Source: Salegentibacter sp.
Lineage (GTDB): Bacteria; Bacteroidota; Bacteroidia; Flavobacteriales; Flavobacteriaceae
Reading direction: 5' to 3'
Assembly: GCA_024635795.1 (NCBI GenBank)
Contig: JAGXIH010000017.1
Location: forward strand, 124,001 to 188,000
Length of the DNA: 64,000 bases
Shown: positions 1-64,000 of the stretch, one piece after another
How the letters are laid out: the number at the start of each line of letters is the position of its first letter
How positions within the stretch are numbered: the first letter of the stretch is position 1
The notes under the pieces: generated by a model
Seen by the model: only the letters and a program-made list of their open reading frames with translations
Databases searched by the model: none
Told to the model about the DNA's origin: nothing
Position numbers and translations under genes: made by a program

Positions 1-39
1 CTTACAAAAGGATACGACAAATCACCTAGATTCTTCTAA
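1..39 (+). CDS. 3' tail of an upstream gene (partial), possibly PorP/SprF family
   Basis: The first 39 bases read in frame as LTKGYDKSPRFF followed by TAA, and the next gene starts 12 nt later. In flavobacteria a PorP/SprF-type outer-membrane protein is often encoded directly upstream of an OmpA/PD40 protein, so this is plausibly its C-terminus. Only twelve residues are visible; the family call is inference from context. Confidence 0.45.
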   Translation, partial: LTKGYDKSPRFF

Positions 40-51
40 AAACAGCGAAAC

Positions 52-1713
52 ATGAAAAATATATATAGTACACTTTTATTATTACTGATAAGCATCACTG
101 CCTTTGGGCAGAGCTCCCAGATAAAAGAAGGCGATAAGCTTTTTGCTCAAAGGGCTCTTATTGATGCCGCAGATGCATATGAGCAGGTTGTAGATAAAAA
201 TCAGGAGGTTTTGCAAAACCTTGGTGATGCCTATTTCTATACAAATCAAATGGAAAATGCAGTTGATACTTATCGACTGCTTTTCCTTAGACACGAAGGC
301 GTAGTAGCTCCTGAATACCGTTTCAGGTTTGCACACGCTTTAAGAGGTGTTGATGAGCACGACGAGGCCGATGAGCAAATGAGTGAATTCACTGGAAATG
401 ATGTTAATTTTGACGAATTCCAGAGAGAACTCGATACCGTAGCCCCTCATGTTTACACCACCGATCAGATCATGAACAATAGCGCTGCAGCCGATTTCGG
501 AATAGCTTATATGGGAGACCGTATTGTTTTCGCTTCCACCAGAAATCAGGAGCGTCCTATTTATCCGTGGAATAAAAAACCTACTCTGGACCTTTACAGC
601 GCTGAAATGACTGACGAAGGTGAATTGGTTGACATCCTTCTTTTTTCTGAAGATATCAATACCGATTCTCACGAAAGTTCAGCAACCTTTAACCAGGAAG
701 CTAATGTTATGTTCTTTGATCGTACCAGCGAAAAAAGGGTTAAAAATGAAGAAGGCGTAAGAGTAGCTCACATTAAACTGTACCGTGCTGAACTGGTAGA
801 TGGAGTCTGGACCAACATTGAGGCTCTTCCATTCACCAGCGATGAGTACTCTACCGAGCACCCAAGTCTTAGTGAAGATGGAAGCAAACTTTACTTTGCC
901 AGCGATATGCCAGGTTCTGAAGGTTCTTTCGATATCTATGTAGTAGATGTTAATGAAGACGGAACTTACGGAACTCCACAAAATCTTGGAACCGGAGTTA
1001 ACACTCCGCAGCGTGAGCAATTCCCATTCATCAGCGAAGAGAATGTACTTTATTTCGCTTCAGATGGACACCAGGGATATGGAAACCTGGATGTTTTCAG
1101 AAGTGAAGGAGATTTTTCAGAGGCTCAAAACCTGGGAGCTTCAGTAAACTCAGGTCGTGATGACTTCGCCTTTGTAATTAAAGAAGGTGACGAAGAAGGT
1201 TATTTCGCCTCTAACCGAAGAGGTACAGACAACCTTTACCTGTTTAACCGTGAAGATTATGAACCTCCTGTAGTTGAATTCGAAGATAGAGAGACTAACG
1301 TTGAAACCGGAAGACAGCAACTAAGAGGTGTAGGAAACATTTACTTCGACTTTGATAAAGCAACCATTAAAGACGAATCTAAACCTACTCTAAATAAAGT
1401 TGTAGATATTATGAACAAGTATCCTTCACTCAACATCGAGATTGGTTCTCACGCCGATGCCAGAGGTTCTGACCAATATAATATGGGACTATCTGAAAGA
1501 CGTGCAGCTTCTACCTTAGAATATCTTGTTGAGAACGGAATTGACCGTAGCAGATTAACCTCTAAAGGTTATGGTGAAAGCATGCCGCTTAACGATTGTA
1601 CCGAACCAACAGGTTGTACTAATGAGCAGTACGCTAAAAACCGTAGAAGTGAGTTCACTATTATGAACGAGCAAGGTGAACCTGAAGATAGAGACGACTA
1701 CAAAACCAACTAG
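52..1713 (+). CDS. OmpA family protein with PD40 propeller
   Basis: 553 residues with a signal peptide (about 1-19, ending AFGQ), a TPR-like helical segment (about 25-110), WD40/PD40-type beta-propeller repeats (about 150-400, with recurring motifs such as LYFASD and GYFASNR) and a C-terminal OmpA peptidoglycan-binding domain (about 435-545, containing FDFDKATIKD and the SERRAAST helix). Proteins of this architecture (PorE-like) are periplasmic, hold peptidoglycan through the OmpA domain and commonly accompany PorP/SprF-type proteins in type IX secretion or gliding. It follows the upstream gene tail by 12 nt and is closed by a strong hairpin at 1764-1790. The family is clear; a direct role in secretion is inferred. 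Confidence 0.9.
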   Translation: MKNIYSTLLLLLISITAFGQSSQIKEGDKLFAQRALIDAADAYEQVVDKNQEVLQNLGDAYFYTNQMENAVDTYRLLFLRHEGVVAPEYRFRFAHALRGVDEHDEADEQMSEFTGNDVNFDEFQRELDTVAPHVYTTDQIMNNSAAADFGIAYMGDRIVFASTRNQERPIYPWNKKPTLDLYSAEMTDEGELVDILLFSEDINTDSHESSATFNQEANVMFFDRTSEKRVKNEEGVRVAHIKLYRAELVDGVWTNIEALPFTSDEYSTEHPSLSEDGSKLYFASDMPGSEGSFDIYVVDVNEDGTYGTPQNLGTGVNTPQREQFPFISEENVLYFASDGHQGYGNLDVFRSEGDFSEAQNLGASVNSGRDDFAFVIKEGDEEGYFASNRRGTDNLYLFNREDYEPPVVEFEDRETNVETGRQQLRGVGNIYFDFDKATIKDESKPTLNKVVDIMNKYPSLNIEIGSHADARGSDQYNMGLSERRAASTLEYLVENGIDRSRLTSKGYGESMPLNDCTEPTGCTNEQYAKNRRSEFTIMNEQGEPEDRDDYKTN

Positions 1714-1763
1714 GAAGAAGTAGAAGATAACTAATTCGCTTAACTACTAACTAACCAACCTTT

Positions 1764-1790
1764 AAAAGCCCCGGAAATTCCGGGGCTTTT
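1764..1790 (+). terminator. Rho-independent terminator after the OmpA gene
   Basis: An 11-bp perfect stem (AAAAGCCCCGG / CCGGGGCTTTT) with loop AAATT is followed by TTATTTT. It lies 50 nt after the OmpA-family stop codon. Confidence 0.9.
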
Positions 1791-1829
1791 TTATTTTCGT
1801 TTTCCTATGGAGAAGCCCCTGGTCAAACT

Positions 1830-1837
1830 TATATTTG
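1830..1837 (+). promoter_or_regulatory. Probable -7 box (TATATTTG) for the glycosyltransferase operon
   Basis: TATATTTG matches the Bacteroidota -7 consensus TAnnTTTG and sits 19 nt before the ATG at 1857. No TTG is seen at the usual distance upstream, so only the -7 half is supported. Confidence 0.5.
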
Positions 1838-1856
1838 TCCTTCAGCAAATAGACCT

Positions 1857-2549
1857 ATGTCTCCAATTATAAAAGTCATCATCCCTGCCTATAACGAAGA
1901 AGCTTCAATCGGTAAGGTGATTGTTGAAATCCCGAAAATTGTTGATGAAGTTATCGTTATTAGTAATAATTCTTCAGATGCCACCGAAAAAAATGCAATT
2001 GCGGCCGGGGCCACAGTACTTTCAGAAGAAAGAAAAGGTTATGGCTATGCCTGTTTAAAAGGAATGGATTACATCGCGAGTCAAAATCATAAGCCCGATA
2101 TTATAGTTTTTCTTGATGGAGACTACAGCGATTACCCAGAAGAATTGACCAAAATCATAGTGCCCATTCTGGAGAAGGATATAGATTTAGTCATCGGTGC
2201 CAGGGTGAAGGAACTGAGGGAAAGTGGATCAATGACCAGCCCCCAAATCTTTGGAAACTGGCTCGCCACTTCATTGATGAAACTTTTTTTTAGCGCCAGG
2301 TTTACCGACCTGGGGCCATTCCGGGCGATAAAATATGCTAAACTGCTTGCCCTGGAGATGGAAGATAAAACCTATGGCTGGACGGTGGAAATGCAGTTGA
2401 AAGCCCTCAAAAAAAATTACACCTACACCGAAGTTCCCGTAAAGTATAAAAACCGCATTGGTACCTCAAAGGTTTCAGGAACCGTTAAAGGTGCTATCTT
2501 TGCAGGAGTGAAGATCCTGGGCTGGATCTTTAAATACAGTTTTAAATAA
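1857..2549 (+). CDS. Family 2 glycosyltransferase (DPM1-like)
   Basis: 230-residue GT-A fold glycosyltransferase. It opens with the family 2 motif IPAYNEEASIGKV and has the metal/nucleotide-sugar motif FLDGDYSDYPEE near residues 83-94. No transmembrane extension is present, so it is a soluble or peripheral enzyme resembling dolichyl/polyprenyl-phosphate mannosyl- or glucosyltransferases. Its stop overlaps the start of the next gene (TAATG at 2547-2551), implying translational coupling. With the membrane-bound glycosyltransferases that follow it could charge a polyprenyl phosphate with a sugar, but the donor and acceptor cannot be read from sequence. Confidence 0.85.
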   Translation: MSPIIKVIIPAYNEEASIGKVIVEIPKIVDEVIVISNNSSDATEKNAIAAGATVLSEERKGYGYACLKGMDYIASQNHKPDIIVFLDGDYSDYPEELTKIIVPILEKDIDLVIGARVKELRESGSMTSPQIFGNWLATSLMKLFFSARFTDLGPFRAIKYAKLLALEMEDKTYGWTVEMQLKALKKNYTYTEVPVKYKNRIGTSKVSGTVKGAIFAGVKILGWIFKYSFK

Positions 2550-4015
2550 TGGAGCTAGCAATTCTCATATTATATTCCCTTGCCCTGCTGATCGTCTTTA
2601 TCTACAGCCTGTCCCAGCTTCAATTATTACTGAATTACCTGAAAGCCAAAAAACAAGTCGATACCGCTGAAAAATTCTACCTAAACGATAAAACTCAAAT
2701 TCCAAATGTCACCATTCAGCTTCCTCTTTATAACGAACTTTATGTAGTGGAGCGTTTGCTTGATAATATTGCTGAAATTAAGTACCCCAAAGATCAACTG
2801 GAGATCCAGGTGCTGGACGATTCCACCGACGAATCGGTAGCCCTGATCACTGAAAAAGTTTCAGCTTTGAAAAAAGCTGGTTTCGACATCAAACATATCC
2901 GTCGCGAGTCCAGAACGGGATTCAAGGCCGGGGCTTTAAAAGAAGGATTAAAAATAGCCAAAGGTGAGTTTATAGCTATTTTTGATTCCGATTTTTTGCC
3001 AAAAAAAGACTGGCTCCTGCAAACCGTCCCCTATTTTAAAGATCCTGAAATTGGTGTGGTGCAAACCCGATGGGCGCATATAAATCGCGATTATTCCTGG
3101 CTTACCAAAATTCAGGCCTTTGCGCTCGATTTTCATTTTATCCTGGAGCAAACCGGAAGGAATTTCGGTCGGCATTTTATCAATTTTAACGGCACCGCAG
3201 GAATTTGGCGTAAAGAATGCATTCTGGATGCCGGAAACTGGAGCGGCGACACCCTAACCGAAGATCTTGACCTAAGTTACCGTGCCCAGCTTAAAAAATG
3301 GAAATTTAAATACCTGGAGGACGTGGAAACCCCGGCAGAACTCCCGGTGGCCATAAGCGCAGCTAAATCGCAGCAATTTAGATGGAATAAAGGAGCTGCC
3401 GAGAATTTTAGAAAAAATTACCTAAAACTATTAAAAGACAAATCAGCTTCCTTTAGCACAAAATTCCACGGATTTTTCCATTTGCTAAATTCCAGTATGT
3501 TTTTGATCGTGCTGCTGCTGGCAGTTTTAAGCGTACCTGTTTTGTATATAAAAAGTCAGAATGCCCAACTAGGATGGTATTTCAACTGGTTGGGAGTTTT
3601 TCTAATCAGTACTATAATTTTCTTCTTTTGTTATTATGTGGCTTGGAAAAAAATTCACGGTGCCGGATTTAAGAGTTTCCTTAAATTCATCGGGATGTTC
3701 TTCAGTTTTTTCTCTGTAGTGATGGGCTTTTCACTGCATAACTCCATCGCAGTGCTGGAAGGTCACCTGGGAAAAAGATCGGAATTTATAAGAACACCTA
3801 AATTCAATATAAATACAACAAACCAAAACTGGAAGAACAACAAATATTTAAGTCAGAAACTAAGTCCGCAGTTATTACTGGAATTCGGGCTCTGGTTGTA
3901 TTTTGGATTTGGCCTTTACAGCGCGTTTTTACTGAAGGACTTTAGTCTGGCCATTTTTCACTTGATGTTGTTTATCGGGTTTGGCTTTGTGGTTTTTAAA
4001 ACAATTAGAACTTAG
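2549..4015 (+). CDS. Processive family 2 glycosyltransferase, cellulose-synthase-like
   Basis: 488 residues with an N-terminal TM helix, a cytosolic GT2 domain and about four C-terminal TM helices (from about residue 315). All four hallmarks of processive GT2 enzymes are visible: the DDSTDES motif, FDSDFLP (DxD), LTEDLDLSYR (TED) and QQFRW (QxxRW, about residue 278). This is the layout of beta-glucan or (gluco)mannan synthases (CslA/cellulose synthase superfamily). No BcsB, BcsZ or PilZ domain is encoded nearby, so it is unlikely to be a standard bcs cellulose system. It overlaps the preceding gene and is 11 nt from the next, forming one operon. The polymer made is unknown. Confidence 0.85.
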   Translation: MELAILILYSLALLIVFIYSLSQLQLLLNYLKAKKQVDTAEKFYLNDKTQIPNVTIQLPLYNELYVVERLLDNIAEIKYPKDQLEIQVLDDSTDESVALITEKVSALKKAGFDIKHIRRESRTGFKAGALKEGLKIAKGEFIAIFDSDFLPKKDWLLQTVPYFKDPEIGVVQTRWAHINRDYSWLTKIQAFALDFHFILEQTGRNFGRHFINFNGTAGIWRKECILDAGNWSGDTLTEDLDLSYRAQLKKWKFKYLEDVETPAELPVAISAAKSQQFRWNKGAAENFRKNYLKLLKDKSASFSTKFHGFFHLLNSSMFLIVLLLAVLSVPVLYIKSQNAQLGWYFNWLGVFLISTIIFFFCYYVAWKKIHGAGFKSFLKFIGMFFSFFSVVMGFSLHNSIAVLEGHLGKRSEFIRTPKFNINTTNQNWKNNKYLSQKLSPQLLLEFGLWLYFGFGLYSAFLLKDFSLAIFHLMLFIGFGFVVFKTIRT

Positions 4016-4026
4016 TTTTTGGGAAA

Positions 4027-5376
4027 ATGAAGGAGTTTTTCAAAAACCACCGCTTCAGTATTCTTATAGCCTTAACCGGTATCGCATTCTATTTTTCCTT
4101 TGCCTATAATCTCGATCGCACCGACTTCATAAAACTCATCGGCCTCTATGGCGGATTGTTTTTTATGAGTTTTAGGCTAAACCAGCTTGAAAAAACGAAT
4201 TTTTGGTTCCTGGCCGGTTTAGCGATCCTGTACCGGCTCATCTATCTTTTCGCCTTGCCCAACCTCTCCCAGGATTTCTATCGCTTTCTATGGGACGGAA
4301 AACTGATCCTGGAGGGAATGAACCCCTATTTATACAAGCCATCTGAAATCATTACGAATTTTCAGGGTATTTACACTGAGCTTTATGAAGGTATGGGGAA
4401 CCTCAGCCAGGGAAATTACACCAGCTACCCACCGGTGAATCAACTCTTTTTTGCCGTATCAGCGTTGTTAGGTGGGAAATCCATCCTGGGATCGGTTATT
4501 ACAATGAGAGTTCTAATCATCATTGCTGACATCGGGACCCTTTTCTTCGGAAGAAAACTACTGCAGAGTCTTGGTCTACCGAAGCACCAGATCTTCTGGT
4601 ATATTTTAAATCCCTTCATCATCATAGAACTTACCGGAAATCTGCATTTTGAAGGTGTAATGTTGTTTTTCCTCATCTGGTCACTGTATCTGCTTCAGAA
4701 AGGAAAATGGCTGTTTAGTGCGTTCTTGCTGGGAATCTCGGTTTCTGTAAAATTGATCCCGCTAATGTTTCTGCCCTTACTTTGGAATTATTTCCGAAAG
4801 AACGATAACCTTAATATTCAAAAATTAGGGCTTTATTACGCTGCTGCCGGTTTAACTATTTTGCTTACTTTTCTCCCATTTCTTTCCTCGGAACTGATCT
4901 CAAATTTTTCAGCCAGTATCGGACTTTGGTTTCAGAAATTCGAGTTTAATGCAAGCATTTACTACCTGGTTCGCTGGATTGGTTTTGAGCTTAAAGGTTA
5001 TAACATTATCGCCACTGCCGGGAAGATTCTGCCTGTTTTGACGCTCCTTATCATACTGGGGCTTGCCTTCTTCAGAAGAAATTATTCGACCCAAAAATTG
5101 ATCACAACAATGCTTTTTGGATTAACCGCTTACTTTTTTCTTTCCACAACAGTACATCCCTGGTATCTGGCCACGCCCCTACTGCTATCTGTCTTTACAA
5201 AATATCGTTTTATGATATTATGGACAGGGCTGATTTTCCTGAGTTATTTCACCTATTCCAATCCCGGTTTTGAAGAAAATTACTGGCTATTGGCGGTAGA
5301 ATATCTTGCCGTTTTCGGGTATTTGATTTATGAAATCCTCAAAAATGAATTCCAAACAAAAAAGCCTGCAATTTAA
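4027..5376 (+). CDS. GT-C-type polyprenyl-phosphate-dependent mannosyltransferase-like membrane protein
   Basis: 449 residues with about 11-12 TM helices. The first extracytoplasmic loop carries the acidic signature SQDFYRFLWDGKLILEG followed by MNPYLYKP, typical of GT-C/GT87 enzymes that use polyprenyl-phosphate sugars (PIG-M-like and actinobacterial alpha-mannosyltransferases). As the last gene of a three-gene glycosyltransferase operon it may use the lipid-linked sugar produced by the DPM1-like enzyme at 1857-2549. Its final codons lie within the hairpin at 5361-5388. The fold is well supported; the sugar is inferred. Confidence 0.75.
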   Translation: MKEFFKNHRFSILIALTGIAFYFSFAYNLDRTDFIKLIGLYGGLFFMSFRLNQLEKTNFWFLAGLAILYRLIYLFALPNLSQDFYRFLWDGKLILEGMNPYLYKPSEIITNFQGIYTELYEGMGNLSQGNYTSYPPVNQLFFAVSALLGGKSILGSVITMRVLIIIADIGTLFFGRKLLQSLGLPKHQIFWYILNPFIIIELTGNLHFEGVMLFFLIWSLYLLQKGKWLFSAFLLGISVSVKLIPLMFLPLLWNYFRKNDNLNIQKLGLYYAAAGLTILLTFLPFLSSELISNFSASIGLWFQKFEFNASIYYLVRWIGFELKGYNIIATAGKILPVLTLLIILGLAFFRRNYSTQKLITTMLFGLTAYFFLSTTVHPWYLATPLLLSVFTKYRFMILWTGLIFLSYFTYSNPGFEENYWLLAVEYLAVFGYLIYEILKNEFQTKKPAI

Positions 5377-5388
5377 CTTACAGGCTTT
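5361..5388. terminator. Hairpin between convergent genes, probably a bidirectional terminator
   Basis: The arms AAAGCCTG and CAGGCTTT are 8-bp complementary and flanked by A-rich DNA on the left and TAGTTTTATT on the right. The hairpin overlaps the stop codon of the upstream + strand gene and lies 27 nt from the end of the - strand polyamine operon. Confidence 0.7.
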
Positions 5389-5414
5389 AGTTTTATTATA
5401 CTCCAAATTCCTAC

Positions 5415-6386
5415 TTACATATCCAGTAAATAAGCAAATATCAAAGGCGCTACAATGGTAGCATCACTTTCAATAATATGTTTTGGCGTGTCTATATCCA
5501 GTTTCCCCCAGGTGATCTTTTCATTAGGCACAGCTCCGGAATAAGATCCGTAACTGGTTGTAGAATCGGAGATCTGGCAGAAATAACTCCAGAAAGGAGT
5601 ATCTGTTCTTTCCATATCCTGGTACAACATTGGCACCACGCAAATAGGGAAATCACCAGCTATCCCTCCTCCTATCTGGAAGAAACCGATTCCGCCTTTG
5701 GAATTACCGGTATACCAATCGGCAAGGAATGTCATATATTCAATGCCTGATTTCATCGTGCTGGCCTTGAGTTCTCCTTTCAACACATAGGAAGCAAAAA
5801 TATTCCCCAAGGTGCTGTCTTCCCAACCGGGAACCACCATTGGCAAATTCTTCTCGGCAGCGGCATACATCCAGGAATCTTTGATATCGATCTCATAATG
5901 CTCTTCCAAAGCCCCGGAAAGCAATAATTTATATAAAAATTCGTGCGGGAAGTAGCGCTCACCTTTTTCTTCAGCATCTTTCCAAATCTTCACGATCCTG
6001 TGCTGAATTCTTCTGAAAGCTTCTTCTTCAGGGATACAGGTATCGGTAACCCGGTTAAGGCCTTTTTCCAACAGACCCCACTCTTCTTGCGGAGTAAGAT
6101 CACGGTAATTAGGTACGCGCTTGTAATGTGAATGCGCTACGAGATTCATCACATCTTCTTCAAGGTTGGCCCCGGTACAGGAAACTATATGTACCTTATC
6201 CTGCCTGATCATCTCGGCGAAAATTTTACCAATCTCGGCGGTACTCATCGCACCGGCGAGAGAAACCAGCATTTTTGAACCACCCTGCAGCTGCTTTTCA
6301 TAATCTTTTGCAGCATCTACCAAAGCGGCAGCGTTAAAGTGTAAATAATATTTTTCTATGAATTGCGAAATCGCTCCTTTACTCAT
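5415..6386 (-). CDS. Deoxyhypusine synthase-like protein, probable homospermidine/polyamine synthase
   Basis: 323 residues of the deoxyhypusine synthase family. Visible family motifs are SLAGAMSTAEIG, SCTGANLEEDVMNL, WEDSTLGN, the glycine-rich GGIGFFQIGGGIAGDF, and ITWGKLD, whose lysine (K295) matches the DHS catalytic lysine that forms the imine with the aminobutyl group. Bacteria lack eIF5A, so the hypusine substrate is absent. Plant homospermidine synthases evolved from DHS, and flavobacteria are known to contain homospermidine, so aminobutyl transfer to a polyamine is the likely reaction. The gene overlaps the agmatinase gene by 8 nt (ATGAGTAA), supporting one pathway. The exact acceptor (putrescine, agmatine or other) is inferred. 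Confidence 0.8.
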   Translation of the reverse strand: MSKGAISQFIEKYYLHFNAAALVDAAKDYEKQLQGGSKMLVSLAGAMSTAEIGKIFAEMIRQDKVHIVSCTGANLEEDVMNLVAHSHYKRVPNYRDLTPQEEWGLLEKGLNRVTDTCIPEEEAFRRIQHRIVKIWKDAEEKGERYFPHEFLYKLLLSGALEEHYEIDIKDSWMYAAAEKNLPMVVPGWEDSTLGNIFASYVLKGELKASTMKSGIEYMTFLADWYTGNSKGGIGFFQIGGGIAGDFPICVVPMLYQDMERTDTPFWSYFCQISDSTTSYGSYSGAVPNEKITWGKLDIDTPKHIIESDATIVAPLIFAYLLDM

Positions 6387-7254
6387 CTTCGTCTTCGTGG
6401 TTATGATTTAAATATTTGAATTTGTAGCTTAACATCTTATAGTAAAGTTTTGCCGCAAGAAAATCAGATGATTTTTCGTTTTCATTCGGGCAAAGTTCTA
6501 CGATGTCAAAACCTACTACATTTTTCTTTTTGAACATCAACTTAAGAAATTCCAAGGTCTCATACCAGAAAAGTCCGCCCGGCTCAGGGGTTCCTGTAGA
6601 AGGCATAATTGAAGGATCAAGAGCATCCAGATCTATAGTGATGAAAACATTTGGGGTCATTTGTCCAATAGCGTCATCCATCCAGTCTTCGTAAAGATCG
6701 TGTGCAAAATACACCTGGTTCTCGTCCATATGCTCTACTTCTGAAACATCCATTGAACGAATTCCTACCTGTACCAGGTTTGTCTTTTTACTGGCCTCAT
6801 GTACCGCACAGGCATGATTACAGGATGAACCTTCATATTCCGGTCTAAGATCGGCGTGAGCATCGATTTGCACTACAGAAAGATCTGCAAAACTTTCATT
6901 AAAAGCTCGTATAGTTCCAATTGAAACCGAATGCTCTCCTCCGAAAATGGTTACAAATTTCTCCTGTTTGATATAATTCTTTACAGTCTTGTGAACTGCT
7001 TCAACCATCTTTTCGGGAGAATAATTTTCGGTAACAGGAGGAGCTAAATAAATTCCCTTTTTGTAAACCTCGCTTCGTGTTTCAATGTCATAAAGCTCCA
7101 TGTTTTCTGAAGCTTCTAAAAAAGCTTCCGGACCTTTATCTGCGCCTTTTTGCCAGGAACTTGTTCCATCGTAAGGAACAGGAATTAATACCACTTTAGC
7201 ATCGTCTATGCGAGAATACTTATCTGGTATCCCGGCGTAATTCTTTTTGTTCAT
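6379..7254 (-). CDS. speB: Agmatinase / arginase-family ureohydrolase
   Basis: 291-residue ureohydrolase. The binuclear manganese site is intact: GGEHSV (about residue 100), DAHADLR (about 131-137) and DLDALDP (about 209-215), with the Cys-Asn-His segment SCNHACAVHE between the first two groups. Agmatinase hydrolyses agmatine to putrescine and urea. It sits between arginine decarboxylase (48 nt upstream) and the DHS-like gene (8-nt overlap), which favours agmatinase over arginase or formimidoylglutamase. Arginine would give agmatine, then putrescine, then a larger polyamine. Confidence 0.88.
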   Translation of the reverse strand: MNKKNYAGIPDKYSRIDDAKVVLIPVPYDGTSSWQKGADKGPEAFLEASENMELYDIETRSEVYKKGIYLAPPVTENYSPEKMVEAVHKTVKNYIKQEKFVTIFGGEHSVSIGTIRAFNESFADLSVVQIDAHADLRPEYEGSSCNHACAVHEASKKTNLVQVGIRSMDVSEVEHMDENQVYFAHDLYEDWMDDAIGQMTPNVFITIDLDALDPSIMPSTGTPEPGGLFWYETLEFLKLMFKKKNVVGFDIVELCPNENEKSSDFLAAKLYYKMLSYKFKYLNHNHEDEDE

Positions 7255-7302
7255 TTTAAAACTTGATTGAATAAGAGTTAGTTGTATAAAGTTATAAAAA
7301 TT

Positions 7303-8706
7303 TTAGTTGTCATTGTTATAGCCAAGAATTTTCAACATATCTTCTGCATTCTGCTGTTCGCTGAACAATTCGGTCGTGATATTTCCATTTTCATCTTTAT
7401 CAATGAGGATATGTTTGGGTTGAGGAATCAGGCAGTGATGCAAGCCACCAAAACCTCCAATGGTCTCCTGGTAAGCCCCGGTGTTGAAAAACCCGATATA
7501 GAGCGGTTTATCCTTTTTATACTTTGGAAGATAGATCGCGTTCACGTTTTGCTCTGAGTTGTAATAATCGTCACTATCGCATGTTAATCCACCCAACAAA
7601 ACTCTTTCATATTCATCGTTCCATCGGTTTACGGCCAGCATAACGAACTTCTTGCTTATAGCCCAGGTATCGGGCAGGGTGGTGATGAAAGAAGAATTGA
7701 TCATATTCCACTTTTCCCTGTCGTTTTGTTGTTTCTGGTAAAGGATCTCATAGATCGCGCCACCACTTTCACCCACGGTGAAACTTCCAAATTCAGTAAA
7801 AATATTTGGCACTTCTACTTCCGCGTCATCACAGACCAACTTTATCTGGTTGATGATCTCATCTACCATATACTCATAATCATATTCAAAATGCAGGGAA
7901 TTTTTTACCGGGAAACCGCCACCAATATTAAGACTATCCAAAGTTGGACATACCTTTTTTAGGGCTATATATACTTTTAAACACTTAATCAATTCGTTCC
8001 AGTAATAGGCAGTATCACGAATTCCGGTGTTGATGAAGAAATGCAACATCTTCAGCTCTACCTGCTTGTTTTCCTTGATTTTCCGGTTATAAAAAGGTAC
8101 AATATTTTTATAACCAATCCCTAACCTTGAAGTATAGAATTCAAATTTAGGCTCCTCTTCCGAAGCTATTCTAATCCCTATTGGATATTTCCCTTCTATA
8201 CTTTCAGACAAAAGATCGATTTCCTCGTAGTTATCTATAATGGGGATACAGTTCCTATGTCCATTATTAAGCAAACGGGCGATATTCTCTACGTATTGAT
8301 CACGTTTAAAGCCGTTGCAAAGCACGTAGGTATCATCGGTGATTTTCCCTTTTGCCTTTAGATTCTCAACAATATCGATATCAAAGGCCGAGGAAGTCTC
8401 TATATGGATATCATTTTTTAAAGCTTCATTCAAGACATGCTCAAAATGGGAACTTTTGGTGCAGTAACAATAATTATAGGACCCCTTATAATTATGTTTC
8501 TCCATAGCGCCGGCAAACCATTTTTTAGCTCTTTGGATATTGTCAGAAATTTTTGGCAGGTAATTAAATTTAAGGGGAGCGCCATATTTTTGCACAAGTT
8601 CCATAAGGTCAATTCCGTGAAACTTTAGTTCGTTGTCGTCCAGAGTAAATTCTTCCTGAGGAAAATAGTAGGTCTGGTCTATTAAATCGCTGTATTTGGT
8701 ATTCAA
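7303..8706 (-). CDS. speA: Biosynthetic arginine decarboxylase, short form
   Basis: 467-residue alanine-racemase-fold, PLP-dependent decarboxylase. It shows the PLP-lysine segment CYCTKSSHF (about residue 82), the phosphate-binding glycine loop IGGGFPV and the C-terminal active-site cysteine region GGLTCDSDDYY. It is clearly shorter than the E. coli SpeA of about 658 residues. The reading frame begins with TTG at 8704-8706 (NTKYSDLIDQ follows); an in-frame stop lies four codons upstream and the next Met is well inside the domain, so TTG is the likely start. A one-mismatch -7 box (TACCTTTA, complement of 8726-8733) lies about 20 nt upstream. It is the first gene of the polyamine operon. Confidence 0.88.
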   Translation of the reverse strand: MNTKYSDLIDQTYYFPQEEFTLDDNELKFHGIDLMELVQKYGAPLKFNYLPKISDNIQRAKKWFAGAMEKHNYKGSYNYCYCTKSSHFEHVLNEALKNDIHIETSSAFDIDIVENLKAKGKITDDTYVLCNGFKRDQYVENIARLLNNGHRNCIPIIDNYEEIDLLSESIEGKYPIGIRIASEEEPKFEFYTSRLGIGYKNIVPFYNRKIKENKQVELKMLHFFINTGIRDTAYYWNELIKCLKVYIALKKVCPTLDSLNIGGGFPVKNSLHFEYDYEYMVDEIINQIKLVCDDAEVEVPNIFTEFGSFTVGESGGAIYEILYQKQQNDREKWNMINSSFITTLPDTWAISKKFVMLAVNRWNDEYERVLLGGLTCDSDDYYNSEQNVNAIYLPKYKKDKPLYIGFFNTGAYQETIGGFGGLHHCLIPQPKHILIDKDENGNITTELFSEQQNAEDMLKILGYNNDN

Positions 8707-8789
8707 TGGAGTAGTTTAAGAGTTTTAAAGGTAAAAATTAGGGATAATATAACCGCATCAAAAGATTTGATTGATAAAAGTTTGTTAAG

Positions 8790-8927
8790 ATGAATTTTCC
8801 AGGTGATAATTTCAAGACTGAAATTCGGCCAAATATGAGATACCCTAGAATAGCCAAAAGGCTTTCGAAGTTATGGCGAAAAAAATTTGTCAATTATGCG
8901 TGTACATTAGAAGGTTTGCTAAATTAA
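8790..8927 (+). CDS. Possible small basic peptide, unrecognised
   Basis: ATG at 8790 opens a 45-residue frame ending in TAA at 8925-8927, directly before the hairpin at 8929. The middle is strongly basic (RIAKRLSKLWRKKF). I recognise no family. A frame of this length can occur by chance in AT-rich DNA and no convincing promoter precedes it, so it is a weak candidate only. Confidence 0.2.
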   Translation: MNFPGDNFKTEIRPNMRYPRIAKRLSKLWRKKFVNYACTLEGLLN

Positions 8928-8928
8928 A

Positions 8929-8958
8929 AACCCGGATTTTCATATGAAGATCCGGGTT
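8929..8958 (-). terminator. Terminator of the pseudouridine synthase gene
   Basis: The 9-bp stem AACCCGGAT / ATCCGGGTT has a 12-nt loop. Read on the - strand it is followed by TTTTAATTT, and it lies 36 nt past the stop codon at 8995. Confidence 0.8.
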
Positions 8959-8994
8959 AAAAATATTAAAAAACTTAATACGGAATAACTTTTT

Positions 8995-9858
8995 TTAAAG
9001 CATTCCAAGATTTATAAGTTCTTGATCTGTAAGTCTTCTGAAACGACCTCTGGGCAGGTCTTTTTTTGTTAGCCCACCAAAGACTACTCGGTCAAGTTTT
9101 TCTACCTCGTAACCCATACTTTTAAACAAACGTTGGATCACGTGATTTTTGGTAGAGTTGGTTTCAAGGCCAACTTCATTCCTCGGCCTGTCGGCAATAT
9201 AACTAACATCCTGCACCTTCACTTTGCCGTCTTCGAGAATCACCCCGGCTTTGATCTTATCAAGATGTTCCGGTGAAAGTGGCTTGGTAAGACTTATATG
9301 ATAGATCTGTCTTATTCCGTTTTTAGGTTTCCCCAGTTTTTTGGCTAGCGTACCATCGTTGGTGAAAAGCAATAATCCCATAGCCTGGGTATCAAGTTTC
9401 CCAACAGGATCCAGTTTTGATTTGGTTGCCTTGGCCATTAGTTCCATTACGGTTTTTCCACCTTTTTCCGTACTTCCGGTCACGTAAACCCCTTTCGGTT
9501 TATTCAGTAAAAAATATTCGGGTTTTTCAGGTTTCAGCGTTCTACCGTCAAACTTAACCTCATCGGTAAGTTTCACTTTGTAACCCATCTCGGTAATAAC
9601 TTTTCCGTTAACGGTTACATTTCCGGAAGAAATATAGATATCAGCATCACGACGGGAACAGATCCCGGAATTCGAAATATATTTATTGAGCCTGATTCCC
9701 TCAGTCTTTTCGGTTGATTTAGCTGAAGTGGGTTTAGCTGAAGTTTTGTCTCCCGCCTTCTTTATAGGGGCATTTCCCCGGGCAAAGGATTTCTTTCGTT
9801 GCCCTCCACCTTGTCTTCCGCTGAATTTTCCATCTGAAGATTTATCGTTTCTGCTCAT
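8995..9858 (-). CDS. rRNA pseudouridine synthase, RsuA/RluB family
   Basis: With the ATG at 9858 the protein has 287 residues: a basic, low-complexity N-terminus (about 1-50, rich in Lys, Ser, Gly and Ala), an S4 RNA-binding domain (IRLNKYISNSGICSRRDAD onward) and a RsuA/RluB/E catalytic domain with the catalytic aspartate in GKLDTQAMGLLLFTNDG. It would convert uridine to pseudouridine in rRNA. A TTG six codons upstream (9876) falls inside the -7 box at 9874-9881 and cannot be the start. The basic N-terminal extension is common in flavobacterial members. Whether it modifies the 23S or 16S rRNA cannot be decided. Confidence 0.88.
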   Translation of the reverse strand: MSRNDKSSDGKFSGRQGGGQRKKSFARGNAPIKKAGDKTSAKPTSAKSTEKTEGIRLNKYISNSGICSRRDADIYISSGNVTVNGKVITEMGYKVKLTDEVKFDGRTLKPEKPEYFLLNKPKGVYVTGSTEKGGKTVMELMAKATKSKLDPVGKLDTQAMGLLLFTNDGTLAKKLGKPKNGIRQIYHISLTKPLSPEHLDKIKAGVILEDGKVKVQDVSYIADRPRNEVGLETNSTKNHVIQRLFKSMGYEVEKLDRVVFGGLTKKDLPRGRFRRLTDQELINLGML

Positions 9859-9873
9859 AGCGCTAATTTTTTG

Positions 9874-9881
9874 CAAAGGTA
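9874..9881 (-). promoter_or_regulatory. -7 box (TACCTTTG) of the pseudouridine synthase gene
   Basis: On the - strand TACCTTTG exactly fits TAnnTTTG, 15 nt before the ATG at 9858. No TTG is seen at the -33 position. Confidence 0.6.
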
Positions 9882-9940
9882 CTGTATAAGTAGAGATTAA
9901 CTAAATTATAAAAAGAATAATATTATTGAAACAAATTGAT

Positions 9941-10846
9941 TTAAAACACGCGGCTAAGTACGTCGCGAAGATCGATAAGTAGAATACTGAATACTCCGGC
10001 CACAATAATCAGTTTAAGAATATTATGCAGTAAGAGATACTGCCATTTCGCTTTGCTAAAATACAGGAATAACACAAAGAAAACCAGTAAGCCAAGGGAA
10101 GCGTAAAAATAGTAATTCATATACCCAGTGTCAAACCTTGTGATAAGAAGTAAGGTAGGAACTACTGCAAGTCCGGTTAGCACCGAAAGAAAGAACTTGC
10201 TCCATTTCTCACCATAGACCACAGGTATGGTTTGATAGTTCTGCGCCAGGTCCCCCTGCATATTCTCCAGATCTTTTACCAATTCCCGCATTACAATCAT
10301 TAGATAAAGAAAGGTGGCGTGAATAAAGATCACGGTCTCAAAATTCCTGTAATACACGAAGATCACGAAAAAGGGAGTAATGGTGAGGATAGAGGCAACC
10401 AGATTCCCCAAAAACGGAATCTTTTTAAGACGGTGGGAATAAAGCCAGATGGCGAATATATATATCGAAAAGAATAATACCGTTTTAAAAGAAACATAAC
10501 TGGCAAAAAATATCGCGAGTAAATTCAGAATAAAATAAACAGAGAGCTTGGTGCGCTGGCTCACAATTCTATCCAACATCGTTTTCTTAGGCCTGTTGAT
10601 CAGGTCTTTTTCACTATCGTAAAAATTATTGATAATGTATCCCGAAGCGACAATAGTCGCAGAAGAAAGGATGAGAAAGAATAAATTATCATCGAAAAGG
10701 ATATCCCGCAATGGTAAATCGGGAGCAAGGATAAAGGCTGAAGTGAGATACTGTGCAAGGATTAGCACCAGTATATTATAACCACGAACCACCGAAAACA
10801 AACTGAGCATTTTCAGCAACAAACGTTTGTTGGAGATGGAAACCAT
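9941..10846 (-). CDS. UbiA-family prenyltransferase, geranylgeranylglycerol-phosphate geranylgeranyltransferase-like
   Basis: 301 residues, about eight to nine TM helices. The first aspartate-rich motif reads NNFYDSEKDLINRP (about residue 67) and the second DLENMQGD (about 192), both binding the Mg-diphosphate of a polyprenyl donor. Flavobacterial homologues are usually annotated as geranylgeranylglycerol-phosphate geranylgeranyltransferase. It is the last gene of a run with diphosphomevalonate decarboxylase and mevalonate kinase, so it probably uses isoprenoid made by that pathway. The acceptor (a glycerol phosphate lipid or a quinone ring) cannot be read from sequence. Heme O synthase is a separate UbiA member encoded at 55509-56411. 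Confidence 0.75.
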   Translation of the reverse strand: MVSISNKRLLLKMLSLFSVVRGYNILVLILAQYLTSAFILAPDLPLRDILFDDNLFFLILSSATIVASGYIINNFYDSEKDLINRPKKTMLDRIVSQRTKLSVYFILNLLAIFFASYVSFKTVLFFSIYIFAIWLYSHRLKKIPFLGNLVASILTITPFFVIFVYYRNFETVIFIHATFLYLMIVMRELVKDLENMQGDLAQNYQTIPVVYGEKWSKFFLSVLTGLAVVPTLLLITRFDTGYMNYYFYASLGLLVFFVLFLYFSKAKWQYLLLHNILKLIIVAGVFSILLIDLRDVLSRVF

Positions 10847-10858
10847 TAAGGGGCTTGT

Positions 10859-11797
10859 TTAGAAGTTGTAGACCACCTCTAATTTATAATCTTTTAAGGC
10901 TTTTCTTGCTTTTTCGATGTCTTCAGTAAACCCAAGAATGTACCCACCACCTCCTGAACCACAAAGCTTGAGGTAGTAGTCGTTCGTATCAATTCCCTTT
11001 TGCCATAGTTTATGAAATTGAGCGGGAATCATAGGTTTAAAATTATCCAGGACTACGTGAGAAAGGCTTTTTACATTCGTAAAAAGCGATTTCACATCAC
11101 CTTTCAAAAAGTCATCTACACAAGCATCGGTATGTTTTACGAATTGGTCTTTAAGCATTCTTCTAAAGCCTTCCTGCTTCATGTTTTCCATAAAGATTCC
11201 AACCATTGGGCCGGTTTCGCCGGTACTCCCACTGTCAAGTAAAAATACGGCTCCCTGTCCGTTTTCGGTTTGGGAGGGAATCCCTGCGGGCTCAATATTG
11301 TCTTTTGAATTTATAAGGATAGGAATGCTCAAATAGCTGTTAAGCGGATCCAGGCCTGAAGATTTTCCGTGGAAAAATGATTCCATTTCGCCGAAGATCT
11401 TTTTCAGTTTTAAAAGTTTATCTCTGGTAAGATTTTCCAGCACAGTGATCTTATCGGTAGCATATTTGTCGTAGATCGCAGCCACTAAAGCACCACTACT
11501 CCCTACTCCATATCCCTGAGGAATCGTGGAGTCGAAATACATTCCTTTAGCGATATCAGCTTTCAAAGAATCCAGGTCAAATTTAACCAGATTAGGATTG
11601 TTTTTCGAAAGTTCCCCGAGGTAATCGGCGAATCTGCACAAACTTTTATTGGATTTTATAGCAGCTTCAGATGGATCTTCATCTACCTTCAAGGCACCAT
11701 TGTAAAAATTATAAGGAATTGATAAACCTTTGGAATCTTTGATAATTCCATATTCTCCGAAGAGAAGGATTTTTGAATAAAATAAAGGTCCTTTCAT
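10859..11797 (-). CDS. mvk: Mevalonate kinase (GHMP kinase family)
   Basis: GHMP kinase of 312 residues from the ATG at 11797. The N-terminus FYSKILLFGEYGI resembles the substrate-binding start of mevalonate kinases, IPQGYGVGSSGALVAAI is the ATP-binding Pro-x3-Gly-Leu-Gly-Ser-Ser-type loop, and KLCGSGGGGYILGF is the C-terminal GHMP motif. A longer frame starts at 11884, but it overlaps the decarboxylase gene by 37 nt and its extra 29 residues look non-native. It would phosphorylate mevalonate. Phosphomevalonate kinase is not encoded in the window, and this protein being that enzyme is not strictly excluded. Confidence 0.8.
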   Translation of the reverse strand: MKGPLFYSKILLFGEYGIIKDSKGLSIPYNFYNGALKVDEDPSEAAIKSNKSLCRFADYLGELSKNNPNLVKFDLDSLKADIAKGMYFDSTIPQGYGVGSSGALVAAIYDKYATDKITVLENLTRDKLLKLKKIFGEMESFFHGKSSGLDPLNSYLSIPILINSKDNIEPAGIPSQTENGQGAVFLLDSGSTGETGPMVGIFMENMKQEGFRRMLKDQFVKHTDACVDDFLKGDVKSLFTNVKSLSHVVLDNFKPMIPAQFHKLWQKGIDTNDYYLKLCGSGGGGYILGFTEDIEKARKALKDYKLEVVYNF

Positions 11798-11847
11798 AAG
11801 CTCTGATGTACACTGTACCGTTTTAAGGCAGAGAAGTTTAAGTAAAT

Positions 11848-12930
11848 CTACAATTTTTCCGCACCTTTTCCAATACTGTCGCAAATATACTGCCCTTTTT
11901 CACAATAGGCAACCAACTCATTCTTAATGAATGCCAAAACTTCTTCTTTATGCTCTTCGGGATAAAGCACATGAACATTCGCTCCGGCGTCTAATGTAAA
12001 GCAAACCGGAACACCTGTTGTTTCCCTGTACTGCCATATTTTATTGATTATTTCCAGGGTATTTGGTTTCATTAGAATAAAATACGGCTCGCTGCTCATC
12101 ATCATGGCGTGCAGACTAAGGGCTTCGCTTTCTACTATATTTATGAAGTCCGGCAGATTTCCTGTCTCAAAAACTACCTGTAACTTTTCAAGATTAGCAT
12201 GCGCCTGTTCAAAACGTGCCTCAGCAAAAGGATGCCCGTGCATTAAATTATGCCCCAGCGTACTACTCACCTGTTTTTGTCCTTTGTCTACCAGCAAGAT
12301 CGTGTCCTGATAGGTTTTAAAAACCTCATGCACCTTATATGGATATTTAATTCCGAAAAGATCGCTGCTGCCTGCCGTACTTTCGTGTTTTCCCCATTCT
12401 ATAAGTTCTCCTTCAATGCTTCGGCAGGCACTTCCTGATCCTAACCTTGCAAGAAAAGAGGCTTTTTTTAGAAAATAATCTTCTGTAAGTTCGGGATTTA
12501 ACTGCTTCTCCAAACTCATCAAACAAAGGGCCAGGGCACTCATCCCGCTTGCTGAAGAGGCGATCCCGCTGCTATGAGGAAAAGTATTTTCGGTTTGAAT
12601 AATCAGCTTATAATCCTTTAAAAATGGAGAATATTTTTCGATGCGTTCAAAAAACTTAGTAATTTTTGGTTTGAAATCGTCTTTCTTATTTCCTTCAAAA
12701 AACAATTCGAAATCAAAATCCTCGCCTCTGGTTTCTTTTTTCTGAAACTCCAGGGTAGTTATGGTTTTACAGTTTTTTAAGGTAAAACTAACCGAGGGAT
12801 TGGCCGGAATCTGGTTTTCTTTCTTCCCCCAGTACTTCACCAGGGCAATATTGCTTGGCGATTGCCAGGTAACCTTGCCAGATTGCACCGACTTCTTATA
12901 TCCTACCGGAATAAAATCCTGTTCACGCAT
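11848..12930 (-). CDS. mvaD: Diphosphomevalonate decarboxylase
   Basis: 360 residues from the ATG at 12930. Family signatures are SPSNIALVKYWGK near the N-terminus, FPHSSGIASSASGMSALAL (ATP loop) and GSACRSIEGELIEWG, with the catalytic aspartate in the TLDAGANVH segment. It catalyses the ATP-dependent decarboxylation of mevalonate diphosphate to isopentenyl diphosphate. An in-frame ATG six codons earlier (12948) lies inside the -7 box at 12946-12953, which decides for 12930. It leads an operon with mevalonate kinase and a prenyltransferase. Confidence 0.93.
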   Translation of the reverse strand: MREQDFIPVGYKKSVQSGKVTWQSPSNIALVKYWGKKENQIPANPSVSFTLKNCKTITTLEFQKKETRGEDFDFELFFEGNKKDDFKPKITKFFERIEKYSPFLKDYKLIIQTENTFPHSSGIASSASGMSALALCLMSLEKQLNPELTEDYFLKKASFLARLGSGSACRSIEGELIEWGKHESTAGSSDLFGIKYPYKVHEVFKTYQDTILLVDKGQKQVSSTLGHNLMHGHPFAEARFEQAHANLEKLQVVFETGNLPDFINIVESEALSLHAMMMSSEPYFILMKPNTLEIINKIWQYRETTGVPVCFTLDAGANVHVLYPEEHKEEVLAFIKNELVAYCEKGQYICDSIGKGAEKL

Positions 12931-12945
12931 CGTAAAAAATTTTAG

Positions 12946-12953
12946 CAAAGATA
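12946..12953 (-). promoter_or_regulatory. -7 box (TATCTTTG) of the mevalonate operon
   Basis: On the - strand TATCTTTG followed by C matches TAnnTTTG. It lies 15 nt before the mvaD ATG and overlaps the alternative upstream ATG. No clear TTG at -33. Confidence 0.6.
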
Positions 12954-13050
12954 GTTTTTAACCTGAGATTGCCCATATGCATTACTTGTGCCCTTAGAGT
13001 TTTATAATTCAATTTAATTCCTATTTTAGTGGTACCTAACCAACCAGAAG

Positions 13051-13527
13051 ATGACAAGGAAACTTCTCATACGCAGTTCTATTGCAATTGGCATTTGTTT
13101 GCTCTTCGGTTTTGTTGGTGCGGTCGCAACTCAAACCGCTATGAATGGCTGGTATACAGCCCTGGAAAAGCCATGGTTTGACCCACCGGAGTGGATTTTT
13201 GGCCCGGTCTGGATGCTAATGTACGTTCTTATGGGCGTCTCTGCGGGGATCGTTTGGAGTAAAGGTTTTTATCATAAATGGGTGAAAATCGCCTTATATC
13301 ATTTCGGATTTCAACTTCTGTTCAACGGATTTTGGTCACTGCTTTTTTTCGGACTAAACAAACCCTTCTGGGCATTACTCGCTGCCATTACCCTGTTCAT
13401 TTTGGTAATACTTACCATAAGATGGTTTAAAGTAGTGAATAATCTCGCTGCATACCTTCTTGTACCCTATGCTGCGTGGGTGCTTATGGCGCTTGTTTTA
13501 AATTTGGAAGTTTGGTATCTTAATTAG
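13051..13527 (+). CDS. tspO: TspO/MBR family tryptophan-rich membrane protein
   Basis: 158 residues with five TM helices and the TspO hallmark aromatic segment: WYTALEKPWFDPPEWIFGPVW followed by MLMYVLMGVSAG, plus FQLLFNGFWSLLFFGL and the closing helix AAWVLMALVLNLEVW. Family members bind tetrapyrroles and cholesterol-like ligands and are linked to porphyrin handling and stress. The gene is monocistronic and ends 8 nt inside the convergent flavoprotein gene. No neighbouring tetrapyrrole gene points to a ligand. Confidence 0.93.
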   Translation: MTRKLLIRSSIAIGICLLFGFVGAVATQTAMNGWYTALEKPWFDPPEWIFGPVWMLMYVLMGVSAGIVWSKGFYHKWVKIALYHFGFQLLFNGFWSLLFFGLNKPFWALLAAITLFILVILTIRWFKVVNNLAAYLLVPYAAWVLMALVLNLEVWYLN

Positions 13528-14746
13528 CGCTCATCGCTTTTGCAGCAAGAAATCCACCGGTCCAGGCATTTTGAAAATTAAATCCTCCGGTTATCGCATC
13601 TATATTTAATACTTCCCCGGCCAGATAGAGGTTTTTATGCAGTTTACTTTCAAAAGTTTTAAAATTAACCTCTTTGAGATCTACTCCACCTGCAGTGACA
13701 AATTCTTCTTTAAAAGTGCTTTTTCCATCTACCTCGAATTCTGCTTCACAAATTTGATGGATCAGAGCTTCCAGCTGATTTTTATTCACTTCTGCCCAGG
13801 TAGTCTCCGAACTTATTCCCGCTGCATATACCAGGCTCTGCCATAAGCGTTTTGGAAGGCCGAATCTTGAATATTTTGCCACCTTTTTTTTTGCTTCCTT
13901 AAATTTGAGGTCTTTTAATTCTTCTTTTATTTCTTCGGAAGTCATCTCCGGCAACCAATTCACTATTATCTGAAACTTATAATTTTCAGTATAAAGTTCC
14001 CTGGCTCCCCAGGCCGATAATTTTAAAATTGCCGGCCCGCTCATCCCCCAGTGCGTGATAAGCAAAGGCCCTTTGCTTTCTAATTTATCTTCTTTAGAAT
14101 TAAATTTTACCCGCACAGAAGCTTCAGTGGCGATCCCTGCTAAACCTTTTATTCTTTCATCCTTAATATTGAAAGTAAAAAGGGAAGGCACCGCAGGCAC
14201 AATGCTATGCCCAAGTTTAGCGAGAAGTTTCCACATTTTAGGATTACTCCCCGTGGCCAGCATAATTTTTTCTGCTGAAAAATCTCCCTTATTGGTCCTG
14301 ACATTCCAGGTTTCCCCTATTTTCTGTAGCTCCTGGACCGAATGATTTTTTAGAACATTTATCTTTAATCTTTCAATTTCACTCAGAAAACAATTGATAA
14401 TACTTTCTGAAGAATCTGAAACCGGAAAGATGCGACCATCGTCTTCGATTTTTAGCTCGATTCCTCTTTTCTGAAACCACTCCATCGTGTCGCCGGTCAT
14501 AAAACTGTGAAACGGGCCAAGCAATTCCTTTTCCCCGCGAGGATAATTTTGGCTGAGTTCCTTAGGCACAAATTCAGCGTGGGTTACATTACAGCGACCT
14601 CCTCCCGAAATTCTCACTTTGGAAAGTACTTCTTTCCCCCGTTCCAGGATGGCAATCTTCAATCCCCGATTCATTTCAGCAGCATTTATTGCGGTAAAGA
14701 ATCCCGCGGCGCCACCGCCTATAATTATGATGTCAAAATGCTGCAT
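13520..14746 (-). CDS. BaiN/HI0933-type NAD(P)/FAD-dependent oxidoreductase
   Basis: 408 residues. The N-terminus has an FAD dinucleotide loop (IIIIGGGAAGFFTAINAAE), followed by the family motif KVRISGGGRCNVTHAE; the C-terminus closes with DAITGGFNFQNAWTGGFLAAKAM, the second FAD contact. Members of this widespread aminoacetone oxidase/BaiN-like family are soluble flavoproteins of mostly unknown substrate. The gene is convergent with tspO (8-nt overlap) and stands alone. Its upstream region carries the palindromic repeats at 14770-14868. Confidence 0.88.
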   Translation of the reverse strand: MQHFDIIIIGGGAAGFFTAINAAEMNRGLKIAILERGKEVLSKVRISGGGRCNVTHAEFVPKELSQNYPRGEKELLGPFHSFMTGDTMEWFQKRGIELKIEDDGRIFPVSDSSESIINCFLSEIERLKINVLKNHSVQELQKIGETWNVRTNKGDFSAEKIMLATGSNPKMWKLLAKLGHSIVPAVPSLFTFNIKDERIKGLAGIATEASVRVKFNSKEDKLESKGPLLITHWGMSGPAILKLSAWGARELYTENYKFQIIVNWLPEMTSEEIKEELKDLKFKEAKKKVAKYSRFGLPKRLWQSLVYAAGISSETTWAEVNKNQLEALIHQICEAEFEVDGKSTFKEEFVTAGGVDLKEVNFKTFESKLHKNLYLAGEVLNIDAITGGFNFQNAWTGGFLAAKAMSAN

Positions 14747-14769
14747 TAATTATTGTTGATGATTTGTTT

Positions 14770-14868
14770 CGCTCCTCTTGAGCTATAATATACCGCCCCT
14801 CTGGGGCTCTAATATCGTTGTTGATTTTTAAATTGCTCTATAAGTACATCGCTCCTTCGGAGTTATAA
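14770..14868. repeat. Three short palindromic units in an intergenic region
   Basis: Three similar elements occur within 100 bp: GCTCCTCTTGAGC-TATAA (14771-14788), GCCCCTCTGGGGC-TCTAA (14795-14812) and GCTCCTTCGGAGT-TATAA (14851-14868). Each is a small palindrome preceded by C and followed by TMTAA, and a partial copy (TTGCTCTATAAG) sits at 14833-14843. They look like degenerate copies of one dispersed repeat family. They are not a CRISPR, since spacing and units are irregular. Confidence 0.6.
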
Positions 14869-14909
14869 ACCTGCAAATTTCATTCTAATTCGTTTCTGAA
14901 AAACAAGTT

Positions 14910-15587
14910 TTAAAAAAGTCTATCAGGAAAATCAGAGATGATCCCGTCTACCCCAAAATCTATCATTCTGGTGATATCATCCGGTTCATTAACTGTCCAA
15001 ACATTTACTTTAAATCCTGCCTTGTGGGAATTCTGCACGCTGTCTCTGGTGATTATCCCTAACGACGGATGGATGGCTTGTGCCTTGAGCAATTTCCCTA
15101 GTTCAATGGCTTCGTTCACGCTGGCCTTACTCAAAATTCCGAGTGGGATTTTCTCATCAAGTTGCTGCATTTGGAAGAGTTCATTCTTCTGAAAACTAGA
15201 CACGATAAAATCCTGGTATTCCCAGTTTCTTTTCGCGATATATTCCTGAATTATTTCTGAAGTGGCCACAGCAGTATTTAAGCCTTTAAGTTCAATATTA
15301 ATGCTGCATTTCCCTTCAATAAGATCAAGTACATCAGTTAGCAGAGGTATGTGAAAATGTTCTTCAACCTTAAGCAATTTTAATTCCTCCCAGAATTTTT
15401 TAGCAATTTCGCCACTTCCGTTGGTGGTGCGGTCCAGCGTAAAATCGTGAAAAACCACGATCTCCCCCGTTTTACATCTATGCACATCAATTTCAATGGC
15501 ATCTACCCCCAAATCAATGGCTTTTTGAATGCTTTCCAGGGTATTTTCGGCAAGAAGGCCTTTGGCCCCTCTATGTCCTATTTTCAT
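14910..15587 (-). CDS. Glycerophosphodiester phosphodiesterase
   Basis: GDPD-family TIM barrel of about 225 residues. The catalytic signature is complete: GHRGAKGLLAENTLESI (His, Arg, Glu-Asn), AIEIDVH (metal-binding Glu and Asp) and VVFHDFTLDRTTNGSG (second His). The C-terminal VNVWTVNEP and GVDGIISDFPD motifs are typical. It hydrolyses glycerophosphodiesters to an alcohol and glycerol-3-phosphate. There is no signal peptide, so it is cytosolic. ATGs exist at 15599 and 15587; the -7 box at 15604-15611 leaves almost no leader for the first, so 15587 is preferred. Confidence 0.9.
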   Translation of the reverse strand: MKIGHRGAKGLLAENTLESIQKAIDLGVDAIEIDVHRCKTGEIVVFHDFTLDRTTNGSGEIAKKFWEELKLLKVEEHFHIPLLTDVLDLIEGKCSINIELKGLNTAVATSEIIQEYIAKRNWEYQDFIVSSFQKNELFQMQQLDEKIPLGILSKASVNEAIELGKLLKAQAIHPSLGIITRDSVQNSHKAGFKVNVWTVNEPDDITRMIDFGVDGIISDFPDRLF

Positions 15588-15603
15588 AATAGATTTCATT
15601 AGG

Positions 15604-15611
15604 CAAAGGTA
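15604..15611 (-). promoter_or_regulatory. -7 box (TACCTTTG) of the glycerophosphodiesterase gene
   Basis: On the - strand TACCTTTGCC matches TAnnTTTG and lies 16 nt before the ATG at 15587 (4 nt before the ATG at 15599). Confidence 0.6.
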
Positions 15612-15764
15612 AAAGCTTTATTGAAATGGATTAAGCTGAAAGCAAATCTTTAGAAAGGCTTATTACTACTTAACATTTTTTTAATGTGAGGCTTTCCTAA
15701 ATTTAAGGATACAATCAACGAGTATATTGGTTGATCAAATGTCTAATCGATAAAATTTTAAAAA

Positions 15765-16289
15765 ATGGAAAAATGGTTTGAATTCTCTACCGAATCCTTG
15801 ATCGCTATCGCACTTACCGCTATAGGTATTTATTTAGCAGTTATAGTATTTACCCGCATAGCCGGTAAACGAAGTTTTTCAAAAATGTCCAGTTTTGACT
15901 TTGCAATGACGGTGGCCATTGGTTCTATTATGGCAACTACCATTCTCTCGGCATCAGTAAGTTTAACACAGGGAATAGCAGGTCTGGCAGCAGTATATAT
16001 TTTGCAAATGTCAGCGGCTATTTGCAGGCGATTTTCCTGGTTTCGAAAAGCGATAGATAATTCGCCATTACTACTTATGGAAGGCAAAAATATTCTTCAC
16101 GAGAACTTAAAGAAAGCCAGGGTTACCGAAGGTGATCTACGTTCAAAATTAAGGGAAGCTAATGTTTTGGATCTCTCCCAGCTGCGGGCGGTAATTTTTG
16201 AAACTACTGGAGATATTTCGGTATTGCATTCTTCAGACGAAAATCAGGAAATAGAAGATTGGCTTACAAAAGACGTACTAAATAATTAA
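15765..16289 (+). CDS. DUF421 (YetF/YcaP-like) membrane protein
   Basis: 174 residues: three N-terminal TM helices (about 12-90) and a soluble C-terminal YetF-type domain. Family motifs are RIAGKRSFSKMSSFDFAMTVAIGS near residues 31-54 and, at the C-terminus, LREANVLDLSQLRAVIFETTGDISVL. DUF421 proteins are widespread, linked to spore coat or envelope functions in Firmicutes but biochemically undefined. The stop codon is only 3 nt from the ATG of the SemiSWEET-like gene, so the two are co-transcribed. Confidence 0.9.
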   Translation: MEKWFEFSTESLIAIALTAIGIYLAVIVFTRIAGKRSFSKMSSFDFAMTVAIGSIMATTILSASVSLTQGIAGLAAVYILQMSAAICRRFSWFRKAIDNSPLLLMEGKNILHENLKKARVTEGDLRSKLREANVLDLSQLRAVIFETTGDISVLHSSDENQEIEDWLTKDVLNN

Positions 16290-16292
16290 AAA

Positions 16293-16572
16293 ATGATGTT
16301 GAGTTGGACAGATATTCTGGGACTGGCAGCAGGGGTTTGCACCACTGTAGCCGTGATTCCTCAAATTAAAAAAGCCTGGAAAACCAAAAAAGTGAAAGAT
16401 GTTTCCCCCGGGAATGTTTACCATTCTAATAATAGGAGTTTTTTTATGGGTAGCCTATGGAATAACCCAAAACGATTTACCGATAATTGCTGCCAACGGC
16501 GTTTCTTTAGGACTAAATGACTTGATACTATACCTTTTGCTTCGCTACAGGAATGCTAATAAAGACCAATAG
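16293..16572 (+). pseudogene. SemiSWEET (PQ-loop) sugar transporter gene with a 1-nt frameshift
   Basis: The first frame gives DILGLAAGVCTTVAVIPQI-type SemiSWEET N-terminal sequence with the PQ motif, through KVKDVSPG. After a run of five C (16405-16409) homology continues in another frame from 16414: MFTILIIGVFLWVAYGI, then LPIIAANGVSLGLNDLIL to TAG at 16570-16572. Removing one C would restore a 92-residue three-TM SemiSWEET. As it stands the zero frame yields an aberrant C-terminus ending at 16520. Either a genuine inactivating indel or a sequencing error in the CCCCCGGG run. The intact second half, with no further lesions, argues for a recent or artefactual change. Confidence 0.85.
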
Positions 16573-16664
16573 CTGTTAATCTTCACTAATCTAAAACTAA
16601 AGTCTTCTTAAACCACATTAAAGTATTTCAGTATACCGCTATTTTTACAAAAAATGCGTTAAAG

Positions 16665-17357
16665 ATGAATGCGGTAGCCCATAAAAATCTAAAAAAAAAG
16701 AATTCTGTAAAAACTACTTATAAGGATTTCAGGAACTTCATAATAGATGAAGACCATCCCTGTATAATGGCGCAAACGGTGTTCAGCATGGATAAAGCTG
16801 AAATTCACAACTATGAAAATTTCGGATCTCTTAAAACTGCAAAAGAGATCTTAAAGGATCTCAAACAATACCTGGAGAATTACGACTTCACCTCCAATGA
16901 GTTTTACACTTTTATAGCGGTTTTCCCGGAGCAAAAGAATTTTTCTGAAGCGAAATTTGAAGAATTGCTCTGGAAACAATTACAATGCATCCATCAGGAA
17001 GATGACAAGGATTGGGACCCCGAGGTGAGTAAAGATCCGGAAAGTAAAAACTTCAGCTTTAGTATAGCCGGGAAATCATTTTATATCGTGGGACTTCATC
17101 CCAATAGTAGTAGAAAAGCAAGACAAAGTCCATATCCTGCAATTACCTTTAACCTGCATTGGCAGTTTGAAAAACTCAGGGAAATGGGGGCTTATCAGAA
17201 CGTACGGGACAAAATTCGGGAACGCGACATAGACCTACAGGGCAGCACAAACCCTATGCTCGAAGATTTTGGTGAAAGCAGTGAGGCCAGGCAATATAGT
17301 GGACGAAAAGTTGGAGAAGAATGGAAATGTCCGTTTCTTCACGGGAAAAATAAATAA
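16665..17357 (+). CDS. GntA/YqcI-YcgG family heme-dependent N-hydroxylase-like protein
   Basis: 230 residues of the YqcI/YcgG family. Visible conserved segments are DHPCIMAQTVFSMDKAEIHNYENFGS (about 30-55, broken here for length), FYIVGLHPNSSRKARQSPYP (about 142-161), the TFNLHWQFEKLR helix, and the C-terminal RKVGEEWKCPF. Characterised relatives (guanitoxin GntA, D-cycloserine DcsA) are heme enzymes that N-hydroxylate the guanidine group of arginine derivatives. No signal peptide, so cytosolic. It begins a three-gene operon: its TAA is directly followed by the ATG of the PaiB-like gene, and the DUF1989 gene overlaps that. The substrate is likely arginine or a guanidino compound, by inference from the family. 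Confidence 0.8.
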   Translation: MNAVAHKNLKKKNSVKTTYKDFRNFIIDEDHPCIMAQTVFSMDKAEIHNYENFGSLKTAKEILKDLKQYLENYDFTSNEFYTFIAVFPEQKNFSEAKFEELLWKQLQCIHQEDDKDWDPEVSKDPESKNFSFSIAGKSFYIVGLHPNSSRKARQSPYPAITFNLHWQFEKLREMGAYQNVRDKIRERDIDLQGSTNPMLEDFGESSEARQYSGRKVGEEWKCPFLHGKNK

Positions 17358-17981
17358 ATGTACCAGCCGAAAAAATACCAGAAGAAAGACTCCAACTACA
17401 TTTATAAATTTATACAGCAAAACCCATTCGCTACCCTTGTTCTTAATGGAGAACGATTTCTTGCAACTCATATTCCGGTTTTGGTGGAAGGTGATGCAGA
17501 AGATTTTAAACTCTACGGCCATATTGCCAACCATAACGAACAATTACAGCATCTTAAAGACGGTGCCGAAGTCTTACTGATCTTTCAGGGGGCTCACGGG
17601 TATGTTTCCTCATCCTGGTACAAGAAAAAGGATATTAGTACCTGGGATTATTCAGCGGTTCACGTGAATGCAAGGATTAGGATTCAATCTACTGAAGAGT
17701 TGGAACAGTCACTGGTTAACCTGGTTCATAAATTCGAGAAGGATCAGGAAAAACCCTTATACTATAAAGATATTCCTTCAGAAATAATTTCAGACCACCT
17801 CCCGCATATTACCGGTTTTTGGTGTGAACCTTTTAAAATTGAAGGGATAGCCAAACTCCATCAGGGTTACGATTCAGAAGACCTTAACCGAATTAGCAAA
17901 AAACTACAAAAACGGGCCGACCCTATGGATCCGGTTTTGGAAAAAAATATCAGATCTGAAAATGATACAAAAGATAGATAA
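17358..17981 (+). CDS. PaiB-like FMN-binding split-barrel protein
   Basis: 207 residues of the PaiB (FMN-binding negative transcriptional regulator) family, with a flavin split-barrel fold. Motifs: MYQPKKYQKKD at the N-terminus, NPFATLVLNGERFLATHIPV, YGHIANHNEQ, the FMN-contact run GAHGYVSSSWYKKKDISTWDY, and the C-terminal EGIAKLHQG (usual form K-L-S-Q). The family name comes from Bacillus PaiB, but many members probably act as flavin oxidoreductases. Sitting with no gap after a heme N-hydroxylase-like gene and overlapping a DUF1989 gene by 20 nt, a role as redox partner or enzyme in the same pathway is more attractive than a repressor; that is inference. Confidence 0.85.
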   Translation: MYQPKKYQKKDSNYIYKFIQQNPFATLVLNGERFLATHIPVLVEGDAEDFKLYGHIANHNEQLQHLKDGAEVLLIFQGAHGYVSSSWYKKKDISTWDYSAVHVNARIRIQSTEELEQSLVNLVHKFEKDQEKPLYYKDIPSEIISDHLPHITGFWCEPFKIEGIAKLHQGYDSEDLNRISKKLQKRADPMDPVLEKNIRSENDTKDR

Positions 17982-18543
17982 ACAAAGTGGAGCAGCCTTT
18001 ACCCTGAAAAAGGGGCAGAAATTAAAGGTGATCAGCCCGGAAGCCGAACAGGTAAGCGATATGGTATTGTTTAATGCTCACGACATCCGGGAGAAGTTAT
18101 CATCAGGGAAAACCCTTGATTTCGAGGAGACTATCCTTATTACAAAAGGAAATTTTTTATGGAGTAACCGAAGTCAAAAATTGATGGGAATCCTGGAAGA
18201 CACCAATGGGCGCAATGATTTCTTGCTGGCACCTTGTAGTCCGGAGACCTTTGAGATAATGTATGATTATAAGGGTTACCACCCCAGTTGTTTTGAAAAT
18301 CTCTACAGCAACCTGGAGGAATTTGGCATCGGGCCAGATGATGTCCCCACGGCCTTCAATATCTTTATGAATGTGCAATTTGACAACGAAGGAAACTTAA
18401 GTGTAGACCCTCCGCTTAATAAAGCAGGGGATTATTTACTTTTTGAAGCTAAAACAGATCTTATCGTTGGCCTCACCGCCTGCTCTGCGGAAGACAGCAA
18501 TAATGGCAGCTTCAAACCTATTCATTTTGAGATTATCGATTAA
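17962..18543 (+). CDS. DUF1989 (urea carboxylase-associated/carboxyguanidine deiminase-like) protein
   Basis: 193 residues of the DUF1989 family. Recognisable parts are EQVSDMVLFNAHD, the CSPETFEIMYDY and YHPSCFENL segments with conserved Cys and His, FNIFMNVQFDNEGNL with DPPLNKAGDYLLFEAKTDL, and the LTACSAEDSN end. Known DUF1989 proteins include the two subunits of carboxyguanidine deiminase in guanidine degradation. No urea carboxylase or allophanate hydrolase gene is present here, so a standard guanidine carboxylase pathway is not encoded locally. It overlaps the PaiB-like gene by 20 nt and meets terC tail-to-tail (4-nt overlap). It probably hydrolyses a guanidine or hydroxyguanidine product of the first enzyme (inference). 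Confidence 0.8.
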   Translation: MIQKIDKQSGAAFTLKKGQKLKVISPEAEQVSDMVLFNAHDIREKLSSGKTLDFEETILITKGNFLWSNRSQKLMGILEDTNGRNDFLLAPCSPETFEIMYDYKGYHPSCFENLYSNLEEFGIGPDDVPTAFNIFMNVQFDNEGNLSVDPPLNKAGDYLLFEAKTDLIVGLTACSAEDSNNGSFKPIHFEIID

Positions 18544-19262
18544 GCCTCTACGGGTTCCTTCTTTTTCTTTCTGAAGCGCATATTGAGCATTTCTATAGCC
18601 AGAGAAAAGAAAACAGAGAAGTAGATATATCCCTTAGGCACATGATAGTGCAATCCTTCAACGAGCAACATCACCCCAATAAGGATCAAAAATGACAGTG
18701 CGAGAATTTGAATGGTTGGATGATTATTTACAAACTCACTCACCACTTTGGCAAATACCATCATCACGATTATGGCGATGGTTATAGCAATAATCATTAG
18801 AAGAACAACATCGGTTAATCCAATGGCGGTTAAAATAGAATCGAAAGAAAAAACAAGGTCCAACAATACTATTTGTACAATAGCATAACCAAAGGAATTT
18901 ACACTTTTCACCTTTGTGGTTTCCTCGTGGCCTTCTACTTTTTCATGTATTTCCAGGGTGCTCTTCACCAGCAGAAAAATTCCTCCGGCTACCAGGATAA
19001 TGTCTTTCCAGCTCAATTCGAAATCCATGTATTCCAGCACCGGCTCTGTTAGGCCAATGATCCAGGTAATACTTAGCAGTAGTAATATCCGCATGATAAG
19101 CGCGATTGAAAGCCCACCAATTCTCGCTTTCTTTTGCTGATCTTTAGGCAATCTACCCGCAACAATTGATATAAAAATAATGTTATCTATACCCAGCACG
19201 ATTTCCATAAAAGTAAGAGTGAGTAAAGCGATCCAGGTATCTGGCTGAAGAAAAATTTCCAT
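18540..19262 (-). CDS. terC: TerC family integral membrane protein
   Basis: 240 residues with seven or so TM helices. The TerC signatures are LTFMEIVLGIDNIIFISI (first acidic pair) and VLLDLVFSFDSILTAIGL (second), the charged membrane residues proposed to bind metal. TerC/Alx-type proteins are linked to manganese export, pH response and tellurite resistance. There are no other ter genes here, so a general metal homeostasis role is more likely. It is transcribed alone, against the DUF1989 gene. Confidence 0.92.
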   Translation of the reverse strand: MEIFLQPDTWIALLTLTFMEIVLGIDNIIFISIVAGRLPKDQQKKARIGGLSIALIMRILLLLSITWIIGLTEPVLEYMDFELSWKDIILVAGGIFLLVKSTLEIHEKVEGHEETTKVKSVNSFGYAIVQIVLLDLVFSFDSILTAIGLTDVVLLMIIAITIAIIVMMVFAKVVSEFVNNHPTIQILALSFLILIGVMLLVEGLHYHVPKGYIYFSVFFSLAIEMLNMRFRKKKKEPVEA

Positions 19263-19353
19263 TGGATTGTTTATTGGTTAGGTAAAACAAGATTAAAAAT
19301 AGAAAAAATCTCTTCTCTCTCTTTAGTTTTCACAACTCCTTACTAAATAAAAA

Positions 19354-19375
19354 GGCCATTCTTTTACGAATGGCC
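19354..19375 (-). terminator. Terminator of clpX
   Basis: An 8-bp perfect stem GGCCATTC / GAATGGCC with a 6-nt loop, followed on the - strand by TTTTTATTTAG, lies 28 nt beyond the clpX stop. Confidence 0.88.
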
Positions 19376-19402
19376 AATTAAAATATATAATTAGATGTCT
19401 TG

Positions 19403-20635
19403 TTAGGAGACTGCTTTTAGCTTCTTTATAGTAGATTTATTGAGCTTATCTTCAGCATAATCCCGGTCCACTACAAGTTTTGTTTGGTTACTCTCAGGCA
19501 TATCGAACATCGCATCGGTAAGTATCGCCTCACAGAGTGAACGCAGTCCCCGTGCCCCAAGTTTGTATTCAACAGCTTTCCCTACGATAAAATCCAATGC
19601 TTCTTCAGTCATATCAAATTCGATATCGTCCATCTCGAAGAGTTTCTGATATTGCTTTACAATGGCATTCTTAGGCTCGGTAAGTATCGCTCTAAGAGTT
19701 TTCTTATCAAGTGGATTCATATAGGTTAAGGCCGGTAGCCTTCCGATGATTTCAGGGATAAGACCAAAGTCTTTTAAATCCTTCGGAATTATATATTTCA
19801 GCAAGTTCGTGCGTTCTATCTGGTCATCACCTTTTGAAGCGCTAAAACCAACAGCCTGCATATTCAACCGCTTGCTGATGTTTCTCTCGATCCCATCAAA
19901 AGCCCCACCTGCTATAAACAGAATGTTTTCGGTATCTACCTCAACAAATTTCTGATCGGGGTGCTTACGACCTCCTTTTGGTGGTACATTTACTGTAGTT
20001 CCCTCCAGTAATTTAAGTAAAGCCTGCTGAACTCCCTCTCCCGAAACATCCCGGGTAATTGACGGATTATCGCTTTTTCTGGCAATCTTATCTATTTCAT
20101 CAATAAATACAATTCCGCGTTGTGCTTTCTCTACATTATAATCGGCCGCCTGAAGCAATCTGGTTAAGATACCTTCTACATCTTCTCCCACATAACCGGC
20201 TTCGGTAAGTACGGTAGCATCAACGATTGCCAGGGGCACATTAAGCATTTTCGCGATGGTTTTTGCAATAAGGGTTTTCCCGGTTCCGGTTTCCCCAACC
20301 ATAATGATGTTACTCTTCTGAATCTCTACATCGTCATCAGATTTTGGTTGTAACAAACGTTTATAGTGGTTATAAACCGCTACAGACATAACTTTCTTGG
20401 TAGCTTCCTGTCCAATCACATATTCATCCAAAAAAGACTTGATCTTTTTTGGTTTGCTTAACATCAAATCTGAAGAAAGCTCGCGAGCCTCCCCCTGTTT
20501 TAATTCTTCCAGGACGATGCCATGAGCCTGCTCAATACAGCGGTCACAAATATGAGCATCCAGTCCTGCGATGAGCAAATTGGTTTCAGGTTTTTTTCTT
20601 CCACAAAAGGAACATTCTAATTCTTCTTTCGCCAT
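19403..20635 (-). CDS. clpX: ATP-dependent Clp protease ATP-binding subunit ClpX
   Basis: 410 residues, the usual ClpX length. An N-terminal four-cysteine zinc domain (CSFC...CDRC, residues 9-36), Walker A GETGTGKT, Walker B IVFIDEID, the GYVGEDV pore loop, [10 protein letters not shown] (RKH loop) and AVGFSASK (IGF-type loop that docks to ClpP) are all present. It unfolds substrates and feeds them to ClpP. It lies 36 nt downstream of clpP, giving the order tig-clpP-clpX, and ends at the hairpin at 19354-19375. Confidence 0.97.
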
Positions 20636-20671
20636 TTCGTTTAATTTAGCGCAAACTCAGGTTTGCTTAAA

Positions 20672-21352
20672 TTATTTTCCTTCTCTCGTTAGTATTTCGT
20701 CTATCATACCATATTCCAGCGCTTTTTCAGCTTTCATCCAGTAATCACGGTCACTATCTTCTTCGATCTTCTCGTAGGTTTGCCCAGAGTGCTTAGCAAT
20801 AATCTGGTATAATTCCTTTTTAAGGGTTAAGATCTCTCTTGCTGTAATCTCAATATCACTGGCCTGGCCCTGGGCGCCCCCAAGCGGCTGGTGTATCATC
20901 ACCCTTGAATGCGGCAAGCCGCTTCGTTTACCATTTTCTCCGGCACATAACAGTACCGCTCCCATAGAAGCTGCCATCCCGGTGCAAATTGTTGCTACAT
21001 CGGGCTTGATAAATTGCATGGTATCGTAAATTCCAAGTCCGGCGTAAACACTTCCCCCCGGGGAATTGATATATATCTGAATATCCTTGGAAGCATCTGT
21101 ACTTTCCAAAAACAACATCTGTGCCTGTACAATATTAGCCACCTGGTCGCTTATTCCGGTTCCTAAAAATATAATGCGATCCATCATAAGGCGGGAAAAA
21201 ACGTCCATAGCAACAGCATTCATTTGGCGCTCCTCAATAATATTGGGAGTCATCCCTAAAGGATTCATGCTGCCAACGATCTTACCGTAATAATTACTGT
21301 TTATGCCGTGGTGTTTGGTGGCGTATTTTTCAAATTCTTTTGCGTAGTCCAT
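20672..21352 (-). CDS. clpP: ATP-dependent Clp protease proteolytic subunit ClpP
   Basis: 226 residues. The serine protease triad is visible: Ser129 in GMAASMGA, His154 in VMIHQPLGG and Asp near 199 in [10 protein letters not shown]. It has a rather long N-terminal extension (about 30 residues before the conserved core), common in Bacteroidota and possibly a cleaved propeptide. It forms the tetradecameric protease with ClpX and is the middle gene of tig-clpP-clpX. A hairpin at 21402-21431 separates it from tig, so attenuation or a separate promoter is possible. Confidence 0.96.
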
Positions 21353-21401
21353 TAAAATGCTTTTTTTCTCGTGTTAAAAAGAAGGGTCTTCTAAACCCAA
21401 A

Positions 21402-21431
21402 AAGGCGTTATCCCAAACGGTTTAACGCCTT
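21402..21431 (-). terminator. Hairpin between tig and clpP
   Basis: The stem AAGGCGTTA / TAACGCCTT is 9 bp with a 12-nt loop. On the - strand it is followed by TTT, then GGGTTTAG. It could terminate or attenuate tig transcripts before clpP, 50 nt further on. Confidence 0.65.
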
Positions 21432-21459
21432 AAAGATAGGTATAAAATTCTGAAATTTC

Positions 21460-22785
21460 TTATTGATAAATCTCTTTCACGAATTCATCATAAGTCACTT
21501 CTTTCTCTTCAAATTTCATATTTTCTTTATAGAAATCAAGAAGTTTTTCATTCATCAATTGCTCAGATAAACGCTTAACTTCATCCTCATTTGAAAGGAT
21601 TCTTGAAGCGATATCATCAAGTTCTTTTTCTGAAGGGTTCATCTGGCCAAATTGTGCCATTTGCTCTTTGATCTTTTCGTGAGAAAAAGCCTTTAGGTCT
21701 TCAAAGTTAACCTCAAGCTTATTATCATTTATGATTTTCCCTTCAATTAACTGGTAACGTAAGCCTTTTTCACTTTTTTCATATTCTTCTACAGCTTCCT
21801 CTTCTGTAAGTGGTTTTTCACCTACTGTGCGGATCCATTTTTGAAGAAATTCCTTAGGAAGTTCAAATTGCGTGTTTTCGATCAGAGTCTCGGTCACATC
21901 ATTCATCAATTGCTGATCACTCTGCTGCTTAAATTGCTTGGCAGCGTCTTCCTTGATCTTATCCTTAAGTTCGGTTACCGATTTCACCTTGTCTTTTCCG
22001 AAGAGCTTATCAAAAAGTTCCTGGTCAAGATCGGCCAGTTCTCTTTTGTTTACTTCAGCAATGGTGAATTCAACTTCAATATCAAGGTCGTGAGCTTTAT
22101 CGTGTTCGATTCCAAGAAGGTCAATTAATTGATGATCGTCCTTGAAAAGATTCTTGGTTTTTAGCTTTATGGTATCGCCAACCTTAGCGCCCATAAATTT
22201 ATCAAGATTCTTTTTCCCGTTGATCTTTTCCAGTTCTACTGAAGACTCCTTCTCAATTCCTTCCTCTTCATTTTTGAAAGTTCCGGCAACGATATCCTTC
22301 TCATCATCTACAACATCTTTTGAAATCAGTTTCCCGTATTGCTTCTGCATCGATTCAAGCTGGGTGTTAACCATCTTTTCATCGGCAACAATATTATATT
22401 TGGTAACCGGCTTTTCAAGATCAAGATTCACCTCAAATTCCGGGGCAAGACCAAGTTCAAATTCAAAGCTGTATTCCTCTTTATTCCAATCGAAGTCTTC
22501 CTGCTCTTTTGGGATAGGGTTCCCTAAAACATCAAGTTTTTCTTCGGTAAGGTATTTATTAAGGGCGTCCTGCAGAAGTTTGTTAACTTCATCTACCAAA
22601 ACTGCCTGTCCGTATTGTTTTTTCACCATACCCATTGGCACGTGGCCTTTTCTAAAACCGGGTATGTTAGCGTTTTTACGGTAATCTTTCAATATCTTCT
22701 CTACCTTTGGGGCATAGTCTTCCTTTGCGATATCAACTTTTACTACCGCATTAAGCTCATCAATATTCTCTCTGGTAATATTCAT
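21460..22785 (-). CDS. tig: Trigger factor
   Basis: 441 residues, the usual size. The ribosome-binding loop PGFRKGHVPMGMV is complete (residues about 41-53). A central PPIase-like region (about 150-245) is divergent, as is common in Bacteroidota, and a helical C-terminal chaperone domain follows. It binds nascent chains at the ribosome exit. It is the first gene of tig-clpP-clpX, with a well-formed promoter at 22812-22841. Confidence 0.93.
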   Translation of the reverse strand: MNITRENIDELNAVVKVDIAKEDYAPKVEKILKDYRKNANIPGFRKGHVPMGMVKKQYGQAVLVDEVNKLLQDALNKYLTEEKLDVLGNPIPKEQEDFDWNKEEYSFEFELGLAPEFEVNLDLEKPVTKYNIVADEKMVNTQLESMQKQYGKLISKDVVDDEKDIVAGTFKNEEEGIEKESSVELEKINGKKNLDKFMGAKVGDTIKLKTKNLFKDDHQLIDLLGIEHDKAHDLDIEVEFTIAEVNKRELADLDQELFDKLFGKDKVKSVTELKDKIKEDAAKQFKQQSDQQLMNDVTETLIENTQFELPKEFLQKWIRTVGEKPLTEEEAVEEYEKSEKGLRYQLIEGKIINDNKLEVNFEDLKAFSHEKIKEQMAQFGQMNPSEKELDDIASRILSNEDEVKRLSEQLMNEKLLDFYKENMKFEEKEVTYDEFVKEIYQ

Positions 22786-22811
22786 CTTGACTTGTTATAA
22801 AAATTGGAGTG

Positions 22812-22841
22812 CAAAATTACACTTTTTTCCCAAGCCCGCAA
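22812..22841 (-). promoter_or_regulatory. tig: Promoter of tig (TTG, 19 nt, TAATTTTG)
   Basis: On the - strand, TAATTTTG (22812-22819) is preceded by TTG (22839-22841) at exactly 19 nt. It lies 26 nt before the tig ATG and fits the Bacteroidota consensus. Confidence 0.8.
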
Positions 22842-22871
22842 AGTTTCAATTTATTGAATTTCAGCCTTCTT

Positions 22872-23213
22872 CTAATCTTTTCCGAGAAGAGAAAACAGTA
22901 TGGATTGAAAGATCGATAAAAGCAGACTAAAAAGAAGAGCGATAAGAAAACCATTCACCTCAAATCCACTCACAAAGGCATCGGCAAGAAGAATGATGAT
23001 TGCATTTATCACCAGTAGGAACAATCCCAGGGTCAGTATAGTTACCGGAAGTGTAAGAAGCACTAAAATTGGCTTAACCAGCAGATTTAGTATTGCCAGG
23101 ACAATGGCAACAATTATGGCGGTTACATAACCGGCCACCTCAACGCCGGGAAGAAATTTAGCCAGCACAACAACGGCCAGCGCGGTAAGTAAAATTCTTA
23201 AAATGAAGTTCAT
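22872..23213 (-). CDS. Phage holin family (four-TM) small membrane protein
   Basis: 113 residues, almost entirely hydrophobic, with four TM helices and the family pattern LPGVEVAGYVTAIIVAIVLA and LNLLVKPILVLLTLPVTILT. It belongs to the mycobacterial 4-TM/phage holin family IV superfamily, which is widespread in chromosomes without phage. No phage gene is nearby, so a lytic role is unlikely. It stands alone between tig and a terminator. Confidence 0.85.
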   Translation of the reverse strand: MNFILRILLTALAVVVLAKFLPGVEVAGYVTAIIVAIVLAILNLLVKPILVLLTLPVTILTLGLFLLVINAIIILLADAFVSGFEVNGFLIALLFSLLLSIFQSILFSLLGKD

Positions 23214-23245
23214 AGCTTATGGTGTTAGTAGTACAAATATGCAAA

Positions 23246-23268
23246 AAACGCCGGAATATCCGGCGTTT
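23246..23268 (-). terminator. Terminator of the FadL/SGNH gene pair
   Basis: The 9-bp stem AAACGCCGG / CCGGCGTTT with loop AATAT is followed by TTTTTTG on the - strand, 27 nt after the SGNH gene stop. Confidence 0.92.
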
Positions 23269-23295
23269 AATCAAAATTGAAGAAAGTGAAATTTT

Positions 23296-24837
23296 TTAAT
23301 TCACCTCGTTATTAAGAGTAATTGTAGGATAGTTCCCAATATTAACTCCCGGCACAGAAGCACTATATGTAATGTTAATCTCTTTAATCAACTCGTTTGC
23401 TACAATAGCATAACCACGGGGCGTTAAATGAATCCCGTCTAAGGAGAAAGCTCCACCACTAGCAAAAGTTGAAGTTACGGTACCCGCATCAAAGTTGTAT
23501 CCATTTTGAGCAATATCGGTTAGCAAGGAATTTGCATCCAGCAATGCCAACCCATTTGCATCTGCAATGTCAGAAATAGCCTGGTTATAAGCAGTTGTTG
23601 CTTCTTTAATTAATTCTTGCTCTGTAATTGTCAAAACATGCTCATCTCCTAGAGGTACAGAAACCCCATTAACCATATTTGGGTTGTCCCCTACAGTAGT
23701 TCCCAAAAACCCTGCGCTGGTTAAAGGAATTAAATCTGAATCTGTCCCCTGTCTTAGTTGCCCTAAAAGAGAAGCTGTTTGCGCATCTAAATTAAAGGGA
23801 GCTGCCTGTATTGTTTCGGCAATATCAGTTAGGTCCTCATCCACCAATGTCACATAGTTTTGACCTTCAGTAAAATTCAATTGTCTAAAAGCTGCCTCAT
23901 CTGCAGTTATTACACCCATTTGAACTAAACCAGGAAGTATTTGAGTGTTATAGGCCGCAAATTGATTATTTAAAGCTTCAGCTGTCGTGGCGTCCAAAGG
24001 AATCGCATTAATAGGTACAGTTGTAAAATAAGGCACAGAAGTTACATCTGGTATATTAACCAAAACTCCGCCTGTAGCAGTACTGGTTAAAGTCTCAACG
24101 ATTCCGGAATAAACCGAATGAAAAACGTTAGGATCGGTAATATCGTTTGGTCCATAGGTAGAAGGAACGGTGTTATTGGTTTGATCTTCCCCGGTTCCTC
24201 CTGAAGTCGCATAACCAAGCACATCGTTATTTCCTATCCAAAGTGAGAAAAAAGTTGGGTTTAACATCATAGCATCTTCCACTACCGTTGTTGAAGCAGA
24301 AGTGGCGAAACGCGCAAAATAAGGATTAGCCATACCGGCAGGTACGCCTTCAGCATTGCCATATCCCTGCGCTACCAAATGGTAACTTTTGGCACCGGGC
24401 ACTCCCATATTTCTAAATGGTCCATCCAGGGTATTTAAAACTTCGGTAGTAGGTTGACTTCCGGTATAGCGGGCAGGCCCTGGTTCTCCATTAGCGCCTA
24501 CTGCTAAAACGAATCGGTTTTCAGCAATTACAGTTCCGCCAAATAATAGCCCGCCTGTATTATCACTAACATAAGGAATGGTAAAATCATTGGTTTCCTG
24601 AGTTAACGCAAATTGCTGCGCCATGATATTAGGATAGGAATTTTCCTGACCGGTAATATACAAAGCTCCATCGGCATAACCCGCAGTTAAGGAATTACCC
24701 AATGCTACGTAACTTGAGAAATCGGCTTCTCCATTGCTGTAAGTACCCAGTTCATCTACCGGGGTATCGAATTCTGGTTCACAGGACAAAACTCCTGCGG
24801 CTAGTAATACTGCTATATATCTATAATATTTTTTCAT
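23296..24837 (-). CDS. SGNH/GDSL-hydrolase lipoprotein
   Basis: 513 residues from the ATG at 24837 (a TTG three codons earlier directly follows the upstream stop and is less likely). A lipoprotein signal ends VLSC (Cys about 19). The SGNH blocks are visible: ALGNSLTAGYADG (nucleophile Ser), GNNDVLGYA (Asn block), and DGIHLTPRGYAI (Asp/His). It is therefore a membrane-anchored esterase or lipase. It starts 9 nt after the FadL-type porin gene, suggesting hydrolysis of a lipid ester and uptake of the released hydrophobic product. The substrate is unknown. Confidence 0.85.
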   Translation of the reverse strand: MKKYYRYIAVLLAAGVLSCEPEFDTPVDELGTYSNGEADFSSYVALGNSLTAGYADGALYITGQENSYPNIMAQQFALTQETNDFTIPYVSDNTGGLLFGGTVIAENRFVLAVGANGEPGPARYTGSQPTTEVLNTLDGPFRNMGVPGAKSYHLVAQGYGNAEGVPAGMANPYFARFATSASTTVVEDAMMLNPTFFSLWIGNNDVLGYATSGGTGEDQTNNTVPSTYGPNDITDPNVFHSVYSGIVETLTSTATGGVLVNIPDVTSVPYFTTVPINAIPLDATTAEALNNQFAAYNTQILPGLVQMGVITADEAAFRQLNFTEGQNYVTLVDEDLTDIAETIQAAPFNLDAQTASLLGQLRQGTDSDLIPLTSAGFLGTTVGDNPNMVNGVSVPLGDEHVLTITEQELIKEATTAYNQAISDIADANGLALLDANSLLTDIAQNGYNFDAGTVTSTFASGGAFSLDGIHLTPRGYAIVANELIKEINITYSASVPGVNIGNYPTITLNNEVN

Positions 24838-24846
24838 GTTCTTCAA

Positions 24847-26097
24847 TTAAATTTTATAAGTTAAACCAAGACCCGGGATAAAAGCTGATGTCTTATAAGT
24901 ACCTTCAAAAGGCACTCTTTGTCCGTCTTCGCTATAGTAATCATAAGATTCATCAACTTCCTTATAACGGTTATACAGGAAAGATGCATCTATGGACAGC
25001 CTGTCGTTAACATTTACAGAAAGACCACCGGTGAAGCCCTGCGCATCGTTTCTAGGTGTTTCAGGAGCAAAATAACCCGATTGCACTGGAGACTCATCAA
25101 AGTAGTAACCTACCCTAAGGGTAAACATTTCATTTGCCAGATACTGCATTCCGAAGCGGTAAGTTGCAGCATCTTTATAATTTCTCGCATTCTGAGAGTC
25201 GGGAATGTTCGGATTTGCAAAATCAATATCCAAAGATTCATATACGCTCCAGTAAGTACGATTATAATCAACCGCCAACAACCATTTATCGAGTAATTGA
25301 TAAGAAAACCCAACCGAAAGTTCGGCAGGAAGAGGCAGTGTGGCATCAAAGGCAGTATCTTCAAACGGAGTTAAAGGAGAGTTAGGGATATTTTGGAAAT
25401 CTGCATCCCCACCTTCAGCATCCATCATTATTTCTGAGCGGTAATTAAGACCAACTGTCAATCTATCGGTGGGTTTATACATTGCACTGGCAGACCACCC
25501 AAAAGCACTTACCCCGGTGGCGTCTACAGTAACGTTAGAACGATTTCCTTCAAGATCGGTTAAGGTTCTGTTCAGGTTTCGGTTAAAATTAACACCACCT
25601 GTTACATAGATGGGACCTCCACCAACACTAAGATTATCAGTAATTTTCACTGAAGCCAGGGCTTGAATGTAAATCGCTTTTAGGTCGATATTATTCACCA
25701 AATGCGATCCAGACCAGTCGGTTGGCCATTCTACGGTACTACCGTAGGGCGTATAAGCAGCAAGTCCAAGACTTAGCCAATCATTCATCTTGTAAGAAAA
25801 ATAAGCGTAAAAAGGAGTTCCCACCGGACTATCGGTGCGGTATGTTTCACCAAATTGATCATTTTGCCATGCTACCTCAGAGAATACGGCGCTGGCACCT
25901 ACAGCCATATTAATTTTGTTTTCCAGGTACACCAACCCGGCAGGGTTAAAAAAAGCGAGTTCAGCATTGTTCACCACGGCCACACCGGTGTGGCCCATAG
26001 CAAGAGAGCGCTGGCCCTGTAGGCTCACCCGGTATCCTCCGGCATATGTTACGGATGCAGCCAAACCAAAAAGGCATAGAAATAATAGTTTTTTCAT
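24847..26097 (-). CDS. FadL/OmpP1/TodX-type outer-membrane transporter
   Basis: 416 residues with a signal peptide ending TYAGG. The N-terminal hatch motif GYRVSLQGQRSLAMGHTG, then NNAELAFFNPAGLVYL, is characteristic of the FadL family, followed by a 14-strand barrel with a final aromatic-containing strand (GLGLTYKI). FadL proteins pass long-chain fatty acids or other hydrophobic compounds across the outer membrane. It is the first gene of a two-gene unit with the SGNH lipoprotein and has its own promoter at 26142-26171. Confidence 0.92.
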   Translation of the reverse strand: MKKLLFLCLFGLAASVTYAGGYRVSLQGQRSLAMGHTGVAVVNNAELAFFNPAGLVYLENKINMAVGASAVFSEVAWQNDQFGETYRTDSPVGTPFYAYFSYKMNDWLSLGLAAYTPYGSTVEWPTDWSGSHLVNNIDLKAIYIQALASVKITDNLSVGGGPIYVTGGVNFNRNLNRTLTDLEGNRSNVTVDATGVSAFGWSASAMYKPTDRLTVGLNYRSEIMMDAEGGDADFQNIPNSPLTPFEDTAFDATLPLPAELSVGFSYQLLDKWLLAVDYNRTYWSVYESLDIDFANPNIPDSQNARNYKDAATYRFGMQYLANEMFTLRVGYYFDESPVQSGYFAPETPRNDAQGFTGGLSVNVNDRLSIDASFLYNRYKEVDESYDYYSEDGQRVPFEGTYKTSAFIPGLGLTYKI

Positions 26098-26141
26098 AAT
26101 TGAATTGGGATTAATAATGGTATTTAATAAAATAGTCTCTT

Positions 26142-26171
26142 CAAAAATAGAACAAATTAGAAAGTATGCAA
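26142..26171 (-). promoter_or_regulatory. Promoter of the FadL/SGNH unit (TTG, 19 nt, TATTTTTG)
   Basis: On the - strand TATTTTTG (26142-26149) is preceded by TTG (26169-26171) at 19 nt. It lies 44 nt before the FadL ATG. Confidence 0.75.
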
Positions 26172-26218
26172 TGAATCAGATCAATTTATTATGCATACAT
26201 AACGATTCCAGGGTAAAT

Positions 26219-26980
26219 TTAAAGAAATTTCAGCACAGCTTCATAAAAAGCTTCACTATTCTCGGCGTGGACCCAGTGACCCGCATCGGGAATGCTTATG
26301 ATTTCGGCTTTTGGAAATTGATTTTTTATGGAAGCTTCATCTTCTGCAGTAATATAATCTGAATTCTCCCCTCTAATGAATAAGGTTTCTCCTTCATATT
26401 TCTGATCTTCGGGCAGCGCCTCTCCAACCTTCTCTATATTGACCTTTAAAGCTGAAAGATTGAGCTTAAGACAAAGCTTGTCCTGAGACTCCCTTTCCAG
26501 GTTCTTCAGCAAGAATAACCTGATGCCTTTATTGGAGATAAATTCCTTCAGGAGATTCTCCGCTTCTTTTCTCGAACTTAGGTTGGCTTCTTCCAGGGCT
26601 GTTAATCCATCCAGAATTTGTTGGTGATGGGGCGCATAATATTTTGGCGCGATATCTACTATAATGAGCTTTTTCACCAGGTCAGGGTTTTGGGCAGCCA
26701 TTAGCATAGCCGCTTTTCCGCCCATAGAATGCCCCAATAATATGATATCGGAAAGATTATGCTGCTTGCAGTATTCCACTATATCATCGGCCATTATTTG
26801 ATAGTCAAAATCATCACTGTGCGGACTTTTCCCGTGGTTTCTTTGGTCTATAAGATGCACCTCATAACCTGCCTCGGCAAACTGGCCGCCCAGGGTTTTC
26901 CAGTTATCTCCCATTCCCAAAAACCCGTGCAGAAAGAGAAAGGGCTTACCTTCTCCAAGAATATTTGAATGTAATTTCAT
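26219..26980 (-). CDS. Alpha/beta-fold hydrolase (YbfF-like esterase)
   Basis: 253 residues. LHGFLGMGDNWKTL forms the oxyanion region, LLGHSMGGKAAM the nucleophile elbow (Ser about 96), and the catalytic His sits in DAGHWVHAE near the C-terminus; the acid is probably in FIRGENSDYI. It resembles the E. coli YbfF esterase of short acyl or acyl-CoA esters. It starts 10 nt after pdxJ and is co-transcribed with it, a common pairing in flavobacteria with no obvious metabolic link. No signal peptide. Confidence 0.88.
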   Translation of the reverse strand: MKLHSNILGEGKPFLFLHGFLGMGDNWKTLGGQFAEAGYEVHLIDQRNHGKSPHSDDFDYQIMADDIVEYCKQHNLSDIILLGHSMGGKAAMLMAAQNPDLVKKLIIVDIAPKYYAPHHQQILDGLTALEEANLSSRKEAENLLKEFISNKGIRLFLLKNLERESQDKLCLKLNLSALKVNIEKVGEALPEDQKYEGETLFIRGENSDYITAEDEASIKNQFPKAEIISIPDAGHWVHAENSEAFYEAVLKFL

Positions 26981-26990
26981 AACAAAGCTT

Positions 26991-27707
26991 CTATTTTAAT
27001 AGTTCAAGATACCTTTTTACAGTGGTTTCCAAACCTAAATATAAAGCTTCAGAAATTAAAGCATGCCCTATAGATACTTCATCAAGAAAAGGCACTTCTT
27101 CATTAAAATATTTCAGATTTTCCAGGGAAAGATCATGACCGGCATTTACACCCAGACCAAGTTCATGGGCCTTTCGGGCACATTCGGCATAGGGTTTCAC
27201 CCCGGCTTTATGTCCTTCAGAAAACGACAGAGCGAAGGCCTCGGTATACAATTCAATACGGTCTGTCCCCGTTTTTGCGGCACCTTCAATCTGGTTTATT
27301 TCGGGATCGACAAAGATCGAGGTGCGAATTCCGTTATTTTTAAATTCTGAAATGACCTCTCTTAAAAAATCCCGGTATTTTACAGTATCCCAACCCGCGT
27401 TAGAGGTGATAGCATCTTCAGCATCGGGCACCAGGGTAACCTGTGCAGGTTTCACTTCCAGTACAAGGTCTATGATTTTTTTTACAGGATTTCCTTCAAT
27501 ATTGAATTCTGTTTTGAGAAGCGGTTTTAACTCCAACACATCACTGTAGCGAATGTGTCTTTCGTCTGGACGCGGGTGAACAGTTATTCCCTCGGCTCCG
27601 AATTTTTCAATATCCAAAGCTGTTTGCAGCACATTAGGGATATTCCCACCGCGGGCATTCCGGAGAGTGGCAATTTTATTGATATTAACGCTTAATTTGG
27701 TCATCAT
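26991..27707 (-). CDS. pdxJ: Pyridoxine 5'-phosphate synthase
   Basis: 238 residues, the normal PdxJ length. Family motifs are [35 protein letters not shown] (about 36-53), QVTLVPD and [13 protein letters not shown], with the catalytic Glu in the EGNPV region. It condenses 3-amino-2-oxopropyl phosphate with deoxyxylulose 5-phosphate to pyridoxine 5'-phosphate. It is the first gene of a unit with the alpha/beta hydrolase. Confidence 0.95.
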
Positions 27708-27723
27708 TTTGGCTTTAGATTAA

Positions 27724-27731
27724 CAAAAATA
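27724..27731 (-). promoter_or_regulatory. pdxJ: -7 box (TATTTTTG) of pdxJ
   Basis: On the - strand TATTTTTG lies 16 nt before the pdxJ ATG. The -33 TTG is not at standard spacing. Confidence 0.55.
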
Positions 27732-27794
27732 CAAACTTGCCAATGCCCTAATGAATTTTATTTTAATTAATTTGCACAAATAAGGACGAGGGAT

Positions 27795-28451
27795 ATGAAC
27801 ATAGAAGATTTTATTATTAACGATGTCTCGATTTGTCATTTTTCCGATAAGGTTGGAGAGATTCAAAGTTTATTCAACCAGCTTACCTATTCCCATCTCC
27901 CGGTAGAAAATAACGGGATATACATGGGCTGTATTTCAGAAAATGACATCCGCTGTTTTGAAGCAGAGAAAACCCTGGAGGATTATCAATATGCTCTGGA
28001 AGGTTTCTTTGTTAGAGAAACCGATTACTGGCTGGATATTTTAGATGCTTTTGCGCAGAACAACACTAATATTCTACCCGTTTTAGATGAGGAAAATAAA
28101 TATTTGGGATACGTAGAGCTTAATGAGATCATCTCGCTTTTTAATGAAACTCCTTTTCTAAGTGAACCGGGGAATATTATTGTGTTAGAAAAAGGCTTTA
28201 AGGATTACTCCTTTAGTGAAGTGAGCCAGATCACAGAGTCCAATAATGCCAATATTCTTGGTGTTTTTGTTTCAAAATTTGAAAACGATCTTGCTCAAAT
28301 CACTCTAAAACTAAGCCCAACGGGAATCAATGAGATCATTCAGGCCTTCAGGCGATATGGATACAGAGTAGTTTCAGAGCATCAGGAAGACAGCTTCAAC
28401 AAAAATTTAAAAGACCGCTCAAAATACTTAGATAAATACCTCAATATTTAA
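27795..28451 (+). CDS. CBS-domain protein
   Basis: 218 residues with a pair of CBS motifs (about 1-125; for example YSHLPVENNGIYMGCISEND and NILPVLDEENKYLGYVELNE) and a C-terminal ACT-like region (about 140-200). The arrangement resembles AcuB-type CBS-ACT proteins, which sense adenine nucleotides. It is 1 nt from nadK, so an ATP/NAD-related sensing function is a reasonable inference. It leads the envelope-biogenesis cluster and is divergent from pdxJ. Confidence 0.82.
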   Translation: MNIEDFIINDVSICHFSDKVGEIQSLFNQLTYSHLPVENNGIYMGCISENDIRCFEAEKTLEDYQYALEGFFVRETDYWLDILDAFAQNNTNILPVLDEENKYLGYVELNEIISLFNETPFLSEPGNIIVLEKGFKDYSFSEVSQITESNNANILGVFVSKFENDLAQITLKLSPTGINEIIQAFRRYGYRVVSEHQEDSFNKNLKDRSKYLDKYLNI

Positions 28452-28452
28452 T

Positions 28453-29337
28453 ATGAAAATTGGGATCTACGGACAGTTTTATCATACCAATGCCGGTGAA
28501 TATATCGGGCAACTTTTGGAGTTGCTGGACAATGAGAATGTAAAAGTAGTTATTGAGGAGAAGTTCTTTCAATTGATTAAACTCAATGAAACGGTTCCTG
28601 ATTCCCGGAGCCATTATGAAACTTTCACCTCTTTAGACAGGTCGTATGACCTGTTTTTTTGCATTGGAGGGGATGGGACTATTTTAAAGTCCATCAATTA
28701 TGTAAAGGACCTGGAAATTCCTATTGTTGGTATTAATACTGGGAGACTGGGCTTTTTGGCAACTATACAAAAGGAGGAGATCGAAAGCACCATCCACGGC
28801 ATCCTGAACAGGAATTTCAGCATATCCCCGCGGAGTGTTTTAAAAACCGAATGTCATCCCAATGAGCACGATCCTATTTTCAATAATGTAGCCCTTAACG
28901 AAATAGCCGTTAGCCGGAAAAACACCACCTCGATGATCACGGTTGACACCTGGCTTGACGACCAGTATCTCACTTCTTACTGGGCAGATGGGTTAATTAT
29001 TTCAACACCCACCGGCTCCACCGGATATTCCTTAAGTTGTGGCGGGCCTGTGATCACCCCAAATACAGATTCTCTTGTAATCACCCCAATCGCGCCGCAT
29101 AATTTAAACGCCAGACCACTGGTAATTAAAGACAACACAAGGATAACACTTCGGGTTTCGGGACGGGAAGATTCCCATTTACTATCTATGGATTCCCGGA
29201 TTGCTTCATTAAAGAATGACACAAAAATCACCATTACCAAAGCACCCTACACAATAAATATTGTTGAATTGAATGAGCAAAGCTTCCTGTATACCCTGCG
29301 CAAGAAACTTTTATGGGGAGAAGATAAGCGTAATTAA
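28453..29337 (+). CDS. nadK: NAD kinase
   Basis: 294 residues. The ATP-binding motif FCIGGDGTILKS (about 73-84) and the NAD-binding STPTGSTGYSLSCGGPVITP (about 183-202) are intact. It phosphorylates NAD to NADP in the cytosol. It follows the CBS gene by 1 nt and precedes porG, which has its own promoter. Confidence 0.95.
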   Translation: MKIGIYGQFYHTNAGEYIGQLLELLDNENVKVVIEEKFFQLIKLNETVPDSRSHYETFTSLDRSYDLFFCIGGDGTILKSINYVKDLEIPIVGINTGRLGFLATIQKEEIESTIHGILNRNFSISPRSVLKTECHPNEHDPIFNNVALNEIAVSRKNTTSMITVDTWLDDQYLTSYWADGLIISTPTGSTGYSLSCGGPVITPNTDSLVITPIAPHNLNARPLVIKDNTRITLRVSGREDSHLLSMDSRIASLKNDTKITITKAPYTINIVELNEQSFLYTLRKKLLWGEDKRN

Positions 29338-29391
29338 GCAATAAAAGTTTTCTAAAACTGTTTATGAATATGTACAAAACTGCTCAAATTA

Positions 29392-29420
29392 TTGTAGAGC
29401 AAACATTATTGTTATATTTG
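29392..29420 (+). promoter_or_regulatory. porG: Promoter of the porG-uppS-bamA cluster (TTG, 18 nt, TATATTTG)
   Basis: TTG at 29392-29394 and TATATTTG at 29413-29420 are spaced by 18 nt, and the ATG follows 17 nt later. This is among the best matches to the Bacteroidota consensus in the window. Confidence 0.8.
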
Positions 29421-29437
29421 CAAACTTTTGAAAACCT

Positions 29438-30139
29438 ATGAGGTACCTAATAGCTTTTGTAATCATGTTTGCTTACTCGGCTAACACATATTCACAGACC
29501 TTTGAGGCAGGCCCATTTATAGGAGGTGCTAACTACATAGGGGATGTAGGTAGAACTAATTATGTATTACCCAATTCCCTGGTTTTTGGAGGACTTGTAA
29601 AATGGAATCGAAGCCCGAGACATGCATTCAGATTATCCTTGCTTTTTGCTGAAATTAACGCCGATGACAACAAATCTTCAGAAAACCGAAGAGTGCAAAG
29701 AGGTTATTCTTTCAGCAACAGTATCGCTGAAGCGTCTTTAGGTGTGGAATTTAATTTCTGGGATTTTGACCTTCATCAGGGACATCCGCAAAGTTCGCCC
29801 TATCTTTACACCGGGATAACCTATTTTAGGGCTGATCATCTTTATTTGAAAAATGGTCGCGCCAACAATCTGGTTAATGAAGGTACCAACTGGTCTTTTG
29901 CCATCCCGATGGTAATTGGTTATAAAGAAAGCATCACAAAACATATTGTGGGGGCTTTTGAAATTGGGGCTCGCTATACCTTCACCGATAACCTTGATGG
30001 TAGCTGGCCCGAAGAATTATTAGACAGGCGGGATCCGCCAATTGAATTTGGAAACCGAAATACAAACGACTGGTATGTGTTTACGGGGGTGAACTTCACC
30101 TTTTCCTGGGGTCGAAGACCTTGTTACCGGAATTTTTAA
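29438..30139 (+). CDS. porG: PorG-like outer-membrane protein (DUF6089)
   Basis: 233 residues with a signal peptide ending ANTYSQ and an eight-strand beta-barrel. The DUF6089 start EAGPFIGGANYIGDVGR and the end FTFSWGRRPCYRNF are conserved. In Porphyromonas PorG is an outer-membrane part of the type IX secretion system, interacting with the PorK/PorN ring, and is encoded directly upstream of uppS, bamA and two skp-like genes, the same order as here. It is separated from uppS by 1 nt. Confidence 0.85.
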   Translation: MRYLIAFVIMFAYSANTYSQTFEAGPFIGGANYIGDVGRTNYVLPNSLVFGGLVKWNRSPRHAFRLSLLFAEINADDNKSSENRRVQRGYSFSNSIAEASLGVEFNFWDFDLHQGHPQSSPYLYTGITYFRADHLYLKNGRANNLVNEGTNWSFAIPMVIGYKESITKHIVGAFEIGARYTFTDNLDGSWPEELLDRRDPPIEFGNRNTNDWYVFTGVNFTFSWGRRPCYRNF

Positions 30140-30140
30140 T

Positions 30141-30881
30141 ATGGATTACAAAGAAAAAATTAACCTTAAGAAACTGCCTAAACACATTGCCTTAATTATG
30201 GATGGCAATGGACGCTGGGCAAAGCAGCAGGGTTTTTTAAGGATTAAGGGGCACGAACAAGGCACCACAGCGGTACGCGATGTCGTGGAAGGAGCTGCCG
30301 AAATCGGCGTGGAGCATCTCACCCTTTATGCTTTTTCTACCGAGAACTGGAACAGGCCCAAACTGGAAGTTCAAACCTTAATGAGACTTCTGGTTTCTTC
30401 ACTTCGGAAAGAAATTACTACCCTTCAGGATAACAATATACGTTTAAATGCCATTGGAAATTTGGATAATCTTCCCAAAAAAGCACACCGCGAACTACTG
30501 GAAGTTATCGATAAAACCAAGGGCAATAATCGAATGGTTTTAACCCTCGCCTTAAGCTATGGTTCCCGCGAAGAGTTAACCAGCGCGGTGAAGGAAATAA
30601 GCCTGAAAGTTAAAAACAACGAAATTTCTGCTGAAGCTATTGATGAATCAGTTATAAATAAGCATCTTTACACCCGAAATTTACCAGATGTAGATCTGCT
30701 TGTTAGAACAAGCGGTGAGCAGCGCATAAGCAATTTCCTTTTATGGCAAATAGCTTATGCAGAGTTATATTTTACAGAACTATTATGGCCGGATTTCAGA
30801 AAAGAAAATCTTTTTGAAGCCATTTACAATTATCAAAATAGAGAACGACGATTTGGAAAAACCAGTGAGCAACTCAGTTAG
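30141..30881 (+). CDS. uppS: Isoprenyl transferase (undecaprenyl diphosphate synthase)
   Basis: 246 residues of the cis-prenyltransferase family: IALIMDGNGRWAKQQG (catalytic Asp and diphosphate loop), LYAFSTENWNRP, and the C-terminal LLVRTSGEQRISNFLLWQ with YAELYFTELLWPDF. It makes undecaprenyl diphosphate, the lipid carrier for peptidoglycan and surface glycans. It lies in an envelope operon and uses isopentenyl diphosphate, here supplied by the mevalonate genes at 10859-12930. Confidence 0.96.
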   Translation: MDYKEKINLKKLPKHIALIMDGNGRWAKQQGFLRIKGHEQGTTAVRDVVEGAAEIGVEHLTLYAFSTENWNRPKLEVQTLMRLLVSSLRKEITTLQDNNIRLNAIGNLDNLPKKAHRELLEVIDKTKGNNRMVLTLALSYGSREELTSAVKEISLKVKNNEISAEAIDESVINKHLYTRNLPDVDLLVRTSGEQRISNFLLWQIAYAELYFTELLWPDFRKENLFEAIYNYQNRERRFGKTSEQLS

Positions 30882-30888
30882 CGCATTC

Positions 30889-33501
30889 ATGACGAAGAAG
30901 TATATAGCACTTGTAGCATTTTGTTTATTTTTAGGCACCTCCACCCAGGCACAAGACCTGCCAATTTCCGATGGTAAAAAATATATTTTAGGAGAAATAA
31001 AAGTAACCGGTAACGTTAGTTATAACGAGCAGACGGTTATCGCCTATACCGGCCTCAAGAAAGGCGAAGAAATTTATATCCCGGGAGATAAGTTGAGTAA
31101 TGTCCTTAAAAAATTATGGAAACTGGATCTTTTCAGCGATATTAATTTCTACCTTACTAATGTTGAAAACGGTGTTGCCGATCTCGAACTGGAGATTCAG
31201 GAGGTTCCAAAGCTTTCCAAAGTAAGAATCCAGGGCTTAAAAAAACGGGAACAGGAAGAACTTCTCGAAGAAAACAAACTTAGAGAAGGGGCGAAGGTTA
31301 CTGAAAACCTCATCACCACCACTAAGAACTATATCGAAAGCAAATACCGTAAAGAAGGCTATTTTAACGCTAAAGTTAATGTAAATACTACTCCGGTACA
31401 GGATACCACCGATGCCAAATCAAACCTGGTAAATATGGTTGTGGATGTAGATAAAGGCGACCGGGTGAAAATAGAGGAAATCGAATTTATCGGGAATGAA
31501 AATTTTTCAGATGCCAAGCTTAAACGCAGCATGAAAAATACCAAGCAGAAAAATCTGTTTAGGTTCTGGAAGAGATCAAAATTTGTACGGGCAGATTATC
31601 AGGAAGACAAGCAGTCTGTAATCGATAAATATAAAGAAACCGGTTACCGGGATGCCAGGATCGTTTCAGATAGTCTTATCAGAAAAGATGATGAATCCAT
31701 AGCTCTTAACTTAAAAATTGAAGAGGGAGACCAATATTATATTGGTGATATAGAATTCATAGGAAATTCAGTTTATTCTGATGACCAATTACAAAGAGTA
31801 CTCGGAATCAACAAGGGAGATATTTACAATGGCGTTCTCCTTGACAAACGCATTATGGACCAATCCAGGCCAGACGCCCAGGACCTTTCCAATCTTTATA
31901 AAAACAACGGTTATCTTTTCTCTAATATAGACCTGGTGGAAACCAATGTTTATAATGACACCATAGACTTTGAAATAAGGATCATGGAAGGAAAAGAAGC
32001 CTATTTCAATGAAATTAGGGTTACAGGTAACGATAAGACCAAAGATCACGTAATATACCGGGAATTAAGAACAAAACCCGGACAGAAATACAGTCAGGAA
32101 GATGTGGTTTCTACGGTTAGGGAACTAGGGCAATTAGGTTTCTTTGATGCCGAGCAACTGGAACCTAATTTTGTTGATCCCAACCCACAGACCGGAAAGC
32201 TCGACCTGGAATATTCAGTAGTAGAAGCAGGCGCCAGCCAGATCGAACTACAAGGTGGATATGGTGGAGGTGGTTTTATAGGAACTCTGGGGCTTTCCTT
32301 TAATAATTTTGCGCTTTCAGGTCTTTTTGACAAAGAAGCTTACAAGCCGTTGCCTATGGGTGACGGGCAATCGCTTTCATTAAGAGCACAAGCCAGTACT
32401 TTTTACCAGACCTACAGCCTTAGTTTTATGGAGCCCTGGCTTGGAGGCAAGAAACCCGTCAGCCTGCAAACTTCTTTCTCCTTTACAAGGCAATTCCTTT
32501 TTGATTATTTAACCCGTAGAGCAGATAAAAGCAGAAGCTTTGACATCCTTGGAGTAAATGTTGGCTTAGCGAAGCGTTTAACCGTGCCTGATCCATATAT
32601 CACGGTTTCCCATGCAATAGGATTCCAACGATATAACCTTAATAACTATAACACAGGACTCTTTACCTTCGGGGATGGACACTCCAATAATCTAAGCTAC
32701 ACCTTCGGGTTAACAAGAGACAATACATATCTTAATCCAATTTTCCCTACCGGAGGATCTAAATTTAAACTAACGGCTAAACTTACCCCTCCTTTTTCCC
32801 TATGGAATGATGTGGATTATGCAAACCTGGGTGAACAAAGAGAATTCCAGCTGGAAGACGAAAATGGAAATCTAATAGATCGTAATGGCGGTCGTGTGAC
32901 CCCGGAAAATGCCGTTCCAGATCAGGGGAAAATAGACCAGGAGAAATTCAATTGGTTGGAATTTTACAAAGTGAAATTTAGTGGAGAATGGTTTACACAA
33001 ATCTATGACAAACTCGTCCTTAGGACTTTTGCTGAATATGGCTTCCTTGGAGCCTACAATAATGATCGTGGGGTACCTCCTTTCGAGCGTTTCTTCCTTG
33101 GAGGAGATGGTCTTGGTGCTTTTAGTTTAGATGGAAGAGAGACGGTTCAGCTTAGAGGTTACCCTAACCAGTCTGTAGTACCTATAGACAGACCAACAGG
33201 ATCGACTGATGATGGAGCTACCATTTTCAATAAATATTCACTTGAATTAAGATACCCTATTACGCTTAAGCCTTCCGCATCTATTTATGCTTTAACATTC
33301 TTAGAAGCGGGTGCCTCATATGACAATTTTAAAGACTACAATCCTTTCCAGCTTAACAGATCGGCAGGTGCAGGTTTAAGAATTTTCATGCCGGCCTTCG
33401 GTTTATTAGGTATTGACTTTGGTTACGGGTTTGATCCTATTGTTGGAAGTCCTGGCGCAAATGGATGGGAAACACATTTTATCATAGGGCAACAGTTTTA
33501 A
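30889..33501 (+). CDS. bamA: Outer-membrane protein assembly factor BamA
   Basis: 870 residues from the ATG at 30889, which starts a signal peptide (KKYIALVAFCLFLGTSTQAQ); an earlier in-frame ATG at 30757 overlaps uppS by 125 nt and is rejected. Five POTRA domains (about 25-420) precede a 16-strand Omp85 barrel. The L6 motif appears as the VQLRGYPNQ segment (the VRGF/Y-type loop), and the protein ends in an aromatic residue (IIGQQF). It folds outer-membrane proteins. Its position next to Skp-like chaperones and PorG matches the standard Bacteroidota cluster. Confidence 0.95.
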   Translation: MTKKYIALVAFCLFLGTSTQAQDLPISDGKKYILGEIKVTGNVSYNEQTVIAYTGLKKGEEIYIPGDKLSNVLKKLWKLDLFSDINFYLTNVENGVADLELEIQEVPKLSKVRIQGLKKREQEELLEENKLREGAKVTENLITTTKNYIESKYRKEGYFNAKVNVNTTPVQDTTDAKSNLVNMVVDVDKGDRVKIEEIEFIGNENFSDAKLKRSMKNTKQKNLFRFWKRSKFVRADYQEDKQSVIDKYKETGYRDARIVSDSLIRKDDESIALNLKIEEGDQYYIGDIEFIGNSVYSDDQLQRVLGINKGDIYNGVLLDKRIMDQSRPDAQDLSNLYKNNGYLFSNIDLVETNVYNDTIDFEIRIMEGKEAYFNEIRVTGNDKTKDHVIYRELRTKPGQKYSQEDVVSTVRELGQLGFFDAEQLEPNFVDPNPQTGKLDLEYSVVEAGASQIELQGGYGGGGFIGTLGLSFNNFALSGLFDKEAYKPLPMGDGQSLSLRAQASTFYQTYSLSFMEPWLGGKKPVSLQTSFSFTRQFLFDYLTRRADKSRSFDILGVNVGLAKRLTVPDPYITVSHAIGFQRYNLNNYNTGLFTFGDGHSNNLSYTFGLTRDNTYLNPIFPTGGSKFKLTAKLTPPFSLWNDVDYANLGEQREFQLEDENGNLIDRNGGRVTPENAVPDQGKIDQEKFNWLEFYKVKFSGEWFTQIYDKLVLRTFAEYGFLGAYNNDRGVPPFERFFLGGDGLGAFSLDGRETVQLRGYPNQSVVPIDRPTGSTDDGATIFNKYSLELRYPITLKPSASIYALTFLEAGASYDNFKDYNPFQLNRSAGAGLRIFMPAFGLLGIDFGYGFDPIVGSPGANGWETHFIIGQQF

Positions 33502-33531
33502 ATTGGCACGATATTTTCTATATTCGGTAAT

Positions 33532-34335
33532 ATGAAAAGAATCCTCCTTATTTCACTAATAATCCTCATCGGGAATTTTGGAGCAAATGCTCAAAAGTCT
33601 TTCCGTATTGGTTATGTTGATATGGAATATATTCTTGAAAATGTTCCTGAATACCAGGAAGCCGCCGCACAGCTCGACACCAGAGTAAAAGACTGGCGCC
33701 AGGTTGCCGAAAAGAACAGAAGAGAGATACAAGCTTTAAAAGAGGAACTGGAAAATGAAAAACCATTACTCACCAAAGAACTTATTGAAGAACGGGAAGA
33801 AGAAATTGCCTACCGCGAAGAACAAGCCACAGAATATGAGCAAAACAGGTTTGGACCAAATGGAGATTATATAATTCAGAAGAAACAATTAGTAAGACCA
33901 ATTCAGGATCAAGTGTTCACAGCCGTTCAGGAAATTGCTAAAAACAGGAATTTGGATATGGTTTTTGACCGCACTTCTGAAAGTGGTATGATTTATGCCT
34001 CCCGTCAGTTAGATGTAAGCGATCAGGTTTTGAGAAGCATTAACAGAGCATCAAACCGTCGCCAGTTGGATTCAAAAGAAGAAATCGAACAATTTGAACG
34101 CGAGGAGAGCCGAACCGTAGAAGAAGATGCCGAAATAGCCGAAAAGGAAAAAGCGGTTAAGGACAATAAAAGCGAACGGGAAGCTCTCATTGAAGAACGA
34201 AAAAGACAACGCGACTCAATAAAAGAAGCCAGACAAAGAGAATTTGAAGAACGCCGTAAAAGGATTCTTGAAGAAAGACAAAGAAAGAAGGATTCTATCC
34301 AGGCTGTCAGAGAAAATAAAGAAAAAGAAAACTAA
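33532..34335 (+). CDS. OmpH/Skp-family periplasmic chaperone with charged C-terminal tail
   Basis: 267 residues: signal peptide ending FGANAQ, an OmpH/Skp core (about 22-175, beginning FRIGYVDMEYILENVPEYQ) with coiled-coil arms, then an about 85-residue tail consisting almost wholly of Glu, Lys and Arg heptad-like repeats (EERKRQRDSIKEARQREFEE). The core is the usual Skp-like trimer that escorts unfolded outer-membrane proteins to BamA. The tail is an extra coiled coil not found in the second copy at 34377-34886. Located 30 nt after bamA. Confidence 0.9.
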   Translation: MKRILLISLIILIGNFGANAQKSFRIGYVDMEYILENVPEYQEAAAQLDTRVKDWRQVAEKNRREIQALKEELENEKPLLTKELIEEREEEIAYREEQATEYEQNRFGPNGDYIIQKKQLVRPIQDQVFTAVQEIAKNRNLDMVFDRTSESGMIYASRQLDVSDQVLRSINRASNRRQLDSKEEIEQFEREESRTVEEDAEIAEKEKAVKDNKSEREALIEERKRQRDSIKEARQREFEERRKRILEERQRKKDSIQAVRENKEKEN

Positions 34336-34376
34336 ATAAATTAAACCTTAAACCTAACAATTAATACCCCTTTAAA

Positions 34377-34886
34377 ATGAAACAATTCAAAACACTTTTT
34401 ATAGCTTTAGCTTTAACCCTTGGTGCTACCGCTTTTACCAACGCTCAATCTAAAGTAGCACATATCGCTACCCAGGAACTTGTTGAGTCTATGCCTGAAT
34501 ATAAAAATGCAATGGACCAACTACAGAAGCTGGAAAAGACATATGACGCCGAGATCAAAGACATGTTAACCGAAGCACAAAATACTATGCAACGTTACCA
34601 GTCTGAAGCTGAAACTCAAACAGAAGAAGAAAATGCAAAACGTGCTACTGAACTTCAGGCAACTGAAAGAAGAATCCAGGAGCATAGCCAGAAGGCAAGA
34701 CAGGATCTTCAGAAAAAAGAGAATGATCTTATTCGTCCTGTAATCGAGAAAGCCCGTGAAGCTATCCAGAAAGTAGCAAGAGCTCAGGGTTACGATTATG
34801 TACTTGACTCTACTACCGGAACCGGAGTGATCCTTGCAGACGGGAAAGACCTTATGGCCGATGTAAAGAAAGAACTTGGAATGTAA
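34377..34886 (+). CDS. OmpH/Skp-family periplasmic chaperone
   Basis: 169 residues, the standard Skp length, with signal peptide ending FTNAQ, the VAHIATQELVESMPEY start, central coiled-coil arms rich in Glu and Gln, and a C-terminal strand region YDYVLDSTTGTGVILADG. It is a second Skp-like chaperone next to bamA, probably a paralogue of the 33532 gene. A strong terminator follows at 34907-34937. Confidence 0.92.
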   Translation: MKQFKTLFIALALTLGATAFTNAQSKVAHIATQELVESMPEYKNAMDQLQKLEKTYDAEIKDMLTEAQNTMQRYQSEAETQTEEENAKRATELQATERRIQEHSQKARQDLQKKENDLIRPVIEKAREAIQKVARAQGYDYVLDSTTGTGVILADGKDLMADVKKELGM

Positions 34887-34906
34887 TTCCTTTTCAAATA
34901 AATAAT

Positions 34907-34937
34907 AAAAACTGCGCCTCATTCGGGCGCAGTTTTT
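34907..34937 (+). terminator. Terminator of the bamA/ompH operon
   Basis: A 12-bp perfect stem (AAAAACTGCGCC / GGCGCAGTTTTT) with a 7-nt loop is followed by ATTTTTG. Its T-tract merges into the TATTTTTG element at 34937-34944. Confidence 0.92.
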
Positions 34938-34944
34938 ATTTTTG
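34937..34944 (+). promoter_or_regulatory. murI: -7-like box (TATTTTTG) fused to the terminator, before murI
   Basis: TATTTTTG exactly matches TAnnTTTG and shares its first base with the terminator T-tract. The murI ATG is only 5 nt beyond, so a transcript from here would be nearly leaderless. No TTG is found at -33. Confidence 0.4.
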
Positions 34945-34949
34945 TGCCT

Positions 34950-35744
34950 ATGAGTTCAACCCAACCTATTGGTATTTTTGATTCGGGTGTAGGTGGCACC
35001 TCCATCTGGAAAGAAATACACGAACTTCTTCCCTTTGAAAAAACCATCTATCTGGCCGATAGCAAAAATGCCCCCTACGGAAAAAAAACCATCGGGGAAA
35101 TTATAAATCTCAGCAGAAAGAATACCGAGAAACTCCTGGAGATGGGAGCTAAAACAATTGTTGTGGCCTGTAATACGGCAACTACCAATGCCATTAAAGT
35201 ATTAAGGAGCAATTACAATGTTCCGTTTATAGGCATTGAACCCGCAATAAAACCTGCGGCTCTTCATTCTAAAACAAAAGCGATAGGAATTCTTGCAACG
35301 CAAGGCACTCTTACCAGCGAATTATTCCATCAGGCCTCCGAATTGTATTCAAAAGACATCCATATTATTGAGGTAGAAGGCCATGGACTCGTGGAATTAA
35401 TAGAAAGCGGAAAGAGAAATTCTAATCAAACCAAAAGCCTGCTTAGAAATCTTTTAAAACCTATGTTAGAACATTCCATGGACTATCTGGTATTGGGATG
35501 CAGCCATTATCCTTATTTAATGCCTGTACTAAAGGAAATTCTTCCCGAAGATGTCCAGGTAATAGATTCGGGAGAAGCAGTGGCAAGGCAGACAAAAGTA
35601 GTTTTAACTGAAAACGATCTGCTCACACCCGAAAAGGAATCCAAACCAATTCCCGAATTTTTCAGCAATACAAATCCTGAAGTTTTGGCCTCGCTCATAA
35701 ATGCTGAAGAAAACAATTTCAAGGTTTCCCATCTGGACTTTTAA
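34950..35744 (+). CDS. murI: Glutamate racemase
   Basis: 264 residues from the ATG at 34950 (an in-frame GTG at 34944 sits in the -7-like box). Both catalytic cysteines are present: VVACNTATTNAI (about 74) and LVLGCSHYPYLMPV (about 184), with the substrate loop GIFDSGVGGTSIWKEI. It makes D-glutamate for peptidoglycan. The 3' end overlaps the convergent PorP/SprF gene by 4 nt. Confidence 0.95.
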   Translation: MSSTQPIGIFDSGVGGTSIWKEIHELLPFEKTIYLADSKNAPYGKKTIGEIINLSRKNTEKLLEMGAKTIVVACNTATTNAIKVLRSNYNVPFIGIEPAIKPAALHSKTKAIGILATQGTLTSELFHQASELYSKDIHIIEVEGHGLVELIESGKRNSNQTKSLLRNLLKPMLEHSMDYLVLGCSHYPYLMPVLKEILPEDVQVIDSGEAVARQTKVVLTENDLLTPEKESKPIPEFFSNTNPEVLASLINAEENNFKVSHLDF

Positions 35745-36793
35745 TTAACCGCAGGACACTTACAATCGTAACGCCCCCGGCTTTCCCCGAAGTCGTATCC
35801 CAGAGTAAGCTGATGGAATCCGTTATTGCTTAAAACCAATGAATTAAACTGATGGGTATAGGTGTACCCAAACACAAAACGTTTATAATCGAACCCAACA
35901 AAAGGCGTAAGATATCGTAACTGTTGATTTTTAACCTCCTGTCCATCGCTGGTATATTCGGCGCCTTCAAAGCTGTTTCGATAAGATAATCCGCCCCAAA
36001 TCTGTCCAAAATCCATCTCATGATAAGCTTTCATATTAACATCAATATTCTTTTCAGCGGTTTGTTCACGTAGCTGAAAGAGCAATGAAGGCTCATAGCT
36101 CCAGGGGCTTTCCGTCTCGAAAACATAACCGGTTGAAACGAGATACTTCCGTTGATTGCTGGGAACAGCATCAGAATAAAATAATTCCCTTCTTACAGAT
36201 AGTATATTTTTAGCTGCCAGGTGGATATAATAGTTCAGGTAATAGTAGGAAAGACCAAGGTCCATATTTCCGTAGATATCGGCCTGGTCATTGCCTCCAA
36301 TTATAGGATCGTACTCTGTGAATCCGCTTTGATCCAACCTATGCTGAATTACCCCCGCACTTATCCCAAACGAAAGCTGGTTCAGGTCAAATTCACTTCG
36401 GGAAAACATAAGATGGTACGCAAAAGTGGCGTAAGCTCCGGTTTTAGAGAAATTTCCGTTCTGGTCATTAAAAAGTATACCTCCCAGCCCTACGCGTTCT
36501 CCGCTACGTGCATTTACCGCAAGTGTCTGTAAGTTGGGTGCATTATCAACGTCAAACCATTGCTGCCTTGCAGTAAGCCTTATTTGATTAGAATTGGCTG
36601 CTCCCGCCATAGAGGGATGCAACAAATAGAGGTTATCGGTTAGATAATCTGAATAGGTTGGAATTACTTCCTGCGCATTAGCAGTAATACCAAAAAACAC
36701 TAAACTTAAAAAAGAATTTTTCCCCGGGAATTTCAGCCTGGCATAATTCGAAAGTTCTGAGAGACAAAAAAATAATCGAAAAACTAATCTCAT
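35741..36793 (-). CDS. PorP/SprF-family type IX secretion membrane protein
   Basis: Up to 350 residues. The PorP/SprF family is recognisable from the start of the mature protein (QEVIPTYSDYLTDNLYLLHP, then SMAGAANSNQIRLTARQQW) and repeated barrel strands ending HQLTLGYDFGE. The ATG at 36793 gives an odd 20-residue N-terminal lead before an otherwise clean signal peptide (KFPGKNSFLSLVFFGITANA). A CTG at 36736 would begin that signal peptide exactly. Related proteins anchor SprB-like adhesins or secretion substrates at the outer membrane. It is a single gene, convergent with murI, without the OmpA/PD40 partner often seen. Confidence 0.85.
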   Translation of the reverse strand: MRLVFRLFFCLSELSNYARLKFPGKNSFLSLVFFGITANAQEVIPTYSDYLTDNLYLLHPSMAGAANSNQIRLTARQQWFDVDNAPNLQTLAVNARSGERVGLGGILFNDQNGNFSKTGAYATFAYHLMFSRSEFDLNQLSFGISAGVIQHRLDQSGFTEYDPIIGGNDQADIYGNMDLGLSYYYLNYYIHLAAKNILSVRRELFYSDAVPSNQRKYLVSTGYVFETESPWSYEPSLLFQLREQTAEKNIDVNMKAYHEMDFGQIWGGLSYRNSFEGAEYTSDGQEVKNQQLRYLTPFVGFDYKRFVFGYTYTHQFNSLVLSNNGFHQLTLGYDFGESRGRYDCKCPAVN

Positions 36794-36832
36794 AAGGAAA
36801 GTAAAGATATCGATTAGCTAAGTTTTCTTTAT

Positions 36833-36840
36833 TACTTTTG
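36833..36840 (+). promoter_or_regulatory. -7 box (TACTTTTG) of the NifU-family gene
   Basis: TACTTTTG fits TAnnTTTG and lies 14 nt before the ATG at 36855. There is no TTG at the -33 distance (TTA instead). Confidence 0.55.
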
Positions 36841-36854
36841 ACAAAAATTTTACT

Positions 36855-37772
36855 ATGAGCAATTTCGCTATCGACATACAACCAACAGACAAACCCGGAA
36901 TCGTTAAATTTGAGGCTAACAAATTTCTTACCCGGCATAAAAGTTTTGAATTTCATAATATAGATGAAGCTAAAAACTCCCCCCTGGCGCAGCAATTATT
37001 TTACCTGCCCTTTGTAAAAACAGTTTACATCGCCCAGAATTTTATCGCGATCGAAAAATATGACATTCTGGAATGGAAAGATGTCCAGGAAGAAGTTGCC
37101 GGCCAGATCCAGGATTACCTGAATAAAGGAGGCCTTGTAGTTGAAGAAGAAACCGAGGAGAAGAAATCTATACCTGTTACGGTTTATGCTGAAAGCACTC
37201 CCAATCCCGCGGTAATGAAATTTGTTGCCAATAAAAAACTGGTGCTTCAGGCAACAGAATTCAAGAATATTGATGATGCTAAGAATGCTCCCCTAGCCCA
37301 GAAACTTTTCCATTTTCCATTCGTAAAGGAGATCTTTATGGACGAGAATTATGTTTCTATACAGAAATACGATATTGCTGGGTGGGAAGAAATAACCCTG
37401 GAGTTAAGGGAATTTATTCGCAATTTCATTCAGGATGGCAATGAAGTAATAACAAACGAAAGCCTGGACCAGAGTAATGCAGGAACTGAAGCTGAGAAAG
37501 CAAAACCTCAGCTTGACCTAGACAACCTGGACGACACTTCCCAGCAGGTGGTTGCTATACTTGACGAATACATTAAACCGGCAGTAGCCAGTGACGGAGG
37601 AAATATTCTTTTTGATTCCTACAACGCCGAGAGCAAAACTGTAAAAGTGATCCTTCAGGGAGCCTGTAGCGGTTGTCCGTCTTCTACTATGACCCTTAAA
37701 AGTGGTATTGAAACAATGTTACGGGATATGCTTCGTGGCAAGGTGGATTATGTGGAAGCAGTAAATGGCTAA
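36855..37772 (+). CDS. NifU/Nfu-family iron-sulfur scaffold with tandem N-terminal domains
   Basis: 305 residues: two consecutive Nfu N-terminal domains (about 5-90 and 110-197; compare KNSPLAQQLFYLPFVKTVYI with KNAPLAQKLFHFPFVKEIFM), a linker, and a C-terminal NifU domain (about 225-300) with the Fe-S cysteine pair GACSGCPSST. It would assemble or carry Fe-S clusters to target proteins. Typical Nfu proteins have one N-terminal domain, so an internal duplication has occurred, apparently widespread in flavobacteria. It is transcribed alone, convergent with the PiT gene. Confidence 0.9.
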   Translation: MSNFAIDIQPTDKPGIVKFEANKFLTRHKSFEFHNIDEAKNSPLAQQLFYLPFVKTVYIAQNFIAIEKYDILEWKDVQEEVAGQIQDYLNKGGLVVEEETEEKKSIPVTVYAESTPNPAVMKFVANKKLVLQATEFKNIDDAKNAPLAQKLFHFPFVKEIFMDENYVSIQKYDIAGWEEITLELREFIRNFIQDGNEVITNESLDQSNAGTEAEKAKPQLDLDNLDDTSQQVVAILDEYIKPAVASDGGNILFDSYNAESKTVKVILQGACSGCPSSTMTLKSGIETMLRDMLRGKVDYVEAVNG

Positions 37773-37779
37773 AATCGAT

Positions 37780-40044
37780 TTACAGCGTTCTCTTTGCTTC
37801 ATTGTTGAACTCCTGGAATAACTGTAGCAAACTCATCGTAGAGCTTATCAGGTCTTTTGTTTCAAGCAACAACCCGAAGTAAAGCTTTGTATTCTTGGGA
37901 CTGGTTTCTGAGGTTCGGATACGGTTAATCTGTTTCTGAATTAGCTCTGAAACATAATCCAGTAATTGTTGTTTTTCGGCTAAAATCTCCTCGATATTAC
38001 TGAATTCGTGATTATCGAAGGTGTCTTTAATATCGTCAAACAACACCTGCATTTTTTCATCTACCTTTTTGAGGTCCCTAATCTGATTAAACTTCAGGTT
38101 TTTGTGATTGTTGTTTACGTGGTTATAGGAATTACGGGTAATAAAACCAATAGACTGTACCATATCCTGCAGGTAATCCAGAATTAGAATATAGAATTTA
38201 CTCGCTTCCACTGAATCTTCATCCAGCGATTTGATAAAGTAGAAAATATTGCCCTTTAGCTCATCAACTTCAGATTCCAGCCTTTTAATCGCTTTGCTAT
38301 TCTTCTTTAGCTTCCCAAGATCGTGATAGCCCAGATTATCTACTGTTTTGGTGTACATTTTATTTACTCCCCCAATTACACTGGAAATGTTTTCTGAACT
38401 TTCAGCAGTGATCTCATTGATTGTGATAATATCAGTTCTGTTATAGCGTTTTATATTTTTTTGCTCCTTTATTTTTTTAGAATGGATCATTGTACTTCTT
38501 ACCACAAGCACCACAGCTAGAATGATAAGTAAAGCGAGAGCTATCATTCCGCCGAAATAAATAATTGCAACAAAAAGAGCTGCAGCACTAAAAGCGGCCA
38601 GGGCCGTAATAAACCAACCTCCCACTACATTAAGAACGCCTGCAACTCTGTAAACCGCACTTTCCCGATCCCAGGCCCTATCTGCCAAAGAAGTACCCAT
38701 AGCCACCATAAAGGTCACATAAGTGGTAGAGAGCGGAAGCTTCATGCTGGTACCAATAGAGATGAGAATACTGGCCACAACCAGGTTTACCGACGCCCGA
38801 ACCATATCAAAGGCCGGAGCATTAGCTCTTTTACTTCTAACATGGGTTGTGGACTTTTCAAATTTGGATTCAATTTTTTTCTTTAGCCTTAAAGGAAGGA
38901 CTACTGAAATGGCATTTCCAAAAACCACTGAATAACGTACGATATTACGGGAAAGGAAATTAGGTTCAAATCGCTCAGATCCATCTCCCTGCCTTGAGAG
39001 ATTCACCCCGGTATCTACCACCGAGCGGGCCTTCCCGGAAAACCAGATAGTACCTACCATAACTCCTCCCGCCAGTACAAGCAGAAGTTGTGGGGTGGGA
39101 ACACTACCAGAGAGTTCGGTCATTAATAGGTCTGAAGGCATTACTCCGGTAGCCTGATAGGCAGATTGCCAGATCTCAAATGATTGCCAGGCAGCAATAG
39201 GAACCCCAATAAAATTTACCAGGTCATTTCCTGCAAACGCGAGTGCGAGTGCAAAGGTTCCTACCACAATGACAACTCTTAAAATATCCATTTTCAGAAC
39301 ACTCATTATAAACTGGGAAAGCAAGGTGAAAATCACAAAACTTATCCCAATAATTGTCAGGGTATTATCGTTCAGATAGTCTAAAACATACTGGGGAATA
39401 AAGGAAACACCCTTTAAACCTTTCATCAGAATGAAATGAAGTATAGCCGTAAGAGAACCTCCACCAAAGAGCGCGCCCACATATTTTATTTTTCTTTCAA
39501 ACTGAAAAGAAAAAATAAGCCTGGATATATATTGAATTATCGCACCCAGAATAAAAGCAATGATAACCGCCAGAAGTATTCCTATGATAATTTCGGTAGC
39601 TTTTGAGGTATTTATATAAGAAGTGAGCTGGCTGTAATCCCCGGTATCCATGTAGATCTTTATTAAAGCCATGCTAACAGCCGCACCCAAAAGCTCAAAC
39701 ACTATAGAAACGGTTGTAGAAGTAGGCAGTCCAAGAGAGTTGAAAAAATCCAGAAGCAGAACATCGGCGATCATTACCGCCATGAAAATGATCATGATCT
39801 CTTCAAAATAAAACTGGTCGGGCACAAAAATTCCTTTTCGTGCTACTTCCATGAGACCACTGGAAAAAACAGCACCTACCGCGACTCCAAGGCTCGCCAC
39901 GATTAGAATAGTGCGCATGGAAACCGCTTTTGAACCTATCGCGGAGTTTAAAAAGTTAATAGCATCGTTACTAACTCCAACCACAAGGTCTGTGATCGCA
40001 AGTGCAAATAATGCGACCAACATTACAATATATACGTCTTCCAT
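37780..40044 (-). CDS. PiT-family inorganic phosphate transporter with PhoU-like C-terminal domain
   Basis: 754 residues. The TM part (about 1-520) has the paired PiT signatures GVSNDAINFLNSAIGSKAVS near the N-terminus and a second one (about 415-455, including KLPLSTTYVTFMVAMGTSLA). The last about 230 residues are helical and soluble, with PhoU-like three-helix features (ISSVIGGVNKMYTKTVDNL). It takes up phosphate with a cation. The PhoU-like tail probably gates or regulates transport in place of the separate PhoU/DUF47 protein that often accompanies PiT. A long upstream region to 40241 holds only the divergent promoter. Confidence 0.88.
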   Translation of the reverse strand: MEDVYIVMLVALFALAITDLVVGVSNDAINFLNSAIGSKAVSMRTILIVASLGVAVGAVFSSGLMEVARKGIFVPDQFYFEEIMIIFMAVMIADVLLLDFFNSLGLPTSTTVSIVFELLGAAVSMALIKIYMDTGDYSQLTSYINTSKATEIIIGILLAVIIAFILGAIIQYISRLIFSFQFERKIKYVGALFGGGSLTAILHFILMKGLKGVSFIPQYVLDYLNDNTLTIIGISFVIFTLLSQFIMSVLKMDILRVVIVVGTFALALAFAGNDLVNFIGVPIAAWQSFEIWQSAYQATGVMPSDLLMTELSGSVPTPQLLLVLAGGVMVGTIWFSGKARSVVDTGVNLSRQGDGSERFEPNFLSRNIVRYSVVFGNAISVVLPLRLKKKIESKFEKSTTHVRSKRANAPAFDMVRASVNLVVASILISIGTSMKLPLSTTYVTFMVAMGTSLADRAWDRESAVYRVAGVLNVVGGWFITALAAFSAAALFVAIIYFGGMIALALLIILAVVLVVRSTMIHSKKIKEQKNIKRYNRTDIITINEITAESSENISSVIGGVNKMYTKTVDNLGYHDLGKLKKNSKAIKRLESEVDELKGNIFYFIKSLDEDSVEASKFYILILDYLQDMVQSIGFITRNSYNHVNNNHKNLKFNQIRDLKKVDEKMQVLFDDIKDTFDNHEFSNIEEILAEKQQLLDYVSELIQKQINRIRTSETSPKNTKLYFGLLLETKDLISSTMSLLQLFQEFNNEAKRTL

Positions 40045-40140
40045 AAGCCTTAAATATACACAATCTACAAAATTGGAATTTTTCTCAGGAAACTTTAATT
40101 CTTTAATGTTATTAAAACTTCAATTAATAAAGCTTAGAAT

Positions 40141-40172
40141 TTGAAATACTTCTTGCTGCCTTTTTAATTTTG
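40141..40172 (+). promoter_or_regulatory. Promoter of the DUF255 gene (TTG, 21 nt, TAATTTTG)
   Basis: TAATTTTG (40165-40172) matches TAnnTTTG; a TTG (40141-40143) lies 21 nt upstream, at the long end of usual spacing. The start codon is 69 nt downstream, leaving a moderately long leader without obvious structure. Confidence 0.55.
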
Positions 40173-40241
40173 TATCTTCCTGAGAATTGATCAATAAAAT
40201 TCAGTTTGTTGGCTGCGACTTCTCTGGAAAAAACATAAACG

Positions 40242-42287
40242 ATGAAAAACGAAAAACCAAAATATACCAACGATCTTATAAATGAAACCAGCCCTTACCT
40301 GCTTCAGCATGCGCACAATCCGGTCGACTGGAAAGCCTGGAATGACCATAGCCTGGGGAAGGCCAGGAAAGAAAATAAACTTTTAATAATTAGTGTAGGT
40401 TATTCTGCCTGTCATTGGTGTCACGTTATGGAACACGAAAGTTTTGAAGATCCAGAGGTAGCCAGAGTGATGAATGCAGATTTTGTAAACATCAAGGTAG
40501 ACCGCGAAGAACGTCCCGATATCGATCAGGTGTATATGAATGCCGTCCAGGTGATGACTGGCACCGGCGGATGGCCTATGAATATCGTAGCACTTCCCGA
40601 TGGTCGCCCGGTATGGGGCGGCACCTATTTTAGAAAAGAACAATGGATGAATGCTCTCAACCAGCTTTCATTATTATACAAACAAAAACCTGAACAACTA
40701 CTGGAATACGCCGGAAAACTGGAGGAAGGATTGCAAAGATTACAGCTAATTGAACTACCGGAGGAGGGACAGCCTTTTAGCAGGAGTTTTTATCCTGAAA
40801 TTATCCAGAAATGGAAAGCTCAATTTGATCTTGAAAATGGAGGTTACAAGGGAGCTCCAAAATTTATGATGCCCAATAATTATGAGTTTCTTCTGAGGTA
40901 TGGACTTCAGCAGCAAGACGAGGAAATACAGAAATTCACCGAGAAAACCCTCACAAAAATGGCCTGGGGTGGCATTTACGATCAGGTAGGCGGTGGTTTT
41001 TCCCGGTATTCTGTGGATGACCGCTGGCATGTCCCTCATTTTGAAAAAATGCTTTACGACAATGCTCAGCTGGTTAGGCTTTACAGCCAGGCCTATAAGA
41101 ACCATCAAAATGAACTCTTCAAAAACGTAATTGCAAAAACCCTCAAATTCATAAAGGAAGAATTAACCGCATCCGATTATGCGTTTTACTCAGCCCTGGA
41201 TGCCGACAGCTTGAATAAAAAAGGCATATCGGAAGAAGGTGCTTTCTACACCTGGACAAAAGCAGAATTAGAAGACCTGCTACAGGATGATTTTAAACTG
41301 TTTTCTGCATATTTCAACATCAATAATTACGGAAAATGGGAAAAAGACAGGTATGTGCTCATCAGAACAAAAGCATCGGCCGATATTGCTTCAGAATTTA
41401 AAATTTCCGAAGAAAAACTTCTGGAGAAAGTAACGTCCTGGATGGAAAGACTCAAAAAATATAGAGAAAGCCGCAATAAACCCGGCCTGGATGATAAGAC
41501 CCTTACCTCCTGGAATGCTTTAATGCTTTCCGGCTATTTAGAGGCTTATACAGCTCTTAAAGATCCACAGTATCTGGACACGGCCCTGAAAAATGCAGAT
41601 TTCATAAAGACAAAACAAATATCCGGCAACGGCAGACTCTTCCACTCTTATAAAAAGGGCAAAAGCTCAATTAATGGCTATCTGGAGGATTACGCTTTTA
41701 CCATTGAAGCCTTTATAAAACTTCACGAGATTACGTTTGAAGAATCCTGGTTAAGGCTAGCCGATAATTTGTGTGAGATATGTATTGAAGATTTTAGCGA
41801 GGACTCGCCAATGTTCTATTTTACTTCAAATAAGGACAAAAAACTCATTACCCGTACCATGGAAATCATGGATAATGTGATCCCGGCTTCCAATTCGGTA
41901 ATGGCTAAAAACCTTTTTAAACTCGCAGCCCTCCTGGAGAAGGCTGAATATAAAAACCGTGCGGAGAAAATGCTGAATAGTGTGCAACCACAAATTAAAA
42001 CCCACCCGGGATCCTATTCTAATTGGCTGGACCTGATGCTAAATTTCACCCATCCATTCTTTGAAGTTGCGCTCACGGGTGAAAACGCGAAAAACCTAAA
42101 TTTTGAACTTCAGGAGAAATTCCTACCCAACACCATTATCACAGGCTCAACGACCGAAAGCGAATTACCCCTTTTGCAACAGCGCTTCCAGGACACTAAA
42201 GACTATATCTATGTTTGTAGTGAAGGAAAATGTGACCTGCCACAAACATCTGTTGAAAAAACTGTAAATTTAATTAAACACTTTTAA
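40242..42287 (+). CDS. DUF255 thioredoxin-domain/YyaL-SPATA20-like protein
   Basis: 681 residues: an N-terminal thioredoxin-like domain (about 1-165) and a C-terminal (alpha/alpha)6 glycosidase-like barrel. Highly conserved motifs are [30 protein letters not shown] (CxxC) and the [21 protein letters not shown] stretch (split: [17 protein letters not shown]). The family (YyaL, human SPATA20) is conserved from bacteria to animals, but its reaction is not firmly known. Proposals include a redox role and a sugar epimerase-like barrel activity. It is cytosolic and monocistronic. Confidence 0.92.
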
Positions 42288-42353
42288 CAAAATTTAAACA
42301 GGGATTGTTCCTGAAATTTTATTTAATGTACTCTCTTTAAAAAAAATACAGTT

Positions 42354-43241
42354 ATGGATAAAATAAACGATTGGGGCCTTATCGCCAGGGAATATGCAAA
42401 CAAATTTATTGATTACCTCCCAACTCTATTGGGTGCACTTGCTTTACTAATTATCGGACTTTGGGTAATTAGTCTAATTGTTAAATATGTAGACAAACTA
42501 TTTCAGAGAAAAGATTACGATAGAACATTGGAGATTTTTACCTTAAATTCCATTCGGTGGGGACTTCGAATAATTCTTTTTGTGCTCGTGATCACTCAAT
42601 TGGGTGTAGAAAGTGCTTCCCTGGTGGCTGCTATTGGTGCCGCGGGTTTAGCGATTGGTCTTGCAATGCAGGGGTCACTTTCCAACCTCGCAGGTGGTGT
42701 ACTACTAATTATTCTTAAACCTTTTAAAGTTGGTGACTGGATAGAAGTTCAAGGGGTTTCTGGTTCTGTGGTAGAAATCACCTTGTTTTATACCAAAATA
42801 GACACTTTTGGAAATCAGAGAGCGATAATTCCTAATGGTGATTTGAGTAACGATAATATTATTAACTATAGTCACAACGGTACAAGAAGGGAAACTTTAA
42901 GCTTTGGGATATCATATGATGACGATTTAAAAAAAGCAAAACAAGTGCTCAGGGATCTTGTTGAAGAACATGAAGATGTTCTTAAAGACCCTGCCCCACA
43001 AATTATTGTTGCTGAACTCGGGGCTGATTCGGTGAACTTTTCGGTAAGATATTTTGCTGAAAACAGTAAATTCTGGGACCTCCACTGGTATATGATCGAA
43101 GAAGGAAAAATAAGACTGGAAGAAGCCGGTATGACTATTCCTTATCCTCAGCGTGATGTTTACCTGTACGACCAAACAAAAATGAACGGTACACAAGAAA
43201 AGAATCTGAAGAATAACAACAATTCAAATTCGGCTAATTAA
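42354..43241 (+). CDS. mscS: Small-conductance mechanosensitive channel, MscS family
   Basis: 295 residues: three TM helices, with the pore helix AIGAAGLAIGLAMQGSLSNLAGG (Gly/Ala packed TM3, about 94-116, shown here as two overlapping halves AIGAAGLAIGLAMQG and SLSNLAGG), the beta-domain start PFKVGDWIEVQG, and a C-terminal alpha/beta domain ending near IPYPQRDVYL. It opens on membrane tension to release osmolytes. An Asn-rich C-terminal tail follows (NLKNNNNSNSAN). It converges on tsaB with a 4-nt overlap. Confidence 0.93.
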   Translation: MDKINDWGLIAREYANKFIDYLPTLLGALALLIIGLWVISLIVKYVDKLFQRKDYDRTLEIFTLNSIRWGLRIILFVLVITQLGVESASLVAAIGAAGLAIGLAMQGSLSNLAGGVLLIILKPFKVGDWIEVQGVSGSVVEITLFYTKIDTFGNQRAIIPNGDLSNDNIINYSHNGTRRETLSFGISYDDDLKKAKQVLRDLVEEHEDVLKDPAPQIIVAELGADSVNFSVRYFAENSKFWDLHWYMIEEGKIRLEEAGMTIPYPQRDVYLYDQTKMNGTQEKNLKNNNNSNSAN

Positions 43242-43897
43242 CCGGCTTTAAAATCTTTTAAGTAATAAGGTTCAAAATAAGCGACATCCTCGGTGTCGTT
43301 TATTTTGAATTTCTCTATTGCAGGTTTACACATCTCTTTTGCTGATGGCAATGTATCTGGTACAAAAATCGCATTAGGATGTTCGCAGATAGTTTGAAAT
43401 TTTGCCACTCCCGATCCAATAAATACCACTTTATCTTTTTTCAGATATTCTGAATAAAAGTCTGCTTCAAGAATTTCAGCCTGGGTTTCCCTGATCCGAT
43501 CAAATTCAGCATTAAAAACCGCGGAATACACTTCCATTCTACGGGCGTCAAGCAAAGGAATGATTAAAGCTTCCTTATCTTTTACCTGTCGGGCAAGTGA
43601 CTTTAATGTAGAAATCGAAATAAGCGGAATTTCAAGTGAAAAACATAAACCTTTAGCTGCCGAAACCCCAATTCTCAAACCTGTATAAGACCCGGGACCT
43701 TTACTAACGGCTATCGCATCCAGATCTGTAATCTTAAGCTGATTTTCCTTAAGGATCTCATCGATAAAAACGTGGAGCTTCTCAGCGTGGGAATAATTAT
43801 TATTCTTATCTTCCTTAATAGCAAGCATCCCCTCATCTGTAGCGATAGCCACAGAACAATTCGTGCTTGAAGTTTCTAAACAGAGGATATTTGGCAA
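43238..43897 (-). CDS. tsaB: tRNA threonylcarbamoyladenosine biosynthesis protein TsaB
   Basis: 219 residues of the ASKHA family: LCLETSSTNCSVAIATD (phosphate loop 1), the SHAEKLHVFIDEIL helix, and VSKGPGSYTGLRIGVSAAKG (split motif PGSYTGLRIG). The metal-binding motif of TsaD is absent, as expected for TsaB. It supports TsaD in forming t6A37 in tRNA. It lies 54 nt after the second adaptor gene of the efflux operon. Confidence 0.94.
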   Translation of the reverse strand: MPNILCLETSSTNCSVAIATDEGMLAIKEDKNNNYSHAEKLHVFIDEILKENQLKITDLDAIAVSKGPGSYTGLRIGVSAAKGLCFSLEIPLISISTLKSLARQVKDKEALIIPLLDARRMEVYSAVFNAEFDRIRETQAEILEADFYSEYLKKDKVVFIGSGVAKFQTICEHPNAIFVPDTLPSAKEMCKPAIEKFKINDTEDVAYFEPYYLKDFKAG

Positions 43898-43951
43898 AAT
43901 AGTAATTTTAGTAGGCAGGAAAATTATTTCTTACGTGCGGCCGCAAAATTA

Positions 43952-45205
43952 CTAATTTTCTTTTGAAGCTACTTTTACTTGATCACCGGCTTTTAATGAT
44001 TTGGTAACAAGGGTATACGGCCCAGTAATCACTTCTTCCCCTTCCTCAAGGCCTGTAGTGATCTCGATATGAGAACCATCCTGGATGCCGGTTTCCACCA
44101 CCCGAAGTTTTGCCTCGTCATTTTCTTTCACAAAAACAGCTTCAATCATTTCTCCTCCGGGTTTTACCCTTGAATTTCCGTTAGACGTAGTATCGCTTTT
44201 TACCACAATCGCACTAATAGGCACCCCAATAATATTTTCGCGTTTATTGGTGATTATATCCACCGTGGCGGTCATTCCCGGACGAAAAGGAGAGTAATTT
44301 TCAGGTCTTCCTTCTAAAAGGTCATCGTAAGATTCTTCAAGAATCCTCACCTTAACTTTAAAGTTGGTAACCTGGTCAGTAGTAAGCTGGCTGTCCGCAG
44401 AATTAGAAATTTCCGTAACCAGGCCTTTAAATTCTCTGCGTAGGTATGCATCAACTTCAACAATGGTAGAATCTCCTACCTCAACCTTTACAATATCATT
44501 TTCATTTACATCTACCTCAACCTCCATATTTGCCAGGTTGGCGACTCTTAAAATCTCTGTACCGGCCATTTGCTGGGTTCCTACCACTCTTTCACCCAGT
44601 TCTGCATCCAAACGAGAGATCGTGCCGCTCATAGGTGCATAAATAGTTGTACGAGCAAGGTTGTCCCTTGCTTCTGTAACGCTGGCTGCTCCACTTTGCA
44701 TATTATAGTAAGCCGATTCCTTGGCGGCCTGGGCCACTTCGTAATTTGAAACTACCGCATCCCATTCAGCCTGGGAAATAACACCTTTTTCAAAAAGGGT
44801 TTTATTCCTGTTATAATCGGCTTCTGCCTGCTTTAAATTGGCCTGCGCCTGGTTGTAGTTTGCCCTCATATTCTGAAGGCCTGCTTGCATTCGCTGAAGG
44901 TTGGACTGATAGATATCGGGATTTATTTTGACCAGAAGATCGCCTTTCTCCACACTTTGTCCTTCCTTGATAGGAAGTTCAATGATTTCTCCGGAAACCT
45001 CCGAAGAGAGTTTAACTTCCACTTCCGGTTGAATTTTTCCAGTGGCTGCAACCGTTTCTGTTATATCCAGAGGTTCTGTTTTAGTGATCTCCACTTCTTT
45101 TACGTTGCCTGAGTCTCCAAACCAGCCTGCTCTTTTTCCAACTACCAGTAAAACTATTAAAACCAGGGAAACCCCAATAATGATATAAAGCGTCTTTTTC
45201 TTCAT
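43952..45205 (-). CDS. Periplasmic adaptor (HlyD/MacA type), second copy
   Basis: 417 residues with an N-terminal TM anchor (KTLYIIIGVSLVLIVLLVVG), a barrel-sandwich half (AATGKIQPEVEVKLSSEVSG), a long helical hairpin (about 110-190), the second lipoyl half (TTIYAPMSGTISRLDAELGE) and the C-terminal beta-barrel/MP domains. It links an inner-membrane pump with TolC. It follows the TolC gene by 3 nt and is clearly different in sequence from the adaptor at 46711-47829. Compared with that copy it has a longer hairpin and a fuller C-terminal domain. Confidence 0.9.
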   Translation of the reverse strand: MKKKTLYIIIGVSLVLIVLLVVGKRAGWFGDSGNVKEVEITKTEPLDITETVAATGKIQPEVEVKLSSEVSGEIIELPIKEGQSVEKGDLLVKINPDIYQSNLQRMQAGLQNMRANYNQAQANLKQAEADYNRNKTLFEKGVISQAEWDAVVSNYEVAQAAKESAYYNMQSGAASVTEARDNLARTTIYAPMSGTISRLDAELGERVVGTQQMAGTEILRVANLANMEVEVDVNENDIVKVEVGDSTIVEVDAYLRREFKGLVTEISNSADSQLTTDQVTNFKVKVRILEESYDDLLEGRPENYSPFRPGMTATVDIITNKRENIIGVPISAIVVKSDTTSNGNSRVKPGGEMIEAVFVKENDEAKLRVVETGIQDGSHIEITTGLEEGEEVITGPYTLVTKSLKAGDQVKVASKEN

Positions 45206-45208
45206 AAT

Positions 45209-46648
45209 TTAAAATTTAAGCTCTGTTACCGGTACCCCGAAATAAAGCTCTATGACTTTAAGTTTAAAAATATAATCGTATTTAGTTCGAACCACTTCGC
45301 GTTGGGCATTTTCATACCTCAATTTAGATTGGCTGTAATCAAAAGCATTCGTAAGACCAACATCGTAGCGTTGGGTAGCATATTCATAAGCCTGTTCTTG
45401 GGCATCGGCAGATACAAGAGCGGCTTCGTAGGCTTCAAAAGCTCCTTGTGCATCCACGTAGGCTTGATAAACATTAGCCTCGAGATCAAGCTCTGCCTGC
45501 TCCATTTCATATTCAGCACGTTGCGCATTGACCTGAGCTCTTTTTACCTGGTTACGCGTGGCAAAACCGTTAAAAATCGGAACACTTAATTGCACCCCAT
45601 AGCTGATACCATCATTTCTTTGAAGTTGCTCGAAGAAAGGCAACGGATTACCTATGGTGCTCATCGTATTTGGTGCGACAACAATCTCTCCTGTGCTTTC
45701 CACCACGCCTATCTCCCTTGTAGGATCCTGGGGGTCTATGGTTACTCCGGTTATCCTTCCCATCCCAGATTCCCGGGTATTGTAATTAAAGAAAGCACCT
45801 AAGCTAGGCATATAAGCACCTTTGGCAATTTCAACATCTTTCACGGCAAGGTCATGGTTCGCTTCAGCTATTTTTAGTTCAGACCGTTCCTCCCTGGCCC
45901 GGTCAATAATGTCATAAACCGAATTTTCAAGGATATCGCTTCCGAAGATATCGTAATCGCGATCTACGATATCAAAATTTTCATAATCACTTATTCGTAA
46001 AAGCTGTGCCAGATTGATCAGGGATATTTTAATATTATTTTCAGCAACAATCATTCGCTGTTTCTCATCGGCATCAGTAGCCCTTATTTCCAATAAATCG
46101 CCACGGGGTAAGGAACCGGCATCAACGAGCTCTTGTGTACGTTCCAGTTGCTCCAGGGTTACCTCGTTTTGCAGTCTAAGCACTTCCAGATTTTGTTTAC
46201 TGAAAAGCACCTGAAGGTAAGAATCAGCAACAAAAAGGGTGATATCATCCTTCATTTTTTCCAATGAATACTGGGCAGAAAGCTGAGAGATTTTTGAGCG
46301 CTGCAGTTGTTTGAAATTGCGCAAACCATCAAAAAGATTCATACTGGCTGTGACTCCAGCTGAGAAGTTCCTGGTAGTTTGCGTTTGGAGAATTCCGGTA
46401 GTAACATTCTGCGTTAAGCCTGTATTCCAGGAATTGGTGGCAGATGCGTTAACATTAGGCAGGAAATTTCCTATGGCATCGAGCTCTTCAATTTCAGAAA
46501 TTTCCATGTTAAGCTCAGATTGTTTTATGGAAATATTATTCTCCAGGGCATAATTAACACATTCCTGAAGTGTCCATTTATCGTCTTCCTGGGCTGTTGC
46601 AAATAAAACAGAAAATAAAAATATGGTTAGTAAGCTGTATTTTTTCAT
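45209..46648 (-). CDS. TolC-family outer-membrane efflux protein
   Basis: 479 residues with a signal peptide ending VLFATAQ. Two repeats of the TolC fold are visible: WTLQECVNYALENNISIKQSEL opens the first and IAEANHDLAVKDVEIAKGAY the second, with long Ala/Gln/Glu-rich helices for the periplasmic tunnel. It forms the outer-membrane exit duct for the ABC-adaptor complex encoded around it. It sits between the two adaptor genes. Confidence 0.93.
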   Translation of the reverse strand: MKKYSLLTIFLFSVLFATAQEDDKWTLQECVNYALENNISIKQSELNMEISEIEELDAIGNFLPNVNASATNSWNTGLTQNVTTGILQTQTTRNFSAGVTASMNLFDGLRNFKQLQRSKISQLSAQYSLEKMKDDITLFVADSYLQVLFSKQNLEVLRLQNEVTLEQLERTQELVDAGSLPRGDLLEIRATDADEKQRMIVAENNIKISLINLAQLLRISDYENFDIVDRDYDIFGSDILENSVYDIIDRAREERSELKIAEANHDLAVKDVEIAKGAYMPSLGAFFNYNTRESGMGRITGVTIDPQDPTREIGVVESTGEIVVAPNTMSTIGNPLPFFEQLQRNDGISYGVQLSVPIFNGFATRNQVKRAQVNAQRAEYEMEQAELDLEANVYQAYVDAQGAFEAYEAALVSADAQEQAYEYATQRYDVGLTNAFDYSQSKLRYENAQREVVRTKYDYIFKLKVIELYFGVPVTELKF

Positions 46649-46710
46649 AATCGGAATTGTAGTTGATGAGTCTGTAAAATTCTAAACTTGTTACATTTTG
46701 AAGCAAAAAT

Positions 46711-47829
46711 CTAATTTCCTGCAAATTCAGGACTTGGTTGTACTTTGTTCCAAACCTTGATTTTATCGTCTTTAGAAATACCATTTTTCACTTCCACCTG
46801 AATCCCATCACTAATTCCTAATTCCAAATCTCTTCTTTCAAATTGCTGATCTCCGGTTTCTACTTCCACGAAAGGCTCCTGTGTTTTTGGATCAAATTGT
46901 ACCAGCGCTTCCTTAATTGCCAAAACCTCATCTGCCCTATCTAAAATAATAGACGCATTTGCGCTTAAGCCGGCGCGAATAAAAGTAGTATCGGCCTTAT
47001 CTAAAGTTCCTTTTATTTCAAACTGGATTGCCCCGTTTTCATCTACACCTTTTGGAGCGATATAATCTAAAATCGCATCAAAAGTTTTATTCTCTATAGC
47101 GCCAACCGTTACTTCCAACGGCAAATCTTCTTTAATTTTACCGACTTCGCTTTCATCAACTTTTCCTTCAAAGATCATTTCATTAACATCAGCAAGAGTG
47201 GCCAAAGTTGTACCATCGTTAAAATTGTTACTTTCTATCACCTGGTTTCCAACCCGCACCGGTACGTCCAGAACCATCCCATCTACTGTTGATCGAATAA
47301 GCGTGTTGGCTGCGCTTCCAATTCCGCTGGTGGTGCCTGTTTTTACTATTTCAAAGTTTTGCTGTGCAGAACGGTAATTCTGCTGCATTCTTTTGTAGTT
47401 GGCTTCGGCATTATCAAAGTCGTTTTGAGAGATCACCCCTTTTTCAAACAAAGCTTTTTGCCTTTCAAAAGTTTTTTGCTCATTATCTAAATTGATCTTC
47501 GCGGTAGCCACAGCATCTTTAGCGCTTTGCAATGAATTCACATTTGGGATTACCCGAATTTTAGCGATAAGATCCCCTGCCTTAACTTTCTCTCCCGCTT
47601 CGATATATATTTCATCTATAATTCCTGAAATATTAGGTTTTATGAGAACTTCTTCCCTCGGAACAATATTTCCCGTCGCCACGGTTTTCTTAACGATGGT
47701 TTCTATTGAAGCCTGCTCGGTTTCATAAACCGTAGGATCCTCCTGATTTTTCTGAAACAAATAGTATAATGCGCCTACAAAAACAACGGCGATCAATACT
47801 AAAATTGAGATGGTTACTGTTTTTTTCAT
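46711..47829 (-). CDS. Periplasmic adaptor (HlyD/MacA type), first copy
   Basis: 372 residues with an N-terminal anchor (VTISILVLIAVVFVGALYYLF), the first lipoyl half (VATGNIVPREEVLIKPNISG), helical hairpin (about 95-165), and the second half (RSTVDGMVLDVPVRVGNQV), then the beta-barrel. It would connect the MacB-like permeases to TolC. It is 35 nt after the second permease gene. The two adaptors in one operon could form a mixed hexamer or serve alternative pumps. Confidence 0.9.
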   Translation of the reverse strand: MKKTVTISILVLIAVVFVGALYYLFQKNQEDPTVYETEQASIETIVKKTVATGNIVPREEVLIKPNISGIIDEIYIEAGEKVKAGDLIAKIRVIPNVNSLQSAKDAVATAKINLDNEQKTFERQKALFEKGVISQNDFDNAEANYKRMQQNYRSAQQNFEIVKTGTTSGIGSAANTLIRSTVDGMVLDVPVRVGNQVIESNNFNDGTTLATLADVNEMIFEGKVDESEVGKIKEDLPLEVTVGAIENKTFDAILDYIAPKGVDENGAIQFEIKGTLDKADTTFIRAGLSANASIILDRADEVLAIKEALVQFDPKTQEPFVEVETGDQQFERRDLELGISDGIQVEVKNGISKDDKIKVWNKVQPSPEFAGN

Positions 47830-47864
47830 TTTTTGATTGTATTTATCTTCTTTACTTTTTCTCG

Positions 47865-49130
47865 TTATTCGGTTCTAAGTGCATCTACCGGTTTTATTTT
47901 AATCGCATTCTGCGCGGGAATTAGCCCGGCCAATAAACCCGAACAAACTAAAATTGCCAGGGCGGTAATTACAACCCCTAAATCTACACTGGGGTTGGCA
48001 AACATCATTTCTGAAGTATCCATTCCGCTTAAAGCATAATTTACTCCGGCTATTATTCCCGTAGCGAAAATAATCCCGACCATTCCGGAAATAATGGTAA
48101 GGAAAATAGACTCCATTAAAATTTGCCCTCTAATAGACCAGGGCGTAGCGCCAAGGGCACGCCTTACGCCAATTTCATTAGTTCTTTCCTTTACCACGAT
48201 TAGCATAATGTTACTGATACCGATTATACCAGAGAGCAACACCAAAATCCCCACGAAATAGGCCACTGCTTTTAGCGCTACGAACAAACCATTTATCTTG
48301 TTGAATTCTTCATATAAATCGAAATTTCCAACTGCCCGGTCATCCTCCGGATGTATGGAATGCCTGCTTTTTATAAGATCCAGAATTCTTGATTTTAAAC
48401 TGGTGATAGAATTTTCATCATGGGCAGTTATCGCCATCCAACCTACGTTATCTCCTCTATTAAAAGCCTGGGAGAATGCGGTAAATGGAACATAAATTTC
48501 TTTCTGGGCTTCTTCTACATTTCCGCCACCGCCACCTTTTTTCTTATAGGTGCCGATTACCATAAAATTAACGCCGTTTATTTTGAGGTAAGTCCCCAAA
48601 ACTTCTTCGCCTTTTTCATATAGTTCGCGTCTTACCCCTTCACCAATAATAGCAACTTTTCGTTTATTCTGAATATCGAGATAATTAATAAACCTTCCGG
48701 AAGTAATATCCATAGGCTCCTGCTGAATGATCTCGGGATAATCTCCATAAACATTGAAGGCGCCGCTTTGCAGCCCACGAACCACGTTGTTATTTCCGCC
48801 GAAACCACCTAATTGATTTCTCGGGGAGATAAACCGAAGTCCCGGCACATTTTCCCGCAAAGCTTCTACATCGCCCGTTTTAAAATTATAGCGTCGGCCT
48901 TTGGGTAAGCCTTTATAAGGTTTAGATGGAGTTTGCGTCCACATAAACATCGTATTAGTAGCAATACCACTGAAACCCTGCTTTACGCCGTTTTCGAGAC
49001 CTTTTCCGGCAGCCAGTAAAATAACCAGGATGAATATCCCCCACATTACCCCAAAAGCCGTAAGTATGGTTCTAAACCAGTTAGCAGTTAATGCTTCAAT
49101 TATTTCGCTCCATTTATCCCTGCTAAACAT
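47865..49130 (-). CDS. MacB-type ABC transporter permease, second
   Basis: 421 residues: one N-terminal TM helix, a large periplasmic MacB-PCD domain (about 45-270) and three C-terminal TM helices with the FtsX signature KERTNEIGVRRALGATPWSI. No ATPase domain is fused, unlike E. coli MacB, so it depends on the separate ATPase at 50372-51073. It is separated from the first permease gene by 1 nt; together they probably form a heterodimer. Confidence 0.93.
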   Translation of the reverse strand: MFSRDKWSEIIEALTANWFRTILTAFGVMWGIFILVILLAAGKGLENGVKQGFSGIATNTMFMWTQTPSKPYKGLPKGRRYNFKTGDVEALRENVPGLRFISPRNQLGGFGGNNNVVRGLQSGAFNVYGDYPEIIQQEPMDITSGRFINYLDIQNKRKVAIIGEGVRRELYEKGEEVLGTYLKINGVNFMVIGTYKKKGGGGGNVEEAQKEIYVPFTAFSQAFNRGDNVGWMAITAHDENSITSLKSRILDLIKSRHSIHPEDDRAVGNFDLYEEFNKINGLFVALKAVAYFVGILVLLSGIIGISNIMLIVVKERTNEIGVRRALGATPWSIRGQILMESIFLTIISGMVGIIFATGIIAGVNYALSGMDTSEMMFANPSVDLGVVITALAILVCSGLLAGLIPAQNAIKIKPVDALRTE

Positions 49131-49131
49131 A

Positions 49132-50379
49132 TTATTCGTCTCTTAATGCTTCAATAGGTTTGATTCTCGCAGCTCTCCAGGCGGGGAAAAATCCGGCAAT
49201 TGCGCCAGCAATAACTAAAATAAAAACGGTGGTAAGCGCTACATTAAAATTAACCGCAGGATTGGAGATATACTGAGTTTCGATAAGGGGACCCACAAAT
49301 TCTAAAAGTAATAAACTTGCGATCAAGCCAATAAATCCGGCAATTGCGGTTACAAAAATAGATTCGTGCAAAACCATCCCTACTATAGAGAGCGGTTCTG
49401 CCCCAAGGGCTTTTCGTATGCCTATTTCCCTGGTTCTTTCTTTTACAATAATCAACATAATATTGCTAACCCCAACCACCCCGGCGATAATGGTACAAAT
49501 ACCAACTCCCCAAAAGAAGTATTTTATCATATCCATAAGATCGTAGAAACGTTTGGCATTTTCCAACGAGTTATTTATGCTAACTGCGCTTTCATCATCG
49601 GGAGCTATGGTATGTGTTTCCTTAAGTTGATTTTCAATATCGGCTGAAAAACGATTGGAGGCGGCAAGCGCAGCTTCAAAATTATCTTCGGGCTCTAAGG
49701 TGAAAGCCATATTTGCAATATTGTTAGCACCGCCAAAAACACGTTGTGCGGTAGAAAGCGGTATAAAAACCAGGCTTTCTTCCCTTTCTCCACCGGGATC
49801 GGTAAAAACGCCAATTACTTTAAAATTTATTCCGGAAATTTGAATGTACTGCCCAAGCGGGTCTTTACTATCTTTAAAAAGGTCGTTCCGAACTTTATTC
49901 CCTATAACCACGACTTTCTCAAAGTTCTCGTGGTCTTTATAATTTACGAATCGCCCCTCTATCATACCGCTGTTTTCCAGAAACTGATAATCGGGGTAAA
50001 CGCCTTCTACGCGATAAGAACCTGATTCTTTCCCGTAATTTACTATGCCGTTATAAATTCTGAAAATAGAGGATTTGTATTCTAGATCATCCTGATGTTT
50101 TAAAGCCGTGTAATTAAAGTCTTCATTTTTCATCTGAATTCTTCTACCCGGGTTTAGGCCTTTATATTCCTTAGAAGTAACGCCGGTATACACATAAATG
50201 ATGTTAGCGGCATCCCTTTCAAATTCCTGTGAAATACCGTTACGCATTCCCTCACCAATTCCCAAAAGAACCACCAAAATAAAAATCCCCGAAGCTACTG
50301 AAAGCCCGGTTAAAAACGTTCGTAGTTTGTTTTTACGAATCGTATCAAAGATCTCTTCCCAACGTTCTAATTCAAACAT
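49132..50379 (-). CDS. MacB-type ABC transporter permease, first
   Basis: 415 residues with the same layout as the second permease: N-terminal TM, periplasmic MacB-PCD domain, three C-terminal TMs and the signature KERTREIGIRKALGAEPLSI. The start overlaps the ATPase gene by 8 nt. MacB-type pumps do not carry substrate through the membrane but drive periplasmic export through TolC. The substrate here (peptide, macrolide-like or lipid) is unknown. Confidence 0.93.
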   Translation of the reverse strand: MFELERWEEIFDTIRKNKLRTFLTGLSVASGIFILVVLLGIGEGMRNGISQEFERDAANIIYVYTGVTSKEYKGLNPGRRIQMKNEDFNYTALKHQDDLEYKSSIFRIYNGIVNYGKESGSYRVEGVYPDYQFLENSGMIEGRFVNYKDHENFEKVVVIGNKVRNDLFKDSKDPLGQYIQISGINFKVIGVFTDPGGEREESLVFIPLSTAQRVFGGANNIANMAFTLEPEDNFEAALAASNRFSADIENQLKETHTIAPDDESAVSINNSLENAKRFYDLMDMIKYFFWGVGICTIIAGVVGVSNIMLIIVKERTREIGIRKALGAEPLSIVGMVLHESIFVTAIAGFIGLIASLLLLEFVGPLIETQYISNPAVNFNVALTTVFILVIAGAIAGFFPAWRAARIKPIEALRDE

Positions 50380-51073
50380 TTTGCTGTGCTCTTACCTGGT
50401 TGACCTTGGTATCCTGAATTATCCTGCCGTCTTTTAAATTAACGATCCTCTTAGTCATTGCAGCAATATCCTGTTCATGAGTTACTACAAGTATAGTTCG
50501 GCCTTCGTCATTAATCTCTTGAATAAGATTCATGACATCATGAGATGTTTTTGAATCCAGTGCTCCGGTAGGTTCATCGGCTAAAAGTACTTTTGGATCA
50601 CTGGCAAGAGCCCTTGCAATAGCAACTCTTTGTTTCTGCCCTCCGGAAAGTTCATTTGGTAAATGCCCTGCCCAATCGGCCAGGCCAACTTTTTCAAGGT
50701 AACTCATTGCCTTATCCATCCGTTCTCCTCGTTTAATCCCCTGATAATACAGCGGAAGCGCTACATTATCCAGAGCATTTTTGTATGAAATTAGATTAAA
50801 AGACTGAAAAATGAAACCGAGAAATTTATTACGGTAGCGTGCAGCTATTTTTTCATTTAAATTTTTAATAGGGACCCCATCAAGGGTGTAAGCGCCTGAA
50901 TCAGCTTCATCGAGCATCCCGAGAATGTTCAGCAGGGTGGATTTTCCGGAACCTGAAGATCCCATAATAGAAACGAGTTCTCCTTCAGCAACGCTAAAAT
51001 TAATCCCTTTTAAAACATGTAGTGAATTACTACCCATTTTATAGGACTTATGAAGATCTTTAATTTCTATCAT
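50372..51073 (-). CDS. MacB/LolD-type ABC transporter ATP-binding protein
   Basis: 233 residues from the ATG at 51073 (an upstream ATG at 51118 adds 15 unconserved residues). Walker A GSSGSGKSTLLN, Q-loop FQSFNLI, signature LSGGQKQRVAIARAL, Walker B VLLADEPTGALD and the switch His in VVTHEQD are all present. It powers the two permeases downstream. It is the first gene of a six-gene efflux operon. Confidence 0.95.
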   Translation of the reverse strand: MIEIKDLHKSYKMGSNSLHVLKGINFSVAEGELVSIMGSSGSGKSTLLNILGMLDEADSGAYTLDGVPIKNLNEKIAARYRNKFLGFIFQSFNLISYKNALDNVALPLYYQGIKRGERMDKAMSYLEKVGLADWAGHLPNELSGGQKQRVAIARALASDPKVLLADEPTGALDSKTSHDVMNLIQEINDEGRTILVVTHEQDIAAMTKRIVNLKDGRIIQDTKVNQVRAQQNV

Positions 51074-51179
51074 TGCAGTGAAATTACAGGTTGCTAACTT
51101 TTTGTTGAAAAGGCTCACCCATAAGACTCTGCAGAAGAGGAAAAGTTACATTTTATTTAGGAAAATGTTTTGAAGTGGT

Positions 51180-51413
51180 TTAAGCTCCTTCAGACTTATT
51201 AGCCTTTTTGCGGGAACGGTAAATAAAATAGCCTATTCCCCCAATAAGAAGATAAGGGAACATCATTAGGTACAGGATTCCGTCGTTTATTCCCTTGGCC
51301 ATGCTTTGGTCACCTCCGCTTTCCAGAACAGCTCTACACATGGCGCATTGCGCTTCAGCAGCAATCGGAAGAAGTAATAGCAGAATTAATATGAAAAAAA
51401 ATTTGGTTTTCAT
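51180..51413 (-). CDS. Small membrane protein with CxxC motif, oxidase cluster
   Basis: 77 residues: an N-terminal signal-like segment (FFFILILLLLLPIAAEA) directly followed by QCAMCRAVLE, a central TM helix (LYLMMFPYLLIGGIGYFIY) and a short basic tail. I do not recognise a named family, but such small proteins occur next to oxidase-assembly genes in Bacteroidota. The two cysteines, placed just after the presumed cleavage site, could bind copper or heme or act in disulfide exchange. It lies 69 nt after the DUF420 gene. Confidence 0.7.
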   Translation of the reverse strand: MKTKFFFILILLLLLPIAAEAQCAMCRAVLESGGDQSMAKGINDGILYLMMFPYLLIGGIGYFIYRSRKKANKSEGA

Positions 51414-51482
51414 TTTCTATGATTAAAGTACAAATTTAAAAATTTATGAACTCTCAATAAAAGATTTAACACGACAACAATT

Positions 51483-52022
51483 TTAATAATAAGGCATCAT
51501 AAAAATATATACCAGGACGCCCGTTATAGCGACATACAACCAAATAGGGAAAGTCCACCGGGCGATGCGGGCGTGTTTATCATATTCAGCGGTAAGCCCA
51601 CGATACATGGTGAAGAGAACCAGAGGAACAATTATCGCCGAAAGAATAATATGAGTAATAAGTATAAAAAAGTACAAATACCTTATAAATCCTTCGCCAC
51701 CATAAGGCACAGGATCGTTGCTAATTTTTGAGATCACATAACTTACCAGGAAAACAGCAGATAGAAAGAATGCCGTAATCATTGTATTACGGTGAAGTTT
51801 GTATTCCTTGATCCTCATAAAAAAGTACCCCAACATTAGTAAGATAGCTGTGGAGCCATTCAGGATCGCATGGAAAAAAGGAAAAGTTCCTGCCCGGGTC
51901 CCGAGGAAATTAAAACGTTCAGGGAGGTACATTAAGAGAAGTACGATTAAGGGTATGGCTATAGATAGCGCAATAATTACCGGCACCGCAACTCTATCGG
52001 TTTTAGTTAGGCCTGCTCTCAC
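51483..52022 (-). CDS. DUF420 membrane protein, oxidase assembly
   Basis: 179 residues with five TM helices and the family's conserved histidines (FFHAILNGSTAILLMLGY, LHRNTMITAFFLSAVF, FFILITHIILSAIIVPL). DUF420 (CtaM-like) proteins are needed for maturation of some heme-copper oxidases. The start overlaps the Sco gene by 4 nt, consistent with a joint role in copper or heme insertion. Confidence 0.88.
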   Translation of the reverse strand: MRAGLTKTDRVAVPVIIALSIAIPLIVLLLMYLPERFNFLGTRAGTFPFFHAILNGSTAILLMLGYFFMRIKEYKLHRNTMITAFFLSAVFLVSYVISKISNDPVPYGGEGFIRYLYFFILITHIILSAIIVPLVLFTMYRGLTAEYDKHARIARWTFPIWLYVAITGVLVYIFMMPYY

Positions 52023-52753
52023 AATAAATTTTTGATGTCTTCAATTAAAATATCAATTTCAGGGGTCTCTTCCCCTTCGGTTACAGATTTATTTCTTTCA
52101 ACAGAACCTCTGTAATAAATTATGGGGTTGCCATAGGCATCTCTACGTGATCTGATATAACCTTCCTGGTCTACCAGCGCAAACATTCCCTGGTGTGCAA
52201 AACCACCGGCTGCGTTCTCGTCTTCCCCGGCATAAATGTTAAACCCGGAATTAGCCAATTCATAGATATCATCCTTATCTCCGGTCATAAGATGCCAGTT
52301 AGGATTGGTAATCCCGTACTTTTCTGCGTATTCCTGAAGAACTTCAGGCGTATCGTAGGTAGGGTCTATACTAAATGAAGCGATCCCAAAATTTTCTTCA
52401 TTTTTGATCTCATTCTGAATCTTCACCAAATTACTATTCATAATAGGGCAAATAGTGGGACAGGTTGTGAAGAAAAATTCAGCTACATATACTTTTCCAA
52501 GGTAATCCTCATTGGTGATAGTGTCTCCATTCTGATCTATAAGTTCAAATTTTGGAGCTTTTTTTCGTTCACCGTTAATCTCTAGGTAAGCGAGCTCTTC
52601 AGCAGGGGGAGATTTTCTCTCAGCTCCCTTCACATTCAACCGATCAGATTCCACTACTGAATCGTTACTAATGCGATCTACTATTTTTGGTATAAAAATG
52701 ATTCCAAAAATCAGGATGATCAGGGAAATTCCTATGTATGAATAATTCTTCAT
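52019..52753 (-). CDS. SCO family copper chaperone
   Basis: 244 residues: an N-terminal TM anchor (YSYIGISLIILIFGIIF) and a thioredoxin-fold Sco domain with the copper motif FFTTCPTICPIMNSNL (CxxxC) and the C-terminal ligand His in GGFAHQGMFALVDQEG. It delivers copper to the CuA site of cytochrome oxidase. It overlaps the DUF420 gene and lies 31 nt after the cysteine-less relative. Confidence 0.92.
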   Translation of the reverse strand: MKNYSYIGISLIILIFGIIFIPKIVDRISNDSVVESDRLNVKGAERKSPPAEELAYLEINGERKKAPKFELIDQNGDTITNEDYLGKVYVAEFFFTTCPTICPIMNSNLVKIQNEIKNEENFGIASFSIDPTYDTPEVLQEYAEKYGITNPNWHLMTGDKDDIYELANSGFNIYAGEDENAAGGFAHQGMFALVDQEGYIRSRRDAYGNPIIYYRGSVERNKSVTEGEETPEIDILIEDIKNLL

Positions 52754-52784
52754 TATAAATCCTTTTGTAAGGTTGTCGGGAAAT

Positions 52785-53429
52785 TTAGTTTTTCCTTTCT
52801 GCGTTATTCTTTTTAAGGGCCAAACGATATTCGGCGAGTATTACCTTCACGTCATCGTTCATTTTATTGCTTAGGTCGGCAACAGAGCTGGCATCATAAC
52901 CATACATCCTTCCATAATCCTCATCATCTTCTCTACCACGAAGATTTCTGTCTTTGTCCACAATAAAAACATAAGGCGTGTGAAGATCTTCATCCAGCTT
53001 AAGGCCGGAATTCATACTTTCAAAAACGGCTTTTACTTTTTCTTCAGAAGAGAAAACAAATTTCCAATTCTGCGGATTTCCTATGGCCTCAAATTCTTCA
53101 GAAAAACGGATCGCATTCTCACGGGCAGATTCCGGCAACACGATCACAAACTGAAAATCATTAAATTCATAGTATTTCTCCAGTATCTTTTGATCTAAAT
53201 TAAAGGTGTGCCCTTTCATCTGATCCAGATCTTTTCCGAAGAACGCTACAATACTAATCTTATCATTTAGAGAGGCCCTATCTCCCTGCAAACTTTCAAA
53301 ACCATCTACATCCTGAATATCTTCGGTAAGCACGGGAAGTTTGGCAAAGTTATTCTGCCCTGAAGAAAAAAAAAGGTAAGCGATAATGGGTAATGCGAAA
53401 AGCACAAAGAGTACTAAAAACTTTTTCAT
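52785..53429 (-). CDS. Membrane-anchored Sco-like thioredoxin-fold protein without cysteines
   Basis: 214 residues with an N-terminal TM anchor (KKFLVLFVLFALPIIAYLFF) and a thioredoxin/Sco-like domain (about 60-200; ISIVAFFGKDLDQMKGHTFN occupies the place of the Sco CxxxC loop, and HTPYVFIVDKDRNLRGR resembles the strand after the ligand His). The whole protein contains no cysteine. It is placed directly before the true Sco gene and after a terminator, so it probably helps oxidase assembly without metal thiolate chemistry. The family call rests on context and fold pattern. Confidence 0.65.
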   Translation of the reverse strand: MKKFLVLFVLFALPIIAYLFFSSGQNNFAKLPVLTEDIQDVDGFESLQGDRASLNDKISIVAFFGKDLDQMKGHTFNLDQKILEKYYEFNDFQFVIVLPESARENAIRFSEEFEAIGNPQNWKFVFSSEEKVKAVFESMNSGLKLDEDLHTPYVFIVDKDRNLRGREDDEDYGRMYGYDASSVADLSNKMNDDVKVILAEYRLALKKNNAERKN

Positions 53430-53452
53430 AAACCTGATTCTACAAATGGGTA

Positions 53453-53460
53453 CAAAAATA
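53453..53460 (-). promoter_or_regulatory. -7 box (TATTTTTG) abutting a terminator, before the Sco-like gene
   Basis: On the - strand, TATTTTTG directly follows the terminator hairpin at 53461-53488, and 23 nt separate it from the ATG at 53429. It may restart transcription for the oxidase assembly genes. Confidence 0.5.
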
Positions 53461-53488
53461 AAAAGACGGCTTCATAAAACCGTCTTTT
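53461..53488 (-). terminator. Terminator of the oxidase subunit operon
   Basis: A 9-bp perfect stem AAAAGACGG / CCGTCTTTT with a 10-nt loop, followed on the - strand by TATTTTTG, lies 24 nt after the subunit IV stop codon. Confidence 0.88.
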
Positions 53489-53512
53489 CTTTATATTTTA
53501 ACTTTCAATAGC

Positions 53513-53875
53513 CTAAAAATCCCAGGCTACGTGATTAGTTTTAAAAACTTCATTTACATAATCTCCTTCGGTAAGAAGAATAAAAATCAGGTAGCTTATA
53601 AGAAATACCCCGGTCCATACAATTGCTCTTCGCAGGCCTTTTACCTCCCCTTCAAGGTGCATAAAAGCCCAGGCAATGTAGTATGCTTTAAAGAGCGTAA
53701 GGATTATGAAAATCCAGTTAAGCAGGCTCAAACTAAATAGATCAGTATGAACGAGAAAACCAGGTTTTATAATACCCAAAAAGACCTCTACAATAGTTAG
53801 AACCGAAAGGATCGCAAAAACAATCCAGATTCTTTTGGTATTAGATTCGTAATGATGTGCAGTTTCGTGTGCCAT
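53513..53875 (-). CDS. Cytochrome c oxidase subunit IV family protein
   Basis: 120 residues with three TM helices (WIVFAILSVLTIVEVFLGI, LLNWIFIILTLFKAYYIAWAFMH split, IVWTGVFLISYLIFILL). It is the small prokaryotic subunit IV of heme-copper oxidases and lies 26 nt after the subunit III gene. Confidence 0.9.
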   Translation of the reverse strand: MAHETAHHYESNTKRIWIVFAILSVLTIVEVFLGIIKPGFLVHTDLFSLSLLNWIFIILTLFKAYYIAWAFMHLEGEVKGLRRAIVWTGVFLISYLIFILLTEGDYVNEVFKTNHVAWDF

Positions 53876-53901
53876 AATATTGTTCGTTCTGTCTTAGAAA
53901 A

Positions 53902-54882
53902 TTATACCAGGTAAAAGAATGTAAATACGAATACCCAAACCAAATCTACAAAGTGCCAGTAAAGCCCTACTTTTTCAACCATTTCATAGCTGCCACGTCT
54001 CTCGTAGGTACCAATTACCACATTAAAGAAAATAATGATATTTATTAAAACACCTGACAATACGTGGAAACCGTGAAATCCGGTAATAAAGAAAAAGAAA
54101 TCGGCAAACAGGGGTGGTCCATATTCATTTTGGGACAAATTTGCCCCTTCAATAACTCCAACGGCCTCGGTGTTCAGTTTTCTTAAAGATTCATCTCTGC
54201 TAAGAACGGTTTTCTCGCCCTCTTCTGTTAAAGCCTGTGTTCTTAACAGAATATTTTCGTTAGCTGCAAAACCAGCTTTTATCTCTTCGATGGAATAAGT
54301 AGGAAGCGCTGCACCCTCCTCAAACCATACTCCGCTTTCACGGGTATGCGGAACGCGCTCACCTGGTATAGTCTGTGCAATATCGGCAAGGGCTACCCGG
54401 TGACCTTCGTTATCTACAAACTGAAGAATATTTCCTCCTTTAGTGCTTACCGCACCATAAGTTCCGGTAATAAAGTTTTTCCATTCCCAGGCTTGAGAAC
54501 CAAGGAATATAAGCCCCCCAATAATGGTGAAGAACATATAGAAAATTACTTTTCCCTTTTTCATCTGATGCCCGGCATCTACCGCCAGAACCATCGTTAC
54601 CGATGAAAAGATAAGGATAAAGGTCATTAAGGCTACATAATACATTGGGGCATCAACCCCATGAAGAAATGGAAAGTGATTAAATACCTCATCGGCTATA
54701 GGCCAGGAATCGATAAATTTGAATCTTGAAAAACCATAAGCCGCAAGGAAACCTGAAAATGTAAGCGCATCGGAAACGATGAAAAACCACATCATCATTT
54801 TACCATAACTCGCTTTAAGAGGTTCATTTCCCCCGCCCCAGGATTTACCTTCGGTGCCTGTTCTTACAACAGTCGCGTCCAT
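53902..54882 (-). CDS. Cytochrome c oxidase subunit III, long form
   Basis: 326 residues. TM helices typical of subunit III (MMMWFFIVSDALTFSGFLAA, FFFFITGFHGFHVLSGVL and VGLYWHFVDLVWVFVFTFFY) flank an about 110-residue hydrophilic insertion (about 140-250, starting FITGTYGAVSTKGGNILQ), not present in standard subunit III. It belongs to the membrane core of a caa3-type oxidase; subunits I and II are not in the window. It is 54 nt after the other subunit III gene. Confidence 0.9.
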   Translation of the reverse strand: MDATVVRTGTEGKSWGGGNEPLKASYGKMMMWFFIVSDALTFSGFLAAYGFSRFKFIDSWPIADEVFNHFPFLHGVDAPMYYVALMTFILIFSSVTMVLAVDAGHQMKKGKVIFYMFFTIIGGLIFLGSQAWEWKNFITGTYGAVSTKGGNILQFVDNEGHRVALADIAQTIPGERVPHTRESGVWFEEGAALPTYSIEEIKAGFAANENILLRTQALTEEGEKTVLSRDESLRKLNTEAVGVIEGANLSQNEYGPPLFADFFFFITGFHGFHVLSGVLINIIIFFNVVIGTYERRGSYEMVEKVGLYWHFVDLVWVFVFTFFYLV

Positions 54883-54936
54883 AGAAGAGTTTTTAGTTTA
54901 GTTTTTGAGTATTGCGCAAAAATAACGTAAATTTTA

Positions 54937-55518
54937 TTATCTGAAGAAATATAAAAATAAAAACAAATAAACCCACAGAATATCAACAAAATGCCAGAAG
55001 GTGGCACCCAGCTCGATTCCAAGCATTTGGCCCGCCCGGTAGCGTTGTTTAAAATGGTTATAAATTACCACCAATAATACTATTAAACCTCCCGCCAAAT
55101 GAGCTAAATGCACCATAACCAACACATAAATAAAAGATGTGGTGATACTGCTTTCGCTACCTGTAAAATAATAACCCTGCGACACTATATTGTTAAACCC
55201 TTGAAATTGAAGAGCTACAAATAAAAGAGCCAACATTAGCGTACCAAGTAAAAAGGCTGTTCCATTCTTGGGTTTAGAAGCAGCAATACTCCTTTTCGCC
55301 AGGAAAAAAGTAATACTACTTGCCACTATCACGAAGGTACTCCATATAAAGGCATCAGGAAGATCAAAACCGGTAAGCCAGTCTGGCCTGTTTTTACTCA
55401 CAACATAGGCACTTGTCAATCCGGCGAAGGTCATCACCATACTTATAATCCCAAACCAGAGCATCATTTTTTTAGCCCTGGCAAATTTGCTTTTATCGGT
55501 TCCTTGTGTTAAATCCAT
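54937..55518 (-). CDS. Heme-copper oxidase subunit III, short form
   Basis: 193 residues with five TM helices (WFGIISMVMTFAGLTSAYVV, FIWSTFVIVASSITFFLA and others) ending in the diagnostic ELGATFWHFVDILWVYLFLF. It lacks the large insertion of the neighbouring subunit III. Its start overlaps cyoE by 10 nt. Two subunit III proteins in tandem are usual for Bacteroidota caa3 oxidase operons. Confidence 0.92.
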   Translation of the reverse strand: MDLTQGTDKSKFARAKKMMLWFGIISMVMTFAGLTSAYVVSKNRPDWLTGFDLPDAFIWSTFVIVASSITFFLAKRSIAASKPKNGTAFLLGTLMLALLFVALQFQGFNNIVSQGYYFTGSESSITTSFIYVLVMVHLAHLAGGLIVLLVVIYNHFKQRYRAGQMLGIELGATFWHFVDILWVYLFLFLYFFR

Positions 55519-56411
55519 TGTCTTATAAATTTATCCAGCACATATATAATTTGAAGCAAAGTAATATATGAAACGCTGGCAAACATTAATTTTTTGGCCG
55601 CCTGGGCCGATTTTTTCTTATAAAGATTGACGGCATAATACAACATCCCCAATCCGAGAATTAATATTAAAACTGCCGCAACCGGAGTTAGATAAAGCCT
55701 TCCTGTTACCCCAAATGCCGGAATTAATGAAACAAGTACGGTCCATACCGTATATAGAACAATTTGTATTGCTGTTCCTTTATTCCTTTTTCCCGTAGGC
55801 AACATAAAAAAGCCTCCTTTTTTATAATCATCATACAACCACCAGCCCAAAGCCCAGAAATGCGGAAATTGCCAGAAAAACTGTATCATAAATAATACTC
55901 CTGGTTCAATCCCAAAGCTATCTGTAGCGGCAACCCACCCAAGCATAAACGGAATCGCACCCGGAAAGGCTCCAACAAAAACAGAAAGCGGAGTTTTGGT
56001 TTTTAGCGGTGTATAAATACTTACATAAATGAAGATACTAAGGGCCCCAAACATCGCCGTTTTAGGATTGATAATATAAAGCACGATCAAGCCAAGGATA
56101 GTGAAAACACTGGCGATAATGAAGGCCCGGGTCACGGTCATTCTACCGGCAGGCACGGGACGGTTCTTTGTACGATCCATCAAAGCATCGAGGTTTTTCT
56201 CGATGATCTGATTAAATGCATTTGAGGCTCCAACCATAAGGTATCCTCCAATAGCAAGTAATAGTACAACAACAAAGTCTATGGTTTCAGCTCCAAGAAA
56301 ATATCCCGTGATAGAAGAAAACACCACGCTAACTGCAAGTCGCATTTTGGTAATTTCTTTAAAATCGGTTAAACGGGAAACAGTTGGGGTATGTACGCCG
56401 GAGCTACTCAA
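55509..56411 (-). CDS. cyoE: Protoheme IX farnesyltransferase (heme O synthase)
   Basis: UbiA-family membrane enzyme of about 300 residues with nine TM helices. The prenyl-diphosphate motif NAFNQIIEKNLDALMDRTKN (with the following RPVP) and second aspartate region WWLYDDYKKGGFFMLP are intact. It farnesylates heme B to heme O for cytochrome oxidase. No ATG precedes the conserved LTDFKEITK; the frame opens with TTG codons at 56435 and 56411. The first is inside the -7 box, so TTG at 56411 is taken as the start. It is the first gene of the oxidase operon. Confidence 0.93.
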   Translation of the reverse strand: MSSSGVHTPTVSRLTDFKEITKMRLAVSVVFSSITGYFLGAETIDFVVVLLLAIGGYLMVGASNAFNQIIEKNLDALMDRTKNRPVPAGRMTVTRAFIIASVFTILGLIVLYIINPKTAMFGALSIFIYVSIYTPLKTKTPLSVFVGAFPGAIPFMLGWVAATDSFGIEPGVLFMIQFFWQFPHFWALGWWLYDDYKKGGFFMLPTGKRNKGTAIQIVLYTVWTVLVSLIPAFGVTGRLYLTPVAAVLILILGLGMLYYAVNLYKKKSAQAAKKLMFASVSYITLLQIIYVLDKFIRQWI

Positions 56412-56432
56412 AAACAGTTTTTTAAATTGGCG

Positions 56433-56462
56433 CAAAGATAGCCCTTAATTCGTTTTAGACAA
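56433..56462 (-). promoter_or_regulatory. cyoE: Promoter of cyoE and the oxidase operon (TTG, 19 nt, TATCTTTG)
   Basis: On the - strand TATCTTTG (56433-56440) is preceded by TTG (56460-56462) at exactly 19 nt. It excludes the TTG at 56435 as start codon. Confidence 0.8.
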
Positions 56463-56500
56463 GGGCTCACAAATGTTAATTTAAGAGGGCAGAAAAAGCC

Positions 56501-58639
56501 TTAATAGTCGTAGTACCAATTAAATATATCGGTTCTTATTCCAAAGTTAATCCACATAGTGGAATTCTCAAACTGATTAAAGGTTTTTACCTCGGGCTTG
56601 AAATTTCGATAAATAAAATTCCCGTATAATTTAAGATTCGTGGCGGGATTAATTATATAGCCGGCCTCCACTTCAGCAAAAACTGAATTAGTAGTATTCC
56701 CCTGGCCTATTTTTACGCCGGTATCCAGATTTTCCGGGCGATCTCTTTCACTGCCGTAAATATCGCCACCATAATTATAGTTATCGACAAAATTATTGAA
56801 ATTATATCCACGTGTGCCGTAGATGAATTTTCCATGGCCATACCACCTGTCTTTCTTATACCGGGCTATTGCAAGAATTTCCCTGAAACTGGCACCCCAC
56901 TGATGAGCCATAGACTGATTGTTATGCCCGTAATTTAGAACACCCGTGTTATGAGAATAGGTATAAGGCCGCACCTGGTTGTACTCGGCTCTCAGGAAAA
57001 GACCGGGCACTGAGAATGCATCAAAATATTTTACTCCCAGCTGATATCCCAACTTGTTTTTCCAGCTCTGTTCTCCTCCAAAAACATCGGTAGAGGAGAA
57101 TTCATCTATGACCCATTGCCCGTAGACATTTATTTGATCACTAACTTTATATTTTCCGGTAAGACCAATTATCGCATTTCCGCCACGTGCACCGGTTGAG
57201 AATTCAATAGCACGGTAAAAGATTACCGGATTTAAATAATTAAGGTCAAATCCGCGATCGTTATCGTTTTCCCAAACCACCGATTCAAAGAAGCCAAGGT
57301 TAAGCCTTTTAGTGACATTGTAGCTCAAATAATGGTTTGCCATATATTTTGTGCGGAAAGAACCGCTCTCAGTGACCTCTGGCCTAACATCACGCAAAGA
57401 CATCCAGGTGTTGGTGTATTTAATCTTCCAAAAGGTAGTATTAAGCTTAAAATAAGGATACGGAGTAGTATTATCACTCATTAAAAGCGAGCGATATCCA
57501 TCCCCGATGAAATTTTTTCCGTGGCCAAATTCAAGATTGAAGAACTTTCCGGGATTATAAGAAAGGTAACCTTCAGCCACAGGGTAATCATAGCCACCAT
57601 CCATAAAGGGCTTTGCGATTCCACGACCGGGAACAATCGCAGGATCGCCTCCATCAGGCCTTATTGATTCAGCATAGCGATTGTAATAATCGGCGAATCT
57701 TCCCTGATTTTCATAGACTACGGAATAGAAATTCAGCTTTTCTCCAAGACCGCCCTGAAAGATCGCAGCCCTGGTGTTGTTGTAAGTGAATTCGTATTCG
57801 GTTTGCTCAAAATCTTTACCTAATTGCATATCCATTGCAAAATCTATAGTGAACCAGTATTCATCGGTTTGGAACCGGATTAGATGTTCATTCCAGACTT
57901 TACGTCCAAGCACGGAATTGGTGTTTTTCAGCATTTGCGCCTCTTCTGTTTCAAAATCGTAATAGGGAGCCACCTCATCGAAGCGCAAGGGTTTTGAAGC
58001 TGAATGAGTATTTGTGCCTATCCGGTTAAAATTAGCATCAAATCTCGAATAATATTCATGACTCATTGGGATATTTATCCGGCTTTGATATCTGGGACTC
58101 GTAAATTCACCAGACTTGATGCTGTCGTATTCATTTTCATTCAAAGCCTGAATTTTAGAATCAGCTCTATGTGCAATTTCCGTTTCTGTATTTTCTTCTG
58201 AAATGAATTCATCCTGAATAGGCACTTCTTCAAGGGAAATTTCCAGTGGAATCTTCAGCTTCATTTTAAACTGCATAAAAGAAGGCCTGGAATTATAAGT
58301 GGCTGGAGCAATTGTGGGAAGAAGAGCAAATACACGCTGAAGCTCCTCTTTTAGTTCAGAATAAGCAGCATCAGTATACAAGAGATTAAAAGAGCCAGTT
58401 TTATCAACTTCAAAGACAAGAGTAGCTACTCCCCGATAGTCTTCAGCCTCTACTTTTGCAGGCATCTGGAAGTTTTCAATTACAAAGGCGGAAAAGGTCT
58501 GCTCAAAACAAGCTGGTTGGCGCTCATAGGAAACATTTTCACATTCAGAAAACCGGGGATAAACCTCTATCTTGTTTTTGGTTTGGGCAAACAGGCAGCC
58601 CGAGGTAAGAATCACAAAAAGAAGCAGTGTATACTTCAT
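56501..58639 (-). CDS. remB: RemB-like gliding motility outer-membrane protein with TonB-C-like N-terminal domain
   Basis: 712 residues from the ATG at 58639, which starts a signal peptide (YTLLLFVILTSGCLFAQ); an ATG 22 codons earlier gives a poor leader. Residues about 20-135 resemble a TonB C-terminal domain (VYPRFSECENVSYERQPACF, then FEVDKTGSFNLLYTDAAYSE), and about 185-712 form a large beta-barrel with an aromatic end (WINFGIRTDIFNWYYDY). The barrel resembles flavobacterial RemB, linked to gliding. Located 120 nt beyond the tonB stop and separated from it by a terminator. RemB assignment is from memory of the family. Confidence 0.7.
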   Translation of the reverse strand: MKYTLLLFVILTSGCLFAQTKNKIEVYPRFSECENVSYERQPACFEQTFSAFVIENFQMPAKVEAEDYRGVATLVFEVDKTGSFNLLYTDAAYSELKEELQRVFALLPTIAPATYNSRPSFMQFKMKLKIPLEISLEEVPIQDEFISEENTETEIAHRADSKIQALNENEYDSIKSGEFTSPRYQSRINIPMSHEYYSRFDANFNRIGTNTHSASKPLRFDEVAPYYDFETEEAQMLKNTNSVLGRKVWNEHLIRFQTDEYWFTIDFAMDMQLGKDFEQTEYEFTYNNTRAAIFQGGLGEKLNFYSVVYENQGRFADYYNRYAESIRPDGGDPAIVPGRGIAKPFMDGGYDYPVAEGYLSYNPGKFFNLEFGHGKNFIGDGYRSLLMSDNTTPYPYFKLNTTFWKIKYTNTWMSLRDVRPEVTESGSFRTKYMANHYLSYNVTKRLNLGFFESVVWENDNDRGFDLNYLNPVIFYRAIEFSTGARGGNAIIGLTGKYKVSDQINVYGQWVIDEFSSTDVFGGEQSWKNKLGYQLGVKYFDAFSVPGLFLRAEYNQVRPYTYSHNTGVLNYGHNNQSMAHQWGASFREILAIARYKKDRWYGHGKFIYGTRGYNFNNFVDNYNYGGDIYGSERDRPENLDTGVKIGQGNTTNSVFAEVEAGYIINPATNLKLYGNFIYRNFKPEVKTFNQFENSTMWINFGIRTDIFNWYYDY

Positions 58640-58712
58640 ACCACTTGCAAGTAGGTTAGTTTCACAATGGAAATATACATTTTTTAAACAGAGTTTTAGA
58701 ACCAAAACAAAA

Positions 58713-58737
58713 AAATCCCGGGAAAAACCCGGGATTT
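58713..58737 (-). terminator. Terminator of tonB
   Basis: A 10-bp perfect stem AAATCCCGGG / CCCGGGATTT with loop AAAAA is followed by TTTTGTTTTGG on the - strand, 23 nt after the tonB stop. Confidence 0.92.
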
Positions 58738-58759
58738 CATATATAATTTAAAGTAATTT

Positions 58760-59485
58760 TTAGTTCTGAACCTGGAACACAATTGGAAGAGAGTACATAA
58801 CCCCTACAGCCTTACCACGTTGTTTTCCGGGTTGCATTTTAGGTAGTTTATTGATTACCCTAGCAGCCTCCCTTTCAAGTCTTGGGTGTGGTGCTCGGGA
58901 CATTACGTCTACAATATCACCTTTCTCGTTGATCTTAAACTGTACGATTACCCGGTTAACCCCAGATAATCCAAGCTCTGAACCAAGATCCTTGTTAAAT
59001 TCTCTATTTACGTGTTGCTGAATCTTCTGACTCATACAATTCTTACGCTCCTCATTGTTTTTCATGTTCTCACAACCTGGAAAGATTGGCACATTTTCAA
59101 TAACAGCGAAAGGAACATCTGCAACCTCTTCTTCTACAGGAGCTTCTACAACTTCTTCAACTTCCACAATTTCTTCCAAATTGGTTTCTGTAGACTGGAT
59201 CTCGTCTTCTTCAACCTCTTCCTCATCTTCAACAACCTCGATTACCTCTGGCGCCGGTGGTGGCGGTGGCGGTGGCGGTGGTGGAGTGTTTTGCATTTCT
59301 GTAATTGGAATTTCTTCATCATCCAATTCATCTAAATTAAGCTGACCGGTATCGAGGGCGTCCTTGTCATAGGTTTTCCACTCAATGGCCTGCCAAGTAA
59401 TAAAAAGGACTAAAATAAGACCTAACTGAAGAAACAGGACGCTTCTTCTGCTAAGATCTGCTTTAGGATTTTTCTTTGGTTCCAT
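58760..59485 (-). CDS. tonB: Energy transducer TonB
   Basis: 241 residues: an N-terminal TM anchor (SVLFLQLGLILVLFITWQAI), a proline run (PPPPPPPPPPAPEV, about 69-82) followed by a highly acidic Glu/Val-rich periplasmic spacer, and a TonB C-terminal domain (about 135-241) starting PIFPGCENMKNNEERKNCM and ending YSLPIVFQVQN. It passes proton-motive force to outer-membrane TonB-dependent receptors. ExbB and ExbD are not in the window. Confidence 0.95.
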   Translation of the reverse strand: MEPKKNPKADLSRRSVLFLQLGLILVLFITWQAIEWKTYDKDALDTGQLNLDELDDEEIPITEMQNTPPPPPPPPPPAPEVIEVVEDEEEVEEDEIQSTETNLEEIVEVEEVVEAPVEEEVADVPFAVIENVPIFPGCENMKNNEERKNCMSQKIQQHVNREFNKDLGSELGLSGVNRVIVQFKINEKGDIVDVMSRAPHPRLEREAARVINKLPKMQPGKQRGKAVGVMYSLPIVFQVQN

Positions 59486-59528
59486 AATGGTTATTGATTA
59501 ATAAGGATTGCTAAAATAAATATTTTTT

Positions 59529-59951
59529 CTAAAAAACTAAATTAATCTTGCTTTTTAACCTTTGCAGGATTCCTTTAGATAACAGGAGTAACATCGCGGC
59601 ACTCATTACACCCAAACTATTGGCTAATATATCCATCCAATCGGGTTCTCTGAAGCTGGTAAGGGTTCCCTGTAAAACCTCAATTAACATACCAAAAGCA
59701 ATAGCGAGAACAGATATCTTAATTAAATAAGAATAATACTGCTTAAAACCCTGTCCCCTAAAAACTATATAAAGCTGCCAGAGTATAACCAATGCAAGAT
59801 AGGCTATAAAATGTAAAAACTTATCTGTGGGGTTAAAATTACCCATGCTAATTTTCCCCAGTTGCACCAGGGAACCAATCGTAAGGGCAAGGGTGTACAG
59901 GCTTGCACCAACTAAAAGGATTCTAGCTACCAATAATTTCTTTATAGGCAT
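59529..59951 (-). CDS. VanZ-family membrane protein
   Basis: 140 residues with four TM helices and the VanZ-like motif DKFLHFIAYLALVILWQLYI followed by GMLIEVLQGTLTSFREPDWMDILANSLGV. VanZ-like proteins are widespread and mostly uncharacterised; the original confers low-level teicoplanin resistance. The start overlaps gcvH by 29 nt, so it is co-transcribed from the gcvH promoter. No van genes are present. Confidence 0.9.
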   Translation of the reverse strand: MPIKKLLVARILLVGASLYTLALTIGSLVQLGKISMGNFNPTDKFLHFIAYLALVILWQLYIVFRGQGFKQYYSYLIKISVLAIAFGMLIEVLQGTLTSFREPDWMDILANSLGVMSAAMLLLLSKGILQRLKSKINLVF

Positions 59952-60303
59952 CAGGGGTTAATAGATCTTCGAGTTGAGAAGCATCAGAAAACTTAATTTT
60001 AACCATCCAGCCATCTCCGTAGGGATCAGAGTTCACCTTTTCAGGCTCATCTTCAAGGCTGTCATTGAAGGCTACAATCTCTCCCGAAAGCGGAAGATAG
60101 AGATCTGATACTGTTTTTACAGCTTCTACCGTTCCAAAGACTTCTTCTCTTTCCAGAGTTTCATCAAGGGTATCTACTTCAACGTAAACAATATCACCTA
60201 ACTCACCCTGGGCAAAATCGGTAATTCCTATAGTAGCGGTATCGCCTTCAATTTTAACCCACTCGTGGTCTTTGGTGTACTTTAAATCTTGAGGTATGTT
60301 CAT
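59923..60303 (-). CDS. gcvH: Glycine cleavage system H protein
   Basis: 126 residues. The lipoyl-lysine loop GTVEAVKTVSDLYLPLSGE carries the modified Lys (about 63), and the start KYTKDHEWVKIEGDTATIGITDFAQ is typical. It shuttles the methylamine of glycine between P and T proteins. gcvP and gcvT are not adjacent, which is usual in flavobacteria. A strong promoter lies at 60324-60353, between sprA and gcvH. Confidence 0.97.
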   Translation of the reverse strand: MNIPQDLKYTKDHEWVKIEGDTATIGITDFAQGELGDIVYVEVDTLDETLEREEVFGTVEAVKTVSDLYLPLSGEIVAFNDSLEDEPEKVNSDPYGDGWMVKIKFSDASQLEDLLTPDAYKEIIGS

Positions 60304-60323
60304 AATTTAATATTATATATACG

Positions 60324-60353
60324 CAAAGGTAATTTTTTAATGCTATTGTTCAA
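60324..60353 (-). promoter_or_regulatory. gcvH: Promoter of gcvH-vanZ (TTG, 19 nt, TACCTTTG)
   Basis: On the - strand TACCTTTG (60324-60331) is preceded by TTG (60351-60353, within GTTTG) at exactly 19 nt. It lies 20 nt before the gcvH ATG. Confidence 0.8.
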
Positions 60354-60364
60354 ACAGCCGTTAT

Positions 60365-63300
60365 CTAATTTCCAAAATTATATCGTAATGTTATCCCAGA
60401 CCTGATTGTGGTCTGCGGAAAAGCTGTAGAAACAGCGTATTCAGAAAAACTATGATCGTAATAAAATATAGCAGTGAGATTTTGAGATAGCGCATAATCT
60501 GCCGTGAAATTGATGCCCCAGATATCCTGCCCGGCAATTACCTGACTGGTTTCCAAATCTAAATATCTAATCACCGTATTATTTCTTCTGAAGGACACAT
60601 CTCCCTTGAAATTAAGGTCACTACTCAAGATTCTATTTTGCCCGGCTAAGCTCGTCGCTATCTTCAGGTCTTGAATACGGTAACCCATCCCAAGCCTGTA
60701 TTCATTCCCGCGGGTTTCTGTAAGCAGATTGTTGTCAAAGCTAAGTGCAAGGGCTCTGTCTTTTCGAATTTCGGCAAGCACCTGTATCGAAGATTTTGTT
60801 TCAAGATCTATTCTAATCAAAGGAGTAAACAATTCGGTTAAAACTATGTTTGAATACAGCACAGGATTCTTAAAATCTCCTGCCTGGTTAACAGCAAACC
60901 TATCGTTAGGATCGTAATCCAGATTGCTTTGAAACTGATTTATCGTGTAATTAGACTGATACCCGTGATTTAATGAAATACGCCTGAATTTATCCTTAAA
61001 CCAACCTATTCTCATCAAGCCGGTATATTTAAGATCCCAGTTGGGCAAAGGCACATCTCTAAAAGCCCGCAGTTTAACATTATCGGGGTCAACCCCGGCA
61101 TAAGCCGAAATAAAGGCAGGTAGTAACACGGCCTGATTTGTCTTCCCCAGTCCTACCGGGTAACCGTCTTCATCGGTATCATTAGGATCCAAACCACGTT
61201 CAACAGCCAGTCTACGCGCAACATCCAACCTGTTTTCCCTGAAAGTTTCAAAGGTTTCGGAAGAGGCTTCTGAGGATTGATTAAATGCTGTCTTAAGCAG
61301 GATAGTAGAAATATTAAAATTCCCGTAAGTATAAGGAGTCAAAGATTGATATTCCAGCGTGTTAGGGTCAACTCTGTAATTCTCATTAAAGGTTTCTGCA
61401 TAGTTTCGATTGGCACTAATATCTATGGTAAGATCCGGTAGAAGGTCCAAAGATGCCTGAGCAGCGAGTTGTTCATTTTCAACCGTGGTAAACTGCTGAT
61501 TAAAATTCTGGAAAAGGGTCAGCCATCCCCGTCTGGCAGCCATATACCTTATTTCGTCCTGAAGCCCAAAGGTAAAGCCCGTGGTCGGCCTTAAAGTACC
61601 CATAAAACCTATTTCAGGAGTATAACCCGGCATAAAGGTCCCCTGACTATTCCTGTAGTTCACCTGGATTCTTTTTAAGGAGGTAATCAGGCCAATAAAG
61701 GTATTATAACCTTTATACTCTTTAGTCTCGGGAGGTGAAGCCTCCTGGGGTTCTTCCTGGGTCCCATCCAGAGTTGGCACTCCGGCGCTGCGTTCTTTTA
61801 TGGTGCTGTTACCTACGGTTTTCTTCTCCACCAAACCAAGATAATCATACAGGTTTTGCATATCAAGGCTCGCATTTACCTGATGTGTATTCGAGTTTTG
61901 AATAGAGTTTCCGATATCCGGAACCCCTTCCAGGTTTTCATATATTCTGGACCCCCGCTGCCATTGAAAATCACCGGTAAAAGAATAGGTGGCCTTCAGA
62001 AATCGCAATACGGGTAGTTTTTCCAGAGGCAGATCATAATTTAGCTGAAGGCTCTGATAATGCAGATTAGGCTCGCCAATATTGAAGAAATCATCCCAAA
62101 GGCCTATACTGTTATCAGGAATACCGTCTTCAGTAATATAATTTCTTACAACCCTGTTATTGGAAGCATTGAAATTGAAATTCAATGATCTGGTCAAATT
62201 GTAATTGATGCCGTAATCCCAATTAAATAAATAATTCCGCTGATATAAAACAGGTAACCCCAGATCGTTTTCTGTCAATTCAAGACTTCGGAATTTCTGC
62301 TCATTATACTGTCTGAGAATATTCGAACTCGCATTAATATTTGTAGGCAGCGGGTTAAAATTGAAGTCTTTGATAATCGTAAAATAATCACTGCTGTCTA
62401 AAACCGCTATATTCTTAAAAGGTTCAATGGGTTTATTGGCAAAATTGAACTCATAGGTGCCTCCCACCCGTACATTTTGATCCAGGCTTTCTTCAATTTC
62501 AAAATCCCGGTGGTCTACTTGATTATAAGAAGAGGAAAAAGTAAAATTCTCTATATCGTAAGGCATTGGTTTTGCCTCGCCGGTTCTTTCTTTTCTTAGC
62601 CCAATTACATTTATACTTTGACGTTTGGTATAAGACTGAGATTGCTTTTTAACCTTATCTCTTTCCACAGGATCAACGATATCCTGTAATCGTGTATCCA
62701 GTTCCACGTCCAGGAACTCCTGATCGTATTTAGGAGTTACGAGTTCCTCCCCGCGACTATAATTCACAGGAATCCTCAGCCCCCATTTCTGCGGAAATAA
62801 TTGCCCCATATTTAAATTGGTAACCACATCATATTGCTGAACATCTTCCCTGCTTCGCTGATTCGGCCCCTGATCCAGTGTACCGAATCCAACAGTGCTT
62901 TTCCGACCTGTTGCTGCAAGATTAGCAAAATCTGCAAGGTTGGTATCCATATTAATAATACTGGCCCAGCCTCCTTCATTATTAAGATCTGAAAGTCTTA
63001 ATTCGTTAAACCACACCTCACCACAAAGATCCTGAATGCTATTGCTTGGCATCCCGTTCTTCAGTCCGAGCATAAGCACGCGAACGTTTCCAAAACTCGG
63101 ATTTCCCTTGATCCCAATTCTCATTTCCCCGGGGTCGTAAGGAGTTTCTGCATCAGTTAATTCCAGGTCCTGGTTATAAAAATTAAGGTCTCCTGAATTT
63201 AACGATGGATCTCCCAACACACTTGTTTTTACTCTTTTCAATAATTCCAATGGAAGATCAAGGCGGTTTACTGCCGGCCAGATTTCTTCAGCAGATTGTG

Positions 63301-64000
63301 CACCAAATAATGTTGGACTAAGCGGAATTTCAACCTGGTAGAAGTTATCGGTGAAATCTGTTCCTATTCTTAAGAAAGCCACCAACTGTCCATCTTTTAA
63401 TGGCGTTTGGTTCACCAGGGATTCGGCATGAAGGAACATTTCAAGATTTTTATATTGCCGCATATCAATCTGGAAATTCTTATAAACGGCACGGGCATCC
63501 TGGGGCTCAAGATCGCAAACCCTTAAAGCCAGCGATTGTTCATTCTGCCGGATATTGGTATTGCTTTCAAAAAGTTCTTCTCTTATCACTCCCGGAGGCA
63601 ACACATACGGAATTGGCTGGCGATTCTCATTCTCTTCTATGTTTACCGCAGTAACTTCAAATAAGGTATTGGAATTTTCGGGCCTGGCATTTTCAATTTG
63701 CAAACTCTGGTTATACCTGCGGTAATCACCCCTAACCAGTTCCATTGTCCCAAATCTTAACAAAGTAGGATCCTGAAAACCGGTGAGAAACATCCTCATA
63801 AATCTTATCGATCTAAAATCGGCTATACCCCCTTTGCTATCGGTTGGTTCATAGATAGGCACCTTGAACTGAAGCCACCTAACCGGAAGTTCCTGTCCGT
63901 TGCTTAGACTCACATTTAGTTCCTTAACATCGGTGATATATTGGTTATTATCGATGTCCATACCCGGAAAGAAAGGCACTTCATACTCAAAGTAACTGTC
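60365..64000 (-). CDS. sprA: Cell surface/gliding protein SprA, C-terminal half (partial)
   Basis: The window ends inside this gene: the frame is open through position 64000 (reading DSYFEYEVPFFPGMDIDN) and about 1,211 C-terminal residues are visible. Full SprA is about 2,400 residues. It is the 36-strand outer-membrane translocon pore of the type IX secretion system. Recognisable features are repeated long beta-hairpins, CGEVWFNELRLSDLNNEGGW (a conserved SprA segment) and a final aromatic strand (SGITLRYNFGN). An in-frame GTG at 63979 is not a start. The neighbours gcvH and vanZ downstream match the flavobacterial order. Confidence 0.93.
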   Translation of the reverse strand, partial: DSYFEYEVPFFPGMDIDNNQYITDVKELNVSLSNGQELPVRWLQFKVPIYEPTDSKGGIADFRSIRFMRMFLTGFQDPTLLRFGTMELVRGDYRRYNQSLQIENARPENSNTLFEVTAVNIEENENRQPIPYVLPPGVIREELFESNTNIRQNEQSLALRVCDLEPQDARAVYKNFQIDMRQYKNLEMFLHAESLVNQTPLKDGQLVAFLRIGTDFTDNFYQVEIPLSPTLFGAQSAEEIWPAVNRLDLPLELLKRVKTSVLGDPSLNSGDLNFYNQDLELTDAETPYDPGEMRIGIKGNPSFGNVRVLMLGLKNGMPSNSIQDLCGEVWFNELRLSDLNNEGGWASIINMDTNLADFANLAATGRKSTVGFGTLDQGPNQRSREDVQQYDVVTNLNMGQLFPQKWGLRIPVNYSRGEELVTPKYDQEFLDVELDTRLQDIVDPVERDKVKKQSQSYTKRQSINVIGLRKERTGEAKPMPYDIENFTFSSSYNQVDHRDFEIEESLDQNVRVGGTYEFNFANKPIEPFKNIAVLDSSDYFTIIKDFNFNPLPTNINASSNILRQYNEQKFRSLELTENDLGLPVLYQRNYLFNWDYGINYNLTRSLNFNFNASNNRVVRNYITEDGIPDNSIGLWDDFFNIGEPNLHYQSLQLNYDLPLEKLPVLRFLKATYSFTGDFQWQRGSRIYENLEGVPDIGNSIQNSNTHQVNASLDMQNLYDYLGLVEKKTVGNSTIKERSAGVPTLDGTQEEPQEASPPETKEYKGYNTFIGLITSLKRIQVNYRNSQGTFMPGYTPEIGFMGTLRPTTGFTFGLQDEIRYMAARRGWLTLFQNFNQQFTTVENEQLAAQASLDLLPDLTIDISANRNYAETFNENYRVDPNTLEYQSLTPYTYGNFNISTILLKTAFNQSSEASSETFETFRENRLDVARRLAVERGLDPNDTDEDGYPVGLGKTNQAVLLPAFISAYAGVDPDNVKLRAFRDVPLPNWDLKYTGLMRIGWFKDKFRRISLNHGYQSNYTINQFQSNLDYDPNDRFAVNQAGDFKNPVLYSNIVLTELFTPLIRIDLETKSSIQVLAEIRKDRALALSFDNNLLTETRGNEYRLGMGYRIQDLKIATSLAGQNRILSSDLNFKGDVSFRRNNTVIRYLDLETSQVIAGQDIWGINFTADYALSQNLTAIFYYDHSFSEYAVSTAFPQTTIRSGITLRYNFGN

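Follow-up and report, generated by a model that had tools for sequence, protein, structure and literature searches.

Functionally characterised members of the YqcI/YcgG family are described as guanidine hydroxylases (PMC12866846, available text). In AglA, the enzyme of argolaphos biosynthesis (PDB 9ub3 and 9ubb), Cys44 is the heme ligand (PMC12866846, available text); its gating residue is Arg179, and the gene lies in a natural-product cluster with its own reductase. ChmN of the chalkophomycin pathway hydroxylates the internal and then the terminal nitrogen of arginine (PMC11177257, available text), and it belongs to an NRPS cluster, where it is partnered by an SznF-like protein. YqcI enzymes are known to carry out terminal as well as double N-hydroxylation (PMC11177257 and PMC12866846, available text). 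The DUF1989 family includes carboxyguanidine deiminase (CgdAB), which uses two DUF1989 subunits (PMC12508155, available text), and the DUF1989 domain of TMAO demethylase, with a zinc site at C263, C279 and C343 (PMC12560246, available text). Known members cleave bonds in an N-oxide or at the carbon of a guanidine.

The third family involved, PaiB, shares its fold with the piperazate synthases, whose representative SbPZS uses His61 as heme ligand (PMC13274692, available text). The Bacillus PaiB (9vyc) was reported to bind heme and to lack N-N bond-forming activity (PMC13274692, available text). A further relative is the N-hydroxylamine dehydratase NohD (9oqs series). No paper on NohD was found in the literature search, and its activity was therefore taken from the PDB entry titles; the compound soaked into its crystals is N5-hydroxyornithine. 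All three families were thus already known. What is new here is a widespread YqcI-DUF1989 module and an operon-bound PaiB subfamily. No paper treating YqcI and DUF1989 together was found in a search made mostly without subscription papers.

The three-gene locus

The window, a 64,000-nucleotide stretch of a Salegentibacter sp. contig, comes from a 1.98 Mb assembly that is 61.6% complete. Among the matches listed, the nearest named relative is Salegentibacter flavus (YqcI identity 90%). The features of the window are listed in Table 1. The ATG of the PaiB gene directly follows the YqcI stop codon (0 nt between), and the PaiB and DUF1989 reading frames overlap by 20 nt. The original prediction had described this packing, which the ORF coordinates bear out, and had assigned the families correctly, with Pfam scores of 221.3 bits for YqcI_YcgG (cut-off 27), 150.3 for FMN_bind_2 (cut-off 22.4) and 181.8 for DUF1989 (cut-off 27).

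Table 1. Coordinates of the operon, its predicted heme ligands and other genes in the window.
Feature	Coordinates	Strand	Remarks
YqcI/YcgG-family heme N-hydroxylase, predicted	16665..17357	+	230 aa, ATG start
Cys33 codon, predicted thiolate heme ligand	16761..16763	+	aligned with Cys44 of AglA
PaiB/piperazate-synthase-fold protein, probably heme-binding, operon-specific subfamily	17358..17981	+	207 aa, ATG start
His55 codon, predicted heme ligand	17520..17522	+	aligned with His61 of SbPZS
DUF1989 protein, predicted Zn site	17962..18543	+	193 aa, ATG start
YetF/DUF421 membrane protein	15765..16289	+	Pfam; recurrent neighbour, not claimed for the pathway
TerC	18540-19262	-	Pfam; other flanking gene of the operon
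Agmatinase, arginase family	6379-7254	-	NCBIfam 236 bits, cut-off 174.3; ~9.4 kb from operon
Polyamine gene run: decarboxylase, agmatinase, deoxyhypusine/homospermidine-synthase-like	5415-8706	-	about 8 kb from operon

The profile match, the AglA-like fold and the heme-ligand cysteine, present at this position in all 35 aligned YqcI rows, support the predicted YqcI/YcgG heme N-hydroxylase, as had been proposed for the first gene. The gating Arg179 of AglA is replaced by His165 in the alignment. This position is His in 31 of the 35 rows and Arg in two distant members without a DUF1989 partner; arginine, whether free or linked, may therefore not be what the enzyme acts on. The context also differs: the AglA gene has a cluster and a reductase and ChmN an SznF-like partner, whereas here there is a bare two- or three-gene operon with DUF1989. 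The protein also passes the NCBIfam cut-off of the GntA equivalog NF041366 (330 bits against 145), and plasmid relatives publicly carry the same label; however, the neighbours are YetF and TerC here and other families at the best 80 of 574 YqcI loci, and nothing among these neighbours suggests a guanitoxin pathway.

In the third protein, Asp33, Cys92, His107, Cys110, Cys174 and Asp178 are invariant across 27 DUF1989 rows, which suggests a zinc site at the three cysteines, with Asp33, His107 and Asp178. By hand mapping on alignments, these cysteines match the zinc ligands of TMAO demethylase, and the His and Asp of the active site in relatives are retained as well. The protein matches DUF1989 structures and, by sequence, the TMAO demethylase domain (E 9e-14). 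It shares the domain and conserved metal residues with CgdAB and with UAAP1/UAAP2; however, its NCBIfam scores are far below the cut-offs (UAAP2 103.4 bits against 284.7; UAAP1 75.3 against 205.95), and each of 20 genomes has exactly one DUF1989 match, the window's own genome being 61.6% complete. These data argue against a two-subunit carboxyguanidine deiminase, so the earlier dismissal of the guanidine carboxylase route was upheld. TMAO demethylase, which acts on an N-O compound, was also rejected as an identity: it has about 790 aa and a GcvT domain, whereas the 193-aa protein contains one Pfam family and no GcvT domain and reaches only 78.3 bits of the required 1100.

Conservation of the YqcI-DUF1989 pair

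In the window's family, 149 genomes were compared: 20 carry YqcI and 20 carry DUF1989, with both in 19 and each alone in one genome (Fisher p 8e-22, a value that ignores the relatedness of the genomes). The two genes are adjacent in all 19 genomes, with PaiB in between in five. To the extent that gene order is informative, this supports the earlier suggestion that the products act together. Across 395 Bacteroidota genomes, YqcI was found in nine, always beside DUF1989; of these, G125 and the genome of the window had already been counted in the family sample. Of 574 YqcI relatives, the best 80 loci (L023-L102, 14 of them shorter than 16.5 kb) were compared. A same-strand DUF1989 gene follows YqcI within 3.2 kb at 76 of these best 80 of 574, but not at L052, L053, L055 and L088. 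The 76 pair loci span 30 named genera and four further lineages. Extra YqcI copies without DUF1989 were seen in L022 (G111) and L053 (the MAG of L044), whose genomes also hold the pair.

The pair is also carried by plasmids. YqcI matched 34 plasmid records, 17 with at least 35% identity and 17 more distant, and 14 were inspected (12 of the former and two of the latter). DUF1989 adjoins YqcI in nine of the 12, from three phyla, Pseudomonadota and Deinococcota among them (Chryseobacterium, Hymenobacter, two Comamonadaceae, two Sphingomonas, Novosphingobium, Skermanella and Deinococcus). The Hymenobacter DUF1989 frame is unannotated, yet it matches the profile. No adjacent DUF1989 was found in the other three of the 12 (Rahnella and two Streptomyces), nor in the two distant records inspected (Priestia and Haladaptatus). 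The Rahnella conjugative plasmid (L156:4962-10247) carries a different YqcI cluster, in which YqcI is followed by SDR, hypothetical, 2Fe-2S, LysE, PheT-like and MOSC genes. In several plasmid records (e.g. L152, L154 and L155), the pair is named gntA plus a 'urea carboxylase-associated' or DUF1989 protein; these public names are probably misleading for members of the pair.

PaiB lies between the two genes in 25 of the best 80 of 574 loci, and elsewhere within 8 kb in four (L030, L043, L062 and L065). On the YqcI tree, the state with PaiB in the middle requires at least five changes. The trio does recur outside the source genome, a check on which the original prediction had staked itself; however, its view of the trio as the basic unit gave way to the pair, which is the conserved core. 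An ancient trio was rejected, because the pair is more widespread.

The spacing is tight in both arrangements, although the start codons of the relatives were picked by expected length and single gaps might therefore be off. Among the best 80 of 574 loci, 44 without PaiB have a median YqcI-DUF1989 gap of 4 nt, with 30 nt or less in 33 and a 4-nt overlap in 13. The three-gene arrangement was measured at 24 loci: YqcI and PaiB are 0-42 nt apart, and at 20 of the 24 the spacing of PaiB and DUF1989 lies between a 20-nt overlap and a 15-nt gap. LigD pieces lie between PaiB and DUF1989 in four Christiangramia-group loci of the same set: in L036, L040, L041 (about 9.3-11.8 kb) and L045, the LigD domains are separate ORFs (3'-phosphoesterase, ligase and polymerase), of which only the 3'-phosphoesterase was seen in L045.

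The trees of the two proteins mirror each other family-wide (r 0.80, against 0.21 as the best of 500 permutations), a correlation that still contains species relatedness. L049, L058, L079 and L088 were left out of the pair tree because of cut or split frames or a missing DUF1989. Both families are also present in B. subtilis, where ycgG and ycgI lie close together. The literature search on ycgG, ycgI and ycgH returned only E. coli papers.

An operon-bound PaiB subfamily

The best 18 structure matches of the middle protein are all PaiB, piperazate synthase or NohD entries, with heme in most titles. The closest are heme-bound PaiB, piperazate synthases and NohD, and three kinds among these nearest heme-protein structures handle, or are named for, N-hydroxylamines. 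The fold is accompanied by the key His, Asn, Thr and Lys of piperazate synthase, all of which are retained, and Thr95 and Lys166 align with Thr98 and Lys167 of NohD. The heme His is found in 29 of 29 operon-linked PaiB rows and in 47 of 48 others (the remaining one is a gap). The original prediction had favoured an FMN electron donor, which was rejected as the likeliest reading on the heme-bound nearest structures and the retained residues; the middle protein is probably heme-binding instead, judging from its alignments. Piperazate synthase Tyr150 and Lys178 are absent, the linked rows mostly having Ile/Leu/Val and Tyr/Phe by hand mapping; the Lys178 position is Tyr or Phe in 25 of 29 linked rows and Leu in NohD.

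A single PaiB subfamily joined the operon. When 77 PaiB rows are placed in a tree, the 29 linked rows and one from G100 form a clade (support 99) on a long stem, separate from Bacillus PaiB, NohD and the piperazate synthases. The linked rows were found by linkage, and the test of the subfamily is therefore the 48 genes sampled elsewhere, from 96 matches in 94 genomes. None of the 38 from genomes without the pair falls inside the clade, and only one of the 10 from elsewhere in pair genomes does so (G100, with the pair about 95 kb away). Ser94, His147 and His168, which adjoin the catalytic residues, mark the clade: they occur in 29 of 29 linked rows and in 2, 1 and 1 of the 48 others, L196 (the PaiB of G100) being among these for each residue. 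The trees were built quickly and leave many forks unresolved; the L194 row has only 38% of its positions filled, and L034 was excluded from the PaiB trees, as its PaiB sequence is divided between two frames.

In five sampled trio genomes the operon copy is the sole PaiB gene found, whereas nine pair genomes have only ordinary PaiB, and no profile match to PaiB was found in the pair genomes G080, G084 and G121. The operon PaiB thus seems to be a specialised addition rather than a requirement. The association of the pair with PaiB anywhere in the genome is only weak (16 of 19 pair genomes against 78 of 130 others, p 0.045).

A possible pathway and its alternatives

The operon products, by prediction two heme enzymes and one zinc enzyme, probably oxidise a small molecule rich in nitrogen and subsequently cleave it. 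We infer the reactions, their order, the substrate and the hydroxylated position as follows. The best model, held tentatively, comprises heme N-hydroxylation of a guanidino compound, zinc hydrolysis, and heme dehydration of the freed hydroxylamine, and would give a short pathway, dependent on O2, for breaking the compound down or remodelling it. The YqcI-family heme-thiolate enzyme would hydroxylate a guanidine nitrogen with electrons from a reductase encoded elsewhere, and the DUF1989 zinc enzyme would hydrolyse the resulting N-hydroxyguanidine at its central carbon. These two steps would form the core. One Flavobacteriaceae clade would add a third step, in which a dedicated heme protein of the PaiB type dehydrates the N-hydroxylamine released (R-CH2-NH-OH to R-CH=NH, and hence an aldehyde), the reaction for which NohD is named. 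Hydroxylation of the internal nitrogen, as by ChmN on arginine, would lead from arginine to N5-hydroxyornithine and from agmatine to N-hydroxyputrescine. This order is the simplest because the hydrolysis of an internal N-hydroxyguanidine would give a hydroxylamine; by analogy, each protein would then meet the type of substrate that its relatives meet. Since most pair genomes have no operon PaiB, the third step would not be needed for the pair.

Several data speak against this model. Urease matches were found in 4 of 149 family genomes at E 0.001 and over the cut-off in one; therefore urea use via urease was rejected, and the urea would be wasted. The ordinary arginase/agmatinase route for arginine needs no oxygen. 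The best NCBIfam match of the DUF1989 protein stays well under the carboxyguanidine deiminase cut-off, and Bacillus PaiB showed no N-N bond-forming activity (PMC13274692, available text). It is possible, but doubtful, that the operon represents a new oxidative pathway cutting arginine- or agmatine-like guanidino compounds, with a heme N-hydroxylase and a DUF1989 hydrolase in at least three phyla and in stress-gene neighbourhoods, to which one flavobacterial clade adds a PaiB dehydratase. If true, a third reaction type would be added to DUF1989, and PaiB would acquire a physiological role. The genes named 'guanitoxin N-hydroxylase GntA' and 'urea carboxylase-associated protein' would then be parts of a single pathway, as yet without a name, in many ordinary bacteria; both gene names would mislead, and three poorly understood families would be linked to one substrate chain. 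The model is readily testable, because all three proteins are small and look soluble, and two of them are expected to be red.

The rival explanations differ mainly in the bond cut by DUF1989 and in the nitrogen hydroxylated. A terminal guanidine nitrogen might be hydroxylated and a DUF1989 deiminase might release hydroxylamine or hydroxyurea, possibly as a nitroxyl- or NO-type signal, with PaiB handling the N-O product. Known terminal and double hydroxylations by YqcI enzymes, the deiminase within DUF1989, and neighbourhoods rich in catalase, DUF892 and LigD genes (best 80 of 574 loci) are consistent with this; however, hydroxylamine release would be costly to the cell, and no NO- or hydroxylamine-handling gene appears among the neighbour families, in a general list, that recur in at least six of the best 80 of 574 loci. 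This reading is rather unlikely.

It also seems unlikely that this YqcI subfamily hydroxylates another amine or an amidine, whose product the downstream enzymes would process. The histidine that replaces AglA Arg179 in most rows would fit such a change, but one residue does not define a substrate, and the members of established function are reported to hydroxylate guanidines (PMC12866846, available text).

DUF1989 might alternatively act like TMAO demethylase: it would exploit the N-O group introduced by YqcI to cleave a C-N bond and release an aldehyde, and the guanidine carbon would not be hydrolysed. This would explain why PaiB is absent from the operon in most pair genomes, and it fits the match to the demethylase domain (E 9e-14; 78.3 bits in NCBIfam) and the counterparts, His107 and Glu177, of the His and acidic residue of its proposed iron site (PMC12560246, available text). 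However, the iron site is that paper's proposal from a predicted model, the residues were mapped by hand, and UAAP2 scores higher (103.4 bits); we consider this reading unlikely as well.

Direct action of the heme dehydratase on an internally N-hydroxylated guanidine, giving guanidine and an aldehyde, with DUF1989 dealing with the guanidine, would suit the fold and key residues of PaiB. It is very unlikely, as each genome has one DUF1989, PaiB is inside only 25 of the best 80 of 574 loci, and neither a guanidine riboswitch nor any other Rfam family was found at the gathering score in the window or 10 relatives (144 kb). The least credible reading makes the middle protein an FMN-binding reductase of the YqcI heme, or else a regulator; its 18 best structure matches and the heme His in all linked rows speak against this.

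Genomic surroundings

Genes recurring within 8 kb of the best 80 of 574 loci include YetF (48 loci), SemiSWEET (31), SDR (23), catalase (16), DUF892 (9), MgtC (6) and LigD polymerase (6), whereas none of these families was found in 20 control windows, which were chosen by the authors at 20 places in seven pair genomes. Any of YetF, catalase, DUF892, LigD, SDR or MgtC is present at 62 of the best 80 of 574 loci against 0 of 20 controls, and catalase, DUF892 or LigD at 24 of the 80; synteny among relatives makes these counts non-independent. We take the recurrent families to be stress genes, which weakly suggests that the operon serves stress.

The original prediction had noted no arginase nearby; however, the window contains an arginase-family agmatinase within the polyamine gene run (Table 1). 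The pyridoxal decarboxylase of this run is speA-like, and only the agmatinase passes its NCBIfam cut-off. Its presence indicates that agmatine may be available to the operon enzymes. The arginase family was useless as a discriminator, being present in 145 of 149 family genomes.

On a Sphingomonas insulae plasmid (L190:4947-6801), the pair is directly followed by a gene of the nucleoside-deaminase family. A family of ~190-aa membrane proteins without a Pfam match also lies near the pair in 19 of the best 80 of 574 loci, for example at L064:13138-13719(-) and L062:6259-6816(+).
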